Shown in pieces: positions 1 to 64,000 of a stretch of 64,000 bases of DNA. Position 1 is the first letter of the stretch. Every line of letters begins with the position of its first letter. The notes below the pieces were generated by a model, which made no database searches, was not told where the DNA came from, and saw only the letters and a list, made by a program, of their open reading frames with translations. The translations under genes were made by a program, and so were the position numbers. The DNA lies in assembly GCF_007990445.1 (NCBI RefSeq), contig NZ_AP019841.1, positions 1,798,001 to 1,862,000 on the forward strand, written 5' to 3'. This stretch comes from Leptotrichia wadei. Lineage in GTDB: Bacteria > Fusobacteriota > Fusobacteriia > Fusobacteriales > Leptotrichiaceae.

Positions 1-2
1 TT

Positions 3-341
3 TTCCCTCTTTTAGGAATATTTTTCAACTATTCTGAACTTTATTTCGGTTACTTAGTTGGAGCAGTAATTTCGGCAATAAATATAAATTTACTTATAAA
101 CGGCGTGGAAAAAATTCTATTTTTTCAAGATAAGCCTAAATTACGGGGAAATTTAGAATATTTAAAGCGGATGGCAATCTTTTGCCTTGGAATGTTTATT
201 GTTGGAAAAATCAGCCAAAAATACTTCCCAAATCACGTTTTAACAAATATTTTAGCAACTGGCATTGGAGTTTTGAACTTTAAATTTTCGTATTTTTTGT
301 ATCATTTTGGAAAAAAGTTTTTCTTAAAAAATAAAGAATAA
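3..341 (+). CDS. Small membrane protein, ATP synthase subunit I-like, 5' end outside the window
   Basis: The frame is open to the left edge, so the gene starts before this window. The only internal start candidate is a GTG at 105, which would cut into a continuous membrane segment. Visible residues show about three hydrophobic helices with small residues spaced like a glycine-zipper (GYLVGAVISAININLLING), a basic loop and a lysine-rich C-terminus. This resembles the AtpI/ATP synthase I family of about 120 residues, which assists F-type ATPase assembly or Mg2+ supply. No atp genes are visible to confirm it. It is followed by a GC-rich hairpin and converges with accA. Confidence 0.5.
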   Translation, partial: FPLLGIFFNYSELYFGYLVGAVISAININLLINGVEKILFFQDKPKLRGNLEYLKRMAIFCLGMFIVGKISQKYFPNHVLTNILATGIGVLNFKFSYFLYHFGKKFFLKNKE

Positions 342-362
342 AATAATTTTTTATTTTAAAAT

Positions 363-380
363 AAGGGGCCTTGGCCCCTT
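363..380. terminator. GC-rich hairpin between convergent genes
   Basis: Perfect inverted repeat AAGGGGC-CTTG-GCCCCTT 22 bases after the AtpI-like stop and about 150 bases beyond the accA stop. There is no long T-run, but the AT-rich flanks and convergent position suit a bidirectional terminator. The hairpin and the following CAGAATA...TTATTA stretch resemble the dispersed repeat family seen at 17391 and 49846, so it may be a degenerate copy. Confidence 0.55.
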
Positions 381-531
381 TCTAACGTTATTTCCTCAGA
401 ATAGTAAATTTATTATAGACTCTGTTTAACAAAGTTTTGACCTCTTGCAATAAAACAAATAAAACATGTCTTCTTTTTTCTAATATGGTTCAGTATGATA
501 ATAAATCTACTGACTTTAATTCTCTAAAAAA

Positions 532-1479
532 TTACTCTTCAAAAAAATCTCCTATTCTTCTATATTTTTCATATCTTTTTCTCAATAATTCACGTAACGA
601 ATATTTATCGATTCTCTTGAATTCCTCTACAACTGCAGCCTTCAAGTTTTGAGCCATTTCTTCAAGGTTTCTGTGCGCTCCTCCCAGCGGCTCCTTTATA
701 ATTCCATCTATAATCCCTAAACTTTTTAAGCTGATTGCATCCATTTTTAAACTTCTAGCAGCTTCTGGCGCTTTTGTTGAATCATTAAACAGGATTGAAG
801 CGCATCCTTCAGGAGAAATAACTGAATATACACTATTTTCAAGCATCAAAATAGAATCAGCAACTCCAATTCCCAATGCTCCTCCACTTCCACCTTCACC
901 AATTACAACCGACACAATCGGCACACGCAGTCCAAACATTTCTTCAAGATTTTTAGCAATAGCTTCACCTTGCCCTTTTTCTTCGGCTTCTATTCCAGGA
1001 TAAGCTCCAGCTGTGTCAATTAATGTTAAAACCGGCAATTTAAAACGTTCTGCCATTCTCATTAATCTCAATGCCTTTCTATATCCTTCAGGACTTGCCA
1101 TACCAAAATTTCTGTAAAGGTTTGAATCAATATCTCTTCCCTTTTGATGCCCGATTACCATTATTTTGTATCCATCAATCATTGCAAGTCCACCGACAAT
1201 TGCATGATCATCCTTAGATAACCTGTCACCGTGAAGTTCCACAAAATCCTGTGTCAGCTCATTTATATAATCTAAAGTATACGGTCTTTGCGGATTTCTT
1301 GAAATTTGGATTCTATTCCAGGCATCCATTTCATTTTCCTCAAAATCCTTATATTTATTTTCCAGTTTTTTTTCAAGTTCTGTAATCTGAGCAGAAAAAT
1401 CAATGTTTTTTTCAGCTGAAAATGCCTTTAATTCCGATATTGCTTCTTCCAATTCCTTAATTTCATCTTTTATACTCAT
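532..1479 (-). CDS. accA: Acetyl-CoA carboxylase carboxyltransferase subunit alpha
   Basis: Cytoplasmic alpha subunit of the carboxyltransferase that moves CO2 from biotin to acetyl-CoA, giving malonyl-CoA for fatty acid synthesis. The 315 residues match the usual family length. An N-terminal coiled region (1-60) precedes a crotonase-like carboxyltransferase domain containing GHQKGRD, ASPEGYRKALRLM and the oxyanion-type glycine run GEGGSGGALG near residue 200, then the conserved SPEGCASILF. It lies 34 bases after accD on the same strand, so the two subunits are probably made from one message. Confidence 0.97.
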   Translation of the reverse strand: MSIKDEIKELEEAISELKAFSAEKNIDFSAQITELEKKLENKYKDFEENEMDAWNRIQISRNPQRPYTLDYINELTQDFVELHGDRLSKDDHAIVGGLAMIDGYKIMVIGHQKGRDIDSNLYRNFGMASPEGYRKALRLMRMAERFKLPVLTLIDTAGAYPGIEAEEKGQGEAIAKNLEEMFGLRVPIVSVVIGEGGSGGALGIGVADSILMLENSVYSVISPEGCASILFNDSTKAPEAARSLKMDAISLKSLGIIDGIIKEPLGGAHRNLEEMAQNLKAAVVEEFKRIDKYSLRELLRKRYEKYRRIGDFFEE

Positions 1480-1513
1480 CTTTTTTATCCTTTCATTTGA
1501 AAAATTTTTAAAT

Positions 1514-2365
1514 TTACACTAATTTTTCCAATACTCTGTAAATCGTTGTTTTCAAGTCTTTTCTTTCTGAAATTATATCAACCATTCCGTGTTCCAATAA
1601 AAATTCTGCCCTTTGAAATCCCTTCGGCAATTTCTGGTTTACAGTTTGCTCAATAACTCTAGGTCCTGCAAAAGCAATAAAAGCATTTGGCTCAGTTATA
1701 ATCACATCTCCAAGCATTGCAAAGGAAGCCGTAACTCCACCGGTAGTTGGATCAACAGGTACAGAAATAAACGGAATTCTAGCTTCATTCAATTTTTTAA
1801 CTGCTCCTGAAGTTTTTGCCATCTGCATAAGTGATAAAATCCCCTCCTGCATTCTAGCACCTCCTGAACTTGAAACTACCACAACAGGTATTTTCCTTTT
1901 CAGTCCACGTTCCATTGCCCTTGTAATTCTCTCTCCAACAACAGAACCCATACTTCCGCCCATAAAGCTAAATTCCATCGCAGCAATACTAACTTCTATT
2001 CCATTAATTTTTCCAGTTCCGCTTATAACTCCATCCAGCATACGGCTTCGTTCACGTGATGTTTCCAACTTTTCCTCATATCCTGGAAAATTTAACACAT
2101 TTTTAGAATTAAGCGTCATATCCTCTTCTATAAAAGTTCCTTCATCAATCAAAAGTTCAATTCTTTCAAATGCTGTAAGCCTAAAATAATTTCCACATTT
2201 TGGACATACGTTCAGATTATTTTTCAAATCCTCATTGTAAATGATTTCATTACATTGATTACATTTTTTCCACTTATTGTCATCCACAATATCCACTGTC
2301 AATTTTGACTTAGATGTAAGCGTAACATACTTTTTTTTTGATTTTCTGCTTGAAAACAAACCCAT
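1514..2365 (-). CDS. accD: Acetyl-CoA carboxylase carboxyltransferase subunit beta
   Basis: Beta subunit of the acetyl-CoA carboxyltransferase, partner of AccA. A four-cysteine zinc ribbon (CNQC...CPKC) at the N-terminus is followed by the carboxyltransferase domain with FMGGSMGSVVGERI and SSSGGARMQEG. I place the start at the ATG at 2365 (MGLFSSRK), because an AGAGGTG ribosome site sits six to seven bases upstream. A GTG three codons earlier (2374) overlaps that site and is less likely. It is the first gene of the accD-accA pair. Confidence 0.95.
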   Translation of the reverse strand: MGLFSSRKSKKKYVTLTSKSKLTVDIVDDNKWKKCNQCNEIIYNEDLKNNLNVCPKCGNYFRLTAFERIELLIDEGTFIEEDMTLNSKNVLNFPGYEEKLETSRERSRMLDGVISGTGKINGIEVSIAAMEFSFMGGSMGSVVGERITRAMERGLKRKIPVVVVSSSGGARMQEGILSLMQMAKTSGAVKKLNEARIPFISVPVDPTTGGVTASFAMLGDVIITEPNAFIAFAGPRVIEQTVNQKLPKGFQRAEFLLEHGMVDIISERKDLKTTIYRVLEKLV

Positions 2366-2669
2366 TTTTTTCACCTCTCAAAAATTTTATTTTTTATAAC
2401 AAAGTTATTTTAAAATTAAACTTAAAAATTATAACTCCTTTACTCAAATATATTTACAGTAAATCCGATAAAAAAACACAAATCATATTTATCACTTTGA
2501 AACAAGGAAGTTTTAACTCCTTACACAATAAATTCATTACCAAAATGAAAAATAATATAATTTTATTTGACACTAATATAGTTTGAGCATAAACCTAAAT
2601 AACAGGTGTTATAATACTATTATATAATACATCATTTCTATTAGAATAAAATTTGAAAAATATACACTC
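2366..2669. other. 304-base gene-free stretch upstream of accD
   Basis: AT-rich spacer holding the accD ribosome binding site at its low end. On the minus strand a TATAAT hexamer (2428-2433) lies about 60 bases before accD, but no good -35 is spaced from it. The remaining short open frames have no ribosome site and look like noise. No RNA gene or repeat was recognised. Confidence 0.5.
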
Positions 2670-3605
2670 CTAAAAAAATACTCTATCTAAAATCGAAAAT
2701 TTATATTCATCAAACGAAAGAAAATAGCAGCAGAGAAAAAATCTGTCACTCCCATCCTTTATTCCATACTTCTTATCTCCAACTATGAAAAGTCCCTTAT
2801 CAGCCAGCTGAGCCCTAATTTGATGCTTTCTCCCAGTGATCAGCTCAATATCCAAAAGCGAAACATCCTTATTTTTCCCCAGTAAATCCAATATTTTTTT
2901 CTGATTTTTCAATTTATCAATATTTATATATTTAAAATAAGTAATGCTTTTTTTAGATTCCCTTGAAACAGGATTTTCAGAAACAATAACCCTATTTTCA
3001 GCCGTTGTCAAATAATTTTCAATTTTAAAATCTTTTTTATTTTTAAATTCTCCATTATGAACAATCGCAAAATATTTTTTATGAACTTCATTTTCCCTAA
3101 TTTTTTCAGAAATATATCTCAAAAACTTCAATGTTTTACATCCGATAACAAGCCCCGATGTTTCAAAATCAATTCTATTTGCAAAATTAATATTCTCACT
3201 TTTATAAATTTTTTTAAAAACTTCACTGAGTCCATATTTATGCCCTGTTCCCTTATGCATCGGGATTTTTTCTGCCTTATTTACAATAAAAAAATCTTCA
3301 TTTTCAAAAATAACCATTTTTTTATATTTTTCAAGATCATTTTGAGAAATTTGCAGTTTTTTTATTTTATTTTCTATTTTCTCATTTTTTTTAATATTTC
3401 CCATTGATAAATTCTTTATTGTAATTTTATCATCTAATAACAGCCGATAATTTTCCTTCGACTTTTTCCCATTAATTTTTACATCCCCAGATCTTATTGC
3501 ACCAAAAATCCTGCTAAGCGGCTCATTTTTAAAACTTTTCCTCAAGTATCTATCCAGCCTCATCCCTTCCATTTCAGAATTTACAATAATTTCATTCTTT
3601 TCCAA
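2670..3605 (-). CDS. RluA-family rRNA pseudouridine synthase
   Basis: Likely isomerises uridine to pseudouridine in 23S rRNA. Residues 1-70 form an S4 RNA-binding domain (MRLDRYLRK, GDVKINGKK). A lysine-rich linker leads to the catalytic domain with the signature NRIDFETSGLVI, whose Asp is the family catalytic residue, and a late TGRKHQIRAQL motif typical of RluC/RluD. At 311 residues it matches RluC/D length, but the target position cannot be read from sequence. The usual RLD is RID here, a conservative change. It is transcribed just after rodA with a 21-base gap. Confidence 0.88.
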   Translation of the reverse strand: MEKNEIIVNSEMEGMRLDRYLRKSFKNEPLSRIFGAIRSGDVKINGKKSKENYRLLLDDKITIKNLSMGNIKKNEKIENKIKKLQISQNDLEKYKKMVIFENEDFFIVNKAEKIPMHKGTGHKYGLSEVFKKIYKSENINFANRIDFETSGLVIGCKTLKFLRYISEKIRENEVHKKYFAIVHNGEFKNKKDFKIENYLTTAENRVIVSENPVSRESKKSITYFKYINIDKLKNQKKILDLLGKNKDVSLLDIELITGRKHQIRAQLADKGLFIVGDKKYGIKDGSDRFFLCCYFLSFDEYKFSILDRVFF

Positions 3606-3626
3606 AAATTTCTCCCATTTTTTAAA

Positions 3627-4733
3627 TTATTTATTGTTATGAATTTTTATACTTTCCACTATTCCTATTATAATAAACGAAGCTAAAAATGAACTTCCTC
3701 CATAGCTCATGAACAATAGGGGTTTTCCTGTAACTGGCACAAGTCCAATTGTCATTCCTACATTTACAACTACGTGCATAAATATTACACCTGCCAAGCC
3801 ATACAGTATAAGCCTGCCAAAACTGTCCTGTATAATTCGGGTAATCCTCATTATTTCCAAAATTAATCCGAAATATAGAAGTAAGACTAGTGTGGATCCA
3901 AAAAATCCCATTTCTTCAGATAATACTGAAAAAATAAAATCCGTCTGCGCTTCAGGAAGAAATTCCAATCTGCTTTGGCTTCCCTGTAACACTCCCTTAC
4001 CTAATGCACCTCCTGCTCCAACTGAAATTTTTGACTGGATTACGTGCCATCCGCTTCCTTTTTTATCCTTTTCAGGGTGTAAAAATGTTTCTACACGATC
4101 CCTTTGATAACTGCTAAGTACAAATCTATAAACTGGATAAACTGATAACATTACTACAATTCCTATTATCCAGATTGGCTTCATATTTGCTTCATACAGA
4201 AAAATCATAAATAAAAATGCAGAAATTGTTATTAATGTCGTTCCCAGATCAGGCTGTATTAAAATAAGCAATATAAGAGGCATTGCTGGCAGAATTGAAC
4301 CAACAATATCCTTTAAGTTGTTAATTCCATTTTTATATTTTTCTACAATCCAGTAGGCAATAACTAGAATAATTATCACCTTCACAAATTCCGACGGCTG
4401 CAGCTGAAATGGCCCAAGTGCAATCCAACGTTGCGCTCCAAGAGTCTTTTTTCCTGCAAAACGTACAAGCAGCAGCAATATTGCCCCAATTCCGTAAATA
4501 TGCCAAATATACAGCTTTATATGTCTATAATCAAATGCGGCTATAATAAACATCAATATTGTCCCTATAACAATCCATAAAATATTTTTACCAACCATTC
4601 CGCTTTGTCTTGTCGCACTATATACAAATACTGTGCTAATTGTCACAAGTGCATAAACTATCAGTAAAATCATTTTGTCCATACGAAAAATATTATTTTT
4701 CAGATCTTCAATTATTCTTTGACTTTGAAACAT
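3627..4733 (-). CDS. rodA: Rod shape-determining SEDS glycosyltransferase
   Basis: Integral membrane peptidoglycan polymerase of the SEDS family that acts with a class B penicillin-binding protein during cell elongation. About ten hydrophobic helices are visible. Diagnostic stretches include the FVYSATRQ start of helix 1, LGAQRWI followed by LQPSEFVK, the QPDLGTTL loop, FLPEAQTDFIFSVLSEEMGF, and the C-terminal PVTGKPLLFMSYGGSS. The 368-residue length fits RodA better than FtsW. No mre or PBP2 gene is adjacent in this window. Confidence 0.93.
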   Translation of the reverse strand: MFQSQRIIEDLKNNIFRMDKMILLIVYALVTISTVFVYSATRQSGMVGKNILWIVIGTILMFIIAAFDYRHIKLYIWHIYGIGAILLLLVRFAGKKTLGAQRWIALGPFQLQPSEFVKVIIILVIAYWIVEKYKNGINNLKDIVGSILPAMPLILLILIQPDLGTTLITISAFLFMIFLYEANMKPIWIIGIVVMLSVYPVYRFVLSSYQRDRVETFLHPEKDKKGSGWHVIQSKISVGAGGALGKGVLQGSQSRLEFLPEAQTDFIFSVLSEEMGFFGSTLVLLLYFGLILEIMRITRIIQDSFGRLILYGLAGVIFMHVVVNVGMTIGLVPVTGKPLLFMSYGGSSFLASFIIIGIVESIKIHNNK

Positions 4734-4786
4734 TCTCTTCTCCTAACCCTATTTTTTAATTATCATAAATTCCTTTTAACTTTACC

Positions 4787-6007
4787 TTACTTTTTAATAT
4801 TTCCAAGAACCGTAATATTTTCTGTTAAATATCCAGTTTTTGCAAAATTATTCACATCTTCAAGTTTTACTGAATTTACTTCATTTTTTATCTTTTCTGC
4901 ATCTAATATTTCATTTTTTCTAATATAGTAATTTCCCAAAATTCCCATTCTTGAACGTGGATTTTCCATTGAAAATGCAATTCGGCTCATATATTTATTT
5001 TTTGCCTTTTGAAGTTCATCTTCTGTTACTCCACTTTCACGTAATTTCTTAAATTCTGCAAGTGTTATTTCTATTGCCTTTTCATAATTTTCCAGATTTG
5101 TCCCAATATACGTTGATGTCAAACCTCCAGAAAGGTAATACTGATTAAATGTGTAAACAGAATATGCAAGCCCATTTTTTTCACGAATTTCCTGAAAAAG
5201 TCTAGAACTCATTGAACCGCCGATAATATTTGCTAAAATATCAGTATATATTTTATTTTCACTGTTATAATCTTCACTTTGATGTGAAATGCAAATATTA
5301 ACTTGATTTATATCCTTTGAAACAACTCTTTTTCCAGCATTAAATGAAAACTCTGTCTTCTCACGTCTATTAACCTTCTTATCAGCCAGCTTTCCAAAAT
5401 ATTCATCTACTTTCTGAATAATTTCATCCTTATCAAAATTTCCAGAAACAACAATTAAAATATTATCCTTAGTATATCTTTCCCTGTAATATTTTCTGAT
5501 TTCCTCTGCTGTAAATCCCTTCACGCTTGCCTCTGTCCCAATAATAGGCTTTCCATACTGCCCATTTATGCAATCTGCATAATTCATCTCGAATACCAGG
5601 TCATCTGGCGAATCCTTATACATTTTAATTTCTTCCACAATTACATCCTTTTCCTTTTCCAATTCCTTTTCATCAATCGTAGAATTTATAACAATATCAA
5701 ACAAAATATCAACAGATTTTCCCAGAAACTGTGTCAAGGCATTTATATAAAAAACAGTTTCCTCCTTTGTCGTATGCGCATTCACATTCGCCCCAAGATA
5801 ATCAATCTCATCTGAAATTTCAAAATAATTTCTATTAGGAGTCCCCTTAAAGATCATATGCTCTAAAACATGTGAAATTCCTTCTTCTGTATCACTTTCA
5901 TCCCGTGATCCTGTTTTTACAAATACACCAACTGAACAAGTAGAAATACTTTCTAATTTATCAAAAATAACTTCTATTCCAGTATTTGTCCTTATTTTTT
6001 CTATCAT
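4787..6007 (-). CDS. M16-family zinc metallopeptidase
   Basis: A 406-residue single-unit pitrilysin-family protease. The inverted zinc motif HVLEH is at residues 46-50 and the distal glutamate region VIVEEIKMY around 125, so the zinc site appears intact. The C-terminal half has the second M16 fold with the GLAYSVYTF strand typical of processing-peptidase-like proteins. It has no signal peptide, so it is probably cytoplasmic. Bacterial homologues are often annotated as insulinase or YmxG-like peptidases with unknown substrates. It lies upstream of rodA on the same strand. Confidence 0.88.
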   Translation of the reverse strand: MIEKIRTNTGIEVIFDKLESISTCSVGVFVKTGSRDESDTEEGISHVLEHMIFKGTPNRNYFEISDEIDYLGANVNAHTTKEETVFYINALTQFLGKSVDILFDIVINSTIDEKELEKEKDVIVEEIKMYKDSPDDLVFEMNYADCINGQYGKPIIGTEASVKGFTAEEIRKYYRERYTKDNILIVVSGNFDKDEIIQKVDEYFGKLADKKVNRREKTEFSFNAGKRVVSKDINQVNICISHQSEDYNSENKIYTDILANIIGGSMSSRLFQEIREKNGLAYSVYTFNQYYLSGGLTSTYIGTNLENYEKAIEITLAEFKKLRESGVTEDELQKAKNKYMSRIAFSMENPRSRMGILGNYYIRKNEILDAEKIKNEVNSVKLEDVNNFAKTGYLTENITVLGNIKK

Positions 6008-6094
6008 TTCAATCCTCTCTCAATCCTTATTTTACACTAAACTCTATTTTAAAAACAGAATTATATTTTATATTATATGCTAACAATAGTTTCT

Positions 6095-6134
6095 GACCCT
6101 TTGCAAAGAGTCCACTGTTTGCACATGAAACAGT
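6095..6134. repeat. Two adjacent inverted repeats in the lptG/M16 spacer
   Basis: A near-perfect 18-base palindrome (6095-6112, GACCCTTTGCAAAGAGTC) is followed at once by a second hairpin, ACTGTTT (6114-6120) with AAACAGT (6128-6134). They sit in the 150-base gap after lptG. There is no T-run on either strand, so this is a weak terminator candidate at best; processing or a protein site is equally possible. Confidence 0.4.
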
Positions 6135-6160
6135 ATTAAATAAAAAAATAATACTACATA

Positions 6161-7237
6161 TTAATATTCCGAATCTCTAAATAATTTTATTCCAACTACA
6201 AAAAATACAATTAACGGAATAAAGCAAGCCGCATAAATTGGAACTGTGCCTGCAACTGCCATTGAACGCAAAATCGTGCTGATACCGTAATAGGCATAAC
6301 CTATTATTACAGATAATCCAATATTTAACGCAGCTCCCCCCCTTACATATCTACTTCCAAGTGAAAGTCCAATTAAGCACATGACAAATGATGACAATGC
6401 AAAAGATATTCTATAATAAAATTCTATTCTTAAATTTAAGGAATCTGCTCCGACCCTTGTAAAATAGACTGTTTTCTCACGTAATTCAGGCATTGTCAAA
6501 TTTTTAGCCTTTACTGGACTTGCCAGGACATCTTCCATACTTGCAACAAACCTGAATTTCTTTGTATCCGCAGGCTTTGTTAAATTAGTCCTGCTGTCAT
6601 ATTCCTTTAAATCTTTAAAAGTCCATACATTTGTTTTCGGATTAATTTTTGCAAATGGCGAAGTATATATCTTGCTGATTTTACTAAATCCCTTTTCAAA
6701 TTTAAAAATTTCAATATATTCCATTGTTCCAGTATTTTTATTTACATTTTCACTATACAGAACTGTCTTTTTATCAATTTTTACGAAAACGAATTTCTTT
6801 TGCGCCCTTACAGGCTCCTTATTATCAATTTTAAGGGACTTTAAATTTTCTTTCTTAGTATTTGATTTCCCTAATATGTCATAGTTTATCCAAAATACTC
6901 CCATACTTACAAGAAATGAAAAAATCATAGGAAATAACGCTATTCTTGCAAAACTTATTCCACTTGTTTTCATTGCGGCAATTTCCAGCTGTTTTGCCAT
7001 CTTGCTTATACACAGCAGACTTCCCAGCAATACTCCAAGAGGAGCAGTATTTGTTATAATTTCAGGTGTTCCATATCTCAGATACTTTATGGCATCGTGG
7101 CCTTTAAGCTTTCCATCCATAATCCATCCTGTCAAGCTGATACTTTCTGCTAATAAGAAAATCAAAAAAAACATCATCATACCCAAAAGGAAACTTTTTA
7201 CATAATTTGAAATTATATACTTGTCTAATTTGTTCAT
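6161..7237 (-). CDS. lptG: LPS export ABC permease, LptG-like (YjgP/YjgQ family)
   Basis: Inner-membrane permease of the LptB2FG machine that extracts lipopolysaccharide and hands it to the periplasmic bridge. The 358 residues show the family layout: two or three N-terminal helices (MNKLDKYIISNYVKSFLLG; LGVLLGSLLCIS), a large periplasmic beta-jellyroll (about 130-250) and three C-terminal helices. It lies 13 bases after a second YjgP/YjgQ protein, as in lptF-lptG operons. Which paralogue is F or G is assigned by order and is less certain than the family. Its ATPase partner lptB is at 16463. Confidence 0.85.
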   Translation of the reverse strand: MNKLDKYIISNYVKSFLLGMMMFFLIFLLAESISLTGWIMDGKLKGHDAIKYLRYGTPEIITNTAPLGVLLGSLLCISKMAKQLEIAAMKTSGISFARIALFPMIFSFLVSMGVFWINYDILGKSNTKKENLKSLKIDNKEPVRAQKKFVFVKIDKKTVLYSENVNKNTGTMEYIEIFKFEKGFSKISKIYTSPFAKINPKTNVWTFKDLKEYDSRTNLTKPADTKKFRFVASMEDVLASPVKAKNLTMPELREKTVYFTRVGADSLNLRIEFYYRISFALSSFVMCLIGLSLGSRYVRGGAALNIGLSVIIGYAYYGISTILRSMAVAGTVPIYAACFIPLIVFFVVGIKLFRDSEY

Positions 7238-7250
7238 ACTCCTCCCTTCG

Positions 7251-8357
7251 TTATTTTCCTCTATATTTCTTTATTGAGAAATATATACACAATATAAATA
7301 AAACAAAATTAGGAACCCACATTGCAATATTTGCAGGTACATTATTCTTCAGCACCATAATTTTTGCATAACTTGCCATTCCTATATAACCAAATATAAC
7401 GATTAAACTTACACCAAAACTTATTCCTCTTCCACTTCTTCTATGCCCAACTGAAAGAAGCACTCCAAGCCAGCATAAAAATGTACTTGCTAGCGGACCT
7501 ATAAGCCTTTGGTAAATTTCTACCTGTGCCTTTAAAGCTGTTTCCTTTTCTCCAGGCTTGTTTATATTTTCCTTATAAAATTTATTTAACTCTTTTATAT
7601 TCATTTCCTTACGGCTTTTTTTCACTTCCTTCTTGCTTTCTCTAAAAAAAGTAGTAATAGGTATTTCCTGTTCCATATACTCAGCTGAAACTTGATTGCT
7701 GCCATCTTTTTCAAAAGCATACCCTTTTACTTTGCTCAAATTTATGATTCCTGGATCAAATCTTGCATTTTCAGCCAAAAAAACTATTGGATAATGGTTA
7801 TCCCCACGTTTATTTATTATTAGAAAGTTTTTTGCTGTTGCCGCTTCATTATTTACCTCATCAATATAAAAACCAAATCCCTTTTCTTCATTTGTCAGAA
7901 ATACTTTTTCTTCCGTCAGTGAACTAGGCTTTGAAGCAAGCACCTGCTTTGTCTGAGCATTTATATTTTCCAAGGCACGGGGATTTACATAAATTTCAAG
8001 TCCTAATCCAATCAATGTTAACACTACACCAAAAATAAATGCTGGTCTAAGTATTCTAAAAAGCCCTATTCCAGAACCTTCCATTGCAACAATCTCATTT
8101 GTTTCTGAAAGTCCGCCATAGACAAGCATTACTCCAAGAAACGCTCCCATCGGTATTGTCTGCACAAGAACTCCTGGCATTGCATAAAATAGATAGTCTA
8201 TTATGGATATAAACGGCAAATCACTTGCAAACAGACGCTCCATAACTTCCATTACAACATTTAACATCATAATAAATGTAAATATGCTAATTCCAAACAA
8301 TGACGGCAAAATAAGTGAATTGTAAATATACCTGTCAATTATTTTCATTTTTATCAA
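7251..8357 (-). CDS. lptF: LPS export ABC permease, LptF-like (YjgP/YjgQ family)
   Basis: Partner permease of the LPS exporter. The 368 residues have N-terminal helices with the characteristic MIDRY-like start (KIIDRYIYNSLILP), an IPMGAFLGVML helix, a periplasmic domain (about 130-270) and C-terminal helices after RRSGRGISFG. The start is ambiguous. TTG at 8357 lies about four bases after an AAGGA site; ATG at 8348 lies about twelve bases after it. It is immediately followed by lptG, suggesting co-transcription and a heterodimer. Confidence 0.85.
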   Translation of the reverse strand: MIKMKIIDRYIYNSLILPSLFGISIFTFIMMLNVVMEVMERLFASDLPFISIIDYLFYAMPGVLVQTIPMGAFLGVMLVYGGLSETNEIVAMEGSGIGLFRILRPAFIFGVVLTLIGLGLEIYVNPRALENINAQTKQVLASKPSSLTEEKVFLTNEEKGFGFYIDEVNNEAATAKNFLIINKRGDNHYPIVFLAENARFDPGIINLSKVKGYAFEKDGSNQVSAEYMEQEIPITTFFRESKKEVKKSRKEMNIKELNKFYKENINKPGEKETALKAQVEIYQRLIGPLASTFLCWLGVLLSVGHRRSGRGISFGVSLIVIFGYIGMASYAKIMVLKNNVPANIAMWVPNFVLFILCIYFSIKKYRGK

Positions 8358-8414
8358 TTTTCCTTTTTTATTTTTCTTTGTATTCCATTTTTTTCATAAA
8401 TCTTTTTATTTATT

Positions 8415-8996
8415 TTAATTAATCTCTTTTGATTTTTCAAATTTATCTGGTTCTGGATTTTCATAATCATGTAAAACATCATTTATTACTTCCTTTTCCC
8501 GCTGACTTATAACATATCTTTTCACATCATTTTCTATAAATCCAGGAAAAGAATCCGTAAACCTTAGTGCATATTTTGTCATAATCTTAATGCAAATACT
8601 TTTATTCCTTGCATTTTTTATGCTTTTACTTTTTAGAGAGCCTGCAATTACTACAATGTATACAATAATTGCAACAAAAAACAATTTCATTATTCCAAAT
8701 ATCATTCCAGATAATTTATCAAATTTATTTATTTTTATACTCTTTAAAAACTTTTTATTAATTATCAAAATAGCAGAATAGGCAAGATATTGGATTGCGA
8801 CGATTACAATAAATACTTTCAACTGATTTTGAGACTTAATTCCCTCTGAATCCAGAAAAAATTTATAAACATAATTTGTTATAAAAATAATAAAAATATA
8901 CTTAAACATATTAAAAAATTCTAGCGAAAAACCTCTCCTGTACCCAAGAAACATAAATATTATCAGCAAAACTACAAATCCAATATCCAGTATCAT
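8415..8996 (-). CDS. CvpA-family membrane protein
   Basis: A 193-residue protein with four hydrophobic helices followed by a charged C-terminal tail. The conserved CvpA features are present: an acidic start with GYRRGF after the first helix, and NKFDKLSGMIFGIMK before the fourth. CvpA proteins are implicated in envelope homeostasis, and in E. coli in colicin V production, but a molecular role is not established. It sits between alr (10 bases) and lptF on the same strand, consistent with an envelope-related operon. Confidence 0.75.
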   Translation of the reverse strand: MILDIGFVVLLIIFMFLGYRRGFSLEFFNMFKYIFIIFITNYVYKFFLDSEGIKSQNQLKVFIVIVAIQYLAYSAILIINKKFLKSIKINKFDKLSGMIFGIMKLFFVAIIVYIVVIAGSLKSKSIKNARNKSICIKIMTKYALRFTDSFPGFIENDVKRYVISQREKEVINDVLHDYENPEPDKFEKSKEIN

Positions 8997-9006
8997 TTTT
9001 TTACTC

Positions 9007-10104
9007 CTATTTTTCTACATAAATTCTAGGCACCCTTTGACTTATTCCACATAAAATCTCATACGAAATAGTGCCACACAATTCAGCAACTTCCACAACA
9101 CTTATATTTTCACCAAAAAATTCCACAACATCGCCTTTTTTAGCTTCATCCTTTAATTCATCAGGAAGTAAAATCATAAGCTGATCCATACAAACACGTC
9201 CTGCAATTTTACATTTATGTCCTTTATAAAAAACATAACCTTTATTTGACAAATCACGCCTTACTCCGTCAGCATACCCGATGGAAACAGTCGCATAAGT
9301 TTCCCCAGCTTTTCCAAGATAAGTATTTCCATAACTTATAAAGCTGTCTTCCTTTAATGTTTTTATATAGCTTATTTTAGCAAAAAGAGACATTACAGAC
9401 TTAAATTTATACGGTGCAGTTTCCTTATCTGTAACTCCTCCATAAATTATAATTCCCGCTCTCACAAAATCCTGTATGCTTTCTTGAAATTTTAAAGTTC
9501 CAAAACTGTTGTGCAGATGTCTGTATCGTATTGATGGTATCCCACTTGATATTTTTTCACACATTGCTTTAAATTTTCTTTCCTGCAATTTTGTATATTC
9601 TTTGTCGCTGTCAGATGATGAAAAATGCGAAAAGATTCCTATTGGATTAATATGTTTTACATTTTTAAGAATTTTATTTAATTGTTCCACTTCGCTTTCT
9701 TGAAATCCTACACGTCCCATTCCTGTATCTATCTTTATAAACACGTCCACAGTTTTCCCGTTTTCTTTTCCAGTTTTTTCCAAAAATTCTATTTCTTCAA
9801 AATCTGTCACCATAAAATAAATCTTCTTGTCAGCAATGAGATCCATATATTCATTTTCCACAGGTCCTAATATCAGCACCATAATATCATTATGAAGTTC
9901 CTTTATTTTCAGTGCTTCATCACTTGTCGCCACAGCAAAATTCTTAATTCCCTTTTTTATTAAAGCGTCACAGATTTTTAACATTCCATGCCCATAAGCA
10001 TCTGCCTTTATTACCGCTATTATTTTCTCTTTAGGCACAATTTTCTCAATTTCATCAATATTGCTATACAAATTATTTATATTTATTTCTGCCCAGCATC
10101 GCAT
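9007..10104 (-). CDS. alr: Alanine racemase
   Basis: PLP enzyme interconverting L- and D-alanine to supply D-alanine for peptidoglycan. The N-terminal TIM barrel carries the cofactor lysine in VIKADAYGHG (Lys33). The C-terminal domain contains VSIGYADGVRRD and GRVCMDQLMI, both typical. The length of 365 is usual. It begins with MRCWAEININNLYSNI, the expected family start. It is cytoplasmic and lies just upstream of the CvpA-like gene. Confidence 0.96.
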   Translation of the reverse strand: MRCWAEININNLYSNIDEIEKIVPKEKIIAVIKADAYGHGMLKICDALIKKGIKNFAVATSDEALKIKELHNDIMVLILGPVENEYMDLIADKKIYFMVTDFEEIEFLEKTGKENGKTVDVFIKIDTGMGRVGFQESEVEQLNKILKNVKHINPIGIFSHFSSSDSDKEYTKLQERKFKAMCEKISSGIPSIRYRHLHNSFGTLKFQESIQDFVRAGIIIYGGVTDKETAPYKFKSVMSLFAKISYIKTLKEDSFISYGNTYLGKAGETYATVSIGYADGVRRDLSNKGYVFYKGHKCKIAGRVCMDQLMILLPDELKDEAKKGDVVEFFGENISVVEVAELCGTISYEILCGISQRVPRIYVEK

Positions 10105-10170
10105 TTTTCATTTCACCTTCTAAACTTATCATTTTATTTTTTATTTTATCCTATCTTTCAAACAATTTAA

Positions 10171-11142
10171 CTAAACTAAAACTTTATCCTTTTCATCATA
10201 TCCATTTACTGTTTTTCCTGAATGTTTTGTAGTATCTTTAGCTTTTGGCTCATCTTTACCTTTTTTCATGATATAAACCAAAGGACTTGCTACAAATACT
10301 GATGAATACGTTCCAACTAACATTCCCACAAACAATGTCATACTAAATGTCTTTAACGTATCTCCTCCAAGAATAAGAAGTACAATTACAGAAAATAAAG
10401 TAGTCAATGAAGTATAAATCGATCTTGTAAATACTTGATTTATAGATTTTTCTATTATTTCACCAAATGACATTGAAACTTTATTTCTTCCTGATCTATT
10501 TTTCTTAATATTTTCCCTAATTCTGTCAAATACGACAATCGTATCATTAATGGAATATCCCAAAATTGTAAGAATTGCCGCAATAAATGGAGTATCTATT
10601 TCATATCTAAGCATTGTAATAATCCCAAAAGCAATAATAACATCGTGAATTAATGCCACAATTCCCGCTATTGCATAAATAAACTCAAATCTTACTGTAA
10701 TATAAATAATAATCAATATACTTCCTATCAATAACGCTTGAAATGCATTTGCTGTTAATTCCTTACCAATTACCGCACCTACAGTTTCATTTTTTACAAC
10801 TTCAAATTTTCCAGTATTTTGTTTTAATTCTGACATTACTTTTGCTTTTTGAGTACCGCTCATTTGCTCAGTTCTTATAATAACTGTATTATCCGTATCA
10901 GAAAACTGTACTCTTTTTGCCTTCATTTGAGGAATTTTCCCAATTAAACTGTTTAACGTGCTATTTACTGCATTTTGATCTATTTTTTTACTGTATTTCA
11001 GTTGAATTAATTCTCCACCTTTAAAGTCAACACCTAAATTTAATTTTATAGTAAATAGTGAAATTAGTGAAATTAAAACCATTGCCGCTGAAATCCCCAA
11101 ATAAAGTTTTCTATGTTTAATAACTTTCAAATTAATCTTCAT
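10171..11142 (-). CDS. secF: Protein translocase subunit SecF
   Basis: Inner-membrane partner of SecD that uses the proton-motive force to pull secreted proteins through SecYEG. It has six helices: helix 1 is followed by LGVDFKGGELIQL, the periplasmic P1 domain spans about 40-120, and the cytoplasmic-face motifs GYSINDTIVVFDRIREN and SINQVFTRSIYTSLTT are conserved. The length is 323 residues. Its start overlaps the end of secD by 11 bases, indicating translational coupling. The tail after the last helix is lysine-rich. Confidence 0.96.
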   Translation of the reverse strand: MKINLKVIKHRKLYLGISAAMVLISLISLFTIKLNLGVDFKGGELIQLKYSKKIDQNAVNSTLNSLIGKIPQMKAKRVQFSDTDNTVIIRTEQMSGTQKAKVMSELKQNTGKFEVVKNETVGAVIGKELTANAFQALLIGSILIIIYITVRFEFIYAIAGIVALIHDVIIAFGIITMLRYEIDTPFIAAILTILGYSINDTIVVFDRIRENIKKNRSGRNKVSMSFGEIIEKSINQVFTRSIYTSLTTLFSVIVLLILGGDTLKTFSMTLFVGMLVGTYSSVFVASPLVYIMKKGKDEPKAKDTTKHSGKTVNGYDEKDKVLV

Positions 11143-12349
11143 TATTTAAAGCTCCTTTCCAGAACAACTGCTCTCTTTTTATCTTAAACACCTGTATAAA
11201 CAATCTTAAAAATATTTTTGATACAAATACCCCTGTAATTACCGTAGCAACCACACCAAGTGACAATGTTACAGCAAATCCCTTTATTGGCCCTGTTCCA
11301 AAGAAGAATAACACAGCCGCCACAAGTAACGTTGTTATATTTCCGTCAATTATCGCAGGAAAAGCATTTTCATAACCCTTTTCCACCGCATCATGCAGCG
11401 ATTCTCCAAACCGCAGCTCATCTTTTACTCTTTCATAAGTAATTACATTCGAGTCAACTGCCATTCCCAATGTCAAGATAAATCCTGCAATTCCAGGAAG
11501 TGTCAAGGCCGCTCCAACTCCACTAAGCAATCCTAAAACTAGAACTCCATTTATAAGAAGTGCAATATCTGCCACAATTCCAGGTATTTTATAAATAGCA
11601 ATCATAAATACTGAAATTACACATAAAGCAATTAATCCAGCTACTCCAGTCTGTTTTATCGAATCTACTCCAAGTGTTGCACCAACCGTTCTATTTTCAA
11701 CAATTTTTATTTCCACAGGCAACGCTCCTGATTTTAATAGATTTGCAAGGTTATTTGCTTCTTCCATTGAAAATCTTCCAGTTATAACTCCACTTCCTCC
11801 ACTAATTTCACTGTTAATCGTAGGAGCCGACTGTTCTTTATTATCCAGCATTATTGCCAGCTGCTTTCCAATATTTTCTCTTGTAATCTTAGCAAAGGTA
11901 TTTGCCCCTTGCGAACTCAATTCAAAACTAACTGATGGCATTCCCATTTGATCTCTTGTTACCCCTGCAGATTTTAAGGCAGATCCTTCCAAAAGCACAG
12001 GCCCATAAGAACCATCCCTATTTTTTATTCTAAACTCAAGTTTTGCAGTCGTACCAATTAATTCAACAGCCTTTTGAGGATCTTTTATTCCCGCAAGCTC
12101 CACTATCAATTTATCATTTCCACTAAGCTGAATAACAGGTTCAGCCACCCCAATACTGTTTACCCTTCTTTCAATAATACTTTTAACTTTACTCATCGTA
12201 TCAGGCTCAATTTTCCCCTGTGCCTGCAATACAACTGATGTTCCACCTCGTAAATCAAGCCCCAATTTTATTTTATTCAATGCTAAAATAACAATTGGAA
12301 CAATAATAACTACAAGCAGCCAAATATAATGTGATTTTTTATTTTGCAT
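11132..12349 (-). CDS. secD: Protein translocase subunit SecD
   Basis: Membrane component of the SecDF motor. After helix 1 comes the signature LGLDLRGGTSVVLQ, then a periplasmic domain with VNSIGVAEPVIQ and KLIVELAGI, then five helices. The proton-pathway-type region LTLGMAVDSNVITYERVKDE and the ENAFPAIIDGNITTL motif are present. At 405 residues it is the short SecD form found in Firmicutes and Fusobacteria rather than the 600-residue enterobacterial form. A roughly 300-base spacer lies upstream. Confidence 0.96.
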   Translation of the reverse strand: MQNKKSHYIWLLVVIIVPIVILALNKIKLGLDLRGGTSVVLQAQGKIEPDTMSKVKSIIERRVNSIGVAEPVIQLSGNDKLIVELAGIKDPQKAVELIGTTAKLEFRIKNRDGSYGPVLLEGSALKSAGVTRDQMGMPSVSFELSSQGANTFAKITRENIGKQLAIMLDNKEQSAPTINSEISGGSGVITGRFSMEEANNLANLLKSGALPVEIKIVENRTVGATLGVDSIKQTGVAGLIALCVISVFMIAIYKIPGIVADIALLINGVLVLGLLSGVGAALTLPGIAGFILTLGMAVDSNVITYERVKDELRFGESLHDAVEKGYENAFPAIIDGNITTLLVAAVLFFFGTGPIKGFAVTLSLGVVATVITGVFVSKIFLRLFIQVFKIKREQLFWKGALNNED

Positions 12350-12573
12350 TTTTTCATCCTTTCTTTTTTTATTTTATTTAAATATCTATTCTTATAAATA
12401 TGTTTAATAAATTTTAAAATAAATATACTTTTATTACTCTTTAAGTTTTATTTATTTTTAAGTTTCTTTAAGCAAGAATATCAAACACCATGTCCTTTTG
12501 CTTTACGCAAAACTTTCTTACAAAAGAGAAATAGAACTTGCTTTTCAATTTCAATTATCTTTAATACAAATAA

Positions 12574-12612
12574 GTGAACTACTCCCGCCTATAGAAGTCG
12601 GTAACTTCTTGC
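12574..12612 (-). mobile_element. Degenerate IS200/IS605-type right-end fragment
   Basis: The 297-base gap between ruvX and secD contains GTGAACTACTCCCGC, identical over 15 bases to the right end of the TnpB relic at 57529. It is followed by a decayed loop and ACTTCTT. On the minus strand this reads as a hairpin ending in GTAGTTCAC, the usual IS605/TnpB right end. The second stem arm has diverged and no transposase reading frame is left. The rest of the gap, including 12350-12573, shows nothing recognisable. Confidence 0.6.
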
Positions 12613-12646
12613 TATTTTTTTGTTAAAAACTCTATATTTAGACTTT

Positions 12647-13063
12647 TTAAGCTAATGTATCCAAATATTTTTGTAAAATTATCGAAGCTGCCACCATATC
12701 CACAACTTTCCTTCGTTCTTTCCCATTCTTTTTAGAATAATTTTTCAAATAATGTTCCGCTTCTGTTGTCGTGTATCTCTCATCCACAAAAATAATCTGA
12801 ATTCCTGGTATTTCTTTTTTTAACTCTTCCACAAATTCTTCAACTTTTTCAACTTGCCTTTTTTTAGTTCCGTCCAAGCTTTTTGGAAGTCCAACAACGA
12901 CTTTTTTTGTGCTTTCATCGTCTAATATCTCTTTTATTCGAGAAATCGGCTCAGTTTTATTTCTGTCAATCACTTCAAGAGCAGTCGCAAGAATTCCCAA
13001 AGGATCGCATTTCGCAACCCCAATTCTCACATCTCCGACATCAAGTCCAATAAATTTTCTCAT
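12647..13063 (-). CDS. ruvX: Putative pre-16S rRNA nuclease / Holliday junction resolvase-like YqgF
   Basis: RNase H-fold protein of 138 residues, the usual length. It contains GLDVGDVRIGVA with the first catalytic Asp, VVGLPKSLDGT, the second acidic site FVDERYTT, and VDMVAASIIL with the last Asp. YqgF in E. coli is required for 16S rRNA 5' maturation; it was formerly proposed as a resolvase. It lies downstream of alaS, an association seen in many bacteria, with a hairpin between them. Confidence 0.93.
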   Translation of the reverse strand: MRKFIGLDVGDVRIGVAKCDPLGILATALEVIDRNKTEPISRIKEILDDESTKKVVVGLPKSLDGTKKRQVEKVEEFVEELKKEIPGIQIIFVDERYTTTEAEHYLKNYSKKNGKERRKVVDMVAASIILQKYLDTLA

Positions 13064-13114
13064 CTTTTTCTCATTTCTAAATTTTATTATTCAAATTATG
13101 AATTAATTTTTCGA

Positions 13115-13133
13115 CAAGGGGATAAACCCCTTG
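13115..13133. repeat. Hairpin of the dispersed CAAGGGG...CCCCTTG family
   Basis: Perfect stem CAAGGGG-ATAAA-CCCCTTG between alaS and ruvX. The sequence after it (CTTGCTAATTGGCATTTATT) loosely matches the arm after the same hairpin at 49876. There is no strong T-run on the minus strand, so termination may be partial and ruvX could still be read from the alaS promoter. Confidence 0.55.
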
Positions 13134-13161
13134 CTAATTGGCATTTATTCAATCATATAAA

Positions 13162-15777
13162 TTACAATTTTTCATTTACAAACTCAAATGCTTTATCAAC
13201 AGCTTCTTTTACAGCATTTCCATCTTTTCCACCAGCCTGTGCGAAATCAGGTCTTCCTCCACCGTTTCCACCAGCAACTTGAGCCGCAACTTTTACTATT
13301 TCTCCAGCTTTTACTTTTGAAATCAAGTCTTTTGTAACTCCAACTACGAAAATCGCTTTTCCGCCATTATTTGTTCCCAAAATAATAATTCCAGATTGAA
13401 GTTTTTCTTTTCCTCTATCTACGATTTCTTTTAATTCATTTACATCTTTATTTGTAAACGCAACTTTTAATACTTTTACTCCATTTATTTCATCTACATT
13501 TTCAAGTAATTCATTGATTTCATATTTTACTAATTTAGTTTGTAATTGCTCATATTCTTTTACGATATTTTTAGCTTCTGCAATGTACTTCTCTACAACA
13601 TCAACCACATTTTTTCCATCAGTTTTCAACATTCCAGCAACTTTACTTAATTTTTCTTCAAGTTTATTAACATATTTCAAACTTGCATGTCCTGTTGTTG
13701 CTGTAATTCTACGAGTTCCTGAAGCTATTCCACTTTCAGATTCAATATTGAATAATCCGATTTCTCCAGTAGATTTAACATGTGCACCTCCACAAAGCTC
13801 GATTGAATATCCGTCAATTTCAACGACACGAACTACATCTCCATATTTATCAGAGAAAAGTGCCATCGCTCCTCTTTTTTTCGCATCTTCAATATTTTCA
13901 AAATCAATTTTAACTTTCAAGTTAGACAAAATAATGTCATTTACAGCTTTTTCGATTTTTTCAATCATTTCTGGCTCAATTGCTTCATAATGTGAAAAGT
14001 CAAATCTCAATTTTTCATCATCCACAAGCGAACCAGATTGCTCAACATGAGTTCCTAAATTTTCTCTTAAAACTTTATGTAAAATATGTGTTGCAGTATG
14101 GTTTCTTTGAATATCTTTTCTACGATCCGCATCAATTTTCATTTTTGCTTCTGCACCAACTGCTGGAGCAATTCCTTTTACAATCTCTACTTGATGAATA
14201 AATACATCATGTTTTTTCACAACATTTACAACTTTTCCTTCAAATTCTCCAGAAGTAATAATTCCAGTATCCGCAACTTGTCCTCCTGATTCCGCATAAA
14301 ATGGCGTTCTATCAAAAATCACTTCATATCCTGAAATCCCTTCACTTTTAGCAATATGCAAAATCTTTCCTTCATCTTCAAATTTTTCATATCCTGTAAA
14401 TTCAGTTTTTCCGTGTTCTTCAAAGAATTTATCAATAAAGTCATCTTTTATCATATCTGAAACTGTAACTCTGCTATTTTTTGATCTTTTTACTTGTTCT
14501 TCTAATTTTTGGTTAAATTCTTCTTCAGAAACTTCATACCCTTGATTTTCCAAAATTAATTCTGTTAACTCAAACGGAAGTCCAAATGTATCATATAATT
14601 TAAACGAAGCATCTGCTGAAAGTTTTTTAATTCCTTCTTTATCCATTTTTTCAATTTCTTCAGTTAGCATTTCAATTCCATTTTTCAATGTCAACGCAAA
14701 TCTTTCTTGCTCAAGTCTTAAAACTTTTTCAATATATTCTTGTTTTTCAACTAATTCTGGATATGCCTCTTTCATATTTTCCACAACATAAGGCACTAAT
14801 TTATACAAGAACAAATCATCTTTCGTAATATCTAATTTTTGTTTCGCAACGATTCCCGCACCAAATGCTCTTCTTATAATTTTTCTTAAAATATATCCAC
14901 GACCTTCATTTGATGGCAAAACTCCATCCGCTATCAAAAATACTGACGCTCTAATATGATCCGCAATAACTTTTACCGTAATTTCAAATTCTTCTTTCTT
15001 AATATCCAAGACTTTTTCAATACCTTTTATTATTGGCATAAATATATCAGTTTCAAAGTTATTATCTTTTTTTTGCACAACTGAAGCTATTCTTTCAAGT
15101 CCTGCTCCTGTATCAATATTTTTTTCTGGAAGTGGCACAAGTGAACCGTCTTCAAGTCTATTCCATTCAGTAAACACAAGGTTCCAAATTTCTAAGAATC
15201 TATCTCCTTCATCTCCTGGCTTACAGTTAATTTCTTCATTATTTTTACCCATATTTTGTGTATCGTAGTAAATTTCACTACAAGGTCCACAAGAACCTAC
15301 AGGTCCAGCTGCCCACCAGTTATCTTCTTCTCCAAGTCTAACAATTCTATCTTCAGGCACTCCAATTTCCTTATTCCAAATTTCATAAGCCTCATCGTCT
15401 GTTTTATAAACAGAAACATAAAGTCTTTCTGGATCCAATTTCAAAATTTTTGTTATATATTCCCAAGACCATTCAATCGCTTCCTTTTTAAAGTAATCTC
15501 CAAACGAAAAATTCCCCAGCATTTCAAAAAATGTATGGTGTCTAGGCGTTCTTCCTACATTTTCCAAATCATTAGTTCTTATACATTTTTGATAAGTCGT
15601 AATTCTTGGAAACGGAGCTTCCTTCTCTCCCAAGAAAAATGGCTTAAACGGCACCATCCCAGCAACCGTCAACAACAAACTTTTATCATCTGGTATTAAC
15701 GAAGCACTTTCAAAATGTTTATGCTCCTTTGATTTAAAAAAATCTACAAAACTTTTTCTTATTTCATTTCCTGTCAT
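13162..15777 (-). CDS. alaS: Alanine--tRNA ligase
   Basis: Class II synthetase charging tRNA-Ala, 871 residues, full length. The catalytic core begins with NEIRKSFVDFF and contains TVAGMVPFKPFF and the GPCGPCSEIYYD-like segment (VGSCGPCSEIYYD). The editing domain has the zinc motif RNHTATHILH with the later CGGAHVKSTGEIG. The C-terminal C-Ala domain ends with the glycine-rich GGNGGGRPDFAQAGG, which helps hold mischarged tRNA for editing. It is followed by ruvX. No ribosome site close to the start is obvious. Confidence 0.98.
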   Translation of the reverse strand: MTGNEIRKSFVDFFKSKEHKHFESASLIPDDKSLLLTVAGMVPFKPFFLGEKEAPFPRITTYQKCIRTNDLENVGRTPRHHTFFEMLGNFSFGDYFKKEAIEWSWEYITKILKLDPERLYVSVYKTDDEAYEIWNKEIGVPEDRIVRLGEEDNWWAAGPVGSCGPCSEIYYDTQNMGKNNEEINCKPGDEGDRFLEIWNLVFTEWNRLEDGSLVPLPEKNIDTGAGLERIASVVQKKDNNFETDIFMPIIKGIEKVLDIKKEEFEITVKVIADHIRASVFLIADGVLPSNEGRGYILRKIIRRAFGAGIVAKQKLDITKDDLFLYKLVPYVVENMKEAYPELVEKQEYIEKVLRLEQERFALTLKNGIEMLTEEIEKMDKEGIKKLSADASFKLYDTFGLPFELTELILENQGYEVSEEEFNQKLEEQVKRSKNSRVTVSDMIKDDFIDKFFEEHGKTEFTGYEKFEDEGKILHIAKSEGISGYEVIFDRTPFYAESGGQVADTGIITSGEFEGKVVNVVKKHDVFIHQVEIVKGIAPAVGAEAKMKIDADRRKDIQRNHTATHILHKVLRENLGTHVEQSGSLVDDEKLRFDFSHYEAIEPEMIEKIEKAVNDIILSNLKVKIDFENIEDAKKRGAMALFSDKYGDVVRVVEIDGYSIELCGGAHVKSTGEIGLFNIESESGIASGTRRITATTGHASLKYVNKLEEKLSKVAGMLKTDGKNVVDVVEKYIAEAKNIVKEYEQLQTKLVKYEINELLENVDEINGVKVLKVAFTNKDVNELKEIVDRGKEKLQSGIIILGTNNGGKAIFVVGVTKDLISKVKAGEIVKVAAQVAGGNGGGRPDFAQAGGKDGNAVKEAVDKAFEFVNEKL

Positions 15778-15828
15778 TATTTATCCGAGATTGTAAAAAC
15801 AACCTCTCTCCTTTCTTAATTTATCTTC

Positions 15829-16449
15829 TTATTTATTTTTTAATATTTTAAAATCATTATTTTTAATTAATATCGCTTCTTTATTATTTATTAATTCCAA
15901 ATCTAATTTATCCTTATACAATTTAACTATTTTTTCAGAACTTTCTGCAAACGGTTCTTCGCCAAAATGAGGAACTAAATAAAAATCTATCAGATTCATT
16001 CCTGTGTAATCACTTAATTCCTTTGCCAATGTTTTATCGTCTGCAAGAGAAGCATATTCGATATTAGGACCTGTTATTACAGACCCTGCCGATTCTCCGA
16101 TATAAAGCAATCCATTTTCTATTCTTTCCTTCAAATAAGAAATTAAATTTTTTCTTTTCAATTCTTGTAATAAATAAAATGTATTTCCACCAGAAATAAA
16201 GATTATCTCTGCCTTCGATAATTTCTCCTTCACTGTTTTTTCTGAAAAAACAGAAATATCAAAATTGTCCACTTCATATCCAATATCCTCAAAAGCCTTC
16301 TCTGTAAGATACATATAATTCTTATATTCTTCCACATTAGTTGCTGTCGGAATAAATAATATTTTTTTACTTTTAGCATTTTTATCCAAAAATTCTTTTA
16401 CAAATCCTATACTTTCGTATAAAGATGACGTCAAAATCATATTTTTCAA
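15829..16449 (-). CDS. Peptidase S51 family (dipeptidase E-like)
   Basis: Serine peptidase of the PepE-like type, whose known members cleave Asp-X dipeptides. Key parts are FISGGNTFYLL, the nucleophile elbow YIGESAGSVI and VPHFGEEPF. I choose the TTG at 16449, giving MKNMILTSSLYES like other family members, with AGGAGG nine bases upstream. An ATG three codons later (16440) is the alternative. A longer frame reaching 16530 only overlaps the lptB end. It directly follows lptB and is probably co-transcribed with it. Confidence 0.8.
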   Translation of the reverse strand: MKNMILTSSLYESIGFVKEFLDKNAKSKKILFIPTATNVEEYKNYMYLTEKAFEDIGYEVDNFDISVFSEKTVKEKLSKAEIIFISGGNTFYLLQELKRKNLISYLKERIENGLLYIGESAGSVITGPNIEYASLADDKTLAKELSDYTGMNLIDFYLVPHFGEEPFAESSEKIVKLYKDKLDLELINNKEAILIKNNDFKILKNK

Positions 16450-16462
16450 AAAAATCAACCTC

Positions 16463-17197
16463 CTAATCCAACTTGAAGTTATCTCCAAGATAAACTCTTC
16501 TGGCAGTTTCATCATTCGCAATTTGCTCACCAGTTCCAGAAATCAAGATTGTCCCTTCAGCCATTATATATGCTCTTTCAGTAATTCTCAATGTTTCACG
16601 CACATTATGGTCTGTAATTAAAACTCCTAATCCTCTTTCTTTTAATTGGATAATTATATTTTGAATGTCTTCTACTGCAATAGGGTCAACTCCTGCAAAA
16701 GGCTCATCCAACAAAATAAAATCTGGATTTGTAGAAATCGTTCGAGCAATTTCCACACGTCTTCGTTCTCCTCCTGAAAGTGCATACCCTAAACTTTTTG
16801 CAACATGTGAAAGTTTAAATTCTTCAATCAAACTTTGCATTGTAGCAATACGTTCTTTTTTAGGAACTCCACGCATTTCCAAAACTGAAACTATATTTTC
16901 TTCCACAGTCAAATTTCTAAAAACAGATGCCTCTTGTGGCAAATATCCAAGCCCTAGCCTAGCCCTTTTGTACATTGGCAAGTTTGTAATTTCCTGCCCA
17001 TTATACATAACTCTTCCGTGATTTGGCCTTACAATTCCTGTAATCATATAAAACGTAGTTGTCTTTCCTGCCCCATTAGGTCCAAGAAGTCCCACAACCT
17101 CGCCCTTTTCCATCGCAAGGCTTACACTTTTTACAACTTCTCTGTTTTTATATATCTTTTTCAAGCTATCGGCTTCTATACTAATTTTTCTAGCCAT
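16463..17197 (-). CDS. lptB: LPS export ABC transporter ATP-binding protein
   Basis: Cytoplasmic ATPase that powers LptF/LptG. Walker A is GPNGAGKTT, the Q-loop is [17 protein letters not shown] (diagnostic for LptB), the signature is [13 protein letters not shown], Walker B is [13 protein letters not shown] and the switch histidine is in [10 protein letters not shown]. The length of 244 is standard. TAGGAGAGAAT precedes the ATG. Its permease genes are nine kilobases away rather than adjacent. A short orphan frame lies just upstream where lptA or lptC is often found. Confidence 0.95.
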
Positions 17198-17223
17198 ATT
17201 CTCTCCTACTTATTCTCTTTTTT

Positions 17224-17331
17224 CTATTCTTTTATAAAAATTCTAATTTTTATTTTTCTTCCTTTTTTTACAAGATTCAAAAATTTCACTCCACTATAAA
17301 CATTACTATTATTCAATTTTACAGCCTTCAT
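17224..17331 (-). other. Short reading frame upstream of lptB, possibly a gene remnant
   Basis: A 35-codon frame (starting MKAVKLNNSNVYSG, ending IRIFIKE) ends 26 bases before lptB. The frame extends a little further upstream to about 17368 without an ATG, and a MITE-like repeat begins at 17391. It has no clear ribosome site and I recognise no family. It could be the 3' remnant of a gene cut off by the repeat, or chance. The 450-base interval 17198-17650 otherwise holds only the repeat and a promoter. Confidence 0.25.
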
Positions 17332-17390
17332 TTTTACATTTTCTAATTTTTTTCTTTTCAATGTCGTTTATTTATTTTAACTTCAATAGA

Positions 17391-17496
17391 TCTGTTCGGC
17401 AACTTATCTTTTTTATTTTACAAGAAATCAAAATTCCTTGCTTCAGAACATTTGTTTTATTAAATTCTAAATACATGTAGTTTCCGAGCAAGCCTA
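17391..17496. repeat. MITE-like repeat with terminal inverted repeats and central hairpin
   Basis: About 105 bases. The left end, TCTGTTCGGCAACTT, is mirrored by the right end, TTTCCGAGCAAGCCT (reverse complement AGGCTTGCTCGGAAA). In the middle is a degenerate hairpin CAAGAAAT...AATTCCTTG followed by CTTCAGAACATTTGTTTTATT. The whole unit aligns with 49846-49946, including both ends and the arm after the hairpin. It carries no coding capacity. It looks like a small non-autonomous mobile repeat. Confidence 0.7.
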
Positions 17497-17622
17497 ATAA
17501 TTTTAAATTCTTAAAATTATTATTACTTCGATATATTATAAATCATTTTTGCTTTTTTTTCTACTTTTTTTTAAAATTGACCACGTAAAAATTTAACAAA
17601 TGACTTAATTTAGTAAAAAAAT

Positions 17623-17651
17623 TTGTTTTTAAAATATTTTTATTATATAAT
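17623..17651 (+). promoter_or_regulatory. Promoter for the 17693 gene
   Basis: TTGTTT (17623-17628), 17-base spacer, TATAAT (17646-17651). The predicted start site is about 17658, leaving a 35-base leader that carries the AAAGGAAA ribosome site. Confidence 0.65.
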
Positions 17652-17692
17652 TGAAAAAGAAATATAATTGTAAGAAGAAAGGAAATAAAAAA

Positions 17693-18073
17693 ATGATTTT
17701 TTTAGATAAAGCTATTTTGTACTTAACACAAAATATCGAAAAGCCACGTGAAGTAATCGAAGAGGAACTAGAGTTTGTAATAAAGCAATGCATTTTAAAC
17801 TATTTTGTAAATGAAAAGAAAATTGACATTAATGAACTCTCGGATTTAAATGTAACACTTGTCATAGATTTTGAAGATGATGATAAAAATAATAAGACAA
17901 AAATGATTGTAGAAGAATACTTATTTGAAATAAATCACAAAAATATGCCATTAGTGAGAACCTTTAGACTTGGAACCGATAACGACCATTATGTCCGAAG
18001 TGATTTAAAAGAATTGGAAAATGAAATTGATATGTTTGAAAATGGTATTGGCATTTCCAAAAAAAATAGTTAA
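17693..18073 (+). CDS. Hypothetical acidic cytoplasmic protein
   Basis: Protein of 126 residues, not recognised. I start at the ATG at 17693 (MIFLDKAILYLTQNIEKPREV) because a consensus-like promoter ends at 17651 and AAAGGAAA precedes this codon; a TTG at 17651 lies inside the promoter. It has no signal peptide or membrane helix. The middle is very acidic (FEDDDKNNKTK), and the C-terminus repeats acidic and lysine residues. It stands alone on the plus strand, ends at a repeat-type hairpin (18132-18151) and converges with the radical SAM gene. No function can be proposed. Confidence 0.75.
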   Translation: MIFLDKAILYLTQNIEKPREVIEEELEFVIKQCILNYFVNEKKIDINELSDLNVTLVIDFEDDDKNNKTKMIVEEYLFEINHKNMPLVRTFRLGTDNDHYVRSDLKELENEIDMFENGIGISKKNS

Positions 18074-18109
18074 AAACTCATACTATTTCACATTTTCACG
18101 TAATAAATC

Positions 18110-18216
18110 CATTATAAATTTTTAATCTTAGCAAGGGGCTAAAACCCCTTGTCATAAAATAAATAAAACATATTCTTTTTTTTTATTAAAATTCAATGTT
18201 AAAAATTCGAGTAATT
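18110..18216. repeat. Copy of the dispersed hairpin repeat, acting as convergent terminator
   Basis: The core is a perfect stem CAAGGGG-CTAAAA-CCCCTTG (18132-18151). The left flank TTTTTAATCTTAG and the right flank ATTAAAATTCAATGTT...ATTCGA align with TTTTTTATCTACA and ATTAGATTCTAATGT...ATCGAACA of the copy at 49846. Its right edge reaches the stop codon of the radical SAM gene at 18217. Lying between convergent genes, it can serve as a bidirectional terminator. Confidence 0.6.
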
Positions 18217-18921
18217 TTATTGAACATACACTCCAAAATCTTTATTGTCAACTAAAATCTCAATATTTGGAACATCTTTATATTTCGGATAAATTTCCGT
18301 CAAAAACCAAGCTACAAGCTCTTCATCTCTTTCAATTTCCGTACCATTATTTACAAATACACTTACAACTAGCTCCTTAAAATTTTTCATTCCTTGCTCA
18401 ATATCGCTTAAAATCTGTTCTTTCGTCTGTCCTTTTGTACAAATCATTAATAAGCACATTTGATATTCGCTTTTTAATTTTTCCAAAACTCTTTCATTTA
18501 AAATAAAATTTTTCTTCAAAACCTTAGCTCTATAATTATTGTCAAAAGTTTCCAATCCGAATGCAAATCTTACTTCTTGTTCAGAAAAATATTCTCTAAT
18601 TTCATTCAATCTATTTAAGTACCCAAAATATGCTTCAAAATAAAGTATTTTTATATTTTTCCTATTACAAATTTCTCTTATTTTCTCCAATGTCGCACCA
18701 TTTAGCTCAAACACCGACCCAGAGTTTATAACTTCAAGAACTCCATATTCCCCAGTAACTCTACTCAAAGCCTCAAAATTTACTTTTTTCATCTCTTCTT
18801 CGTCATTCGTATTATCCAAAATGTAATTACAAAAAGCACACTTTCCATAAGCACAGCTAAACCCTTTTAATAATACGATTTCACGAGGATTTTTCTCTTT
18901 TATTACACTATATCTTTCCAT
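18217..18921 (-). CDS. Radical SAM protein, candidate queuosine-salvage enzyme (QueL-like)
   Basis: A compact 234-residue radical SAM enzyme. The cluster cysteines are C23, C28 and C31, a CX4CX2C spacing instead of the classical CX3CX2C. Beyond that a partial TIM barrel is visible (VINSGSVFELNG, FGLETFDNNYR). It lies 53 bases after a YhhQ-family queuosine-precursor transporter under the same probable riboswitch. A radical SAM queuine lyase that regenerates preQ1 from queuine is known from gut clostridia; assigning this gene to that group is inference from context and small size. Other radical SAM functions remain possible. Confidence 0.6.
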   Translation of the reverse strand: MERYSVIKEKNPREIVLLKGFSCAYGKCAFCNYILDNTNDEEEMKKVNFEALSRVTGEYGVLEVINSGSVFELNGATLEKIREICNRKNIKILYFEAYFGYLNRLNEIREYFSEQEVRFAFGLETFDNNYRAKVLKKNFILNERVLEKLKSEYQMCLLMICTKGQTKEQILSDIEQGMKNFKELVVSVFVNNGTEIERDEELVAWFLTEIYPKYKDVPNIEILVDNKDFGVYVQ

Positions 18922-18974
18922 GTTATATATACCTTTTTTATTTATTTTTAAAATAATTTACAACAAATTTAATA

Positions 18975-19697
18975 TTAATCACTTATTTTACCTTGTTTTT
19001 TCCATAAAGTCGCAATATACACAAAAGGTGTGTCAAGCAGTGAAATTACGATTTTTAATAAATATGTTGAAAATATGATTCCGATTACTGTTTTAAATGG
19101 ATAAACTCCTGTAAATGCCAAAAATGAAAATACAATATTATCTAAAATTTGACTTATCATTGTACTCGCATTGTTTCTAATCCAAATATCTCTATAAGAT
19201 GGTCTAAATTTTCTAATAAATTGATAAGACCAAATATCAAACGACTGAGAAACCGCAAATCCACACACACTTGAAATTGCAAGTCTTGGCATGAATCCAA
19301 ATACTGCTGATAAAGCACCTTGCATTGTATCATCAGGCGAAACTTTTACTTTTAGCACAATTTGCATTATAAATGTTGTGAATAACATTGCAGCAAAACC
19401 TAATGAAACCACTTTTCTAGAATAATGTTTCCCTTCGTTTTCTGTCAAAATATCCGACGCCAAATAAATTCCTCCATAAGCAATATTTCCCATTGTAATT
19501 CCATCAAAACCAAACAAAGTCATCATTTTCCCAACTTGAATGTTAGCTAGAACGATTGACAACGGTACAACCGATAGCAGTCCTCCTTTTCCCCAAAATC
19601 TGTAAGCCAGAGCAACTGCTGAAAAATTCAATATTAGATATCCTAGCCATAATAATTCATTTACTCCAAATTGCAGGTGATTTAAAAAATTAAGCAT
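18975..19697 (-). CDS. YhhQ-family queuosine precursor transporter
   Basis: A 240-residue membrane protein of the VUT/DUF165 family, known in E. coli to import preQ0 and preQ1. Six or so helices are seen with family motifs NIQVGKMMTLFGFD, the ASDILTENEGKHYSRK loop and RNNASTMISQILDN. AAGGAGG lies seven bases before the ATG. It has a long leader with promoter, probable preQ1-type aptamer and terminator, and is followed by a radical SAM gene. The pair fits import and salvage of a queuosine precursor. Confidence 0.85.
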   Translation of the reverse strand: MLNFLNHLQFGVNELLWLGYLILNFSAVALAYRFWGKGGLLSVVPLSIVLANIQVGKMMTLFGFDGITMGNIAYGGIYLASDILTENEGKHYSRKVVSLGFAAMLFTTFIMQIVLKVKVSPDDTMQGALSAVFGFMPRLAISSVCGFAVSQSFDIWSYQFIRKFRPSYRDIWIRNNASTMISQILDNIVFSFLAFTGVYPFKTVIGIIFSTYLLKIVISLLDTPFVYIATLWKKQGKISD

Positions 19698-19751
19698 TCA
19701 TTTCCTCCTTAAAAATTTTTATTTTTTATTTTTTTCTATAATTTAAGCAAT

Positions 19752-19796
19752 AAAAAAAACATACTATCCTTTTGAATAATATGTGTTTCCAAAAGG
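19752..19796 (-). terminator. Mutually exclusive terminator/antiterminator hairpins in the yhhQ leader
   Basis: Read on the minus strand, CCTTTTG (19796-19790) can pair with CAAAAGG (19774-19768). The stretch between and after them can instead form AAACACATA (19788-19780) with TATGTTT (19763-19757), directly followed by a run of T. The two helices cross and cannot coexist. The first arm of the antiterminator begins in the two C residues that end the proposed aptamer, a direct switching link. Confidence 0.6.
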
Positions 19797-19827
19797 TTTT
19801 TTTTATAGATGGAATATCCCAAACATC
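19795..19827 (-). promoter_or_regulatory. Candidate preQ1-I riboswitch aptamer upstream of yhhQ
   Basis: A 33-base segment on the minus strand has the layout of preQ1-I aptamers. Stem P1 is GATG/CATC. A T follows the first P1 strand and a C precedes the second, matching the U and C that contact preQ1. The 12-base loop contains GGG, and an A-rich tail (TAT then eight A) ends in CC, able to pair with the loop GG as the pseudoknot. P1 is short at four pairs and the tail is two to three bases longer than usual. Genes downstream fit preQ1 control. A covariance search is needed to confirm. Confidence 0.55.
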
Positions 19828-19876
19828 ATTATATTTTTTTTATTACAATCATTTATAGTTATTTTTACAGGCTTTT

Positions 19877-19905
19877 ATTATACAAGTATTTGTTAAAAAA
19901 TGCAA
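19877..19905 (-). promoter_or_regulatory. Promoter of the yhhQ/radical SAM operon
   Basis: Minus strand TTGCAT (19905-19900), 17-base spacer, TATAAT (19882-19877). Transcription would start near 19870, giving a leader of about 170 bases that contains the aptamer and terminator. Confidence 0.6.
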
Positions 19906-19945
19906 GGAAATAATAATTTTTTTATTCTTTTTTAATTTTTAAGTC

Positions 19946-20677
19946 CTAACTTTTATACAAATTTTCAATATATTCGTTCTTTTGTCCATTTTCATCATAA
20001 ACAAAAATAGGCATTTCAACGGAAAATCCCTTCTTAGCATCTTTTATTGCTTCCAATAAGCAAATTTTTGAGTTTTCATTCCATTTTGTATAGCAATTCT
20101 TCATTCTTTTCGGCTCTAAATTATATTTTTGTAAAAGCGCTAGAACTTCCACCAGCCGTTCGCTTCGGAACACAATTGAAAAACTGCCCATATTTTTTAA
20201 TAAATAGGAAGAAATCTTTATAATTTCCTCAAGTGATAAATTTATATTATGTCTTGCATTTGCCAGCTGCTCCAGGTCATTGATTTGTGAAATGTCGCCA
20301 GTAAATTCAAAATATGGCGGATTTGTAACTATTGTGTCAAATTCATCACGGCTAAAAATATTTTTATAATTTTTTATATCCTCATTTATTATTTTGACTT
20401 GATTCTCAAATTTATTATTTTCAACATTTCTTTCAGCAATTTCCGCCATTGTTTTTTGCAATTCAATACCTGTAATTTGTGCCTTTGAGCGTTGTGCCAA
20501 AAGTAAAGCGATAATTCCGCATCCAGTTCCAATATCAAGAATTTTTTTTGTCTTCCTATTAATTTTTACAAAATCAGAAAGTAAAACTGAATCAAGCGTG
20601 AAGTTTTGAAAATCATTTCGCTGAATTATTTTCATATTTTTTATTGGAGTAATTGTTTCTTCTCCAGTTTTTTTCAT
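19946..20677 (-). CDS. trmN6: tRNA1(Val) adenine-N6-methyltransferase-like protein (TrmN6/YfiC family)
   Basis: SAM-dependent methyltransferase of 243 residues. Motif I is LDIGTGCGIIALLLAQR and the amino-methyltransferase motif is VTNPPYFE, typical of enzymes modifying exocyclic nitrogen in nucleic acids. YfiC in E. coli methylates A37 of tRNA1-Val. An AAAGGAG site lies nine bases before the ATG at 20677. It follows yebC after a terminator, and precedes the yhhQ promoter region. The exact tRNA target is inferred from family only. Confidence 0.8.
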   Translation of the reverse strand: MKKTGEETITPIKNMKIIQRNDFQNFTLDSVLLSDFVKINRKTKKILDIGTGCGIIALLLAQRSKAQITGIELQKTMAEIAERNVENNKFENQVKIINEDIKNYKNIFSRDEFDTIVTNPPYFEFTGDISQINDLEQLANARHNINLSLEEIIKISSYLLKNMGSFSIVFRSERLVEVLALLQKYNLEPKRMKNCYTKWNENSKICLLEAIKDAKKGFSVEMPIFVYDENGQKNEYIENLYKS

Positions 20678-20713
20678 AAAATATGGCTCCTTTTTTTAAA
20701 ATAAAAAAATAAA

Positions 20714-20732
20714 TGCGGAAATTAATTCCGCA
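20714..20732 (-). terminator. Terminator after yebC
   Basis: Stem TGCGGAA-(5)-TTCCGCA followed on the minus strand by ATTTATTTTTTT, 14 bases past the yebC stop and before trmN6. Confidence 0.8.
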
Positions 20733-20745
20733 ATATCTGTATTTT

Positions 20746-21465
20746 TTATAATTCTCCAGCATAATTGTGGTGAACTTTTTGAACATCGTCATCATTTTCC
20801 AAAACATCAATTAATTTTCTTAATTTTTGTAAATCATTTTCTTCAAGAGTTTCAACTTCAATTGATGGTAAATATTGAATATCTGCTTCTAATAATTTGT
20901 ATCCTGCATTTCTTAAGGCATCTGCCACAGCATCAAAGTTTGCTGTTTCAGTTGTAATATAAAAACTGTCTTCCAAAGTTTCCATATCTTCCATTCCAGC
21001 CTCAAGTGCCACTTCCATCAATGCTTCTTCATCAATGTCATCTGTTTTTTCAATAATAATTTCACCTTTTCTTCCAAACATATATGAAACTGATCCAGAA
21101 ACTCCAAGATTTCCACCATTTCTATCAAAAGCCATTTTTACAGATGAAGCAGTTCTATTTTTGTTATCAGTAAGAGCTTCTACAATAATAGCAACTCCAG
21201 CAGGTCCATAACCTTCATAATTCAATGTTTCAAAAGCTGTTGAACCATCAGTTCCTGCTCCCTTCTTAATTGCTCTGTTGATGTTATCATTAGGCATATT
21301 AATCGCCTTTGCTTTTTCAATTGCGTGTTTTAGTGCAACGTTAAATTCAGGATTTTCTCCTCCTCTTGCTGCAACTGTTATAAGTCTAACAAGTTTTGTA
21401 AATGATGCGGCTCTTTTTTTATCCTGTGCTTCCTTACGCCCAGCTATTGTACCATGTCTTCCCAT
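20746..21465 (-). CDS. yebC: YebC/PmpR-family protein
   Basis: A 239-residue cytoplasmic protein with the invariant start MGRHGTIAGRKEAQDKKRA (here GRHGTIAGRK instead of the usual AGHSKWANIKHRK), then GGENPEFNVALKHAIEKAKA and MPNDNINRAIKKG. YebC proteins were long annotated as transcription regulators. Recent work assigns several of them to relieving ribosome stalling at proline stretches, a role not visible from sequence. Three alpha/beta domains are of normal length. A single-gene unit with its own terminator. Confidence 0.93.
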   Translation of the reverse strand: MGRHGTIAGRKEAQDKKRAASFTKLVRLITVAARGGENPEFNVALKHAIEKAKAINMPNDNINRAIKKGAGTDGSTAFETLNYEGYGPAGVAIIVEALTDNKNRTASSVKMAFDRNGGNLGVSGSVSYMFGRKGEIIIEKTDDIDEEALMEVALEAGMEDMETLEDSFYITTETANFDAVADALRNAGYKLLEADIQYLPSIEVETLEENDLQKLRKLIDVLENDDDVQKVHHNYAGEL

Positions 21466-21569
21466 TTTTTCCTCCTAAATTGATTATATAAAATTATATC
21501 ATAAAAAAAAAGTCTAATCAATGGGAAAATTAAAGGATTTTTTGATTTTAAAAAATTTTATATTTATCC

Positions 21570-21597
21570 TTGACATTTTTCAAAAAAGTGATATTAT
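21570..21597 (+). promoter_or_regulatory. Promoter of the class I aldolase gene
   Basis: TTGACA (21570-21575), 16-base spacer, TATTAT (21592-21597). It lies about 65 bases before the ATG at 21663 and supports that start over the upstream TTG. Confidence 0.75.
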
Positions 21598-21662
21598 AAA
21601 TATAGAAACAAGAAACTTTGAAAACCAAATTGTTTTGTTTTAAAATTAGGAGGAAGATTATA

Positions 21663-22547
21663 ATGAAAGAAAGATTAGAAAGAATGAGAAACGGAAAAGG
21701 ATTTATTGCAGCATTGGATCAAAGTGGTGGAAGTACTCCGAAAGCCTTGAAATTGTATGGAATTGATGAAAGTGAATACTCTAATGATACAGAAATGTTT
21801 GATTTAATTCATAAAATGAGAACTAGAATTATAAAAAGTCCTGCTTTTAGTGATAAGGAAATTGTAGGAGCTATTTTATTTGAACAAACTATGGATAGAA
21901 AAATTGATGATAAATATACAGCTGACTTTTTGTGGGAAGAAAAAGGAGTTTTACCTTTCTTAAAAGTTGATAAAGGACTAGAAGAATTGGAAGATGGAGT
22001 TCAAGTTATGAAACCTATTCCTGGGTTGGATGATCTTTTGAGCCGAGCAAACGAAAGACATATTTTTGGAACAAAAATGCGTTCTGTTATTAAAAAAGCA
22101 TCTCAAACAGGAATTGCAAAAGTTGTAGATCAACAATTTGAAGTTGCAGATAAAATTATTGCAGCTGGACTTGTTCCAATTATTGAACCAGAAGTAGATA
22201 TTCACAATGTTGATAAAGCAGAATGTGAAACTATTTTGAAAAATGAAATTAAAAAACATCTTGATAAATTGCCTGAAACTTCAAATGTTATGTTAAAAGT
22301 TACACTTCCAACAGTTGAAAACTTTTATGAAGATTTGACAAAACATCCAAGAGTTGTAAGAGTTGTCGCATTATCAGGAGGTTACCCAAGAAAAGAAGCA
22401 AACGAAATTCTTGCTAAAAATAAAGGAGTTATCGCAAGTTTCTCAAGAGCATTAACTGAAGGATTGTCAGCACAACAAAGTGATGATGAATTTAACAAAG
22501 ATTTGGCTGAAGCTATTAAAGAAATTTATGAAGCTTCTGTAAAATAA
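21663..22547 (+). CDS. fda: Fructose-bisphosphate aldolase class I
   Basis: Schiff-base aldolase splitting fructose 1,6-bisphosphate into two triose phosphates in glycolysis. The 295 residues match the compact staphylococcal-type class I enzyme. [17 protein letters not shown] marks the N-terminus, [13 protein letters not shown] and [10 protein letters not shown] follow, and the Schiff-base lysine is expected in VMLKVTLP. The ATG at 21663 is preceded by AGGAGGAAG; a TTG at 21618 has no such site. A consensus promoter and a strong terminator frame it as a single-gene unit. Confidence 0.94.
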
Positions 22548-22623
22548 TTCTGCATAAAATCAAATGCTGGAAATGTGATAAATAACTATCATTTTGCAAA
22601 GGATTAAAAATTATCAAAAAAAA

Positions 22624-22658
22624 ACTAGCTCGTTTTAAAATAATGAGCCAGTTTTTTT
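22624..22658 (+). terminator. Terminator after fda
   Basis: Stem ACTAGCTC (22624-22631) with GAGCCAGT (22645-22652), one mismatch, followed by a run of seven T. Confidence 0.85.
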
Positions 22659-22745
22659 AGTTGAAAGATAAAAATTGATACACAAGAATAATTCAATATT
22701 TCATTTAACATTATTTAGCAAGGAAAAAATTTTTTATTAATTTTT

Positions 22746-23282
22746 TTATATTTTAATCAAAATTTCCCTCATTTTTCCAAATTCACTCCAATTTTTTTCA
22801 TTCACAAATTTCTTCCAACTCTCAAAATCATTTTTTCTCATATATTCTCTCAAAGTGGAAGCATTTATTTTTATGTCATCTCTAGAAATTACAATAAAAT
22901 TTACAGATTTTTTTATTTTCTCACTAAACCAGCTCTTGCATTTAGATTCTTCTCCATAAACAATACAATCGACTTTTCCCAAAATTTTTTCTGCTTCACA
23001 AAATAAATAATCCCCCCATTTTGTAACATTTCCAGCACCCAAATCAGCGAGTGGAGAAATTACTAATTTATTTTCCATGATTTCGTTTTTATAAATTTTT
23101 TTTATCAATTTTTCTCTTAGTTCATAGGAAAAAGGATTTTCAATTGTTCCAGATTTATCACTAGAACCGATAAATACCAAAACTTTGTCACATATCTCAA
23201 GAGCTTTATTTATAATGTATTCATGTCCTTTATGAAATGTCTGGAATCTTCCCAGAACTAAACCTGTCTTATATTTTTTCAT
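22746..23282 (-). CDS. Nicotinamide/nicotinate mononucleotide adenylyltransferase (NadM-like)
   Basis: HIGH-type nucleotidyltransferase of 178 residues. The start LVLGRFQTFHKGHEYII holds the nucleotide-binding HxGH motif. FIGSSDKSGTIENPFSYELR and KINASTLREYM are the NadM-type substrate and phosphate motifs. It probably adenylates NaMN or NMN to the dinucleotide. It is the third gene after nadE and pncB on the same strand, which completes a nicotinate salvage route: PncB, this enzyme, then NadE. The preference for NaMN or NMN cannot be read from sequence. Confidence 0.82.
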   Translation of the reverse strand: MKKYKTGLVLGRFQTFHKGHEYIINKALEICDKVLVFIGSSDKSGTIENPFSYELREKLIKKIYKNEIMENKLVISPLADLGAGNVTKWGDYLFCEAEKILGKVDCIVYGEESKCKSWFSEKIKKSVNFIVISRDDIKINASTLREYMRKNDFESWKKFVNEKNWSEFGKMREILIKI

Positions 23283-23343
23283 TAAAGTTTCTCCGTTTTT
23301 TTATAAATTAAATATAAAATTTCAAAATTTTTTTATATTTTTA

Positions 23344-23362
23344 CAAGAAGTCAAGATTTCTT
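23344..23362. repeat. Weak copy of the dispersed hairpin repeat
   Basis: CAAGAA-GTCAAGA-TTTCTTA with the left flank TATTTTTA resembles the centre of the repeat at 17421-17440. The terminal inverted repeats are not recognisable. It lies between pncB and the adenylyltransferase gene. Confidence 0.35.
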
Positions 23363-23398
23363 ACTGCTATAATCGCTTATTTACAGATTTAAACTTTT

Positions 23399-24595
23399 TT
23401 AATATTCTTTTTCCCGCTCCAGCCTAAATTTTACCGATGCCTTCAAATATTTCAAATATTTTTCATCATCACACATAACTTTTCCTTCCACATCACTTAA
23501 TTTGGCAACTGGTCTACCATTTACATACTGAAGTTTGATTACAATATTTAATGGTTTTTCTTTTGTGTCATTAGTTACAAATGTCCCAATTCCAAAAGAA
23601 AGTTTAACTTTGTCTTTAAATGTATTGTAAATTTTTTCTGCTTCGTCAAAATTTAGCGAATCGCTGAATAAAAGCATCTTTGTTTTTGGATCTATTCCAT
23701 ATTTTTCGTAGTGATTCAATATTTTTTCAGCCCAGATATATGGATCACCTGAATCATGCCGCACTCCTGTGTAGTTATTTACCATACTTCTGTCAAAATC
23801 TCTTAAAAATAAGTCTGTCGTTATTGTGTCGGTAAGTGCTGTCCCGTTATCTCCCTTGTATTCGTCATACCAGTCTTTTAATGCGTAATGATTTGTGTAA
23901 GATAGCGGTATTGAGTCGATTCCTTGGTACATTTGGACATACTCGTGTGCATAAGTTCCGATTGGCACTAAATTGTATTTCATTGCCAAAAATACATTGG
24001 AAGTTCCTACCATATTTTGAGTTTCGCTGGATAATTTTTTCACTACTTCTTCCTGCCATTCTCTTGAAAGCCGTCTTCTGCAGCCGAATTCAGCAAATTT
24101 AAAATTATATTTTTTATTTTTAAAATCCAAAATCTTTTTTTCTAATTTTTCTTTTGCAGAAACAAGCAATTCATCATAATTAAACTTCATTCTAAAATAC
24201 ACTTCGTTAATAATTTCAAGCAAGTAAATCTCAAACTGCATTGCACTAAAAAGTGGTCCAGAGACAATAACTCTAAGTTCTTCATTTTCAAGAACCGTAG
24301 TCACATAATCCTTAATCGGATGCCAAAGCCTTAAAAACTCGACATAGTCTGGCTTTATGAATCTTATCGAACGCAAGTAGTTTAATTCTTCATTTTTAAA
24401 CCGTAAACTGCACAAATGGTCAATTTGATCGTTTATTTCCGTAACCATTTCTTTTGTAAAGAAAATATTTGGAGTACGGCATTTAAAGTGATATTCTCCG
24501 ACTAAATCAGTATGTTTGTGAAAAATTACTTGATTCATATTAAATTTGTAAAGATCTGTATCAAGCAGTGATGTTATAATTGGTTTTAATTTCAT
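23399..24595 (-). CDS. pncB: Nicotinate phosphoribosyltransferase
   Basis: Makes nicotinate mononucleotide from nicotinic acid and PRPP, the entry step of NAD salvage. The 398 residues have the E. coli-type layout: SLLDTDLYKFNMNQVIFHKH at the start, EFGCRRRLSREWQ, the phosphorylatable histidine in GTYAHEYVQMYQ, RHDSGDPYIWAEK and LLFSDSLNFDEA. It begins one base after nadE ends, so the two are surely co-transcribed. Confidence 0.95.
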   Translation of the reverse strand: MKLKPIITSLLDTDLYKFNMNQVIFHKHTDLVGEYHFKCRTPNIFFTKEMVTEINDQIDHLCSLRFKNEELNYLRSIRFIKPDYVEFLRLWHPIKDYVTTVLENEELRVIVSGPLFSAMQFEIYLLEIINEVYFRMKFNYDELLVSAKEKLEKKILDFKNKKYNFKFAEFGCRRRLSREWQEEVVKKLSSETQNMVGTSNVFLAMKYNLVPIGTYAHEYVQMYQGIDSIPLSYTNHYALKDWYDEYKGDNGTALTDTITTDLFLRDFDRSMVNNYTGVRHDSGDPYIWAEKILNHYEKYGIDPKTKMLLFSDSLNFDEAEKIYNTFKDKVKLSFGIGTFVTNDTKEKPLNIVIKLQYVNGRPVAKLSDVEGKVMCDDEKYLKYLKASVKFRLEREKEY

Positions 24596-24596
24596 T

Positions 24597-25334
24597 TTAT
24601 TTTTCTCCTTTTTTATACGATGGCATAGGTAAAATTTTGTGTAAATTTATTTTGTGTAAATAGTCTATTTTTTCTTTTATTCTCAAATCCGAAATGTTTC
24701 CCGTTCTAATATATTCATCCAAAACTTCGTAGCTAAATCCCAATTTTTCCTCATCAGATTTCCCGCTCATTCCATCTTCAGGCACTTTTTTCAAAAACAT
24801 TTCAGGAAGTCCAAGTTCAGATCCAAGTTTTCGCACTTCGGTTTTTGTAAAATCAGAAATTGGAGAAAAATCCCCCGCAGCATCTCCAAATTTTGTTGAA
24901 TAACCCACAAAATCTTCCGACAAATTACAAGTATTAGCCACTCTCCCACCAACAATGGCAGAAATTCCATAAAGCACAGCCATCCGTATTCTGGCAGGCT
25001 GATTAGTCTTGTAGGCATCAAATTCATCAGGATTTACTCCCGTTTGCTGCGAAATTAATTCTTTTAAGTCATTTACAGGCTTCTCCACATTTATTTCATA
25101 ATGTTTTATTTTCAAAAACTCAACTAATTTTTTGGAATAATCAATATCATGCTGCATACCTTTTGGCATAAGAACTCCTATTACATTTTCTCGTCCCAGA
25201 GCTGCCACACAAAGTGCTGCCACAACCGAAGAATCCGTTCCACCAGAAATTCCTACAACTGCTTTACAGTTTTTTCCATTTTCTTCAAAATATTTTTTTA
25301 TCCATTCGATAACTTTTTCTTTTTCATTTTTCAT
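24597..25334 (-). CDS. nadE: NH3-dependent NAD+ synthetase
   Basis: Amidates deamido-NAD to NAD. The PP-loop VVGISGGTDSSVVAALC and the later NTCNLSEDFVGYSTKFGD and DFSPISDFTKTEVRKLG are the expected ATP and substrate motifs. At 245 residues it is the short ammonia-using form without a glutaminase domain. It is first in the nadE-pncB-adenylyltransferase operon and divergent from polC. Confidence 0.95.
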   Translation of the reverse strand: MKNEKEKVIEWIKKYFEENGKNCKAVVGISGGTDSSVVAALCVAALGRENVIGVLMPKGMQHDIDYSKKLVEFLKIKHYEINVEKPVNDLKELISQQTGVNPDEFDAYKTNQPARIRMAVLYGISAIVGGRVANTCNLSEDFVGYSTKFGDAAGDFSPISDFTKTEVRKLGSELGLPEMFLKKVPEDGMSGKSDEEKLGFSYEVLDEYIRTGNISDLRIKEKIDYLHKINLHKILPMPSYKKGEK

Positions 25335-25402
25335 AAAATCACCTCTTTACCTTAATTATACCTGGAAGTTTTGCGAATGGCAAGGTTTTCAAGAAAATTA
25401 TA

Positions 25403-25431
25403 TTGCTAAAACTTTGTAAAAATTATATAAT
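25403..25431 (+). promoter_or_regulatory. Promoter of polC
   Basis: TTGCTA (25403-25408), 17-base spacer, TATAAT (25426-25431), about 90 bases before the polC ATG. A GGGGG-rich ribosome site follows at about 25505. Confidence 0.65.
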
Positions 25432-25521
25432 AAATTTGTTTTATAACTAAATTTAAGAATAAATATTAAATTATGATTATTTGATATAAAAAATAAAAAA
25501 AGTAAGGGGGATAAATAAAAA

Positions 25522-28500
25522 ATGAGCGCTAAATATTTGAAGATTAGGCCATCAGATGATTTTTTCAGGAAATACGGGATTAAAAATTTTGAGATTGAGT
25601 ATATTAATTTGTTTTCTAAAAAGAGAGAGATGGAGATATTTGTAAAGGTTCATGATTTTGCTGCACATGGGGAAATACAGGATTTAAGACAGATGATTTA
25701 TAGAAATTTTGAAGATGGGGTAAAGCTGAAAATTAAGCTAGATGTTAATCCTGAATTGATACGGAAGAATGTTGCTGGATTTGTAAAATTCATGATTGAG
25801 AATTATAGGGATGAAAGTAAGAGATACCAGTATATTTTTGCAACTTATGAAGTGGAAAATGTAGAAAATAATGTATTTGTGAAATTGCCATCTCGTCATT
25901 TGATAGAAGAGGCTCAAAAAACCAATGTAAAGGAAGAGCTGAAAAATAAGATTTGTGAATGTACTGATGATTTGATAAAAGTTGAATTTACAGATGGCGA
26001 GTTTAAGGAAATCAAGGAAAAATTGAAGGCTCAAAGTGAATTAAATTCGGTAAAGGCTAGCGAACTTCCTAAATATGAAAATACTGGGGTAAAGAATGGA
26101 AATGGGTATTCAAATGGAGGGAATTTTAATGGAAATAATAATGGGTATAGACGGAAAAAAATTCCTGATATGGATGCTGTGCCTTTTTCTATGCTTGATA
26201 TCTTGAACATTGGAGATAATGTTGCTTTGGAAGGGAAAGTATTTAATCTGGATATGAAAGAAACTAAAAACGGGAAACTTATGTGCGACTTTATGATTAC
26301 AGATTATACAAATTCAGTCAGCTGCAGAATTTTCTTTAATACAAGTGAAGATATTCAAGTAAAGCTTGGAGAATGGGTAAAAGTTACTGGAAGTTTTGAA
26401 TCAGACATGTATACTGGAGAAATGTATGTCAGAACACAAAAAGCTGAAGCTATTGACTCTAAAGATGTGAAAAGAGAAGATAATGCTCCTAAAAAAAGGA
26501 TAGAACTTCATGCACATACAAACATGAGTGAAATGAGCGGAGTTATGTCAATTAAGGATTATGCGAAAAGAGCAAAAGAATTTGGACATAGCGGGATTGC
26601 TGTGACAGATTACGGGGTAGTTCATTCTTTTCCCTTTGCATTTAAGGAGGCAAATGAGGATTTTAAGGTTATTTTGGGGATAGAGGCTTATATGGTTGAT
26701 GATGAGCAGGACTTGATTACGAATCCTAAGGATAAAATGATTGAAGATGAAATTTATGTTGTATTCGATATTGAAACAACTGGATTTGATCCATTTAATG
26801 ATAAGATAATTGAGATTGGGGCTGTAAAAATGCGTGGAAAGGAAATTATCGGGGAATTTTCTGAATTTGTAAATCCTGAAATTCCAATTCCGCCAAAAAT
26901 AACAAAACTTACAACAATTACTGATGAAATGGTCGCAAATGCTGAAAAAATAGAAACTGTACTGCCAAAATTTCTAGAATTTTGTGCTAATACAACGGTA
27001 GTTGCCCACAATGCAAAATTTGACGTGGGATTTATAAAGCAAAAAACTATTGATCAAGGGCTTGAATATTCTCCAAGTGTAATTGATACGTTGCCTTTGG
27101 CTAGAACGCTGCTTCCAGAATTGAATAAATATGGACTTGCCAGTCTGGTAGACTATTTTGAGATTACGCTTGAGACACACCATAGGGCTGTTGATGATGC
27201 GAAGGCGACTGCAGAAGTTTTTCAGAAATTTTTATATATGATTTTAAGTAAAGGGCTTATGAAACTAACTGAAATTAATACAGAACTGCAGCCAAATATT
27301 CAAAATTCTGAAACATTGAATACAATGATTTTAGTAAAAAATCAGGCTGGGCTTCGTGACCTGTACGAACTCGTATCACGTTCAAATATAGAATTTTTTG
27401 GAATGCGTAGACCTAGAATTCCCAAGACTCTGTTAAACAGCATGAGAGAAAATCTGTTAATAGCAAGTTCTGCTTCGGCTTCTGAAAGAAATAGAGGTGA
27501 ACTTGTAAATCTTTATCTACGTGGAGCAGAAAAAACTGACATTGAAGAAAAAGCAAGATTTTATGACTATATCGAGATTCAGCCACATACAAATTATGCC
27601 GACATGGTGGAAAGAACAAATAAAGAAATTGAAAACTACGATATAGTCAAGGAAATGAACAAATATTTTTACGAACTTGGAAAAATCCAGAATAAAATTG
27701 TTGTTGCAACAGGGGATGCACAATATCTTGAAGAACGGGAAGCAATTAACAGGAATGTCCTGCTTTTGGGAAGCGGGACAATGTGGAAAACTAAAATTTC
27801 AGAAGGAGTCAGGGAATATGAATTTTTTGACAGAAAACTGCATTTTAAAACTACTGAAGAAATGCTAAAAGCCTTTGACTATCTGGGTGAAGATGCCGCT
27901 ATGGAAGTTGTTGTGGAGAATACTCATAAAATTAGCGATATGATTGAGCAGGTAAGACCAGTTCCAACTGGATTCTATCCGCCAAAAATTGATGGAGCTG
28001 AAGAAGAAGTAAGGGAAATGACTTATAAAAGACTTAAAGAGCTTTACGGAGAAGATATTGATGAAAGCCTGAAGGAAAGAGTGGAAAAGGAGCTTAATTC
28101 AATTATTCAAAACGGATTTGCCGTACTTTATCTAATTGCACAAAAACTTGTGCATAAATCGGTAGATGCAGGTTATCTTGTAGGTTCACGTGGTTCAGTC
28201 GGTTCTTCAATTGTCGCCTATCTTATGGGAATTACCGAAGTAAACGGACTTTATCCACATTATAGATGCCCAAACTGTAAGCATACTGAGTTTATGAATG
28301 AAGAAGGAAGCGGAGTTGACTATCCTGATAAAAATTGTCCAAAATGTGGTACAAAATACATAAAAGATGGGCATGCTATTCCATTTGAAGTATTCATGGG
28401 ATTTAATGGAGATAAAGTGCCAGATATTGACTTGAACTTTTCTGGAGAATATCAAGGGGAAATTCATAAATATACGGAAGAGCTGTTTGGAAGCGACAAT

Positions 28501-29865
28501 GTCTTTCGTGCGGGAACGATTTCTACGCTTGCTGAAAAGAATGCTTTCGGATATGTGAAGAAATATCTTGAAGAAGTGGAAGGAACACCTGAAATAAAGG
28601 AAAGAAGAGCAGAAGTTATGAGAATTGCGAAAGGCTGTGAAGGTGCGAGAAAAACAACTGGACAGCATCCTGGTGGAATGATAGTCGTTCCAAAAGATAA
28701 GTCAATTTACGACTTTTGCCCAATCCAGCGGCCTGCCAACGATATGAAGTCAACTTCCAAGACAACTCACTTTGATTACCACGTAATGGATGAACAGCTT
28801 GTAAAACTGGATATACTGGGACACGACGATCCGACAACGCTTAGAATTTTACAGGATTTGACAGGTGTTGATATTTACACGATTCCGCTTGATGATAAGG
28901 AAGTAATGAGCTTATTCAGCGGTACAGAGGCACTTGGCGTAACTCCAGAAGAAATAGGATCTCCAACAGGTACATCGGGAATACCTGAATTTGGTACATC
29001 TTTCGTAAAACAAATGCTCGTTGACACAAAGCCAAAAACTTTTGCAGAATTAGTTAGAATTTCTGGGCTTTCACATGGAACAGATGTTTGGCTGAACAAT
29101 GCACAAGACTATGTAAAAAGCGGGATTGCAACCTTGAGCCAGATTATCACGGTGCGGGATGACATTATGAATAAATTGATTGATGATGGCTTGGATAAAT
29201 CATTGGCATTTTCTATAATGGAATTTGTCAGAAAAGGGCAGCCTACTAAAAATCCTGAAAAATGGAAGGAATTTTCTAAAAAAATGAAGGAGCATGGTGT
29301 AGAGCAATGGTACATTGATTCATGTGAAAAAATAAAATACATGTTCCCAAAAGGGCATGCTGTGGCTTATGTAATGATGGCAGTCAGAATCGCCTATTTT
29401 AAAGTCCACTATCCAATTGAATTTTATACGGCTTTCCTGAACAGAAAAGTTGGAGACTTTAAAATGACAGCAATGTTCAGGTCAATAGATGACTTAAAAA
29501 AAGCAAAAATGGAAATGGACAAAAAAGGGAATTTAAATGCAAAAGAAAAGCAGGAATTATTTTTATATGAAATATTAATTGAAATGCACTATCGTAAAAT
29601 TGAGCTGGAACAAATTGATATTTATAAATCAGAGGCAAAACTTTTCACAATACAGGATGGAAAAATAAGAATGCCGTTAATCGCAATGGACGGACTTGGA
29701 GATGCTGTTGCTGAAAATATCGTTTCTGAACGAAAAAAAGACAGTTTTTTATCAATTGAAGATTTGGTAAAACGTACAAAACTGAATAAGACAATTGTGG
29801 AACTAATGAAGGAATATGGATGTTTCCAAGGATTGTCAAATACGAATCAGCAAACATTATTTTAG
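25522..29865 (+). CDS. polC: DNA polymerase III alpha subunit, PolC type
   Basis: Replicative polymerase with built-in proofreading, 1447 residues. In order: N-terminal domain (1-190), a short Asn/Gly-rich linker near 195-210, OB domain (about 220-315), PHP domain (ELHAHTNMSEMSG) split by the DnaQ-like exonuclease with DIETTGFDPFNDK and HRAVDDAKATAEV (about 410-580), then the palm with YLVGSRGSVGSS, the zinc-finger cysteines CPNC...CPKCG, and the catalytic DKVPDIDLNFSGEYQ. PolC is typical of low-GC Firmicutes and Fusobacteria. It is not in an operon with its neighbours. Confidence 0.98.
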   Translation: MSAKYLKIRPSDDFFRKYGIKNFEIEYINLFSKKREMEIFVKVHDFAAHGEIQDLRQMIYRNFEDGVKLKIKLDVNPELIRKNVAGFVKFMIENYRDESKRYQYIFATYEVENVENNVFVKLPSRHLIEEAQKTNVKEELKNKICECTDDLIKVEFTDGEFKEIKEKLKAQSELNSVKASELPKYENTGVKNGNGYSNGGNFNGNNNGYRRKKIPDMDAVPFSMLDILNIGDNVALEGKVFNLDMKETKNGKLMCDFMITDYTNSVSCRIFFNTSEDIQVKLGEWVKVTGSFESDMYTGEMYVRTQKAEAIDSKDVKREDNAPKKRIELHAHTNMSEMSGVMSIKDYAKRAKEFGHSGIAVTDYGVVHSFPFAFKEANEDFKVILGIEAYMVDDEQDLITNPKDKMIEDEIYVVFDIETTGFDPFNDKIIEIGAVKMRGKEIIGEFSEFVNPEIPIPPKITKLTTITDEMVANAEKIETVLPKFLEFCANTTVVAHNAKFDVGFIKQKTIDQGLEYSPSVIDTLPLARTLLPELNKYGLASLVDYFEITLETHHRAVDDAKATAEVFQKFLYMILSKGLMKLTEINTELQPNIQNSETLNTMILVKNQAGLRDLYELVSRSNIEFFGMRRPRIPKTLLNSMRENLLIASSASASERNRGELVNLYLRGAEKTDIEEKARFYDYIEIQPHTNYADMVERTNKEIENYDIVKEMNKYFYELGKIQNKIVVATGDAQYLEEREAINRNVLLLGSGTMWKTKISEGVREYEFFDRKLHFKTTEEMLKAFDYLGEDAAMEVVVENTHKISDMIEQVRPVPTGFYPPKIDGAEEEVREMTYKRLKELYGEDIDESLKERVEKELNSIIQNGFAVLYLIAQKLVHKSVDAGYLVGSRGSVGSSIVAYLMGITEVNGLYPHYRCPNCKHTEFMNEEGSGVDYPDKNCPKCGTKYIKDGHAIPFEVFMGFNGDKVPDIDLNFSGEYQGEIHKYTEELFGSDNVFRAGTISTLAEKNAFGYVKKYLEEVEGTPEIKERRAEVMRIAKGCEGARKTTGQHPGGMIVVPKDKSIYDFCPIQRPANDMKSTSKTTHFDYHVMDEQLVKLDILGHDDPTTLRILQDLTGVDIYTIPLDDKEVMSLFSGTEALGVTPEEIGSPTGTSGIPEFGTSFVKQMLVDTKPKTFAELVRISGLSHGTDVWLNNAQDYVKSGIATLSQIITVRDDIMNKLIDDGLDKSLAFSIMEFVRKGQPTKNPEKWKEFSKKMKEHGVEQWYIDSCEKIKYMFPKGHAVAYVMMAVRIAYFKVHYPIEFYTAFLNRKVGDFKMTAMFRSIDDLKKAKMEMDKKGNLNAKEKQELFLYEILIEMHYRKIELEQIDIYKSEAKLFTIQDGKIRMPLIAMDGLGDAVAENIVSERKKDSFLSIEDLVKRTKLNKTIVELMKEYGCFQGLSNTNQQTLF

Positions 29866-29901
29866 GTTTTATTCAAAATGAAAATATTTAATAAATATTA
29901 A

Positions 29902-29930
29902 TTGACAATTACAAAAAGATATAATATCAT
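29902..29930 (+). promoter_or_regulatory. Promoter of fhs
   Basis: TTGACA (29902-29907), 17-base spacer, TATCAT (29925-29930). A TATAAT (29920-29925) overlaps it but is only 12 bases from the -35. It gives a leader of about 150 bases. Confidence 0.6.
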
Positions 29931-29937
29931 ATAACAA

Positions 29938-30053
29938 AAAAGGCATGATTAGTCTTTTAATAAAATTTTTGAAAGAAAGTTGAAAAGAACAAATTATAAA
30001 TGAATATCGGAAAAGTTTTCTAATTAGCAGTTTGCGGCTTTTTCGATTTTTAT
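29938..30053 (+). promoter_or_regulatory. Structured fhs leader ending in a terminator-like hairpin
   Basis: The leader starts with a hairpin AAAAGGC (29938-29944) with GTCTTTT (29952-29958). About 50 bases later a strong stem ATCGGAAAAG (30006-30015) with CTTTTTCGAT (30038-30047) runs into TTTTTAT, inside the leader and 32 bases before the fhs ATG. An intrinsic terminator between promoter and gene implies attenuation. I could not match it to the tetrahydrofolate riboswitch or another known class. Confidence 0.5.
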
Positions 30054-30084
30054 TAAATAATAGAGAATATAGGAGGTTTTAAAG

Positions 30085-31755
30085 ATGACAGATATTGAAA
30101 TCGCTCAAAATGCGAAATTGAAAAAGATTGGTGAAATTGCACAAAGTATTGGACTTACAGAGGATGATTATGAACCTTATGGAAAATACAAGGCTAAGGT
30201 TAGTTTGGACGTGCTGAAAAGAAATGCAGAGAAAAAAGATGGAAAGCTGATTTTGATGACTGCTGTTACTCCGACACCTCCAGGGGAAGGAAAATCAACT
30301 GTTACTGTTGGATTGACTCAAGCATTAAATAAACTTGGGTATAAATCAATTGCAGCGCTTAGAGAGCCGTCTTTAGGGCCTGTATTTGGAATGAAAGGTG
30401 GAGCTGCTGGTGGAGGAATGTCACAAGTTGTGCCAATGGAAGAAATAAACTTGCATTTTACAGGGGATATTCATGCAATTTCGGCTGCGCATAACTTAAT
30501 TTCTGCTTGTATTGACAATCATATACATTTTGGAAATGAACTTGATATTGATGTGAATAACATTACTTTTAAACGTGTTATTGATATGAACGACAGAAAT
30601 TTAAGAAGTATCGTTGTCGGACTTGGACCAAAAGTAAATGGCGTGCCTCGTGAAAACTCTTTTCAAATAACAGTTGCATCAGAAATTATGGCCATCTTCT
30701 GTCTTGCTAACTCAATTACTGACTTAAAGGAAAGAATCGGAGAAATAGTTTTTGCATATAACAGAAAAGGGGAAATGCTTAAAGTTAAACAGCTTAATAT
30801 TCAAGGGGCAGTTGCAGCATTGCTAAAAGATGCTATAAAGCCTAACCTAGTACAAACTTTGGAAAATACACCTGTATTTATTCACGGTGGGCCTTTTGCA
30901 AATATTGCACATGGATGTAATTCGCTATTAGCTACAAAAATGGCATTGAAATTGTCAGATTATGTTGTTACAGAAGCTGGATTTGCTGCCGATCTAGGAG
31001 CTGAAAAATTTTTGGATATAAAGGCCAGACTTGGAAATCTAGAGCCAAATGTTATTGTAATTGTTGCAACAGTTCGTGCATTAAAGCATCACGGCGGAGA
31101 CAAAGACTTGAAATCGGAAAATATTGAAACATTGACAAAAGGGCTTGTAAACCTTGAAAAACATATTGAAAGCATGCAAAAGTACAATTTGCCAGTTGTT
31201 GTGGCGATTAATAAGTTTATAACTGATACTGATGCTGAAATTCAAGTGATAAAAGATTTTTGTGCAAAAATGGATGTAGAAGTCGCTAACTGTGAAATTT
31301 GGGAAAAAGGTGGAGAAGGTGGTAAAGAGCTTGTAGAAAAAGTTCTAAATGCCATTGAAAAAAATGAAAAATCTGAGAAAAAATATACTCCACTTTACGA
31401 TTTGGACTTATCAATTCAAGAAAAAATTGAAAAAATTGCAAAAGAAATTTACGGAGCAGATGGAGTGGATTTTGCACCAAAAGCACTTAACAATATTAAA
31501 AAATACGTAGAAAACGGCTACGACAAATTGCCGGTATGTGTATCAAAAACACAGAAATCATTGTCAGATAACCCAAATCTATTGGGACGTCCTACAGGAT
31601 TTAAAATAACAATTAATGAAGTTAGATTATCAGCAGGAGCAGGTTTCCTAGTAGCAATGGCAGGAACAATCATCGATATGCCAGGATTACCTAGAAAGCC
31701 AGCGGCGGAGTTAATTGACATTGATGAAAATGGGGTAATTTCAGGATTATTTTAA
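30085..31755 (+). CDS. fhs: Formate--tetrahydrofolate ligase
   Basis: ATP-dependent synthesis of 10-formyl-tetrahydrofolate from formate, feeding purine synthesis and fMet. The 556 residues are full length. P-loop [16 protein letters not shown], then [18 protein letters not shown], and the folate/formate region [20 protein letters not shown]; the C-terminus [20 protein letters not shown] is invariant in the family. AGGAGG lies nine bases before the ATG. Upstream is an attenuator-like leader. Confidence 0.97.
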
Positions 31756-31794
31756 ATTTAATATACAGATATAATAGAATGGAAGAACATAAAA

Positions 31795-32289
31795 ATGGAA
31801 AATAAAAAGGTAAAAATGCGAAGACGGGACAGAGAAATTACAGACAATGAAAAAATAAAAGAAATTATAAAAGCCTGTGACTGTTGCCGTCTTGGCTTAA
31901 ATGACAACGGAAAAGTCTACATTGTCCCACTAAATTTTGGCTTTACCGAAGAAAACGGAAACTATACATTTTACTTTCATGGTGCAAAGACAGGGAGAAA
32001 ACTTGATATAATAAAACAAAATAACTACGCAGGATTTGAATTTGACACAAATCACAAAATTTACACAAAAGGCGATAAAGCCTGTGATTACACTGCCAGA
32101 TTCCAAAGTATAATCGGAAATGGAAAAGTTGAGATTATTGAAGATTCACAGGAAAAAATGAAGGCGTTGCTGGAACTCATGAAGAAAAATACTGGAAAAT
32201 CTGACTGGGAATTTGATGAAAGAATGTTGAAGGCGGTTTGTGTGTTTAAACTTGTGGTTGAGGAGATGAGCTGTAAGGAGCATGAGTAG
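31795..32289 (+). CDS. Pyridoxamine 5'-phosphate oxidase-family flavoprotein (NimA-like)
   Basis: A 164-residue split-barrel flavin-binding protein. MRRRDREITDNEKIKEII and the CDCCRLGLNDNGKVYIVPLNFG-type strand pair match the NimA/PPOX-like group, with FYFHGAKTGRKLDIIK supplying the FMN phosphate contacts and EFDTNHKIY following. Relatives include 5-nitroimidazole resistance proteins, but most have unknown substrates. It starts 39 bases after fhs and may be read through from it. Confidence 0.8.
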   Translation: MENKKVKMRRRDREITDNEKIKEIIKACDCCRLGLNDNGKVYIVPLNFGFTEENGNYTFYFHGAKTGRKLDIIKQNNYAGFEFDTNHKIYTKGDKACDYTARFQSIIGNGKVEIIEDSQEKMKALLELMKKNTGKSDWEFDERMLKAVCVFKLVVEEMSCKEHE

Positions 32290-32323
32290 AGAAAAAACTA
32301 AAAAAAGGATGTGAGGAGGGAAG

Positions 32324-33445
32324 ATGTTAAAAAAATTCACAGTTCAAAATTTTAAAAATTTTGAAGATATTACATTGGACTTTGGAAATATCGGAAATTA
32401 TAATTTTAAAGAAAATGTAATAAAAAATAATATAATTTCTAAAATGTTGATATTAGGAAAAAATGGAAGCGGTAAATCAAACGTTGGGCTTGCAATTTTT
32501 GATATTATTAACCATTTAACAGATAAGCAAAAAAAATTAAAAGATTATGAAAACTATTTAAATTATAACTTATATGATAAAGATAATGCTTCTTTTAGTT
32601 ATATTTTTGAATTTGGAAAAGATAAAGTTCAATATGAATATAAAAAAATAGACAGTGAAACTGTAATAGAAGAAAAACTTTCTATTAATGATAAACTTTG
32701 TATTGAATACAATAAAGATAACAATATAATAGAAATAGAGATAGGCGAATATGTTAAAAATTTTGAAAATTTCAATAGAGATTTATCTGTTAATGAATTT
32801 GAAAAAATATCATTAGTAAAATACATTAAAGGAAATACCTCGATTATAAAAGAAAAGGCATTATATAAATTTTTTGATTTCATTGACAATATGTTATGGA
32901 TTCGTTCCTTGCAGGAAGGCAATACATATATGGGTTATAGTAATGGAAGTGAAAAAATATTAAAAGGAATAATAGATTTAAATAAAGTCAAAGAATTTGA
33001 GAAATTTTTAGAAGAAGCTGGAATAAAACAAAAATTAGTACAAAATGAGGATAGAATACTGATAGAGTTTAAGTCAGGAAAACAAGTGGATTTTTATAAA
33101 ATTGCTTCAAGTGGAACTAAAATTTTGGCATTGTTATTTTTTTGGATGGAAATTTCCATAAAAAACGTAAGTTTTTTATTTATAGATGAGTTTGATGCCT
33201 ATTTTCATTATTCATTATCAAAATTCATACTTGAAAAATTATTTTCAAATGACAATATAAAACAAGTAGCATTATCTTCACATGCGACAAGTTTGATAGA
33301 TAATGAAATTTTACGTCCAGACTGTTATTTTGTTTTAAACGATAAAGGTAAAATTAAACAATTTTCAGAAATTACTGATAAAAAAATAGAAGAATACCAT
33401 AATATAGAAAAAATGTATCGTACAGAGGTATTTGAATATGAGTAA
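32324..33445 (+). CDS. AAA15-type ATPase, likely sensor of a two-gene defence module
   Basis: A 373-residue SMC/ABC-like ATPase. FTVQNFKNFEDITLDF starts the first lobe, Walker A is LGKNGSGKSN (about 44-53), a helical insert with many acidic and lysine residues spans about 80-250, SSGTKILALLFF acts as the signature, Walker B is FLFIDEFDAYFH and the switch region is LSSHATSLI. This is the architecture of RloA/AbiLi and of AriA of PARIS. AGGAGG lies four to five bases before the ATG. It overlaps the next gene by eight bases, as expected for a paired system. Confidence 0.78.
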   Translation: MLKKFTVQNFKNFEDITLDFGNIGNYNFKENVIKNNIISKMLILGKNGSGKSNVGLAIFDIINHLTDKQKKLKDYENYLNYNLYDKDNASFSYIFEFGKDKVQYEYKKIDSETVIEEKLSINDKLCIEYNKDNNIIEIEIGEYVKNFENFNRDLSVNEFEKISLVKYIKGNTSIIKEKALYKFFDFIDNMLWIRSLQEGNTYMGYSNGSEKILKGIIDLNKVKEFEKFLEEAGIKQKLVQNEDRILIEFKSGKQVDFYKIASSGTKILALLFFWMEISIKNVSFLFIDEFDAYFHYSLSKFILEKLFSNDNIKQVALSSHATSLIDNEILRPDCYFVLNDKGKIKQFSEITDKKIEEYHNIEKMYRTEVFEYE

Positions 33446-34178
33446 AATTTTGATAATTACGGAAGGGAAAGATCCTGATAAAAAACTTATAGAACATATA
33501 GTAAAAGAATTTCAAATAAAAGGGGAAGTTATTTGGGCGAAAATTGGAACAATTTATGCTTTTTATAAAGATATTAAAGAAAAGTATGATGAAAATATGG
33601 ACGTTATCAAATATATAAAATACAAATATTCAGATAAAATCAGTAAAGAATTTAAAGCAAGCGAAATATCTTATGTATATTTATTTTTTGATTATGATTT
33701 ACATTCAAAATTAAATGAAGAATATGAAAATTTTGAAAAAATATATGATAGGATAAATGAAATATCGGAAATAAACAGTTTTTTTGAAAATGAAACTGAG
33801 AATGGTAAATTATATTTAAGTTTTCCAATGATAGAAGCATACCATAAACCTATTGGTTGCAATTATATTTATGAAAAAAATAACTTTGAAGAAAAGTTGG
33901 AGGATTTTAAGGTTTTTAAAAAGAAAATAAAAAATGAAACTGGAAACATGGGAATGACGGCTCTTAAATCACAATATAAGGAAATTATAAAATTTTATAT
34001 TAATAATTCAGAAAACATATTAGAAATGAAATTTAAAGATGTAGAAAAAAATAAAATATTGAAATTTCAAAATGAATTACTAAAAAGTAAAAATAAAGTA
34101 AAGATTTATCCATCAATACCAATATTTCTAAATGAATATTATAAAATTGAAAAATTACAGGAAAAACTAGAAATATAA
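33438..34178 (+). CDS. TOPRIM/RloB-like partner of the AAA15 ATPase
   Basis: A 246-residue protein. ILIITEGKDPDKKLIEHI near the start has the glutamate of a TOPRIM-like nuclease fold; YVYLFFDYDLHS supplies the DxD acidic pair; YLSFPMIEAYHKP resembles the conserved C-terminal region of RloB/AbiLii-type effectors. I start at ATG 33438, in the ATGAGTAA overlap with the ATPase stop, with GAGGT eight bases upstream. Such partners in AbiL and PARIS systems are toxic nucleases released by phage triggers. The subfamily here is not settled, so the exact activity is inferred. Confidence 0.6.
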   Translation: MSKILIITEGKDPDKKLIEHIVKEFQIKGEVIWAKIGTIYAFYKDIKEKYDENMDVIKYIKYKYSDKISKEFKASEISYVYLFFDYDLHSKLNEEYENFEKIYDRINEISEINSFFENETENGKLYLSFPMIEAYHKPIGCNYIYEKNNFEEKLEDFKVFKKKIKNETGNMGMTALKSQYKEIIKFYINNSENILEMKFKDVEKNKILKFQNELLKSKNKVKIYPSIPIFLNEYYKIEKLQEKLEI

Positions 34179-34208
34179 AATAAATTTTTTTAAAAGGAAA
34201 AATAAAAA

Positions 34209-35414
34209 ATGTCAGAAAATTACGATTTTGAAACACTTTTAAGCAGAAAAGGACAAGGTTCATTTAAATGGGAAGCAATGTACAGAGAAGTTCCTAATTT
34301 ATCAGATGATATTGTTCCGTTTTCTGTGGCGGATATGGAGTTAAAGATTGCTCCTGAGATAAGAGAAGGATTGAAAAAATATATTGATAAGGCGATTTTA
34401 GGTTATACTGGAGCGACTGACAAATATTATGAAGCGGTTATTTCGTGGATGAAGAGAAGACATAATTTTGAAGTGGAAAAAGATTGGATTGTTTGCACGG
34501 GTGGTGTAGTTGCGGCACTTTATACGAGTGTGAAGGCTTATTTACAAGAAGGTGAGGGTGTAATTATTTTTACGCCAGTGTATTATCCTTTTTATAATGC
34601 GATTAAATCTTCTAATAGAAAAATTGTCGATTGTGGATTGATTGAAACTGACGGATATTATGAAATTGATTTTGAGAAGTTTGAAGAGTTTGCAAAAGAT
34701 GAGAATAATAAAATGTTGATTTTGTGTAGTCCGCATAATCCAGTTGGAAGAGTTTGGAAAAGGGAAGAGCTTGAAAAGATAGGGAAAATTGCATTGGAGA
34801 ATAATTTAATAATTATTTCTGATGAGATTCATTGTGATATTTTGATGCCTGGATTTAAGCATACTGTTTTGCAGACTTTATCGGATGAATTGGCAGAGAT
34901 AACAGTTACTTGTACTGCACCTACTAAAAGTTTTAATTTGGCTGGAATTGGAGTTTCGAATATTATTATTAAAAATAAGAAATTGAGAAAACAGTTTGAG
35001 GCTCAAATGACGAAAGATGGTTCACATGTATTTGCAGCACTTGGATTTAAGGCTTGTGAGTTGGCGTATAATGAAGCAGAAGAATGGTTTAATCAGTTTT
35101 TGAAATTAGTGGATAAAAATCAAAAATTAGTAAAACAATTTTTTGAAGAAAAGTTTATTGGATTTAAAGCTCCATTAATTGAAGGAACTTATTTACAATG
35201 GCTTGATTTTAGGGATTTAGGATTGAAAGATGAAGAGTTAAAGGCATTTATGACAAAAAAGGCAAATGCGTTTTTTAATGAAGGATACATTTTTGGAAAA
35301 GCTGGTTCTGGATTTGAGAGAATTAATTTGGCGGTGCCTACGAGATATATTGAGGCAGTTTTAGAGAGAATTTATAATGCTGTTAAGGAAAAATATCCTA
35401 GATTTTGCAAGTAA
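34209..35414 (+). CDS. patB: PatB/MalY-family PLP C-S lyase
   Basis: Fold-type I aminotransferase-like enzyme of 401 residues. It starts NYDFETLLSRKGQGSFKWEAM, a PatB/MalY hallmark; PVYYPFYNAI, SPHNPVGRVW and ISDEIHCDI are cofactor motifs, and the Schiff-base lysine is in TAPTKSFNLAG. Members cleave cystathionine or other cysteine S-conjugates; in oral bacteria homologues release hydrogen sulfide from cysteine. Substrate choice is not evident. It lies 30 bases after the TOPRIM-like gene, yet looks like an unrelated metabolic neighbour. Confidence 0.88.
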   Translation: MSENYDFETLLSRKGQGSFKWEAMYREVPNLSDDIVPFSVADMELKIAPEIREGLKKYIDKAILGYTGATDKYYEAVISWMKRRHNFEVEKDWIVCTGGVVAALYTSVKAYLQEGEGVIIFTPVYYPFYNAIKSSNRKIVDCGLIETDGYYEIDFEKFEEFAKDENNKMLILCSPHNPVGRVWKREELEKIGKIALENNLIIISDEIHCDILMPGFKHTVLQTLSDELAEITVTCTAPTKSFNLAGIGVSNIIIKNKKLRKQFEAQMTKDGSHVFAALGFKACELAYNEAEEWFNQFLKLVDKNQKLVKQFFEEKFIGFKAPLIEGTYLQWLDFRDLGLKDEELKAFMTKKANAFFNEGYIFGKAGSGFERINLAVPTRYIEAVLERIYNAVKEKYPRFCK

Positions 35415-35519
35415 ATTTTACCAGCTTATTTTAGACAAAATTTGAATAAAGTATTAAATAATACCAGGAATATTATATCCTATTAAAAAAATAGAAAGCA
35501 TATTTTATTTATTTTCTGG

Positions 35520-35578
35520 CAAGGGATCAAGCTGCCTTGTTAAAGTAAAATTTATAATATTCCATTATTATAATGGAA
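35520..35578. terminator. Two small hairpins after patB
   Basis: CAAGG (35520-35524) with CCTTG (35535-35539), related in sequence to the dispersed repeat (GGATCAAG centre), then TTCCATTA-TTA-TAATGGAA (35560-35578). They lie 105-165 bases past the patB stop. Neither has a long T-run; weak terminator candidates. Confidence 0.35.
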
Positions 35579-35654
35579 AATGATACAAAATATTTATAAT
35601 TTTTGTATTTATTTTAAAAATGGTTTTATTATGAAGTTAAATTAATTTTATATA

Positions 35655-35769
35655 TTACTTTTTTATGAGAATTATGGTATAATATACGGGAAAAGTGAAT
35701 TGCTCATAACAAAATTTTAGGACTTTAAAAGTGCGAGTTTTTTTACACTTTATCTAATAAAAATTTTGG
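35655..35769 (+). promoter_or_regulatory. Promoter and structured leader of the L,D-transpeptidase pair
   Basis: TTACTT (35655-35660), 17-base spacer and an extended -10, TGGTATAAT, ending at 35683. The transcript then contains an outer stem CAAAATTTT (about 35710-35718) with AAAATTTTG (35760-35768) enclosing AAAGTG (35728-35733) with CACTTT (35746-35751) and a seven-T loop run. Promoter confidence is good; the function of the fold is unknown. The rest of 35415-35863 shows nothing further apart from a short frame. Confidence 0.55.
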
Positions 35770-35790
35770 AAAGGGATGGAAATATAAAAA

Positions 35791-35883
35791 ATGAAAAAAG
35801 TGAGTAGCTTTTTTGATAATAAATTTAAATTTTTTGAAGAAAATAAGTATTGGAGGGGAAATTGTGAGAAAAAAAATAAATAA
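35791..35883 (+). other. 30-codon frame overlapping the start of the first L,D-transpeptidase gene
   Basis: ATG at 35791 opens MKKVSSFFDNKFKFFEENKYW and runs past the GTG start at 35864 in another frame, stopping at 35883. Its ribosome site is poor (GGGATGGAAAT about ten bases or more upstream). It could act as a coupled leader peptide, but may be chance in AT-rich DNA. Confidence 0.25.
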
Positions 35884-37510
35884 AATTATTAATTCTGGAA
35901 AAGAAAAGATAAAAAGAAAAAAAATAGAAATTGGAATGTTAGCTTTAATTAATACAGTCGTAGGATTTAATGTAAATGCAGAGCCATTAAACTTGCCTAA
36001 GGAATATTCTGAAAATATTACAGTAAAAGGGTATGAAAAAGATGTATTTGATTATGATTTTAACAATGATGGAACTGATGAAAAAGTTGTTGTGACTTAT
36101 AATATGGTTGACAATTTAATTGGAGCCGTTGTTTCAATTTATACAAATCAAGGTGGAAAGGATATTTTGACATATCAGATAACTTTTGATAAAAAATTTG
36201 ATATAATGGATCTTCAGGCTATGCAGAAAATGCTTGATAAAGTGAAGGAATATTATCCTGAATATTCTAAAAATATTCAGCCAAATGAAACTAGATATAT
36301 TACAATTTATGGAGATAACAAAACAAATGACATTGTTTTTGATAAAATAAAATTTAATAACCATTCTCCTGAAAACACAAATAACTTTTTATTTATAAAA
36401 AAATCATCGAGTATGCTAGATGCTCCGAACGGAAGTGCAATAGCTAACTTGGGATTTAGCGAAAAACCTGAAATACTGTTTGATATGGTGTCAGATGCTC
36501 CAAATGCACAAACAAAATGGTATTATACTGAATTTACAAAAAGAATTACTACTAATGCAAGTAAAAAAGTTAATAAAGATAAAAATGGTAAAGTTATCGC
36601 AGAAAATCCAGCAACTATCAAAGGATTTATTGCAGGAGGAGAAGATAATGTTTCTAGAAGAGGCTTTTATTGGGACAAAATGATTAGTAAGATAGAAATT
36701 GTAAACGACTTTATTACTAAAGCCACAAAAGCTAATGAGCAATTGTATATTGTTACAGAGTATGCTCCTCTATCACGTGATAAGCCAAGTAAAAAGGATA
36801 AATTTGGAAATAAAAATAATCAAAGTATTATAGGTTATACAAATTCTAAGAAAGAAGGAGAAATAATTAATATCCCTGATCAGACAATTTTTAGAATAAT
36901 CGGTGAAGAAAATAATATGTTAAAAATTGAAACACCATTCTATGGAGGACCTTATTTTATTGAGAAAAAGGAAGACACTTACAAAAAAATTGAAAATATA
37001 AAAGGTGAAGTAAATAAATTTGTTGCAATTGATCCAAGCAGCCAAACTGAAGTGCTTTTTCAAAGAAATCCTGAAACTGAAAAATATGAAGTTGTGACAT
37101 ATTCGTATGTAACAACAGGAAAAGATGGATGGGGTTCATATGAAACGCCACACGGAGCATTTTTAATAGCATTCACAAGACCATACATGACATTTACAAG
37201 ACATGCAAGAGAAGGAGACAAAACTCTTCCTGGAAGATCTGATTTAACTATTGGAGGAAGTGCAAAATATGCTGTAAGATTCAGTGGTGGAGGTTATATG
37301 CACGGAATTCCTGTGGGACTTAATTTTAAAGGATCTACATTAAGCACGGGAACTGCTCAAAAAATTGGGACATACAAGGATTCTCATAAATGTGTACGGC
37401 ACTTTGATGATCAAATTGGATTTATTGTCAAATGGATAAATGCAGACAGCAAAATTAAGGACAGGGATAATACAATACCTGAAGAACCTGTAATAGCAGT
37501 AGTTTTATAA
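35864..37510 (+). CDS. Exported L,D-transpeptidase-like protein 1
   Basis: A 548-residue protein with an N-terminal hydrophobic segment after a basic stretch (KRKKIEIGMLALINTVVGF...NAEP), indicating export. A calcium-loop-like DYDFNNDGTDEK lies near residue 60, an SH3-like region in the middle (FLFIKKSSSMLDAPNG), and a C-terminal YkuD-type domain with GAFLIAFTRPYM, FSGGGYMHGIPV and the catalytic cysteine in SHKCVRHFDDQ. The canonical motif is SHGCVR, so a lysine replaces the glycine. GTG at 35864 follows GGAGGGG by six bases and is preferred to the TTG at 35813. It is paired with a paralogue 34 bases downstream. Confidence 0.8.
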   Translation: MRKKINKIINSGKEKIKRKKIEIGMLALINTVVGFNVNAEPLNLPKEYSENITVKGYEKDVFDYDFNNDGTDEKVVVTYNMVDNLIGAVVSIYTNQGGKDILTYQITFDKKFDIMDLQAMQKMLDKVKEYYPEYSKNIQPNETRYITIYGDNKTNDIVFDKIKFNNHSPENTNNFLFIKKSSSMLDAPNGSAIANLGFSEKPEILFDMVSDAPNAQTKWYYTEFTKRITTNASKKVNKDKNGKVIAENPATIKGFIAGGEDNVSRRGFYWDKMISKIEIVNDFITKATKANEQLYIVTEYAPLSRDKPSKKDKFGNKNNQSIIGYTNSKKEGEIINIPDQTIFRIIGEENNMLKIETPFYGGPYFIEKKEDTYKKIENIKGEVNKFVAIDPSSQTEVLFQRNPETEKYEVVTYSYVTTGKDGWGSYETPHGAFLIAFTRPYMTFTRHAREGDKTLPGRSDLTIGGSAKYAVRFSGGGYMHGIPVGLNFKGSTLSTGTAQKIGTYKDSHKCVRHFDDQIGFIVKWINADSKIKDRDNTIPEEPVIAVVL

Positions 37511-37544
37511 AATAAGTTTTAAAATAAAAAGGAGGAACAGATTT

Positions 37545-39305
37545 ATGACAAAAAAAATAAATTTAACAAAAATGAAATTTTTAATAGCGGCATTAGTAAT
37601 ACTTTCTGTAATGTCAATTAATGCTTTTTCAGCACCAAAGGCAAAGGAAATAAAGAAAGTTGAAACGAAAAAGATAGAACCAAAAAAAGCAGAATGGAAG
37701 CAAATTTCTTTAGAACCTGATTTAGATGGAGACGGAATTAAAGATAAGATTGATGTAGATTATGCAGTAGAAGGAAACAATGTCCGTTTAAAGTTTACAC
37801 CGTATATATTTGGCGAAAAGGCTAAGTTTGTAAAAGGAAAAAGTGTAGAAAAAGTAATAAGCAAATCTGAATTTGAAGCAAAATTTGATACTTTTATAAA
37901 AGGATTTATATCAGAGTATCCTAAAAAATCAGGAATTTCTGCGAAACCAAATACACAGGCTCAGACTCAAGCACCAAATAACAAAAAACCAGCAGAAACT
38001 AAAGTTAATGAAGAAAATAAAAAACCTGCTGTACAAAATGATGCTTCAAAAAATGAAAAAAATATAAAAAATAATACTGAGCCTCAAAAAACAACCAATA
38101 TGGAAAAGGCTCAAGATTCTATAATTGACAAAAATAAAAAAGAAGATGATATAAAGGGGAATGCAAAAACAGAAACACCTAAAAATACAAATCCTTCAAA
38201 AGGATCTCATTCCTACATAAAGGAATTTTCAGCCCAAAGACCTAAAAATCTTACTTTTAATTTTCAATATGATAAACATTCTCCAAAAGATATGGATGAA
38301 TTTGTTTTCATAAAAACTGCAACAAGCATAAAAAAAGAGCCAAATTCAAGCTCTAAAACAATAAAATCTGCATCATATTCCCAAAAATATAAAACTACAG
38401 GTATTGTAGGAAACAAGTCGGATGAATGGTATGAAGTATTTTTTGACAATCAGATTGGATATATTCCAAAATCTGCTGCTGAAAAAAGAGAATTTGACTG
38501 GAATGACATGATGAATAAAGTTGAAAAAACAAATAAATTCATAAATGAAGCGCTTTCAGCAAATAAAAAATTATATGTTTTGGATGACTATACTCCTCTT
38601 GGCGGCGGAGAAAATGGAAAGCGAGATAAATTTGGAAATCGTGCTAACCAAAGCGAATTTGGATATTTAGATAAAACTTTTAAAGATTATATAAATATTC
38701 CAGATAGAACCATTATGGTTGTTGATGAACAAAATGACAAATATATAAAAGTTAAAATAGATGCCTATGATAACGGTATTTATTATTTAAAGCCTTCTAC
38801 AGGCAAGTATTTGAAAGATGCTGGAATTACAGGGGAAATAACTAGATTTATCTATGTTGACAGAGCCAGCCAGAATGAAATGGTTATTGAAAAAACTGGA
38901 GATAACTGGAATGTTGTAACTTCTTCATTTGTAACTACTGGAAAAGATAGCGGAAGCTCATTTGCCACTCCTTATGGGACATTCTTAATCGCCTATTCTA
39001 AACCAGTAATGCAATACACAGGTTCAGACAATAAAACTGTCGTTGGAGATGCAAAAAATGCAGTAAGATTTAGTGGTGGAGGTTATATGCACAGCATCCC
39101 ATCATTATTTGAACCAAAAAATACAAGAGAACAAAGAAAAGCTGCAACAGCTAAAAAAATTGGAACTTATCCAGAATCACACAAATGCATAAGACATTAT
39201 GATGATCAAATTAAATTTATCTATGACTGGTTAGGAAATTCTACACCAGGACATAAGGAAGGTTTCAGAGTTCCTAGTGTACCTACTGTAATGTTAGTTA
39301 AATAA
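37545..39305 (+). CDS. Exported L,D-transpeptidase-like protein 2
   Basis: A 586-residue paralogue of the upstream gene. It begins with a clear signal peptide (MKFLIAALVILSVMSINAFSA), then PDLDGDGIKDKIDVDY resembling a calcium loop. A low-complexity Lys/Asn/Thr/Pro linker (about 130-220) leads to an SH3-like domain (FVFIKTATSIKKEPNSSS; DEWYEVFFDNQIGYIP) and the C-terminal catalytic domain with GTFLIAYSKPVM, FSGGGYMHSIPS and SHKCIRHYDDQ. Such enzymes build 3-3 crosslinks or attach proteins to peptidoglycan. AGGAGG precedes the start, and a terminator follows. Confidence 0.82.
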   Translation: MTKKINLTKMKFLIAALVILSVMSINAFSAPKAKEIKKVETKKIEPKKAEWKQISLEPDLDGDGIKDKIDVDYAVEGNNVRLKFTPYIFGEKAKFVKGKSVEKVISKSEFEAKFDTFIKGFISEYPKKSGISAKPNTQAQTQAPNNKKPAETKVNEENKKPAVQNDASKNEKNIKNNTEPQKTTNMEKAQDSIIDKNKKEDDIKGNAKTETPKNTNPSKGSHSYIKEFSAQRPKNLTFNFQYDKHSPKDMDEFVFIKTATSIKKEPNSSSKTIKSASYSQKYKTTGIVGNKSDEWYEVFFDNQIGYIPKSAAEKREFDWNDMMNKVEKTNKFINEALSANKKLYVLDDYTPLGGGENGKRDKFGNRANQSEFGYLDKTFKDYINIPDRTIMVVDEQNDKYIKVKIDAYDNGIYYLKPSTGKYLKDAGITGEITRFIYVDRASQNEMVIEKTGDNWNVVTSSFVTTGKDSGSSFATPYGTFLIAYSKPVMQYTGSDNKTVVGDAKNAVRFSGGGYMHSIPSLFEPKNTREQRKAATAKKIGTYPESHKCIRHYDDQIKFIYDWLGNSTPGHKEGFRVPSVPTVMLVK

Positions 39306-39314
39306 AAATCTTAT

Positions 39315-39348
39315 TAAGCCCTAAATGTTTTGGGGCTTATTTTTTTTA
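39315..39348 (+). terminator. Terminator after the L,D-transpeptidase pair
   Basis: TAAGCCC with GGGCTTA around a ten-base loop, followed by nine T. It starts nine bases after the stop codon. Confidence 0.9.
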
Positions 39349-39418
39349 TTTCTATTTAAATAGAAAAATAGTTATGAATTTCTTTATAACCCTTGTTAGC
39401 AAGCATACAATAATAAAA

Positions 39419-39450
39419 AATAAAACACCCTAAATTTAGAGTGCTTTATT
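39419..39450 (-). terminator. Terminator after ilvC
   Basis: AATAAAGCAC...GTGTTTTATT stem on the minus strand with an inner CTAAATTTAG palindrome, followed by TTTTTTATT. It lies about 35 bases past the ilvC stop. Confidence 0.8.
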
Positions 39451-39485
39451 ATTTATTATCTTTCAAAATTAATTGCATTAAACAA

Positions 39486-40529
<1,044 letters not shown>

Positions 40530-40583
40530 TTATACACTTTTTAAAAATATTTGCAAATATTTTTTTTTAGGTATTAATATATT

Positions 40584-41654
40584 TTATATATTTTTAATTT
40601 TTTTATCCTTTTTATGTAACAATTTATGTTCTTCACTATTCATGTAGTCTTCATGATTATGCTCGTGTCTTTCTTCTGATATAAAATGACTATGACCATG
40701 CTCATGAGTAATAACATGTGTATGTGTTGTCCCATCATGTGTATGAACTATTATGTGTGAATGGCTATGACTATGATATTTAACCATTGTATCATATACA
40801 ACAAATGCACTTCCAATTAACATAAAAATAAGTCCAACAAAGTACAGCAAAGTAAGTTTTTCTCCATTTACTACAAACGCTAAGAAAGTACCTACAAATG
40901 GAGCTACAGCATAATATGCACTAGTTTTTGCAGCACCTAAATCCCTTTGTGCTCTGATATACATAAAAATACTAAGTCCATATGCTACAAATCCAAGTAA
41001 CAAAGCAATTGATATATATCTAATTTCAGGAATACTTTCTCCTAAAATAAGAGCAACTATAAACGAACCACCACCAGAAAAAAATCCTTTTAAAGTAACA
41101 ATTTCATAAGTACTTTTATCTGAAAGTTTTCTAGTACAATTATTTTCAAGTCCCCAACAACAAGTTGCTAATATTACAAATAATGAACCTAAAGAAAATT
41201 TGAAACTTTCAGCTCCTTCAAATGAAAGAACTATACTTGATATTGTAATAAAACCAATAGCAATCCATAACTTTGATGTTACTTTTTCCTTAAATACTAG
41301 AAGAGCAATAAGAGTTGTTGCTACAATTTCAAAATTACCAAGCAATGAAGCATTTGAAGCTGAACCAATATTTATACCAATCATCAGGAATATAGGTGCC
41401 GCAATATCAAGAACAATCATTCCAATAGTATCTGGAAGATCTGACTTAGTTAATTTTTCATGCTTTTCCTCATCTTTTCTATGAAATAAGTACATAATAC
41501 CTACACCAATTCCTGCTCCCAGATATAGAAAAGATGCCATAAATGTAGGCGAAATCTTATTCAAAAGTATTTTAGAAAATGGTGTATTTATTGCATAAAA
41601 AATAGCTGCGAGTAATGCTAAAATTACTGCCATAAATTTTCTGCTTTTATCCAT
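40584..41654 (-). CDS. EamA/DMT-family transporter with histidine-rich tail
   Basis: A 356-residue drug/metabolite-type transporter with ten predicted helices in two EamA repeats (AAIFYAINTPFSKILL; ILATCCWGLENNCTRKLS). After the last helix, residues about 292-356 carry 17 histidines in HSHSH, HTHDGTTHTH and HEHGHSH patterns. The tail resembles metal-binding loops of ZIP or CDF zinc transporters and is unusual for EamA proteins. Export or sensing of a transition metal, or of a metal-bound metabolite, is inferred. It lies just upstream of ilvC. Confidence 0.8.
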   Translation of the reverse strand: MDKSRKFMAVILALLAAIFYAINTPFSKILLNKISPTFMASFLYLGAGIGVGIMYLFHRKDEEKHEKLTKSDLPDTIGMIVLDIAAPIFLMIGINIGSASNASLLGNFEIVATTLIALLVFKEKVTSKLWIAIGFITISSIVLSFEGAESFKFSLGSLFVILATCCWGLENNCTRKLSDKSTYEIVTLKGFFSGGGSFIVALILGESIPEIRYISIALLLGFVAYGLSIFMYIRAQRDLGAAKTSAYYAVAPFVGTFLAFVVNGEKLTLLYFVGLIFMLIGSAFVVYDTMVKYHSHSHSHIIVHTHDGTTHTHVITHEHGHSHFISEERHEHNHEDYMNSEEHKLLHKKDKKIKNI

Positions 41655-41690
41655 CTAAATAAATCAACTCCTTCTAAGTGATTACTGAAT

Positions 41691-42509
41691 TTACTTCACA
41701 ATCAACCAAGGTCTATCATTTTCCCAAACAACTTTTACTGGCATCTCAAACATTTCCGATAAAACTTCATCTGTCAAAATGTCTTTTTTTCTACCTTTTG
41801 CAAAAACTTTACCATCCTTTAAAAGTGTCACATGAGTTATCGCTGGAATCACTTCCTCGATTTGATGTGTCACATAAATAAATGGAATCGCATTTTCATT
41901 TTTAGAATTTTTTTCCAAAACAGACAATAAATATTCTCGAGATTTTACATCCAATCCTGAACAAGGTTCGTCTAAAATCAATAAATCTGGCTCATTCATA
42001 AATGCCCGTGCAAGTAATGTCCGTCTTTGCTCACCTTGTGACAATGTTGCAAAATATTTATCTTTAATATAAGTTATCCCAAAATCTTCAATTATTTTTT
42101 CAGCTTTTTTCCTATCTTCATCCGTCACTTCCTGATAAATTCCAATCGAATTAAATTTCCCAGAAATTACAATATCCTTCAATTTTTGTGAATTTAAAGT
42201 ACTCAAAAAATTATTCAAAGTAGAACTCACAAAACCAACTCTATCTCGAATTTTTGTCCAAGCATAATTTCCAAATTTATGCCCGAAAACTCGCACTTCT
42301 CCTGAAGTTGGAAAAGTGTAGGCTGGAATCATTCCCAAAAGAGTCGATTTCCCAGAACCATTTAATCCTAACAAAGCCCAGTTTTCGCCTTTATTTACGT
42401 GCCAGTCGATTCCTTTCAGGATTTTTCTGCCTTCACGTCTGAAAGTTACATTTTCATAATGAAGCAATTCGTTTTTTGCATTATTTTCCCAAAATACCTG
42501 ACAAATCAT
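41691..42509 (-). CDS. ABC transporter ATP-binding protein (YlmA-like)
   Basis: A single-domain ATPase of 272 residues. Walker A LLGLNGSGKSTLL, signature LSQGEQRRTLLARA, Walker B LLILDEPCSGLD and switch VTHQIEEV are all present. The signature glutamine (LSQGE) and the IPAYTFPTSGEVRVFG insert resemble YlmA/ModF-like ATPases. No permease or binding protein is adjacent, so its transport partner is unknown. It is upstream of the histidine-rich EamA gene by 36 bases. Confidence 0.82.
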   Translation of the reverse strand: MICQVFWENNAKNELLHYENVTFRREGRKILKGIDWHVNKGENWALLGLNGSGKSTLLGMIPAYTFPTSGEVRVFGHKFGNYAWTKIRDRVGFVSSTLNNFLSTLNSQKLKDIVISGKFNSIGIYQEVTDEDRKKAEKIIEDFGITYIKDKYFATLSQGEQRRTLLARAFMNEPDLLILDEPCSGLDVKSREYLLSVLEKNSKNENAIPFIYVTHQIEEVIPAITHVTLLKDGKVFAKGRKKDILTDEVLSEMFEMPVKVVWENDRPWLIVK

Positions 42510-42663
42510 AGTTATTCTCCTTCTTCATTTATTTTTAATCACTTATAAAAATTTATGAACCTACAGTAATGTAGCCTTTCTTTCATAATTATTTTTTAAT
42601 TTTTCTGTTTTTGGATATAATCTCAAATTTTATAAATATTTCCTATAACATTAAGTAATCAAT

Positions 42664-44166
42664 CTAAATATTATCATAAAATTCTTTTTGAGATACAAAT
42701 TTTTTTAAATTATCATCACTAATTTCAATTATCCCTTTATTTCCTTTATATTCATCAATAAAAATAAATATTATTTCTCCTTTTTTACTTATTTCAACAT
42801 TAATTTTACCATGTGCCAAAGAATTTCTAAATTTTTCTAAGACATATTCTTTTGTTTTTTTATTATACTCATCCTTTAAGTATCTTAATGCTTCTTTAAA
42901 TGTGCCTTTTTCAGTTTTAACTCCCGTTGTTAAAACTCTACAAAAATCACAATAAGTATTTATTTTAAATCCATCTATATTTATATTTTTTACTTTTATT
43001 TGATTATTTAAGCATTTAGATTCTTCTATATAATTTAGAATATTTACACTTTTTAAATATAAAAACATTAATTTAAATATAAAAGGCGAGACCTCGTCTT
43101 CTTTTAATTCATTCAATCTTTCAAGATACCCTTCATCTTTTGTTTTTAAATACTCTATTATAGATTCATTTAATATTGACATATGAAATATACAGTTAGA
43201 TAGTTCTGTTTCTATATCCAAGCAAAATTTCAAAGTGTATAATAAATCTTTATTTTCAACAATTTTATATTTTTTACATATTTTTTTTATTGTATTTTCC
43301 TTATATAAACTTGTTATATATTCTTTTTCTTTTTTAAATTTATCACTATTGCTATCAATGTATTTCTCAAATTCATCATCTTTACCATTTTGCTTTTCAA
43401 ATAATTCTTGCATAGTACTATTTATATCTTTTATACCTATACCGTCAGATTCTATGTATTCTGTTTTGAGAGTTGCACTTAAAAATATTTTTTTCTCATC
43501 AATTACTTTACTTATCTTGTATGGTAGTCCCCTATTTATGTTATTTGAAAACAAAGTATTTACAAAATCATGAAAAATTTCTTCCAATACAACCCCTTCT
43601 ATTTTAAGCTTACCTCCGTCAATATTTTTAATAGAAAGTGTTTTCATTATTTTTACATTATTATCATAATTACCTTCATATTGCATATGTGCTATTGAAT
43701 TTCTTATATTCTCTAATTTTGATCTTATTTCTTTATCATTATTCCCTTTTGTTAAATATATAAACTTGTGAGTATCTTTTTTGAAATTATTTACTAATTC
43801 CTTAACATCAGCGTCATTAGAAGATGTTGAGTTAAGATATTGTAAATATTTATTAAAGATGAAGTCTTTATATTTTTTTCTTTCATTTTTCAGTATACTA
43901 TTAGACAAATTTCCAGAAAATATTTCTTTGTATTCTTTAGCCAACTGAATTATCAAGTTATTATTTTCAGTTTTTTCATTATTAAATAATAGCATACAAC
44001 CATCTATAAAAACTCTAAAATATGCTAAACTCTCGACATCTTCATTTTTAAAATATCCTTCTCTTAACTTTTGTTTCAAATATTCTATATCTATTTTTTC
44101 TTCATATAACTTTTCATATCTATCTATTACTTCTCTATTATTTTTTATATAAGATTTTTTTAACAT
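42664..44166 (-). CDS. Dual-HEPN protein, putative ribonuclease
   Basis: A 500-residue soluble, mainly helical protein that I cannot place in a named family. It contains two copies of the RX4H motif diagnostic of HEPN ribonucleases: RNSIAH at residues 155-160 (bases 43687-43704) and RNSLAHG at 447-453 (RX4H bases 42811-42828). Each lies at the end of a helical stretch of about 100 residues. The part between (about 185-300) is lysine- and glutamate-rich. Two HEPN sites in one chain are best known from Cas13 effectors, but this protein is less than half their size and no CRISPR array is visible. A 39-codon ORF ends five bases upstream. An RNase toxin or phage-defence effector is an inference. 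Confidence 0.7.
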   Translation of the reverse strand: MLKKSYIKNNREVIDRYEKLYEEKIDIEYLKQKLREGYFKNEDVESLAYFRVFIDGCMLLFNNEKTENNNLIIQLAKEYKEIFSGNLSNSILKNERKKYKDFIFNKYLQYLNSTSSNDADVKELVNNFKKDTHKFIYLTKGNNDKEIRSKLENIRNSIAHMQYEGNYDNNVKIMKTLSIKNIDGGKLKIEGVVLEEIFHDFVNTLFSNNINRGLPYKISKVIDEKKIFLSATLKTEYIESDGIGIKDINSTMQELFEKQNGKDDEFEKYIDSNSDKFKKEKEYITSLYKENTIKKICKKYKIVENKDLLYTLKFCLDIETELSNCIFHMSILNESIIEYLKTKDEGYLERLNELKEDEVSPFIFKLMFLYLKSVNILNYIEESKCLNNQIKVKNINIDGFKINTYCDFCRVLTTGVKTEKGTFKEALRYLKDEYNKKTKEYVLEKFRNSLAHGKINVEISKKGEIIFIFIDEYKGNKGIIEISDDNLKKFVSQKEFYDNI

Positions 44167-44171
44167 TCAAA

Positions 44172-44291
44172 TCATCCTTTTCTATTCAATACATTTTTAT
44201 AAATATCCTCTACCAAACCTATATAATCTTTTTTTGATAAAATTTTTTGTGTCAATTCCAAAGGACAAGTACAATTAATATTTATATCCAT
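44172..44291 (-). CDS. 39-residue small protein preceding the dual-HEPN gene
   Basis: ATG at 44291 follows GTGAGGATTTTA, a good GAGGA ribosome site six bases away. The frame reads MDININCTCPLELTQKILSK to a TGA at 44172, five bases before the dual-HEPN ATG. The tight spacing suggests translational coupling. It lies 11 bases after leuB. It has no signal peptide or membrane helix; two cysteines sit in CTC. It could be an antitoxin, a leader peptide or a fragment of a longer gene. No homologue is recognised. Confidence 0.5.
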   Translation of the reverse strand: MDININCTCPLELTQKILSKKDYIGLVEDIYKNVLNRKG

Positions 44292-44302
44292 TAAAATCCT
44301 CA

Positions 44303-45361
44303 CTAAATCCTATTCACAATCTCAGTTCCCATTTCAGCCGTTCCAACTTTTTTCATTCCATCAGTATAAATATCAACTGTTCTGAATCCATCTTCCAACA
44401 CTTCTTCAATTGCTTTTTCAATTGCATCTGCTTCTTTTGTTAAGTTAAATGCGTATCTTAACATCATTGCTGCTGATAAAATTGTTGCAATTGGATTTGC
44501 TATATTTTGTCCTGCAATGTCTGGTGCTGAACCGTGGCTTGGCTCATAAAGTCCAACTTTTCCGTCTCCTAAACTTGCTGATGGCAACATTCCTAAAGAA
44601 CCTGTAAGCATTGAAGCTTCATCTGATAAAATATCTCCAAACATATTGTCTGTCAAAATTACATCAAATTGTCTTGGATTTGCAATTAATTGCATTGCAG
44701 CGTTATCCACATACATGTGTGAAACTTCCACTTCTGGATAATCTTTTGCAAGTTCATTTACTGTTTTTCTCCATAATTTTGAAGTATCTAAAACATTGTG
44801 TTTATCCACACTTGTAATTTTTTTCCCTCTTAATTTTGCAATTTCAAATGCTTTTTTTGCGATTCTTTCAATTTCCCCTTTTGTATATGGCAATGTGTCG
44901 ACAGCTTTTTCATCAGAATATTCTCTAGGACCGAAATAAATTCCTCCTGTAAGCTCTCTAACTATCATTACATCTAGCCCTTCTCCAATTATTTCATCCT
45001 TCAATGGACTAGCACTTTTTAATTGTTTAAACAAAACCGCTGGTCTTAAATTTGTGTAAACTCCCAAGTCTTTTCTTATCGCAAGAAGTCCTTTTTCAGG
45101 TCTTTTATCAGGCTCAACATTATCCCATTTAGGCCCTCCAACTGATCCCAACAAAATCGAATCACTTTCTTTACAAATTTTCGCAGTTTCTTCAGAATAA
45201 GGAATCCCATATTTATCAATAGATTCTCCTCCCAAATACCCTTGCGTATACTCAAATTTATGTCCAAATTTTTCTCCAATTTTATCCAAAACTTTTACCG
45301 CTTCATCAACGATTTCTGGACCAATTCCGTCCCCTTTTAATAATGCAATTTTGTAGTTCAT
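44303..45361 (-). CDS. leuB: 3-isopropylmalate dehydrogenase
   Basis: Oxidative decarboxylation of 3-isopropylmalate in leucine synthesis. The 352 residues start [13 protein letters not shown], with GSVGGPKWD, the substrate arginines in LRPAVLF and [11 protein letters not shown], and acidic metal ligands in [14 protein letters not shown] choose ATG 45361 ([10 protein letters not shown]), which has AAAGGAAG upstream, over the ATG ten codons earlier. leuD and leuC lie more than six kilobases upstream, split from it by an accessory cluster. Confidence 0.95.
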
Positions 45362-45413
45362 TTTTTTTACTTCCTTTCTTAGTTCGTTCATTTAAACTTT
45401 TTTATATTTTTTT

Positions 45414-46202
45414 TTAATTTTTTTTCAAAATTTTCTGTCTATTTTTTTCAAATTCTGAAATAAACTTCGGTTTAATTTCTTTATATTCCCCTTTGTACTT
45501 TAAATTTCCTTTCTCGTCATAAAATTCCCAAATTCCATCAGCTTCTGAATTTTTAAGAGTTCCTTTCAAAAGAGGTTTTCCATTTTCATAAAAATAATTA
45601 ATTTCTCCATTATGTTTATCGTTCAAAAAATTACTTGTCATATAAATTTTCCCACTAGGATAATAAATCACAAATTTCCCTTCTGTTTTATTATTTACAT
45701 AAGTTCCAACTGACTGTAATTTTCCAGACATATAATACTGTTTTTCTTCACCTTCTTTTCTTCCTTGAATATAATTTGAAACCGTATCTGCTTGTCCGTT
45801 TTCAAAATATTCTGTTACAACTCCGTCAAAAAGCCCATTTTTATAATTTACTTCTACAATTTTTCCACCATCATTATTAAAAAACTCCCAAACCCCATCT
45901 TTTTTATCATCTTTATAATTACCTTTTGCAAGCAAATTTCCATTTTGATAATAAAATTTCGCTTCCCCTTCTCTTTTTCCATTCAAATAATGTACTTCTA
46001 ATTGTTTTTCGCCACTTTTATACGGTCTATTAAAAGTATATTTTGCTATTCCTACTTTATATGCTGTTTTAGAACCGCTTACTGCCGATTTCTCAAATGA
46101 CAAATCATCCATTGCTTTTCCTAATTCTTTAATATCATTTATATCTGCAAAAACTAATTGCACTGCTAACATCATTATCAAAAATATAAATTTTTTTAAC
46201 AT
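45414..46202 (-). CDS. Exported MORN-repeat protein (YwqK family)
   Basis: A 262-residue protein with a signal peptide (MLKKFIFLIMMLAVQLVFA) and about seven repeats of the YxNGKxxGxxxxYYxNG type, for example YLNGKREGEAKFYYQNG and YEDKKDGVWEFFNNDG-like units. Tandem MORN-2 repeats of this kind are called YwqK, sometimes annotated as antitoxins of toxin systems, with little functional proof. It probably acts in the periplasm or at the surface. It is the last gene of the DUF2262/OmpA/MORN cluster before leuB. Confidence 0.8.
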   Translation of the reverse strand: MLKKFIFLIMMLAVQLVFADINDIKELGKAMDDLSFEKSAVSGSKTAYKVGIAKYTFNRPYKSGEKQLEVHYLNGKREGEAKFYYQNGNLLAKGNYKDDKKDGVWEFFNNDGGKIVEVNYKNGLFDGVVTEYFENGQADTVSNYIQGRKEGEEKQYYMSGKLQSVGTYVNNKTEGKFVIYYPSGKIYMTSNFLNDKHNGEINYFYENGKPLLKGTLKNSEADGIWEFYDEKGNLKYKGEYKEIKPKFISEFEKNRQKILKKN

Positions 46203-46250
46203 TTATTACCTGCCTTTCTTTATTTCAACTGTATTTATATTTTATAAAAA

Positions 46251-47036
46251 TTACTCATCATCCAATTGATTTTTTAGCTCATTAAGCAAACTTAAATCAA
46301 AATTTTTTTTAACTACATTTTTTACAATAATTTCAACTTTTCTATTATTATATCTTTCTGCTATTGTATCATTACTATCCACCGGATTTTCTGACCCTTT
46401 TCCCAAAACCTTTACAATTCGCATTTCATCTTTCAATCCACTTTCACGAAATAACTCTGCAAGTCTTTTAGCCCTTTCAAATGATAATTTTTTATTTTCT
46501 ATATTATCATTATATCCAATAAATTCTAAATCTGCACTTTCATAAAGTTTATTCCAAATTTTTCTAACAATGCCTTTCATTCTATTTCGTTCATACTCAT
46601 TTAAATCTTTACCATTTTCTTTAAATCCTCTAATTGCAATTTTTATCTCACCTTTAGCATCTTCCATTGGAATATCCCAAGCCAAATCGTCCATAACCAT
46701 CGGATCACTCATAAGTGGAAATTTTTCCAAAATCTTCAAATTTTTTTCAGCTTTTTTAGAACCATTTCGAATTGCCATTTTATAATACATTTCAGCTTGT
46801 TCAATTTGGTCATTTTTAGCATAAAAATTTGCTAAATTATTCATTGCTTTTACATCGCCATTTTCAATTTTTTCTTCAAATTCTTTAATTTTTTTATAAT
46901 ATCCTTGAAAATCAAAATCTGCCATTGAATATCCAAAGATGTTTCTTTTTAAACCGTTAAATTTTTTGATATTTCCATCTTGAGAAAATAAATTTATCAA
47001 AAGTAATAACTGACAAAATAAAATAATTTTTTTCAT
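46251..47036 (-). CDS. Exported Sel1/TPR plus OmpA-like domain protein
   Basis: About 261 residues from ATG 47036, preceded by GGAGG five bases upstream. It starts with a signal peptide (MKKIILFCQLLLLINLFS), then a helical Sel1/TPR-like hairpin (GDVKAMNNLANFYAKNDQIEQAEMYY, about 60-95), then an OmpA-like C-terminal fold (about 130-250) with the peptidoglycan-binding region ending SNDTIAERYNNRKVEI. The 20-base-offset longer frame overlaps yafQ. A shorter relative lies at 48376. It is probably a periplasmic peptidoglycan-associated protein. Confidence 0.75.
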   Translation of the reverse strand: MKKIILFCQLLLLINLFSQDGNIKKFNGLKRNIFGYSMADFDFQGYYKKIKEFEEKIENGDVKAMNNLANFYAKNDQIEQAEMYYKMAIRNGSKKAEKNLKILEKFPLMSDPMVMDDLAWDIPMEDAKGEIKIAIRGFKENGKDLNEYERNRMKGIVRKIWNKLYESADLEFIGYNDNIENKKLSFERAKRLAELFRESGLKDEMRIVKVLGKGSENPVDSNDTIAERYNNRKVEIIVKNVVKKNFDLSLLNELKNQLDDE

Positions 47037-47050
47037 CAAATTCCTCCAAC

Positions 47051-47326
47051 TCAAAACAAATCCGAATGTGTCCCAGTTCTCGACAATGTCAAAACCAAGA
47101 TATTTTTTTCAATTTTATAAATTAAGAGCCAATCAGGTTGAATATGACATTCTCTAAATCCTTTATAATCACCAGTAAGATAATGATCTCTATATTTTTC
47201 AGGCAAAATTTCACTATCAGATAATTTATTAATAATCTTTGCTAATAACTTCAAATCATATTTTCTTTTCTTTAGTTTTTTCAAGTCCTTATCAAACCTT
47301 TTGGTCGTCTTTATTGTCAATTTCAT
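47051..47326 (-). CDS. yafQ: YafQ-family mRNA interferase toxin
   Basis: A 91-residue RelE/ParE-fold toxin. It has the YafQ layout: KRFDKDLKKLKKR at the start, DHYLTGDYKGFRECHIQPDWLLIY with the catalytic His region, and a C-terminal RTGTHSDLF whose histidine is used by YafQ in mRNA cleavage. YafQ cuts translating mRNA in the ribosome. It lies three bases after the DinJ-like antitoxin gene. A decayed second copy of its 3' end lies at 48840. Confidence 0.9.
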   Translation of the reverse strand: MKLTIKTTKRFDKDLKKLKKRKYDLKLLAKIINKLSDSEILPEKYRDHYLTGDYKGFRECHIQPDWLLIYKIEKNILVLTLSRTGTHSDLF

Positions 47327-47329
47327 CCA

Positions 47330-47707
47330 CTAAACCCCTAAATCCTCAAATAATTCTTCAGCACTATTATACCCTTTTTTTTCAATTTTACCACTCAAAA
47401 TATCTTCAGTTTCCTGCATTGCCTTTAAAGTTTCTTTATTTGGTGTTTTCTCATTATTTTCTAAATCTTCCGTCAACTCATCTATGCTATCAAAAGTTTT
47501 GCTTAATCCAACACCTTTTTCAACTTCATCCAAAACCTTTCTAGTTTCTCTATTCGGCACTTTCAACTCAAACGGAATCCCTTGCTCCAAAATACACTTC
47601 TTCAAAAATAAATTCATCGCTGTACTCATATTAAGCCCTATTTTCTTAAACAAAGTTTCCGCTTCCTTTTTCACATTTTCATCAACTCTCACTGTTACTG
47701 TAGCCAT
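47330..47707 (-). CDS. dinJ: RelB/DinJ-family antitoxin
   Basis: A 125-residue antitoxin. The N-terminal ribbon-helix-helix (MATVTVRVDENVKKEAETLF...GLNMSTAMNLFL) binds operator DNA and is followed by QGIPFELKVPN. The acidic C-terminus, longer than usual for DinJ, should wrap YafQ. The ATG at 47707 follows AAAGGAG by eight bases; a GTG at 47716 lies inside that site. It is autoregulated, as suggested by an inverted repeat between promoter and gene. Confidence 0.88.
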   Translation of the reverse strand: MATVTVRVDENVKKEAETLFKKIGLNMSTAMNLFLKKCILEQGIPFELKVPNRETRKVLDEVEKGVGLSKTFDSIDELTEDLENNEKTPNKETLKAMQETEDILSGKIEKKGYNSAEELFEDLGV

Positions 47708-47720
47708 TTTTACCACTCCT

Positions 47721-47775
47721 TTGTAATACTTTTGTTATACAATGTAATTATATTACTAAATGGTATAAAAATCAA
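47721..47775 (-). promoter_or_regulatory. dinJ-yafQ promoter and operator
   Basis: On the minus strand TTGATT (47775-47770), 17-base spacer, TATAAT (47752-47747). Just downstream is an inverted repeat TTGTATAAC-AAAA-GTATTACAA (47742-47721), overlapping the expected transcript start. Such repeats are bound by RelB/DinJ complexes. A copy of this block survives at 48952-48973. Confidence 0.7.
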
Positions 47776-47791
47776 TTTTTTTATTAAAAAT

Positions 47792-48340
47792 TTATCCTGC
47801 AAAATCTCCACCTGAAAATTCTCCATTTATATTTCCATATACAAACATTATATGTCCGCTAAATATTAATTCATCTATATCAAACAACGAAACATTGAAA
47901 TTGCCATCTTCATTTAATGTTATAGAATTTACATAAATCAATTTTTTAAATGCTTCTAGCGACAATTTTTCATCATTTACCATTTTTTCAGCTTCTTTTT
48001 TTCCAACTATTTCAGCTAAATCTTCAATTAAACCAGGCATATCTTCATCTTCATAATCTGCCGACGGCTCCCACCAATACTGAGCATCTTCAAGAATATA
48101 TTCTCCTGCCGCATCTTTTATCTTTTTATCCCACTCTTCAGCATTCTCAACCAATGTTTTCAAATTTTCCAATTTTTCTTTAATTTCATCAATTTCTTTC
48201 TCAAAATCGTAATATTCTAAATCTACTTCAATTTTTTTACCATTCCAAAAAACTTTGAATCGTCTATTTTCTTTTGGATTTTTTTTAATTTCCTCCATTA
48301 TTTCCTTAACATTTATCTCTTTTAAAATTTTATTTTTCAA
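47792..48340 (-). CDS. DUF2262-like protein, copy A
   Basis: A 182-residue acidic soluble protein with the features of DUF2262: an N-terminal FWNGKKIEVDLEYY strand pair, a helical middle with EEWDKKIKDAA, a conserved F..L.YVNSITL-NEDGNFNV strand, FSGHIMFVYGNING and a terminal GGDFAG. DUF2262 proteins have no proven function and often occur near polymorphic-toxin immunity genes, so immunity is a guess. It is about 60 percent or more identical by eye to the copy at 49024. Confidence 0.72.
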   Translation of the reverse strand: MKNKILKEINVKEIMEEIKKNPKENRRFKVFWNGKKIEVDLEYYDFEKEIDEIKEKLENLKTLVENAEEWDKKIKDAAGEYILEDAQYWWEPSADYEDEDMPGLIEDLAEIVGKKEAEKMVNDEKLSLEAFKKLIYVNSITLNEDGNFNVSLFDIDELIFSGHIMFVYGNINGEFSGGDFAG

Positions 48341-48375
48341 ATTTAAATTCTCCTTCTTGTTAGATTTTATATTTT

Positions 48376-48825
48376 TTATTCAAAATTTTTCCATTTTAAA
48401 TTATTAAATAAAATCTCTACTCTTCTGTTACTATATTTCCCTTGATCTGTCTCATTTAAATCAACTGGATCCTCTTCTCCTTTACCACTTATTTTTCCAA
48501 TTGAAATAGCATCTTTTAAACCAAATTCTCTAAACAATCTAGCAATATTTCTAGCTCTTATCAATGATAATTTTTGATTATATTTTTTTGTCCCAGTTGA
48601 ATCAGTATACCCTACGAAATCTACAGTTCCACTTTCTCCAAATTTATTTAAAATATTTACAATTTCTTTAAGATCAAATATCTGATACTCAGTTATTATT
48701 CTCCCATCAACTTTAAAACCTCTTATCACACACTTTTTCTCCTCTCTATTGCAAGGTACTACTAATGTTGTTGAAAAAGAGATATTCACAATTGTAAATA
48801 TACAAAATAAAATAATTTTTTTCAT
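48376..48825 (-). CDS. Short exported OmpA-like protein
   Basis: 149 residues from ATG 48825. It has a signal peptide (MKKIILFCIFTIVNISFS) nearly identical in its first eight residues to the protein at 46251, then directly an OmpA-like domain with FVGYTDSTGTKKYNQKLSLIRARNIARLF and a C-terminal KYSNRRVEI. It lacks the Sel1/TPR part of the longer paralogue. The ribosome-site context GGAGGAATTTG is the same as in that gene, consistent with segment duplication. Confidence 0.78.
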   Translation of the reverse strand: MKKIILFCIFTIVNISFSTTLVVPCNREEKKCVIRGFKVDGRIITEYQIFDLKEIVNILNKFGESGTVDFVGYTDSTGTKKYNQKLSLIRARNIARLFREFGLKDAISIGKISGKGEEDPVDLNETDQGKYSNRRVEILFNNLKWKNFE

Positions 48826-48839
48826 CAAATTCCTCCAAT

Positions 48840-48955
48840 TTAAAACAAATCCGAGTGTGTCCCCGTTCTCAACAATGTCAAAACCAAAATATCTTTTTCA
48901 ATTTTATAAATTAAGAACTAATCAGGTTGAATATGACATTCCCTAAATTTTTTGT
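48840..48955 (-). pseudogene. Remnant of a second yafQ toxin gene
   Basis: Translated on the minus strand this matches the last 36 codons of yafQ (RECHIQPD to LRTGTHSDLF) with the Trp codon TGG of DWLLIY changed to TAG. The upstream two thirds of yafQ and all of dinJ are missing. The break runs straight into the copied dinJ operator at 48952. Confidence 0.88.
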
Positions 48956-48973
48956 AATACTTTTGCTATACAA
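48952..48973 (-). promoter_or_regulatory. Orphan copy of the dinJ operator
   Basis: TTGTAATAC-TTTT-GCTATACAA matches 47721-47742 apart from one base. The -10 has decayed from TATAAT to TACAAT. It could still bind DinJ and place the genes downstream, including the OmpA-like gene, under its control. Confidence 0.55.
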
Positions 48974-49023
48974 TGTAATTGTATTACTAAAATAGCGTAA
49001 AAATCAATATTTTTATTAAAAAT

Positions 49024-49569
49024 TTATCCTGCCATATCTCCACCATAAAATTCTCCATTTATATTTCCATCAATAAATAAAATATGACCTCCAAACATTA
49101 TATAATCTATATCAAATAATCCAACATTAAAACAATCATTATTATCCATCGTAATTGAACTTACATAAAGTAAATTTTTAAATGCTTCTCTTGTAAAATT
49201 TCCATTTCTCAAATTATCAGCTTCTTCTTTCCCAATATATTTTTCTATATCATTAATTAAATTTGGTATATCTTCTTCTTCAAAATCTGACCTAGGCCAA
49301 TTATCATCTTCTATTATTTCAAATAAATCTTCTCCCGCTGCATCTTTTATTTTCTTATCCCATTCTTTCGCATTTTCAACCAATATTTTCAAATTCTCCA
49401 ATTTTTCTCGAACTTCATCAACTTCTTTTTCAAAATCATAATAATCCAAGTATACTTCAATTTCCTCACCATTCCACAAAACTTTGAATTCGCTATTTTC
49501 TTCTGGATTTTTTTTAATTTCCTCCATTATTTCCTCAACATTTATCTCTTTTAAAATTTTATTTTTCAA
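49024..49569 (-). CDS. DUF2262-like protein, copy B
   Basis: A 181-residue paralogue of the protein at 47792. The two share the start MKNKILKEINVEEIMEEIKK almost exactly, the EWDKKIKDAAGE helix, the YVSSIT strand and the end NGEFYGGDMAG. Divergence is greatest in residues about 80-130, the pattern expected where a cognate partner is recognised. It is the first gene of the duplicated segment in transcription order. Confidence 0.72.
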   Translation of the reverse strand: MKNKILKEINVEEIMEEIKKNPEENSEFKVLWNGEEIEVYLDYYDFEKEVDEVREKLENLKILVENAKEWDKKIKDAAGEDLFEIIEDDNWPRSDFEEEDIPNLINDIEKYIGKEEADNLRNGNFTREAFKNLLYVSSITMDNNDCFNVGLFDIDYIMFGGHILFIDGNINGEFYGGDMAG

Positions 49570-49845
49570 ATTTAAATTCTCCTTCTTTTCATATTATTTA
49601 TTTTTTTATTCAAAAAATTAATTCTTTAAAAAAAATGTGTCTAAAAACTCAAAATATTTAATTCAACAAATTTTACAAAAATTACATTTTCTTTTTTTTT
49701 AATTTTTCTATTATTTTACAGTTCTCAAATACATAACCGCCTCAAAGCTAAACTCAAAAATTATGACTATTTTACTCAAAACCTAAAGTTATATAATTTT
49801 TAATAGTTCTATTTTAATTGAGTTAAAGTATATTTTCTAATAAAT

Positions 49846-49946
49846 ATGTTCGGTAACCTTAGTTTTTTATCTACACAAGGGGTCAAGACCCCTTGCTTCA
49901 GAATATTTATTTTATTAGATTCTAATGTATAATTATCGAACAGGTC
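49846..49946. repeat. MITE-like repeat with perfect central hairpin
   Basis: About 100 bases. The left end ATGTTCGGTAACCTT mirrors the right end TTATCGAACAGGTCT (TGTTCG against CGAACA). The central perfect stem CAAGGGGTCA/AGACCCCTTG-type palindrome (49876-49895) is followed by CTTCAGAATATTTATTTTATT. It aligns end to end with 17391-17496. The gap 49570-49932 holds no other feature than this repeat. Confidence 0.72.
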
Positions 49947-50199
49947 TAATCATTAATATTTTTTTGAGATCATATTTTTTCGTTAATTTAAAAAATATCA
50001 TCGGAACATCAATTTTTTCTTCCTTATAATTTTTATAATGAAAATCAGAATTTGAATCTGAAACAGCATAATCTAATTCCTTAACACATTCAGCATCAGA
50101 AATAGTATACAAAATTTCATATGCTTTAGGTGTAGTTTTAAAATTACAGTAGTCACCTTTTTGCGAAATTCCCTTAATTCCAATTCCAAATGCAGCCAT
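49933..50199 (-). pseudogene. Gene fragment, ends inside the MITE-like repeat
   Basis: A frame of about 88 codons with no ribosome site before its ATG (50199) and in-frame stop upstream. The residues (FKTTPKAYEILYTISDAECV; DVPMIFFKLTKKYDLKKI) look like the end of a globular protein, of a kind seen in immunity proteins, but I do not recognise it. The last codons and the stop are supplied by the right end of the repeat. It is most likely a truncated relic. Confidence 0.5.
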
Positions 50200-50258
50200 T
50201 GACAATAAAAGAGTAGGTCTTTATAAAGAATGTTTTTTTAAATTTATATTTTAATTTT

Positions 50259-51065
50259 TCAACAAACAACTTCTTTCTCAGCAACATCATTAACATAACT
50301 AACCTTCTTAGTCAATTTCCCATCCTCATCATAGAATTTCCAAATTCCCTCTTTTTTTCCAGATTTATAATTTCCAATTGCCGCTAATTTGTGATTCTTC
50401 TTATAATAAAGTTTTGTCAATCCTTCTCTTCTTGATACAAAAAAACTACTAGTATCTGCATAACCTATTTTAAATTTTTCACGAAGAATTGAAGAAAACT
50501 CGTCATTTAATTCTAAGTCAGTGACAAATTCAAAAAGATCATCAAAACTTGCAGCAAAAAATCCCTTATCAATATTCCCTTTTAACCAAATCCAGTTATC
50601 CCCCACAACTGTATAATCATCAGCTACTTCAAAATAAAAATTTCCTTCATTTGTTATCTGAATATTATCAACAAAAATATAATTTCTATACTTATCCAAT
50701 GGAAATACTTTTGTTTTCCATATTCTTTCTGCTTCTTCTTTTGTAAAATCGTCTTTTAAAATTTCAAATAACATATCATAGCAAGTTGGATACTCTGGAA
50801 ATACTCCATCATCAAAAAAATCATCATTCAGCACATCATAAAAATACTTAACCATCGTATCTTTCACTTTTTTATTCCATTCATCCTGATTAAGATACAA
50901 TTCTTCCAAAATTTTAAGCATTTTTTCTTTTTCAAGTTCAACATTATCACATTCTTTATAAATCGTAAGTCTTACTAATGTTTCTTTACCTTTCCAAATA
51001 ATTTTTCCGTCCCACTCTTTAAAATTTCCCATATATGTATTTTCAACAAAATCCTGAATTTCCAT
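50259..51065 (-). CDS. DUF2262-like domain fused to MORN repeats
   Basis: A 268-residue protein with two parts. Residues about 1-180 follow the DUF2262 pattern: IIWKGKETLVRLTIY, QDEWNKKVKDTM, FPLDKYRNYIFVDNIQITNEGNFYF and WIWLKGNIDKGFF. Residues about 205-260 are two YwqK-type MORN units (REGLTKLYYKKNHKLAAIG; GKKEGIWKFYDEDGKL). It has no signal peptide. The fusion links the two families that otherwise occur as separate genes in this cluster. Confidence 0.65.
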   Translation of the reverse strand: MEIQDFVENTYMGNFKEWDGKIIWKGKETLVRLTIYKECDNVELEKEKMLKILEELYLNQDEWNKKVKDTMVKYFYDVLNDDFFDDGVFPEYPTCYDMLFEILKDDFTKEEAERIWKTKVFPLDKYRNYIFVDNIQITNEGNFYFEVADDYTVVGDNWIWLKGNIDKGFFAASFDDLFEFVTDLELNDEFSSILREKFKIGYADTSSFFVSRREGLTKLYYKKNHKLAAIGNYKSGKKEGIWKFYDEDGKLTKKVSYVNDVAEKEVVC

Positions 51066-51099
51066 ATCTGATTTTCCTTTCTGAAAAAATCTAAGAAAA

Positions 51100-51651
51100 T
51101 TAATCCATATAAAACTCGTCTATTTCACCATTAAAATTACACTCAGCATAAAACATTTTATCAACAAAAAACAATCTTTCGTACATAGTAATAGAAAAAC
51201 TATTTTCATCATCGTCAGTTAAATCAATTGTTATTTCCATATCTTCATTATCAAGTAACTTTTTAAATGCTTCTTTTGTAAGAAAATTATTCTTCATAAT
51301 TTTTTCTGTATCTTCTTTTCCAATTATTTTAAGTAATTTTTTCTCCACTTCATCAATACTCTTTGTTTCATAATAAATTTCAGCATATTCTGGCTTTACC
51401 CATTCTTCTTCATTAAACCAGTCAACAAATTCGTCAGCAAATAAATTTTTACATTTTTTATCCCAATAATCCTTATTTTCCATAATTTTGTCAACTATTT
51501 CTTCTATTTCTTCTTCACTAACTTTATTTTCATTATTACAAATCAAAATAATTTCTATTTCATGATTTTTCCACATTACTTTCCGAGCATATTCATATTC
51601 TTCATAATTGTCATCATAAAAATCTGTATCTGTAAGTTCCCAATTTTTCAT
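51100..51651 (-). CDS. DUF2262-like protein, copy C
   Basis: A 183-residue acidic protein with the same layout as the other DUF2262-like genes but more diverged: VMWKNHEIEIILI, KDYWDKKCKNLF, LTKEAFKKLLDNEDMEI and a terminal ECNFNGEIDEFYMD. The GH(I/D) segment is changed to VDKMFYAEC. It starts the accessory cluster directly after leuD (17 bases), so it may be co-transcribed with leucine genes. Function unknown. Confidence 0.55.
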   Translation of the reverse strand: MKNWELTDTDFYDDNYEEYEYARKVMWKNHEIEIILICNNENKVSEEEIEEIVDKIMENKDYWDKKCKNLFADEFVDWFNEEEWVKPEYAEIYYETKSIDEVEKKLLKIIGKEDTEKIMKNNFLTKEAFKKLLDNEDMEITIDLTDDDENSFSITMYERLFFVDKMFYAECNFNGEIDEFYMD

Positions 51652-51668
51652 TTTTACTCCTTTTTTAA

Positions 51669-52244
51669 CTACTTATGACTTTCCTCATACTTCCTAATCT
51701 CATCTTCATGCTGTAAAGTCAATCCAATTGAATCAAGCCCTTTTAATAATCTCTGTTTCCAGCTTTCTTCCAATTCAAAAATATATTCTTTTCCATTCGC
51801 AATCAATTTGTTATTTTCCAAATCAACTGTAACCTTCACATCTCCAGGCAATTTTGATAATTCGATTCTGTCTGCTTCTGGCAAAGTTATTGGCAGATGC
51901 CCATTGTTTAACCAGTTCATGTAGAAAATTCCTGAATATCCTCCCGCTACGATTACATGAATTCCATAGTCTTGCAATGCCCAAGCAGCATGTTCTCTAC
52001 TCGATCCACAACCAAAATTTTCTCCAGTAATCAAAACTGTTCCATTTTTGTATTCTGGCTTATTCAAATTAAAATCCATATTGTCAGATCCGTCTTCGTT
52101 ATATCTCCACTCATCGAAAACATGTTTTCCAAATCCTGTTTTTTCAACACTTTTCAAATATTGTTTTGGAATTAATTGATCTGTATCTATGTTGTTATTC
52201 ATTATTGGAACAATTGTTCCTTCATATTTTGTAAATGGTTTCAT
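51669..52244 (-). CDS. leuD: 3-isopropylmalate dehydratase small subunit
   Basis: Aconitase-fold swivel subunit that with LeuC isomerises 2- to 3-isopropylmalate. The 191 residues start MKPFTKYEGTIVPI, with NIDTDQLIPKQYLK and the conserved GENFGCGSSREHAAWAL. It follows leuC by 51 bases. Confidence 0.97.
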   Translation of the reverse strand: MKPFTKYEGTIVPIMNNNIDTDQLIPKQYLKSVEKTGFGKHVFDEWRYNEDGSDNMDFNLNKPEYKNGTVLITGENFGCGSSREHAAWALQDYGIHVIVAGGYSGIFYMNWLNNGHLPITLPEADRIELSKLPGDVKVTVDLENNKLIANGKEYIFELEESWKQRLLKGLDSIGLTLQHEDEIRKYEESHK

Positions 52245-52295
52245 ATTTTATTCTCCTTATCTTGCATTTTTATTTTAAAAGTTCAAAAAATTTTT

Positions 52296-53714
52296 CTATT
52301 TCACTTCATCTAATTCTCTTACATCCACAAATTTTCCATAAATTGCCGCTGCTGCTGCCATTGCTGGACTTACTAAGTGAGTTCTTGCTCCTTTTCCTTG
52401 TCTTCCTTCAAAGTTTCTGTTTGAAGTTGACGCACAGTGTTCTCCGCTTGGGATTAAGTCTGGGTTCATTCCTAAACAAGTTGAACATCCAGCTTCTCTC
52501 CACTCAAATCCTGCGTCTTTGAATATTTGTGCGATTCCGTTTTCTTCGGCTGCTTTTTTAACAAGTTGTGATCCTGGAACGACTACTGCTGTAATGTTTG
52601 GAGCAACTTTCTTCCCTTTTACAATTTTTGCTGCAATTTCTAAGTCTGCTAATCTTCCATTTGTGCAAGATCCGATAAATACATGTTTTAATGGAATGTT
52701 GTAAGGTGATCCTCCTGGTGTAAGTCCCATGTAGTTGTACGCTCTTTCGTAGTTTACATCTTTAATTTCAGGGAATCTTTCACTTATTCCAATTCCCATT
52801 TCAGGGTTTGTTCCCCAAGTTACTTGTGGTTCAAGGTTTGAAACATCAACTTTTATGTATTTGTCAAATGCATCTACAGAATCTGTGTACAATTCTTTCC
52901 ATTCAGCCACTTTTTTATCAAATTCTTCGCCTTTTGGTGCAAATCTTCTTCCTTTTACATATTCAAAAGTAGTTTCATCAGGTGCGATAATTCCTGATTT
53001 CCCTCCTCCTTCAATTGCCATGTTACAAATTGTCATTCTTCCTTCCATTGACATATTTCTTATTGTATCTCCAAAAAACTCAAATGCATATCCATTTCCA
53101 AGCCCAATTCCGTAAGTTCTAATAATATGCAAAATTATATCTTTCGCATAAACACCTTTTTGCAATTCACCAGTAATTTCAATTCCCATTGTTTTTGGTT
53201 TCTTTTGCCAAATTGTCTGTGTCGCCAAAACATGTTCCACTTCACTTGTTCCAATTCCAAATGCCAAAGCTCCAAAAGCTCCATGAGTCGCAGTATGGCT
53301 ATCTCCACAAACTACAGTTTTTCCAGGCTGTGTCAACCCTTGTTCAGGTCCAACCATATGCACAATTCCATTATTTTCATTAAACATATCAACCAACTCA
53401 ATTCCAAATTCTTTACAGTTTGCCGACAATGCATCTAACTGTGCCTTTGAAACTTTATCTTTAATATTCATTCTGTCAGCCATAATTGTTGGCGTATTGT
53501 GATCCATTGTTCCAAATGTCAAGTCAGGTCTTCTAACCTTTCTCCCTGCAATTCTCAATCCTGAAAACGCTTGTGGCGAAGTAACTTCATGAATCAAGTG
53601 CAAATCAATATACAAAAGTTGTGCTTCTCCAGGTTCTCCCGTAATCACATGTTTTTCCCAAACTTTATCAAACAAAGTTTTTGGTTTTTTCGCTTTATTT
53701 TTAATTTCTGACAT
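52296..53714 (-). CDS. leuC: 3-isopropylmalate dehydratase large subunit
   Basis: Iron-sulfur subunit of isopropylmalate isomerase, 472 residues. [22 protein letters not shown], the first cluster cysteine in [14 protein letters not shown] and the other two in [12 protein letters not shown] are all in place. It pairs with leuD. It is preceded by the Fic gene after 61 bases on the same strand, separating it from leuA by about four kilobases of accessory genes. Confidence 0.97.
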
Positions 53715-53775
53715 TTTTTCTCCTCCGATTTTCTCTCCAAATTTTTTATTTATATTTTTTTATTTATTAACCTAT

Positions 53776-54450
53776 TTAAAATTGTTCCATTCGTTTCTTT
53801 TCAAATTCTTGCAATTCCTTCACTTTATCTAAAATAATATCTGCATTTTGTTCCCTTAAATAGTTCATATACAATGCTCTATCATTTTTTTCAATCACAA
53901 ACGGACTTATATTTTCCTGAAAACACAAATACAGCATAATCAGCCTTCCTGTTCGTCCATTTCCATCGCTAAAAGGATGAATTCTCTCAAATTCTATATG
54001 AGAATTTAATATTTCTGACAACTTTTCATCATCAGTTTTACACAATTCCAACCTATAATTCAAGTTTTCAATCCAATTTTTTGTAAGAACTGGTGCTTGA
54101 CTTGGTGTAGAAGTTTCAAAATCTGCGCCAATTATTGCATTACTGCTATTTTTAAAATTTCCCGCATTGTCATTCAACCTGTCTAAAATTTCCTTATTTA
54201 TATTTTTAATCATATAAATATCTAATTTTTTCTCATTTTCAAGTTCACTTATAATATAATCAATTGCTTTCTTATGATTTAAAACTTCAAAAACTTCACG
54301 TACACTCTTGCTTCCAGGTATTGTACTATCTAAAATAATCGTAGCAGTTTCATTTAGTGTCAATGTATTTCCTTCAATCGCATTTGAGTGATATGTTATT
54401 CTTACTGATAAATCTAAAAAATATTCATAATTTATAGTTTTTATATCCAT
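53776..54450 (-). CDS. Fic-domain protein
   Basis: Putative AMP-transferase of 224 residues. The catalytic motif HPFSDGNGRTGRLI is intact. The N-terminal helix carries SNAIEGN, matching the (S/T)xAIEGN inhibitory motif of class II Fic proteins, whose glutamate blocks ATP orientation until released. The flap region ADFETSTPSQ lies before the catalytic helix. The target is not evident. Compact class II Fic proteins are widespread and may be regulators rather than toxins. Confidence 0.88.
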   Translation of the reverse strand: MDIKTINYEYFLDLSVRITYHSNAIEGNTLTLNETATIILDSTIPGSKSVREVFEVLNHKKAIDYIISELENEKKLDIYMIKNINKEILDRLNDNAGNFKNSSNAIIGADFETSTPSQAPVLTKNWIENLNYRLELCKTDDEKLSEILNSHIEFERIHPFSDGNGRTGRLIMLYLCFQENISPFVIEKNDRALYMNYLREQNADIILDKVKELQEFEKKRMEQF

Positions 54451-54486
54451 TTCCCCAACTTTCTATTTTCTGTCTATCCAATAAAA

Positions 54487-55326
54487 TCAATAACAATCCC
54501 AATTGTAGAAAACATCTGAAAAGTCCCTATTTTTTAATTTTTCACGATTAATAAAAAAATTCATCACTCCACAATCTCCGATCATAATTTCTCCGCCACT
54601 GTCAATTTGAAATAGCAAAGTATCATATTCTTTTAATTGTTCTTCATCTCTTGGCTCGAATTGAGTAAAAAATGGGAATCCATTGCATTTTGTTCCACCA
54701 TTTTCCCCATCGGAATTGCTTTCAAATAATCCTTCAACTTTTTGATACAATTTTTCTTTTTCATTTACATCGATATTTTTTTCTTTTAACACTTCTTCAA
54801 ATAACTTTTCCAAAAGCGTATAATCAAAGGTCTCTTTTTCACTACTCTTCAAAGAAAAATTCATTTTACAAGGCTTATTTGCTATTTCTAAATTTCCTGA
54901 ATTTTCTCTATAAGGATTGTACATTTTCTTAAACTCAACTTCCGAATGATAATCTTCAATTTTTTCATAATAAATCACATCAAAACCATCTCGATTTGTA
55001 TAATCGTCAAAATCCAATCCCAGCAAATCTTCTCCCAGAATCCAAAACTGCAAAATCCCTTCCTGCGGGAAATCTTCAAGCCCCTTCAAATCCTCACAAT
55101 TTATCTGTGCAAGAAACATAAATTGTTGTCCTTTTGAATTTGTTGGAATTTTTTTCCCTTTTGGAATATACGGAATCCCTTCAATTTTGCTATCCGTTAT
55201 TTTTATTTCTTTTGAAGCACTGCCCGAAGCATCTGCAACCATCATTTCTTTTGCCGTTTCTTGATATTTTTTTTCTATTTTTTCAAAAATATCTTTCGCT
55301 AACTTCTTTAATTCTTTATCTTCCAT
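54487..55326 (-). CDS. DUF1963/YwqG-family protein
   Basis: A 279-residue soluble acidic protein. It matches YwqG: GKKIPTNSKGQQFMFLAQINCEDL near residue 60-80, EGILQFWI, KCNGFPFFTQFEPR and a terminal LLFQIDSGGEIMIGDCGVMNFFI. YwqG proteins have no known role; they are common near toxin-immunity genes in YwqK-type neighbourhoods, as here. No signal peptide. Confidence 0.8.
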   Translation of the reverse strand: MEDKELKKLAKDIFEKIEKKYQETAKEMMVADASGSASKEIKITDSKIEGIPYIPKGKKIPTNSKGQQFMFLAQINCEDLKGLEDFPQEGILQFWILGEDLLGLDFDDYTNRDGFDVIYYEKIEDYHSEVEFKKMYNPYRENSGNLEIANKPCKMNFSLKSSEKETFDYTLLEKLFEEVLKEKNIDVNEKEKLYQKVEGLFESNSDGENGGTKCNGFPFFTQFEPRDEEQLKEYDTLLFQIDSGGEIMIGDCGVMNFFINREKLKNRDFSDVFYNWDCY

Positions 55327-55345
55327 ATCACACCACTTCCAAATT

Positions 55346-56191
55346 TTAATTAATTCTCTTCAACTCAAAAATCACAATTTCAGGCTGTGCAAAAAATCGA
55401 ATAAACATCTCAAGAAAAGCACCACCAACTCCAGAAGTAATATAAATTTTATGTCCGCCATACTCTTTCATTCCGTAGCCATATTTTTTCTTATCCTTCA
55501 CTGCCGACACAATAATTTTTCCAAAAAAAGTAACCTGTCCAGCGTGGGTGTGTCCTGCTAAAATCATATCAGTTTTTTCCTTTTCAGTTTCCGACATTTG
55601 CTCAAAATATTCAGGATTATGAGTTAAAAATAACACAAAGTCTTCTTTTTTCGTACCTTCAAGAGCCTTTTTTGCATCAGGTTTTCCATGCCACAAGTCA
55701 GTAACTCCAGCGATGTATATTTTCTCATTATTTATCGTTACTTTTCTATTTTCATTTGTAAGCAGATTAAATCCAATTTTTTTCATATTTTCAGCAGTTT
55801 CCTTTTCACCTGGATACTCATGATTTCCATAAATCGCATATACTCCAAGTTCAGGAATTTTAATATTTTTAGCATCTTCATAAAACTTAGGAATATTTTT
55901 CTCCCAAGTCGCATAATCTCCACCTAAAAGAATCATATCCTTTTTTTGTGCATTAATCAGTTCAATTGCCTTTTTCTGCTGCTTTCTATTAAACCGTGTC
56001 ATCGTATCATACTGAAAATCCGCTACAAACAGCACTCTTTTCCCATCAAATTCTTTTGGAATATCTTTTGACTTTACCTCAATTGTCCTAATTTTAATAT
56101 GCCTGTACTCATAATGAGCATAAATTAAAAATATCACAATTAGTCCCGCAAAAACCAACAGAAATTTAATAATCCAATTTTTTGCCTTCAT
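55346..56191 (-). CDS. Membrane-anchored metallophosphoesterase (YkuE-like)
   Basis: A 281-residue calcineurin-like phosphoesterase with an N-terminal helix (residues 5-28), so the catalytic part faces outside the cytoplasm or lies along the membrane. Metal motifs are GGDYATWE (91-92 GD), YGNHEYPG, FLTHNPEYF and GHTHAGQ. The first motif reads DFQ (58-60) where the family has DxH, so one metal ligand is replaced by glutamine. Relatives act on phospholipid or UDP-lipid substrates; the substrate here is unknown. Confidence 0.82.
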   Translation of the reverse strand: MKAKNWIIKFLLVFAGLIVIFLIYAHYEYRHIKIRTIEVKSKDIPKEFDGKRVLFVADFQYDTMTRFNRKQQKKAIELINAQKKDMILLGGDYATWEKNIPKFYEDAKNIKIPELGVYAIYGNHEYPGEKETAENMKKIGFNLLTNENRKVTINNEKIYIAGVTDLWHGKPDAKKALEGTKKEDFVLFLTHNPEYFEQMSETEKEKTDMILAGHTHAGQVTFFGKIIVSAVKDKKKYGYGMKEYGGHKIYITSGVGGAFLEMFIRFFAQPEIVIFELKRIN

Positions 56192-56230
56192 TTTTTCTCC
56201 TTTTAAATAAATTAAATGTCGATTCGATTT

Positions 56231-56794
56231 CTATTCACTCACAAATTCCCCAACTTTTTCAAGAAATTTCTTTCTATCATCATATTTTCCTTTTGCTCTT
56301 AAACTATAATGAATCCATTTTGTGTTTTTTATTCCGACTCCACCAAGATTCGCCTTTCTCATCGTCATTCCAAACCCCATTATATTTAATAAAAACTTTG
56401 GTGCTTCAGCCGTTGTAATCATTTTAGCCGATTTTATTGGCAAAAGTCCTTTTATTCCATATTTCCCACTTTCATAAGCAAATCCTCTCAACATAACTTT
56501 ATCCAAAAATCCTTTTAATATCGCAGGTAATGACATCCACCAAATCGGAAAAATTAATATTAATTCATCTGTATTTTTCAAAATTTCCTGATATTTCAAA
56601 ACTAAAGGATCAGCACTTTTTCCTTGTGAATACAACTCCAAATCTTTTTCAGTCATCACAGGATTGAATTCATCTTTATTCAAATCTATAATCGTATATT
56701 TTTCTTTTGTTTTCTCCAAATTTTCCACTACTTTATCTAAAATTGCCTTATTGAAACTTCCATTCCATGGGTGTGAAAAAATTACTGTTTTCAT
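56231..56794 (-). CDS. NAD(P)H-dependent flavodoxin-fold oxidoreductase
   Basis: A 187-residue protein. SHPWNGSFNKAILD binds the FMN phosphate, and FPIWWMSLPAILKGFLDKV is the characteristic strand-helix of MdaB/KefF-type quinone reductases. GLLPIKSAKMITTAEAP follows. It likely reduces quinones or related electrophiles by two electrons to avoid radicals. It starts an apparent short run with the phosphoesterase gene but has a separate context. Confidence 0.85.
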   Translation of the reverse strand: MKTVIFSHPWNGSFNKAILDKVVENLEKTKEKYTIIDLNKDEFNPVMTEKDLELYSQGKSADPLVLKYQEILKNTDELILIFPIWWMSLPAILKGFLDKVMLRGFAYESGKYGIKGLLPIKSAKMITTAEAPKFLLNIMGFGMTMRKANLGGVGIKNTKWIHYSLRAKGKYDDRKKFLEKVGEFVSE

Positions 56795-56830
56795 TTTTAA
56801 ATTTCCTTCTCTCCGTAATCAATTTTCTAA

Positions 56831-57526
56831 TTAATATTCCACTTCATTATTCTTTTTACTTTCAAACAATGTCTTCTGCCTTTCTATTTCATTTATTAAT
56901 TCCTCTTCACTAGGCAGATAATTTATATATTTACTTGCAAAAAGGTTTTCGTTATCATTCAAAACCGAATATTTTATAATAGTTCTGTCTGTTTCCGTGC
57001 AAAAAAGAAGTCCTATTGTTGGATTATCATTTTCTTGTTTTTTTAAGTCATCATACATTCTTACATACATATCAAGTTGTCCAATATCCTGATGTGTTAA
57101 TTTTTCTGTTTTTAACTCTACTATAACAAAACATTTCAAAATATAGTTATAAAATACCAAATCAATATAAAAATCTGAATTTTCTGTACGAATATGCTGT
57201 TGCCTTTCCACAAATGCAAAACCTTTTCCAAGTTCCATCATAAACTTTTGAATATCATCTGTTAATGCCTTTTCCAATTGACTTTCAGTATAAGACATAT
57301 TTGTTGGCAAATCTAAAAACTCCAAAACTACTGGATTTTTTATAAATTCTTCAGTTTGCAAACTTTTTATTTTTTCTTTCATTTCATCTTCAACCGTTTT
57401 TTTATCAATACTTGCAACAATACGATTATAGTAAAGTGTAGATATATTTCGATCTAATGTTCTTACAGACCACATATTTTCTGCTGCTTCCGTCAAATAA
57501 AATATTCTAGCTTTCTCATCAGAAAC
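56831..57526 (-). pseudogene. DUF1016 (YhcG-type) PD-(D/E)XK nuclease, truncated at the 5' end by a TnpB element
   Basis: The C-terminal nuclease half is intact: VRTLDRNISTLYYNRI, FAFVERQQHIRTENSDFYIDLVFY with the D-x(n)-D catalytic part, and IVELKTEKLTHQDIGQ giving the E-x-K. The reading frame continues upstream of its TTG (57496) through SDEKARIFYL, which belongs to the normal protein middle, up to the right end of the IS element at 57529. The N-terminal DUF1016_N half is absent between here and leuA. The remaining 230 or so codons may still be expressed. Confidence 0.85.
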
Positions 57527-57528
57527 TC

Positions 57529-57641
57529 GTGAACTACTCCCGCTTTTAGAAACGGGAGCTTCTTGGGAAGTATCTGCTTTTATTAGCCAAATATATTTAC
57601 CAAGCTCTTCGGGTAGTTCCTACCCTGTCTTCTTTTATTTT
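57529..57641 (-). ncRNA. Right end of IS200/IS605-type element, probable omega-RNA (reRNA) region
   Basis: Directly downstream of the tnpB fragment on the minus strand. It contains a hairpin CTACCC...GGGTAG-type (about 57610) and ends with AAGAAGCTCCCG-TTTCTAAAAG-CGGGAGTAGTTCAC (57574-57529). This end is typical of IS605/TnpB right ends, where it forms the scaffold of the TnpB guide RNA. The guide would be the bases immediately after, 57528 downwards, which are the interrupted DUF1016 gene itself. Whether it is transcribed is not known. Confidence 0.6.
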
Positions 57642-57854
57642 TTAATATTTCAACATTTCTTTTCCAACATCTCTTATATTCAGTGCCGCATTGTAATCTC
57701 TATCAATTTCAATCCCACAGCACTCACATTTATAACTTCTTTCTGATAATTTCAGTTCATCTTTAACATTTCCACATCTACTACAAGTTTTCGATGACGG
57801 AAACCACTTATCTATCTTCAAAAATTGTTTCCCTAAAAACATTTGATATTCCCA
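57642..57854 (-). pseudogene. tnpB: C-terminal fragment of TnpB
   Basis: Only the last 70 or so residues remain. LGKQFLKIDKWFPSSKTCS, the zinc ribbon CSRCGN...CECCG and the RuvC-III aspartate segment IDRDYNAALNI are those of IS605 OrfB/TnpB, an RNA-guided nuclease. The frame opens after a TGA at 57855. The wedge, RuvC-I and RuvC-II parts and the left end are missing, replaced by the end of leuA 24 bases away. Not functional alone. Confidence 0.9.
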
Positions 57855-57877
57855 TCAAAATCCCCTCCCTTTTAAAA

Positions 57878-59389
57878 TTACTTATTATAAAGTCTATTTA
57901 TCCCATTAATATAAGCCTTTATACTAGCCTCAACCACATCTGTACTTTGTCCTCTACCGATAAATCTGTTTCCATCTTTTTCAATTACAACAACAACTTG
58001 TGCTTGTGCATCTGTATCCCCTGTAATTGCTTCCAATTTGTATTCTTCTAAGACAAAAGTGTCACTCACTGCTAAGTTTACTGCATTGTAAGCTGCATCA
58101 ACTGGTCCATCTCCAAGAGCTTCTTTAACCAATTTTTCTCCATCCAAGTCAATTGTAACTGTAGCTTTTGGTTTTTTACCTTCTTGTCTTGAAATTTCAA
58201 AGTGAGTCAATTTGATTCTTCCTTCGATTTTTGCCGCATCTCCAGCAACTAATGCGATAATATCTTCATCTAAAACATATTTTTTCTTGTCTGCCAATTT
58301 TTTAAATTGTACAAATAATTCTTCCACTCTGTCACTTCCAACATGGTCAAATCCTAAAGATTCCAACTTTTGTATAAAAGCGTGTTTTCCTGAATGTTTT
58401 CCAAGTACCAAGCTGTCTGGATTTCTTCCTACAGATTCTGGACTCATAATTTCATAAGTTTCAGGATTTGCTAAAACTCCGTGCTGATGGATTCCTGATT
58501 CATGAGCAAATGCGTTTGCTCCAACAATTGCTTTATTTGGCTGTGTTGCAACTCCTGTCAAAAGGCTTACTAATTTACTTGTTGGGTAAATTTGTTTTGA
58601 GTCAATATTTGTGTAATATTCTTCAAATAAATCTTTTCTTGTTTTCAAAATCATTGCAATTTCCTCAAGTGAAGTATTTCCAGCTCTTTCGCCAAGTCCG
58701 TTAATTGTACATTCAATTTGAGTTGCTCCAGCTTGAATTGCCGCAACTGAATTTGCTACAGAAAGTCCCAAGTCATCGTGACAATGCACAGAAATATCCA
58801 CATTTTCAATTCCTTTTACATTTTTTTTCAAATAACTTATCAATTCAAACATTTCATTTGGAGTTCTGTAACCCACAGTATCAGGCACATTTAATGTAGT
58901 AGCTCCAGCTTTTATAGCTGTTTCATATACTTCCACCAAAAATTCTTTCTCTGTTCTAGTCGCATCTTCTGAAGAAAATTCAACATCATCAACAAATGAT
59001 TTTGCAAGTTCCACCATTTCTCTTGTTCTTTCTACAATTTGCTCTTTTGTCATTTTCAGCTTAAACTCTCTGTGAATAGGCGAAGTCGCAATGAATGTAT
59101 GAATTCTAGGTTTTGCCGCACCTTTTAGAGCCTCCCCTGCTGCTTCAATATCTTTTTTCACAGCTCTTGACAAACTACAAACTGTTGAATTTTTTACATT
59201 TTCCGCAATCATTTTAACTGCTTCAAAATCTCCAGGCGATGCCACAGCAAACCCAGCTTCAATTATATCCACTCCCAAACTTTCCAATTGTTTTGCAATT
59301 CTTAATTTTTCTTCAGCATTAAGATTAACTCTTGGTGTTTGTTCTCCATCTCTTAGTGTTGTATCGAATATTTTAATATGCTTTTTCAT
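57878..59389 (-). CDS. leuA: 2-isopropylmalate synthase
   Basis: First committed leucine step: condenses acetyl-CoA with 2-oxoisovalerate. The 503 residues comprise the TIM barrel (IFDTTLRDGEQTPRVN, the metal-binding VHCHDDLG, GLGERAGN), a hinge (SGIHQHGVL; VLGKHSGKHAF) and a C-terminal leucine-sensing domain (about 390-500) with GDGPVDAAYNAV, so feedback inhibition is likely. Spacing to ilvH is about one kilobase, occupied by a methyltransferase gene. Confidence 0.97.
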   Translation of the reverse strand: MKKHIKIFDTTLRDGEQTPRVNLNAEEKLRIAKQLESLGVDIIEAGFAVASPGDFEAVKMIAENVKNSTVCSLSRAVKKDIEAAGEALKGAAKPRIHTFIATSPIHREFKLKMTKEQIVERTREMVELAKSFVDDVEFSSEDATRTEKEFLVEVYETAIKAGATTLNVPDTVGYRTPNEMFELISYLKKNVKGIENVDISVHCHDDLGLSVANSVAAIQAGATQIECTINGLGERAGNTSLEEIAMILKTRKDLFEEYYTNIDSKQIYPTSKLVSLLTGVATQPNKAIVGANAFAHESGIHQHGVLANPETYEIMSPESVGRNPDSLVLGKHSGKHAFIQKLESLGFDHVGSDRVEELFVQFKKLADKKKYVLDEDIIALVAGDAAKIEGRIKLTHFEISRQEGKKPKATVTIDLDGEKLVKEALGDGPVDAAYNAVNLAVSDTFVLEEYKLEAITGDTDAQAQVVVVIEKDGNRFIGRGQSTDVVEASIKAYINGINRLYNK

Positions 59390-59519
59390 TGTCTTATTCT
59401 CCTTGTAAATTAATTTTCTTGTTTCGCTTTTTTATTTTCTATACCTCAACTTATCAAATTCAAAAATTTCTTTCAAAATATTCACTCTAAAAAAAGTTTA
59501 CTTTAAAAACAAAAATTTA

Positions 59520-60269
59520 CTATTTCTTCACAGCTTCAAATCTCAATCTTACATAATCAGCTATAATTTGTCCATTTTCATTTTTTTCAAGCTCTTTTTC
59601 CACTTTTTCAGCTATTTCATCAATCAATTTTTCGTGCATTTCTTTCGGAATATTCACAAAAGCAGGTGCAGAAAAGGTTTGTAGCCATCCTTTTATCCCT
59701 GTAGGAAGTAAAGTTGGACGAGAAAAACTTGTCATTCTTTTCACTTTTAAGCCATATTTATTAAGTAATGCTGTTTCTTCTTTTTCTGTCGGAAAAAACC
59801 AGCATTTTACAGCTTTAAAATTATGTCTTTTTGCAACTTCAAACATTGCATTTTCTATTTTTTCCACATTTCCTTTGCAACCCATTTCGACCACAAATCG
59901 TCCACCTTTTTTGAGTGCTTTTGCCACACCTTCCAAAACTTTATCAGGATTTGTCATCCAGTGAAGTGCCGCATTGGAAAAAATTGCATCAAATTCGTTT
60001 TCAAAATTCATGTTCTGTGCATCGCCTTGTATCGCATCAACTCCCAATTTTCTAGTCGCTTCAACAAATTTCTGACTTCCATCTAGTCCCAAAACTTTGC
60101 ACCCATATTTTGAAATTTCCTTAGTCAATACACCATCTCCACAGCCTAAATCCAAAATATATTCATCCTTTTTCGGATTCAGCCATTCAATCAGTTCCTT
60201 CCCATAATCAGAAACAAACCGTGCATTTTTCTCATACTTTTCCTTTTCCCAATGCTGACTCACACTCAT
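59520..60269 (-). CDS. Class I SAM-dependent methyltransferase
   Basis: A 249-residue enzyme. Motif I is LDLGCGDGVLTKEIS, then GVDAIQGDAQNM and FDAIFSNAALHWMTNPDKVL, the pattern of trans-aconitate methyltransferase (Tam) and related small-molecule methyltransferases. A 130-base gap (59390-59519) and another of 120 bases (60270-60390) flank it, both without clear features. The substrate is unknown. It interrupts the order of branched-chain genes. Confidence 0.82.
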   Translation of the reverse strand: MSVSQHWEKEKYEKNARFVSDYGKELIEWLNPKKDEYILDLGCGDGVLTKEISKYGCKVLGLDGSQKFVEATRKLGVDAIQGDAQNMNFENEFDAIFSNAALHWMTNPDKVLEGVAKALKKGGRFVVEMGCKGNVEKIENAMFEVAKRHNFKAVKCWFFPTEKEETALLNKYGLKVKRMTSFSRPTLLPTGIKGWLQTFSAPAFVNIPKEMHEKLIDEIAEKVEKELEKNENGQIIADYVRLRFEAVKK

Positions 60270-60390
60270 TTTCTGTACCTTCTTTCTGTGCTATTACAAT
60301 ATTTCTCTATTTTTAACAAAATAATCAATATTTATATTCATTGATACTCAATCCTAAAATCCCAAAATTCACTTCAAAATTTCTAAAATT

Positions 60391-60879
60391 CTACAATTTT
60401 TCTCCACGGCTCATCGCTACAACTCCAGTTTTTGCAATTTCCAAAACTCCATAATTGTGCATAATTTCCACAAATCCACGCAATTTTTTCACATCTCCTG
60501 TGAGTTCAATAACTAATGAAGTTGGTGATACATCTAAAACTTTTCCTCTGTAAATATCCGCAACTTGAACAATTTGTGCTCTAGTTTCTGGATCAGATTT
60601 TACTTTTATTAACATCAATTCTCTTCTAATAACATTTTCAACTGGGAAAACCTTTACTTTTACAACATCCACAATTTTATAAACTTGTTTTTGAATTTGA
60701 TTTAATGTTTTGTCGTCTCCTTCTACCGTCATTGTCAATCTCGCATAACCAGGTTTATTTGTAACTCCTGCTGTCATTTTTAAAACAGAATATCCTCTTC
60801 TATTGAATAAAGACATTATTCTCGACACAATTCCATCAGTATTTTTTGCAATTATTAAAATTTCATGCTCTCTATTCAT
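60391..60879 (-). CDS. ilvH: Acetolactate synthase small (regulatory) subunit
   Basis: A 162-residue ACT-domain protein. The N-terminal ACT domain (residues 1-76) has IIAKNTDGIVSRIMSLFNRRGYSV for valine binding, the second has ELMLIKVKSD and the C-terminal ends EIAKTGVVAMSRG. It confers feedback regulation on IlvB. Its start overlaps ilvB by eight bases, a strong sign of translational coupling. Confidence 0.95.
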   Translation of the reverse strand: MNREHEILIIAKNTDGIVSRIMSLFNRRGYSVLKMTAGVTNKPGYARLTMTVEGDDKTLNQIQKQVYKIVDVVKVKVFPVENVIRRELMLIKVKSDPETRAQIVQVADIYRGKVLDVSPTSLVIELTGDVKKLRGFVEIMHNYGVLEIAKTGVVAMSRGEKL

Positions 60880-62593
60880 TTTCTAACACACCTTTCTTTC
60901 CAATCATTTGACTTACAGTTTTTCCTGCTGGAATCATCGGGAATACATTTTCTTCTTTTTCAACAACACACTCGATTAACACACCTTCATCAGACAATAT
61001 TAAATCTTTTAATTTTGTTCTCAAATCTTCTTTGTTTGTAAGTTTTGCATTTTTAATTCCATACGCTTCTGCAATTTTTATAAAGTCTGGATTTATTTCC
61101 AAATTAACGAATGAGTATCTTCTGTCTTTAAACAATTCTTGCCATTGTCTAACCATTCCTAAGTAAGAATTGTTCAAGATAACAACTTTTATTGGCAAAT
61201 TATATTGTTTAATCATCATTAATTCTTGCAATGTCATTTGGAAACCACCATCTCCAACGATTAAAACAACTTTTTTATCAGGTGCTCCAATTTGTGCTCC
61301 AATTGCCGCAGGAAGTCCAAATCCCATTGTTCCAGCTCCTCCTGAAGTTACAATTGAATCAGGATTTTTGTAAGTGAAATATTGAGCAGCCCACATTTGG
61401 TGTTGACCAACATCAGTTACAACAATTGTATCCCCTTGCAAAATATCGTCAATCGCTTTTAGAACTTCTTGTGGAAGCAATTTATCTTCCCCAACTTCTC
61501 TATGTCCTAATGGATATTCTTTTTTCCATTCAACAACTTTTTTAACCCATTCTTCGTGAGTTTGTGGCTCAATTTCAGCATTAATATCAGTCAATACATG
61601 TTTTAAATCCCCAACAATTGGCACATCAGCCCTTTTATTCTTATCAATTTCAGCTGGATCAATGTCAATGTGAATAACTTTTGCATTTTCAACAAATTTA
61701 TTAGGATTCCCAGCAATTCTGTCATCAAATCTAATTCCAGCCGCAATTACTAAATCTGCTTCATCTGTCGCATAATTCGCTGGTACAGTTCCGTGCATTC
61801 CTAACATTCCAAGAGATAATTCGTGCGATTCAGGAAATGCTCCCAATCCAAGTAATGTCGTAGCCACAGGTGTTTGTGTCTTTTCAGCATATTCAAACAA
61901 TTCTTTCGATGCTTTCGATTTCAAAACTCCCGCTCCTGCAATTATCAACGGTTTTTTCGCTTCTTTTATCAATTTAATTGCTCTTTTAATTTGACCTTGA
62001 TGTCCTTCATAAGTTGGCGAATATCCTTCCAATTCAATTTTTTCATCAAATAATCTCTCAAATTCTTCATATGGAATTTGATGAACTTGAATATCGTTTG
62101 GAATATCAATAAGAACTGGTCCTGGTCTACCTGTTGTCGCAATGTAGTAAGCCTCTTTTACAACTCTAGGTATTTCTTTTATATTTTGAATCAAATAATT
62201 ACATTTTGTAATTGGCATTGTAATTCCAACTGTATCAGTTTCTTGGAAAGCATCTCTTCCCAATAAATTTGATCTAACTTGTCCAGTTATCGCAATCATT
62301 GGTACAGAATCCATATGTGCTGTCATTATTCCTGTAACCATATTTGTCGCACCAGGCCCTGAAGTCGCAAGACAAACTCCCACTTTCCCAGAAACTCTCG
62401 CATAACCATCTGCCGCATGTGACAATCCTTGCTCATGTCTTGCAAAATAGTAATTTATTTTGTCATAACTATAAATTTCATCAAATATTGGAATTACCGC
62501 TCCTCCCGGATATCCAAAAATATCTGTTATTCCTAATCTGTGTAGCGATTCTAGTAAAATTCTACCACCGTTTATCATCTTAGTTTCACTCAT
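60872..62593 (-). CDS. ilvB: Acetolactate synthase large subunit
   Basis: ThDP-dependent catalytic subunit that makes acetolactate or acetohydroxybutyrate. GYPGGAVIPIFDEIY has the cofactor-activating context, RHEQGLSHAADGYAR carries the essential glutamate-containing segment of the N-domain, and GDGGFQMTLQELM is the ThDP/Mg motif. About 573 residues. I start at ATG 62593 with AAGGTGG upstream; the GTG at 62605 overlaps that site. Follows ilvA by about 30 bases. Confidence 0.96.
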   Translation of the reverse strand: MSETKMINGGRILLESLHRLGITDIFGYPGGAVIPIFDEIYSYDKINYYFARHEQGLSHAADGYARVSGKVGVCLATSGPGATNMVTGIMTAHMDSVPMIAITGQVRSNLLGRDAFQETDTVGITMPITKCNYLIQNIKEIPRVVKEAYYIATTGRPGPVLIDIPNDIQVHQIPYEEFERLFDEKIELEGYSPTYEGHQGQIKRAIKLIKEAKKPLIIAGAGVLKSKASKELFEYAEKTQTPVATTLLGLGAFPESHELSLGMLGMHGTVPANYATDEADLVIAAGIRFDDRIAGNPNKFVENAKVIHIDIDPAEIDKNKRADVPIVGDLKHVLTDINAEIEPQTHEEWVKKVVEWKKEYPLGHREVGEDKLLPQEVLKAIDDILQGDTIVVTDVGQHQMWAAQYFTYKNPDSIVTSGGAGTMGFGLPAAIGAQIGAPDKKVVLIVGDGGFQMTLQELMMIKQYNLPIKVVILNNSYLGMVRQWQELFKDRRYSFVNLEINPDFIKIAEAYGIKNAKLTNKEDLRTKLKDLILSDEGVLIECVVEKEENVFPMIPAGKTVSQMIGKKGVLENE

Positions 62594-62625
62594 TGTTTCA
62601 ACCACCTTTTCTTAATTTTTTATTT

Positions 62626-63867
62626 TTAATCATCAATCATTGCTTGTGCATTCAATCTTCTAATTATATATCCTTTTTTCTCAAATTCTTGAGTTATTTT
62701 ATTAATATGTTCTTCTCCATTTGTTTCAACTGTAACTTGCAATTCAACTTCATGGAATCTGTCTAAATTCTTAAACTGATTATGTTCAAGTCTAATTACA
62801 TTCGCATTTTGTTCTGAAAGAATTTGTGACACAGCCACCAATTGTCCTGGTTTGTCAGGCAAATCAACCGCAAATGTAAAAATTCTTCCTCTAGCTACCA
62901 ATCCTTTATTAATCATAGATGAAATAGTTAATACATCTATATTACCACCACTTATTATTGAAATTATCTTTTTCCCTGTAACATTTAATTTTTTCAATCC
63001 TGCCACAGCCAAAATTCCCGAATTTTCCGCAACAATTTTGTGTTTTTCAACCAAGACCAAAAATGCCGCCATTAACTCATAATCAGATACAGTAACTATG
63101 TCATCTACATATTTTTCAATATAGTCAAATGTAATGTCACCAATTTTTTTAACAGCTGTTCCATCTGCAATTGTATTTGCTTCATCAAGTTCAACCACAT
63201 GATGACTTTTTCTAGCCTCCAATGCACTCGCTGCACCTTCTGGCTCAACACCAATTATTTTTATCAATGGATTCTTTAATTTCGCAGCCGAAGCAATTCC
63301 TGAAATAAGTCCTCCACCACCAATTGGCACCAAAATAATATCCGCATCAGGCAATTCCTCCAAAACTTCCAAAGCAATAGTCCCTTGCCCTTCAATTACA
63401 TCTTCATCATTAAACGGATGCACAAAAGTGTACCCTTCTTTTTCCTGCAATTTTTTTGCATACTCATAAGCCTCATCATAAACTTCCCCAGTTAAAATAA
63501 CTTCTGCACCGTATCTTCTAGTCGCTTCAACCTTAATAAGTGGCGTATGTTTAGGCATAACAATTACAGCCTTAATTCCCAATTTTTGAGCAGCTAGTGC
63601 CACACCTTGTGCATGATTTCCAGCCGATGCTGCAATTACTCCTCTTTTTTTCTCTTCTTCTGTCAATTTCGCAATTTTATTATAAGCACCTCTTATTTTA
63701 AATGCACCTGTTCTTTGTAAGTTTTCAGGTTTAATATAGACATCGTTTCCTGATTCATCAGAAAAAATATTGCTGTGAATCAATTTCGTCTTTTCAATAA
63801 CTGTCCCCAATCGTTCTCTAGCTTCCATAAAATCATATAATTTATGCAATTTTTTCACCTTCTCCAA
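62626..63867 (-). CDS. ilvA: Threonine deaminase (L-threonine ammonia-lyase)
   Basis: PLP enzyme turning threonine into 2-oxobutyrate, the entry to isoleucine. The cofactor lysine is in LQRTGAFKIRGAYN; SAGNHAQGVALAA and VPIGGGGLISG bind the phosphate. The C-terminal part (from about 330) has one ACT-like regulatory domain, VDLPDKPGQLVAVSQIL. At 413 residues it is the single-ACT type (catabolic/Bacillus-like) rather than the 514-residue E. coli IlvA. It is the first gene of the ilv run visible here. Confidence 0.92.
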   Translation of the reverse strand: MEKVKKLHKLYDFMEARERLGTVIEKTKLIHSNIFSDESGNDVYIKPENLQRTGAFKIRGAYNKIAKLTEEEKKRGVIAASAGNHAQGVALAAQKLGIKAVIVMPKHTPLIKVEATRRYGAEVILTGEVYDEAYEYAKKLQEKEGYTFVHPFNDEDVIEGQGTIALEVLEELPDADIILVPIGGGGLISGIASAAKLKNPLIKIIGVEPEGAASALEARKSHHVVELDEANTIADGTAVKKIGDITFDYIEKYVDDIVTVSDYELMAAFLVLVEKHKIVAENSGILAVAGLKKLNVTGKKIISIISGGNIDVLTISSMINKGLVARGRIFTFAVDLPDKPGQLVAVSQILSEQNANVIRLEHNQFKNLDRFHEVELQVTVETNGEEHINKITQEFEKKGYIIRRLNAQAMIDD

Positions 63868-63905
63868 TTTTTTTATTTCCCTAATTTTCTTTCAGTTTTT
63901 TACAA

Positions 63906-63957
63906 GGAGCTACCTCATAAATCAAATAAAAATAATTTATGATTTATTAGGCACTCC
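63906..63957. promoter_or_regulatory. Long hairpin upstream of ilvA
   Basis: A 52-base stem-loop: GGAGCTACC (63906-63914) mirrored by GGCACTCC (63950-63957) outside, ATAAATCA with TGATTTAT inside. It lies about 40 bases before the ilvA start on the minus strand. There is no T-run on that strand. It could belong to a leader that begins beyond the window edge; I see no T-box sequence in the visible part. Confidence 0.4.
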
Positions 63958-64000
63958 CTGTCTCACTTTAAATATTTTTTATTTTCCCATTCAAGAAATC

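Follow-up and report, generated by a model that had tools for sequence, protein, structure and literature searches.

A review of preQ1 riboswitches names only three class-I types. RF00522 covers type I (Carnobacterium) and type II (B. subtilis and T. tengcongensis), which carry UC and AC, respectively, before the P1 3' strand; the type I tail has a conserved C31 followed by UA, and terminator control has been reported for the B. subtilis element. Type III (E. coli), described as almost confined to Pseudomonadota, has the class-I pocket with UU after P1 and is associated with yhhQ users; its AAGG tail pairs with a pyrimidine-rich loop and occludes the AAGG Shine-Dalgarno sequence. The alpha site of class-I aptamers reads preQ1 through U6, C17, and A30 on a G5-C18 floor, and the beta-site ligand contacts are C31 and U16 (Carnobacterium numbering, PMC8752633, used here). 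The preQ1-II (COG4708) and preQ1-III classes, which presumably share the ligand, both have larger HLout pseudoknots; preQ1-II is reported in Streptococcaceae. The queK-qrtT-queL leader of C. difficile is termed a PreQ1-I riboswitch and precedes queuine-salvage genes.

We analyzed a window of 64,000 nucleotides from contig 1 of the 2.4-Mb genome of Leptotrichia wadei, in which the initial annotation had placed a riboswitch-like unit before yhhQ. The analysis confirmed this observation, and the pieces named there (GAUG/CAUC, a U, a C, an A-rich tail, CC, two hairpins, and a T-run) are all present on the minus strand (Table 1). Its sequence, conservation, gene association, terminators, and covariation at the outer P1 pair make it highly probable that the element is a transcriptional OFF riboswitch with a class-I preQ1 pocket, belonging to a subtype not modelled by Rfam, with a putatively rewired P2. 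The proposed promoter stood in part: its TATAAT is perfect, but the -35 element matches at only three of six positions, and the promoter scan listed nothing on the minus strand here. The next best match of the R2 model on the window scored 9.7 bits. Across the 64 kb, GATGTTTGGGANNNNCCATC had a single exact match, whereas 0.44 matches would be expected by chance even with up to 3 mismatches allowed. The folding of the aptamer was no more stable than that of shuffles (z=0.48), and an alternative hairpin was predicted inside its loop.

Table 1. Features of the yhhQ leader and downstream genes (positions within the window)
Feature	Position	Strand	Remarks
-35-like element TTGCAT	19900-19905	-	Weak, 3/6; 17-nt spacer, by eye
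-10 element TATAAT	19877..19882	-	Perfect; similar in leaders of L007 and L013
35-nt aptamer NGAUGUUUGGGANANNCCAUCNNUAAAAAAAACCU	19794..19828	-	R2 model 55.7 bits, E=5.3e-12 (not independent, as the window sequence belongs to the R2 training set); conserved in relatives
P1 5' strand UGAUG	19824..19828	-	Pairs with 19807-19811; outer pair U.U in the window
GAUG	19827-19824	-	
12-nt loop UUUGGGAUAUUC	19812..19823	-	U6=19823, U7=19822, G9-G11=19820-19818, specificity C17=19812
P1 3' strand CAUCU	19807..19811	-	CAUC 19811-19808
L3 A-rich tail AUAAAAAAAA, then CC	19795..19806	-	A30=19799; CC = C33, C34
A-run	19804-19797	-	
CC	19796-19795	-	
Antiterminator 5' strand CCUUUUGGA	19788..19796	-	Starts with the aptamer CC
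Antiterminator 3' strand UUCAAAAGG	19768..19776	-	GG also part of the terminator stem
Intrinsic terminator hairpin	19754..19789	-	dG -10.5; runs into a T-run, to about 19752
yhhQ / QPTR queuosine-precursor transporter, 240 aa	18975..19697	-	TIGR00697, PF02592
queL, radical-SAM queuine lyase, 234 aa	18217..18921	-	PDB 6p78 'Queuine lyase'

Alignment of 31 distinct aptamers revealed that G5-C18, U6, U7, C17, and A30 are invariant in all 31; in the three with seven A and the two with an 11-nt loop, positions are numbered by alignment and not by count. A lack of conservation of the contact bases in related leaders, which the initial annotation had named as a refuting result, was thus not observed. 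The loop measures 12 nt in 29 aptamers and 11 nt in 2, and the A-run comprises 8 residues in 26, 7 in 3, and 9 in 2. Position 8 is U, positions 31 and 32 are A, and the tail ends in CC. Base 16, which precedes C17, is G in 17, U in 10, A in 3, and C in 1. Because the beta-site contacts C31 and U16 are thus absent or unconserved, we predict one ligand per variant RNA.

The length of P1, initially called atypical, was mostly resolved: the helix is about 5 bp in the variant, as the relatives demonstrate, and the window happens to have U.U as its outer pair. Across the 31 aptamers, this outer pair is CG in 12, AU in 8, GC, UA, GU, UU, and AG in 2 each, and UG in 1. The inner 4-bp core never varies, so the outer pair alone tests P1. 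Among 24 aptamers (AU 8, CG 6, GC 2, UA 2, GU 1, UG 1, unpaired 4), the outer pair covaried, with six standard pair types and both sides changed in 11/24, and 0/500 shuffles reached its score. The tail C33C34 is complementary to the loop G9G10 in 24/24 of these and in 30 of the 31 distinct aptamers, the one altered on both sides and unpaired being L189. This pairing constitutes a candidate pseudoknot, P2; since GG and CC are invariant among the 24, P2 is proposed without covariation.

The genes downstream point to queuosine metabolism. The yhhQ product scored 182.6 bits against TIGR00697 (cut-off 50.95), and that of queL matched 6p78 with E=6.3e-53 over residues 1-231; queL also follows yhhQ in other Leptotrichiaceae loci. 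The product of QueL from queuine is preQ1, according to PMC11477304 and PMC11130926. QueC was found neither in the host genome nor in any of 33 genomes of the family, which marks yhhQ-queL as a salvage operon. YhhQ is present in 30 of the 33 Leptotrichiaceae genomes, and the core GATGTTTGGGA-N5-CATC-NN-TAAAAAAAACC occurs exactly upstream of yhhQ in 21 of these 30 loci. Nine family members with smaller genomes (L020-L028) have kept yhhQ and show no aptamer upstream of it; the switch may have been lost as these genomes shrank.

We searched 98 Fusobacteriota genomes with R1, a covariance model built from 11 Leptotrichiaceae aptamers of the variant only. At E<=0.01, matches were obtained in 36 genomes, 30 strong and 6 weak. 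The strong matches lie in 21/33 family genomes and in 9/65 other genomes of the phylum, which belong to groups g12 and g13, the latter being Cetobacterium. In all nine inspected g12/g13 loci, the next genes encode a nucleoside hydrolase and YhhQ. The hydrolase is queK by context, with NCBIfam yielding general hydrolase families only, and the variant accordingly stands upstream of queK-yhhQ in Cetobacterium. QueC was missing from all 14 g12/g13 genomes. Among the weak matches, those in G034, G089, and G091 coincide with RF00522 elements, and those in G030, G032, and G092, chance-like on inspection, were excluded from the R1 counts.

Canonical elements also occur in the phylum. RF00522 matched in 28/98 genomes, 5 above the cut-off, and the canonical element heads queL-yhhQ in 7/8 inspected loci (genes assigned by sequence, with one QueL-like product checked); the orthologous queL-yhhQ operon of Fusobacteriaceae has a canonical RF00522 leader. 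At L151, the canonical element heads queF-like and queC-like genes. In group g25 (L170, L237, L238, and L240-L243), the canonical element has an 11-nt loop and the tail AAAAAACCAAAG, possibly an intermediate between the canonical CUAGG and the CC of the variant.

In the Streptococcaceae, the variant accompanies a different gene. The R2 model identified a strong motif in 98/295 genomes, and QueC was found in 99/295; weak matches in G208 and G288, which have no others, and a second weak match in G377 had been dropped before this comparison. The motif is present in 98 of the 99 queC genomes, and in every motif genome it is followed by queC in the same orientation, at a distance of 72-1012 bases (median 75). 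In the exception, G153, queC appears by eye to be internal, after the apparent end of queF. The co-occurrence is strong (Fisher p=7e-79 over the 295 genomes), with independence overstated by the relatedness of the genomes; as the Streptococcus genomes are closely related, it reflects few independent events. The streptococci with the variant possess queCDEF and hence preQ1 synthesis, whereas the fusobacteria with the variant have no QueC and rely on salvage. PMC11130926 counts Streptococcus species such as S. mitis and S. mutans among the queuosine synthesizers.

A scan of GTDB genomes in which P1 was left free except for its top G-C pair retrieved 88 stretches, and GAUG/CAUC reappeared in 78 of them. 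Of these 78, 69 precede queC, 3 queK, and 4 yhhQ, and 2 end too early; none of the remaining 10 has a pairing P1. This result rules out a chance origin of the motif. The queC carriers are Streptococcus among the matches listed (80/88 stretches). No carrier beyond Streptococcus was found in 395 Lactobacillales genomes, where all 31 matches at E<=0.001 fell in genomes already matched in the Streptococcaceae search, or in 398 Bacillota genomes, which yielded the seed and one 28.7-bit match whose loop proved to be missing. The single match on a viral contig (L149) lacks GAUG/CAUC.

Taken with the invariant pocket, the association with both synthesis and salvage genes suggests that the element probably senses preQ1. 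From the known pathways, preQ0 would be unexpected from queuine salvage and free queuine unexpected from queCDEF, so preQ1 would be the sole free product that the two routes share. These considerations, and the retention of every base of the alpha site that reads preQ1, make it unlikely that the same architecture holds a pocket tuned to preQ0, queuine, or guanine instead. Such a pocket would nevertheless accord with loop and ceiling positions that differ from those of types I-III, and with the co-existence of the variant and a canonical element before different genes in one genome. The latter was observed in six Cetobacterium-group genomes (G036-G039, G042, and G044; the RF00522 match of G039 is weak, at 26 bits, and doubtful on inspection) and in one Streptococcus, G106. 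In G106, the variant lies upstream of queC, and an RF00522 element of 42.4 bits (L172) lies upstream of a gene for a queK-like nucleoside hydrolase followed by a transporter-like gene.

With preQ1 as the probable ligand, the question arises of how the variant relates to the described types. It shares with RF00522 the 5-bp P1, G5-C18, U6, U7, C17, the consensus 12-nt loop, the A-rich L3 with A30, and the que genes, and terminator control with the B. subtilis element. The canonical C31, U32, A33, and G34 are replaced by A, A, C, and C and C8 by U; the loop carries GGG, L3 is two A longer, and the core of P1 is fixed as GAUG/CAUC. Base 16 is free, in contrast to type I, and is the A of type II in only 3/31. 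Type III shares the pocket, the UU after P1, and the link to yhhQ users; its purine tail and pyrimidine-rich loop are exchanged in the variant for CC and GGG, and control is by a terminator and not by occlusion. The 31 distinct aptamers therefore lack the defining features of types I, II, and III, and they retain the linkage to queuosine synthesis or salvage genes.

The covariance searches agree with this comparison. No Rfam family, the preQ1 classes included, reached its cut-off in the window. A match to RF00522, whose absence the initial annotation had listed as counting against its reading, was not obtained: searches of 601 bases and of 66 bases gave none at E<=10, and neither did the host genome at E<=0.001 or 17 whole variant-bearing loci at gathering. 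On short stretches at E<=10, RF00522 detected 0/8 variant aptamers and 6/6 canonical fusobacterial ones, 3 of these 6 controls exceeding its gathering cut-off of 39 bits. For preQ1-II (RF01054) and preQ1-III (RF02680), neither the window nor the 17 variant loci contained a match at gathering. R1 nevertheless had a canonical preQ1-I element as its best match in 9/12 canonical loci.

An ordinary type I element that Rfam merely underscores would explain the 12-nt loop, the 5-bp P1, the UU after P1, and the A-rich tail, and the P1 AGAUG/CAUCU of the variant recurs in 24/28 canonical fusobacterial elements. Against it, U16 is G, A, or C in 21/31 aptamers, C31, U32, and C8 are all substituted, the tail is CC and not CUA, and RF00522 is silent even at E<=10, which renders this explanation very unlikely. 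The divergent subtype suggested by the initial annotation was right, and the case for it is stronger than first thought.

Terminators provide the expression platform. The hairpin in the window was better than 99/100 shuffles, although the strict terminator scan did not list it. In 21/25 representative leaders, a hairpin with a U-run was matched by at most 3/100 shuffles; no hairpin was found within 85 nt in 3/25 (L066, L118, and L136), and in L060 the finder returned only a poor, misread hairpin, with a CCCGGUUUUUACCGGG hairpin visible by eye.

The antiterminators were more variable. As initially described, the aptamer CC begins the antiterminator arm in the window, where CCUUUUGGA pairs with UUCAAAAGG; on its own, this Leptotrichia helix is marginal versus shuffles (p=0.035 in a contiguous-helix test and p=0.114 in its replacement). 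The contiguous-helix test gave p<=0.05 in only 4/80 leaders and p<=0.01 in none; it was too crude for streptococci because their helix has a mismatch, and it was replaced. Of the 22 representatives in the replacement test, which considered the minimum-energy fold of the truncated transcript, 12 have CC paired downstream. In the other 10 it is unpaired, which limits the generality of the CC part of the model; several of these 10 still pair the A-tract and P1 end downstream. S. mitis-type leaders form a helix between GCUAAAAAAAACC and GGUAUUUUUUAGC, the latter reaching 3 nt into the terminator 5' arm (p<0.002). Cetobacterium-type leaders pair the last part of the A-tract, together with CC, with GGUUU(UU) of the terminator (p 0.012, 0.002, and <0.002), and in L029 AAAAACCU pairs with AGGUUUUU (p 0.128 in the replacement test and 0.06 in the contiguous-helix test). 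Several unrelated platforms have antiterminators that take up the A-tract together with CC and share part of the terminator sequence.

The arrangement suggests the following mechanism. At low preQ1, the A-tract and CC, in streptococci together with the last P1 base, would form an antiterminator with sequence further downstream, allowing transcription of yhhQ-queL (or queCDEF, or queK-yhhQ). At high preQ1, U6, C17, and A30 would recognize the ligand on the floor formed by G5-C18, the tail would dock along P1, and CC would pair with G9-G10 as P2; the antiterminator would be lost, and RNA polymerase would halt at the terminator. Because docking of the tail would remove the antiterminator strand, ligand would mean OFF. 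The gene context (queC, queK, and yhhQ-queL) and the platforms agree with a preQ1 OFF-switch; together with the invariant pocket, they support the original proposal of a preQ1-I-type riboswitch with terminator control before yhhQ, with preQ1 as the predicted ligand. A conserved leader attenuator that is protein-bound or ligand-free would fit the extreme sequence conservation, P1 included, and the alternative loop hairpin predicted in the window, but it is scarcely credible given that the element persists in two phyla alongside unrelated genes and platforms and that the conserved positions include precisely the pocket bases of a known aptamer.

Beyond the preQ1 OFF riboswitch itself, we tentatively propose, as possible rather than probable, that the variant is a fourth class-I structural subtype, with the alpha site kept, the beta site lost (C31 to A), and a GG:CC P2 cap. 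It may have arisen in Fusobacteriota, where canonical elements share its AGAUG/CAUCU P1. Streptococcus may have acquired the aptamer alone, with neither its gene nor its platform, and the aptamer may have spread there to almost every queCDEF operon; a shift in ligand preference is also possible. As the aptamer is nearly identical in two phyla that differ in the associated genes and platforms, the horizontal transfer of a bare aptamer can be tested. The subtype also offers a natural test of how far the preQ1 pocket tolerates rewiring, and of whether a cooperative sensor of two ligands becomes a sensor of one when the contacts to the second ligand are lost.

The findings fill a gap in the annotation of a leader that is present in 98/99 sampled queC-bearing Streptococcaceae and invisible to RF00522. 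We found no earlier description of the motif in the literature surveyed; McCown 2014, which is said to have defined the preQ1-I types, may already include it. A survey of riboswitches (PMC9495176) gives S. agalactiae as a carrier of preQ1-I and lists none of S. pneumoniae, S. mutans, and S. pyogenes as such, and the term 'preQ1' has 0 occurrences in an Rfam-annotated pneumococcal transcriptome study. The literature consulted comprised PMC11625349, PMC8752633, PMC11477304, PMC11130926, PMC6593275, PMC12519234, PMC9495176, PMC6296669, and PMC10942264.

Several individual Streptococcus leaders depart from the common pattern. In G340, the aptamer L189 (G340:C1:1017254-1017406) has decayed, with loop GGG changed to GAG and tail CC to CA, and queC contains an internal stop; riboswitch and queC seem to be eroding together. 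G274 and G339 also have a stop in queC, yet their aptamers are intact. G265 carries two near-identical leader copies 3.2 kb apart (L197 and L198; C1, 1423946 and 1427159) and only one full QueC match. About 1 kb separates the variant aptamer from queC in one Streptococcus (L231 in G366, and L138), so this leader may contain an insertion.
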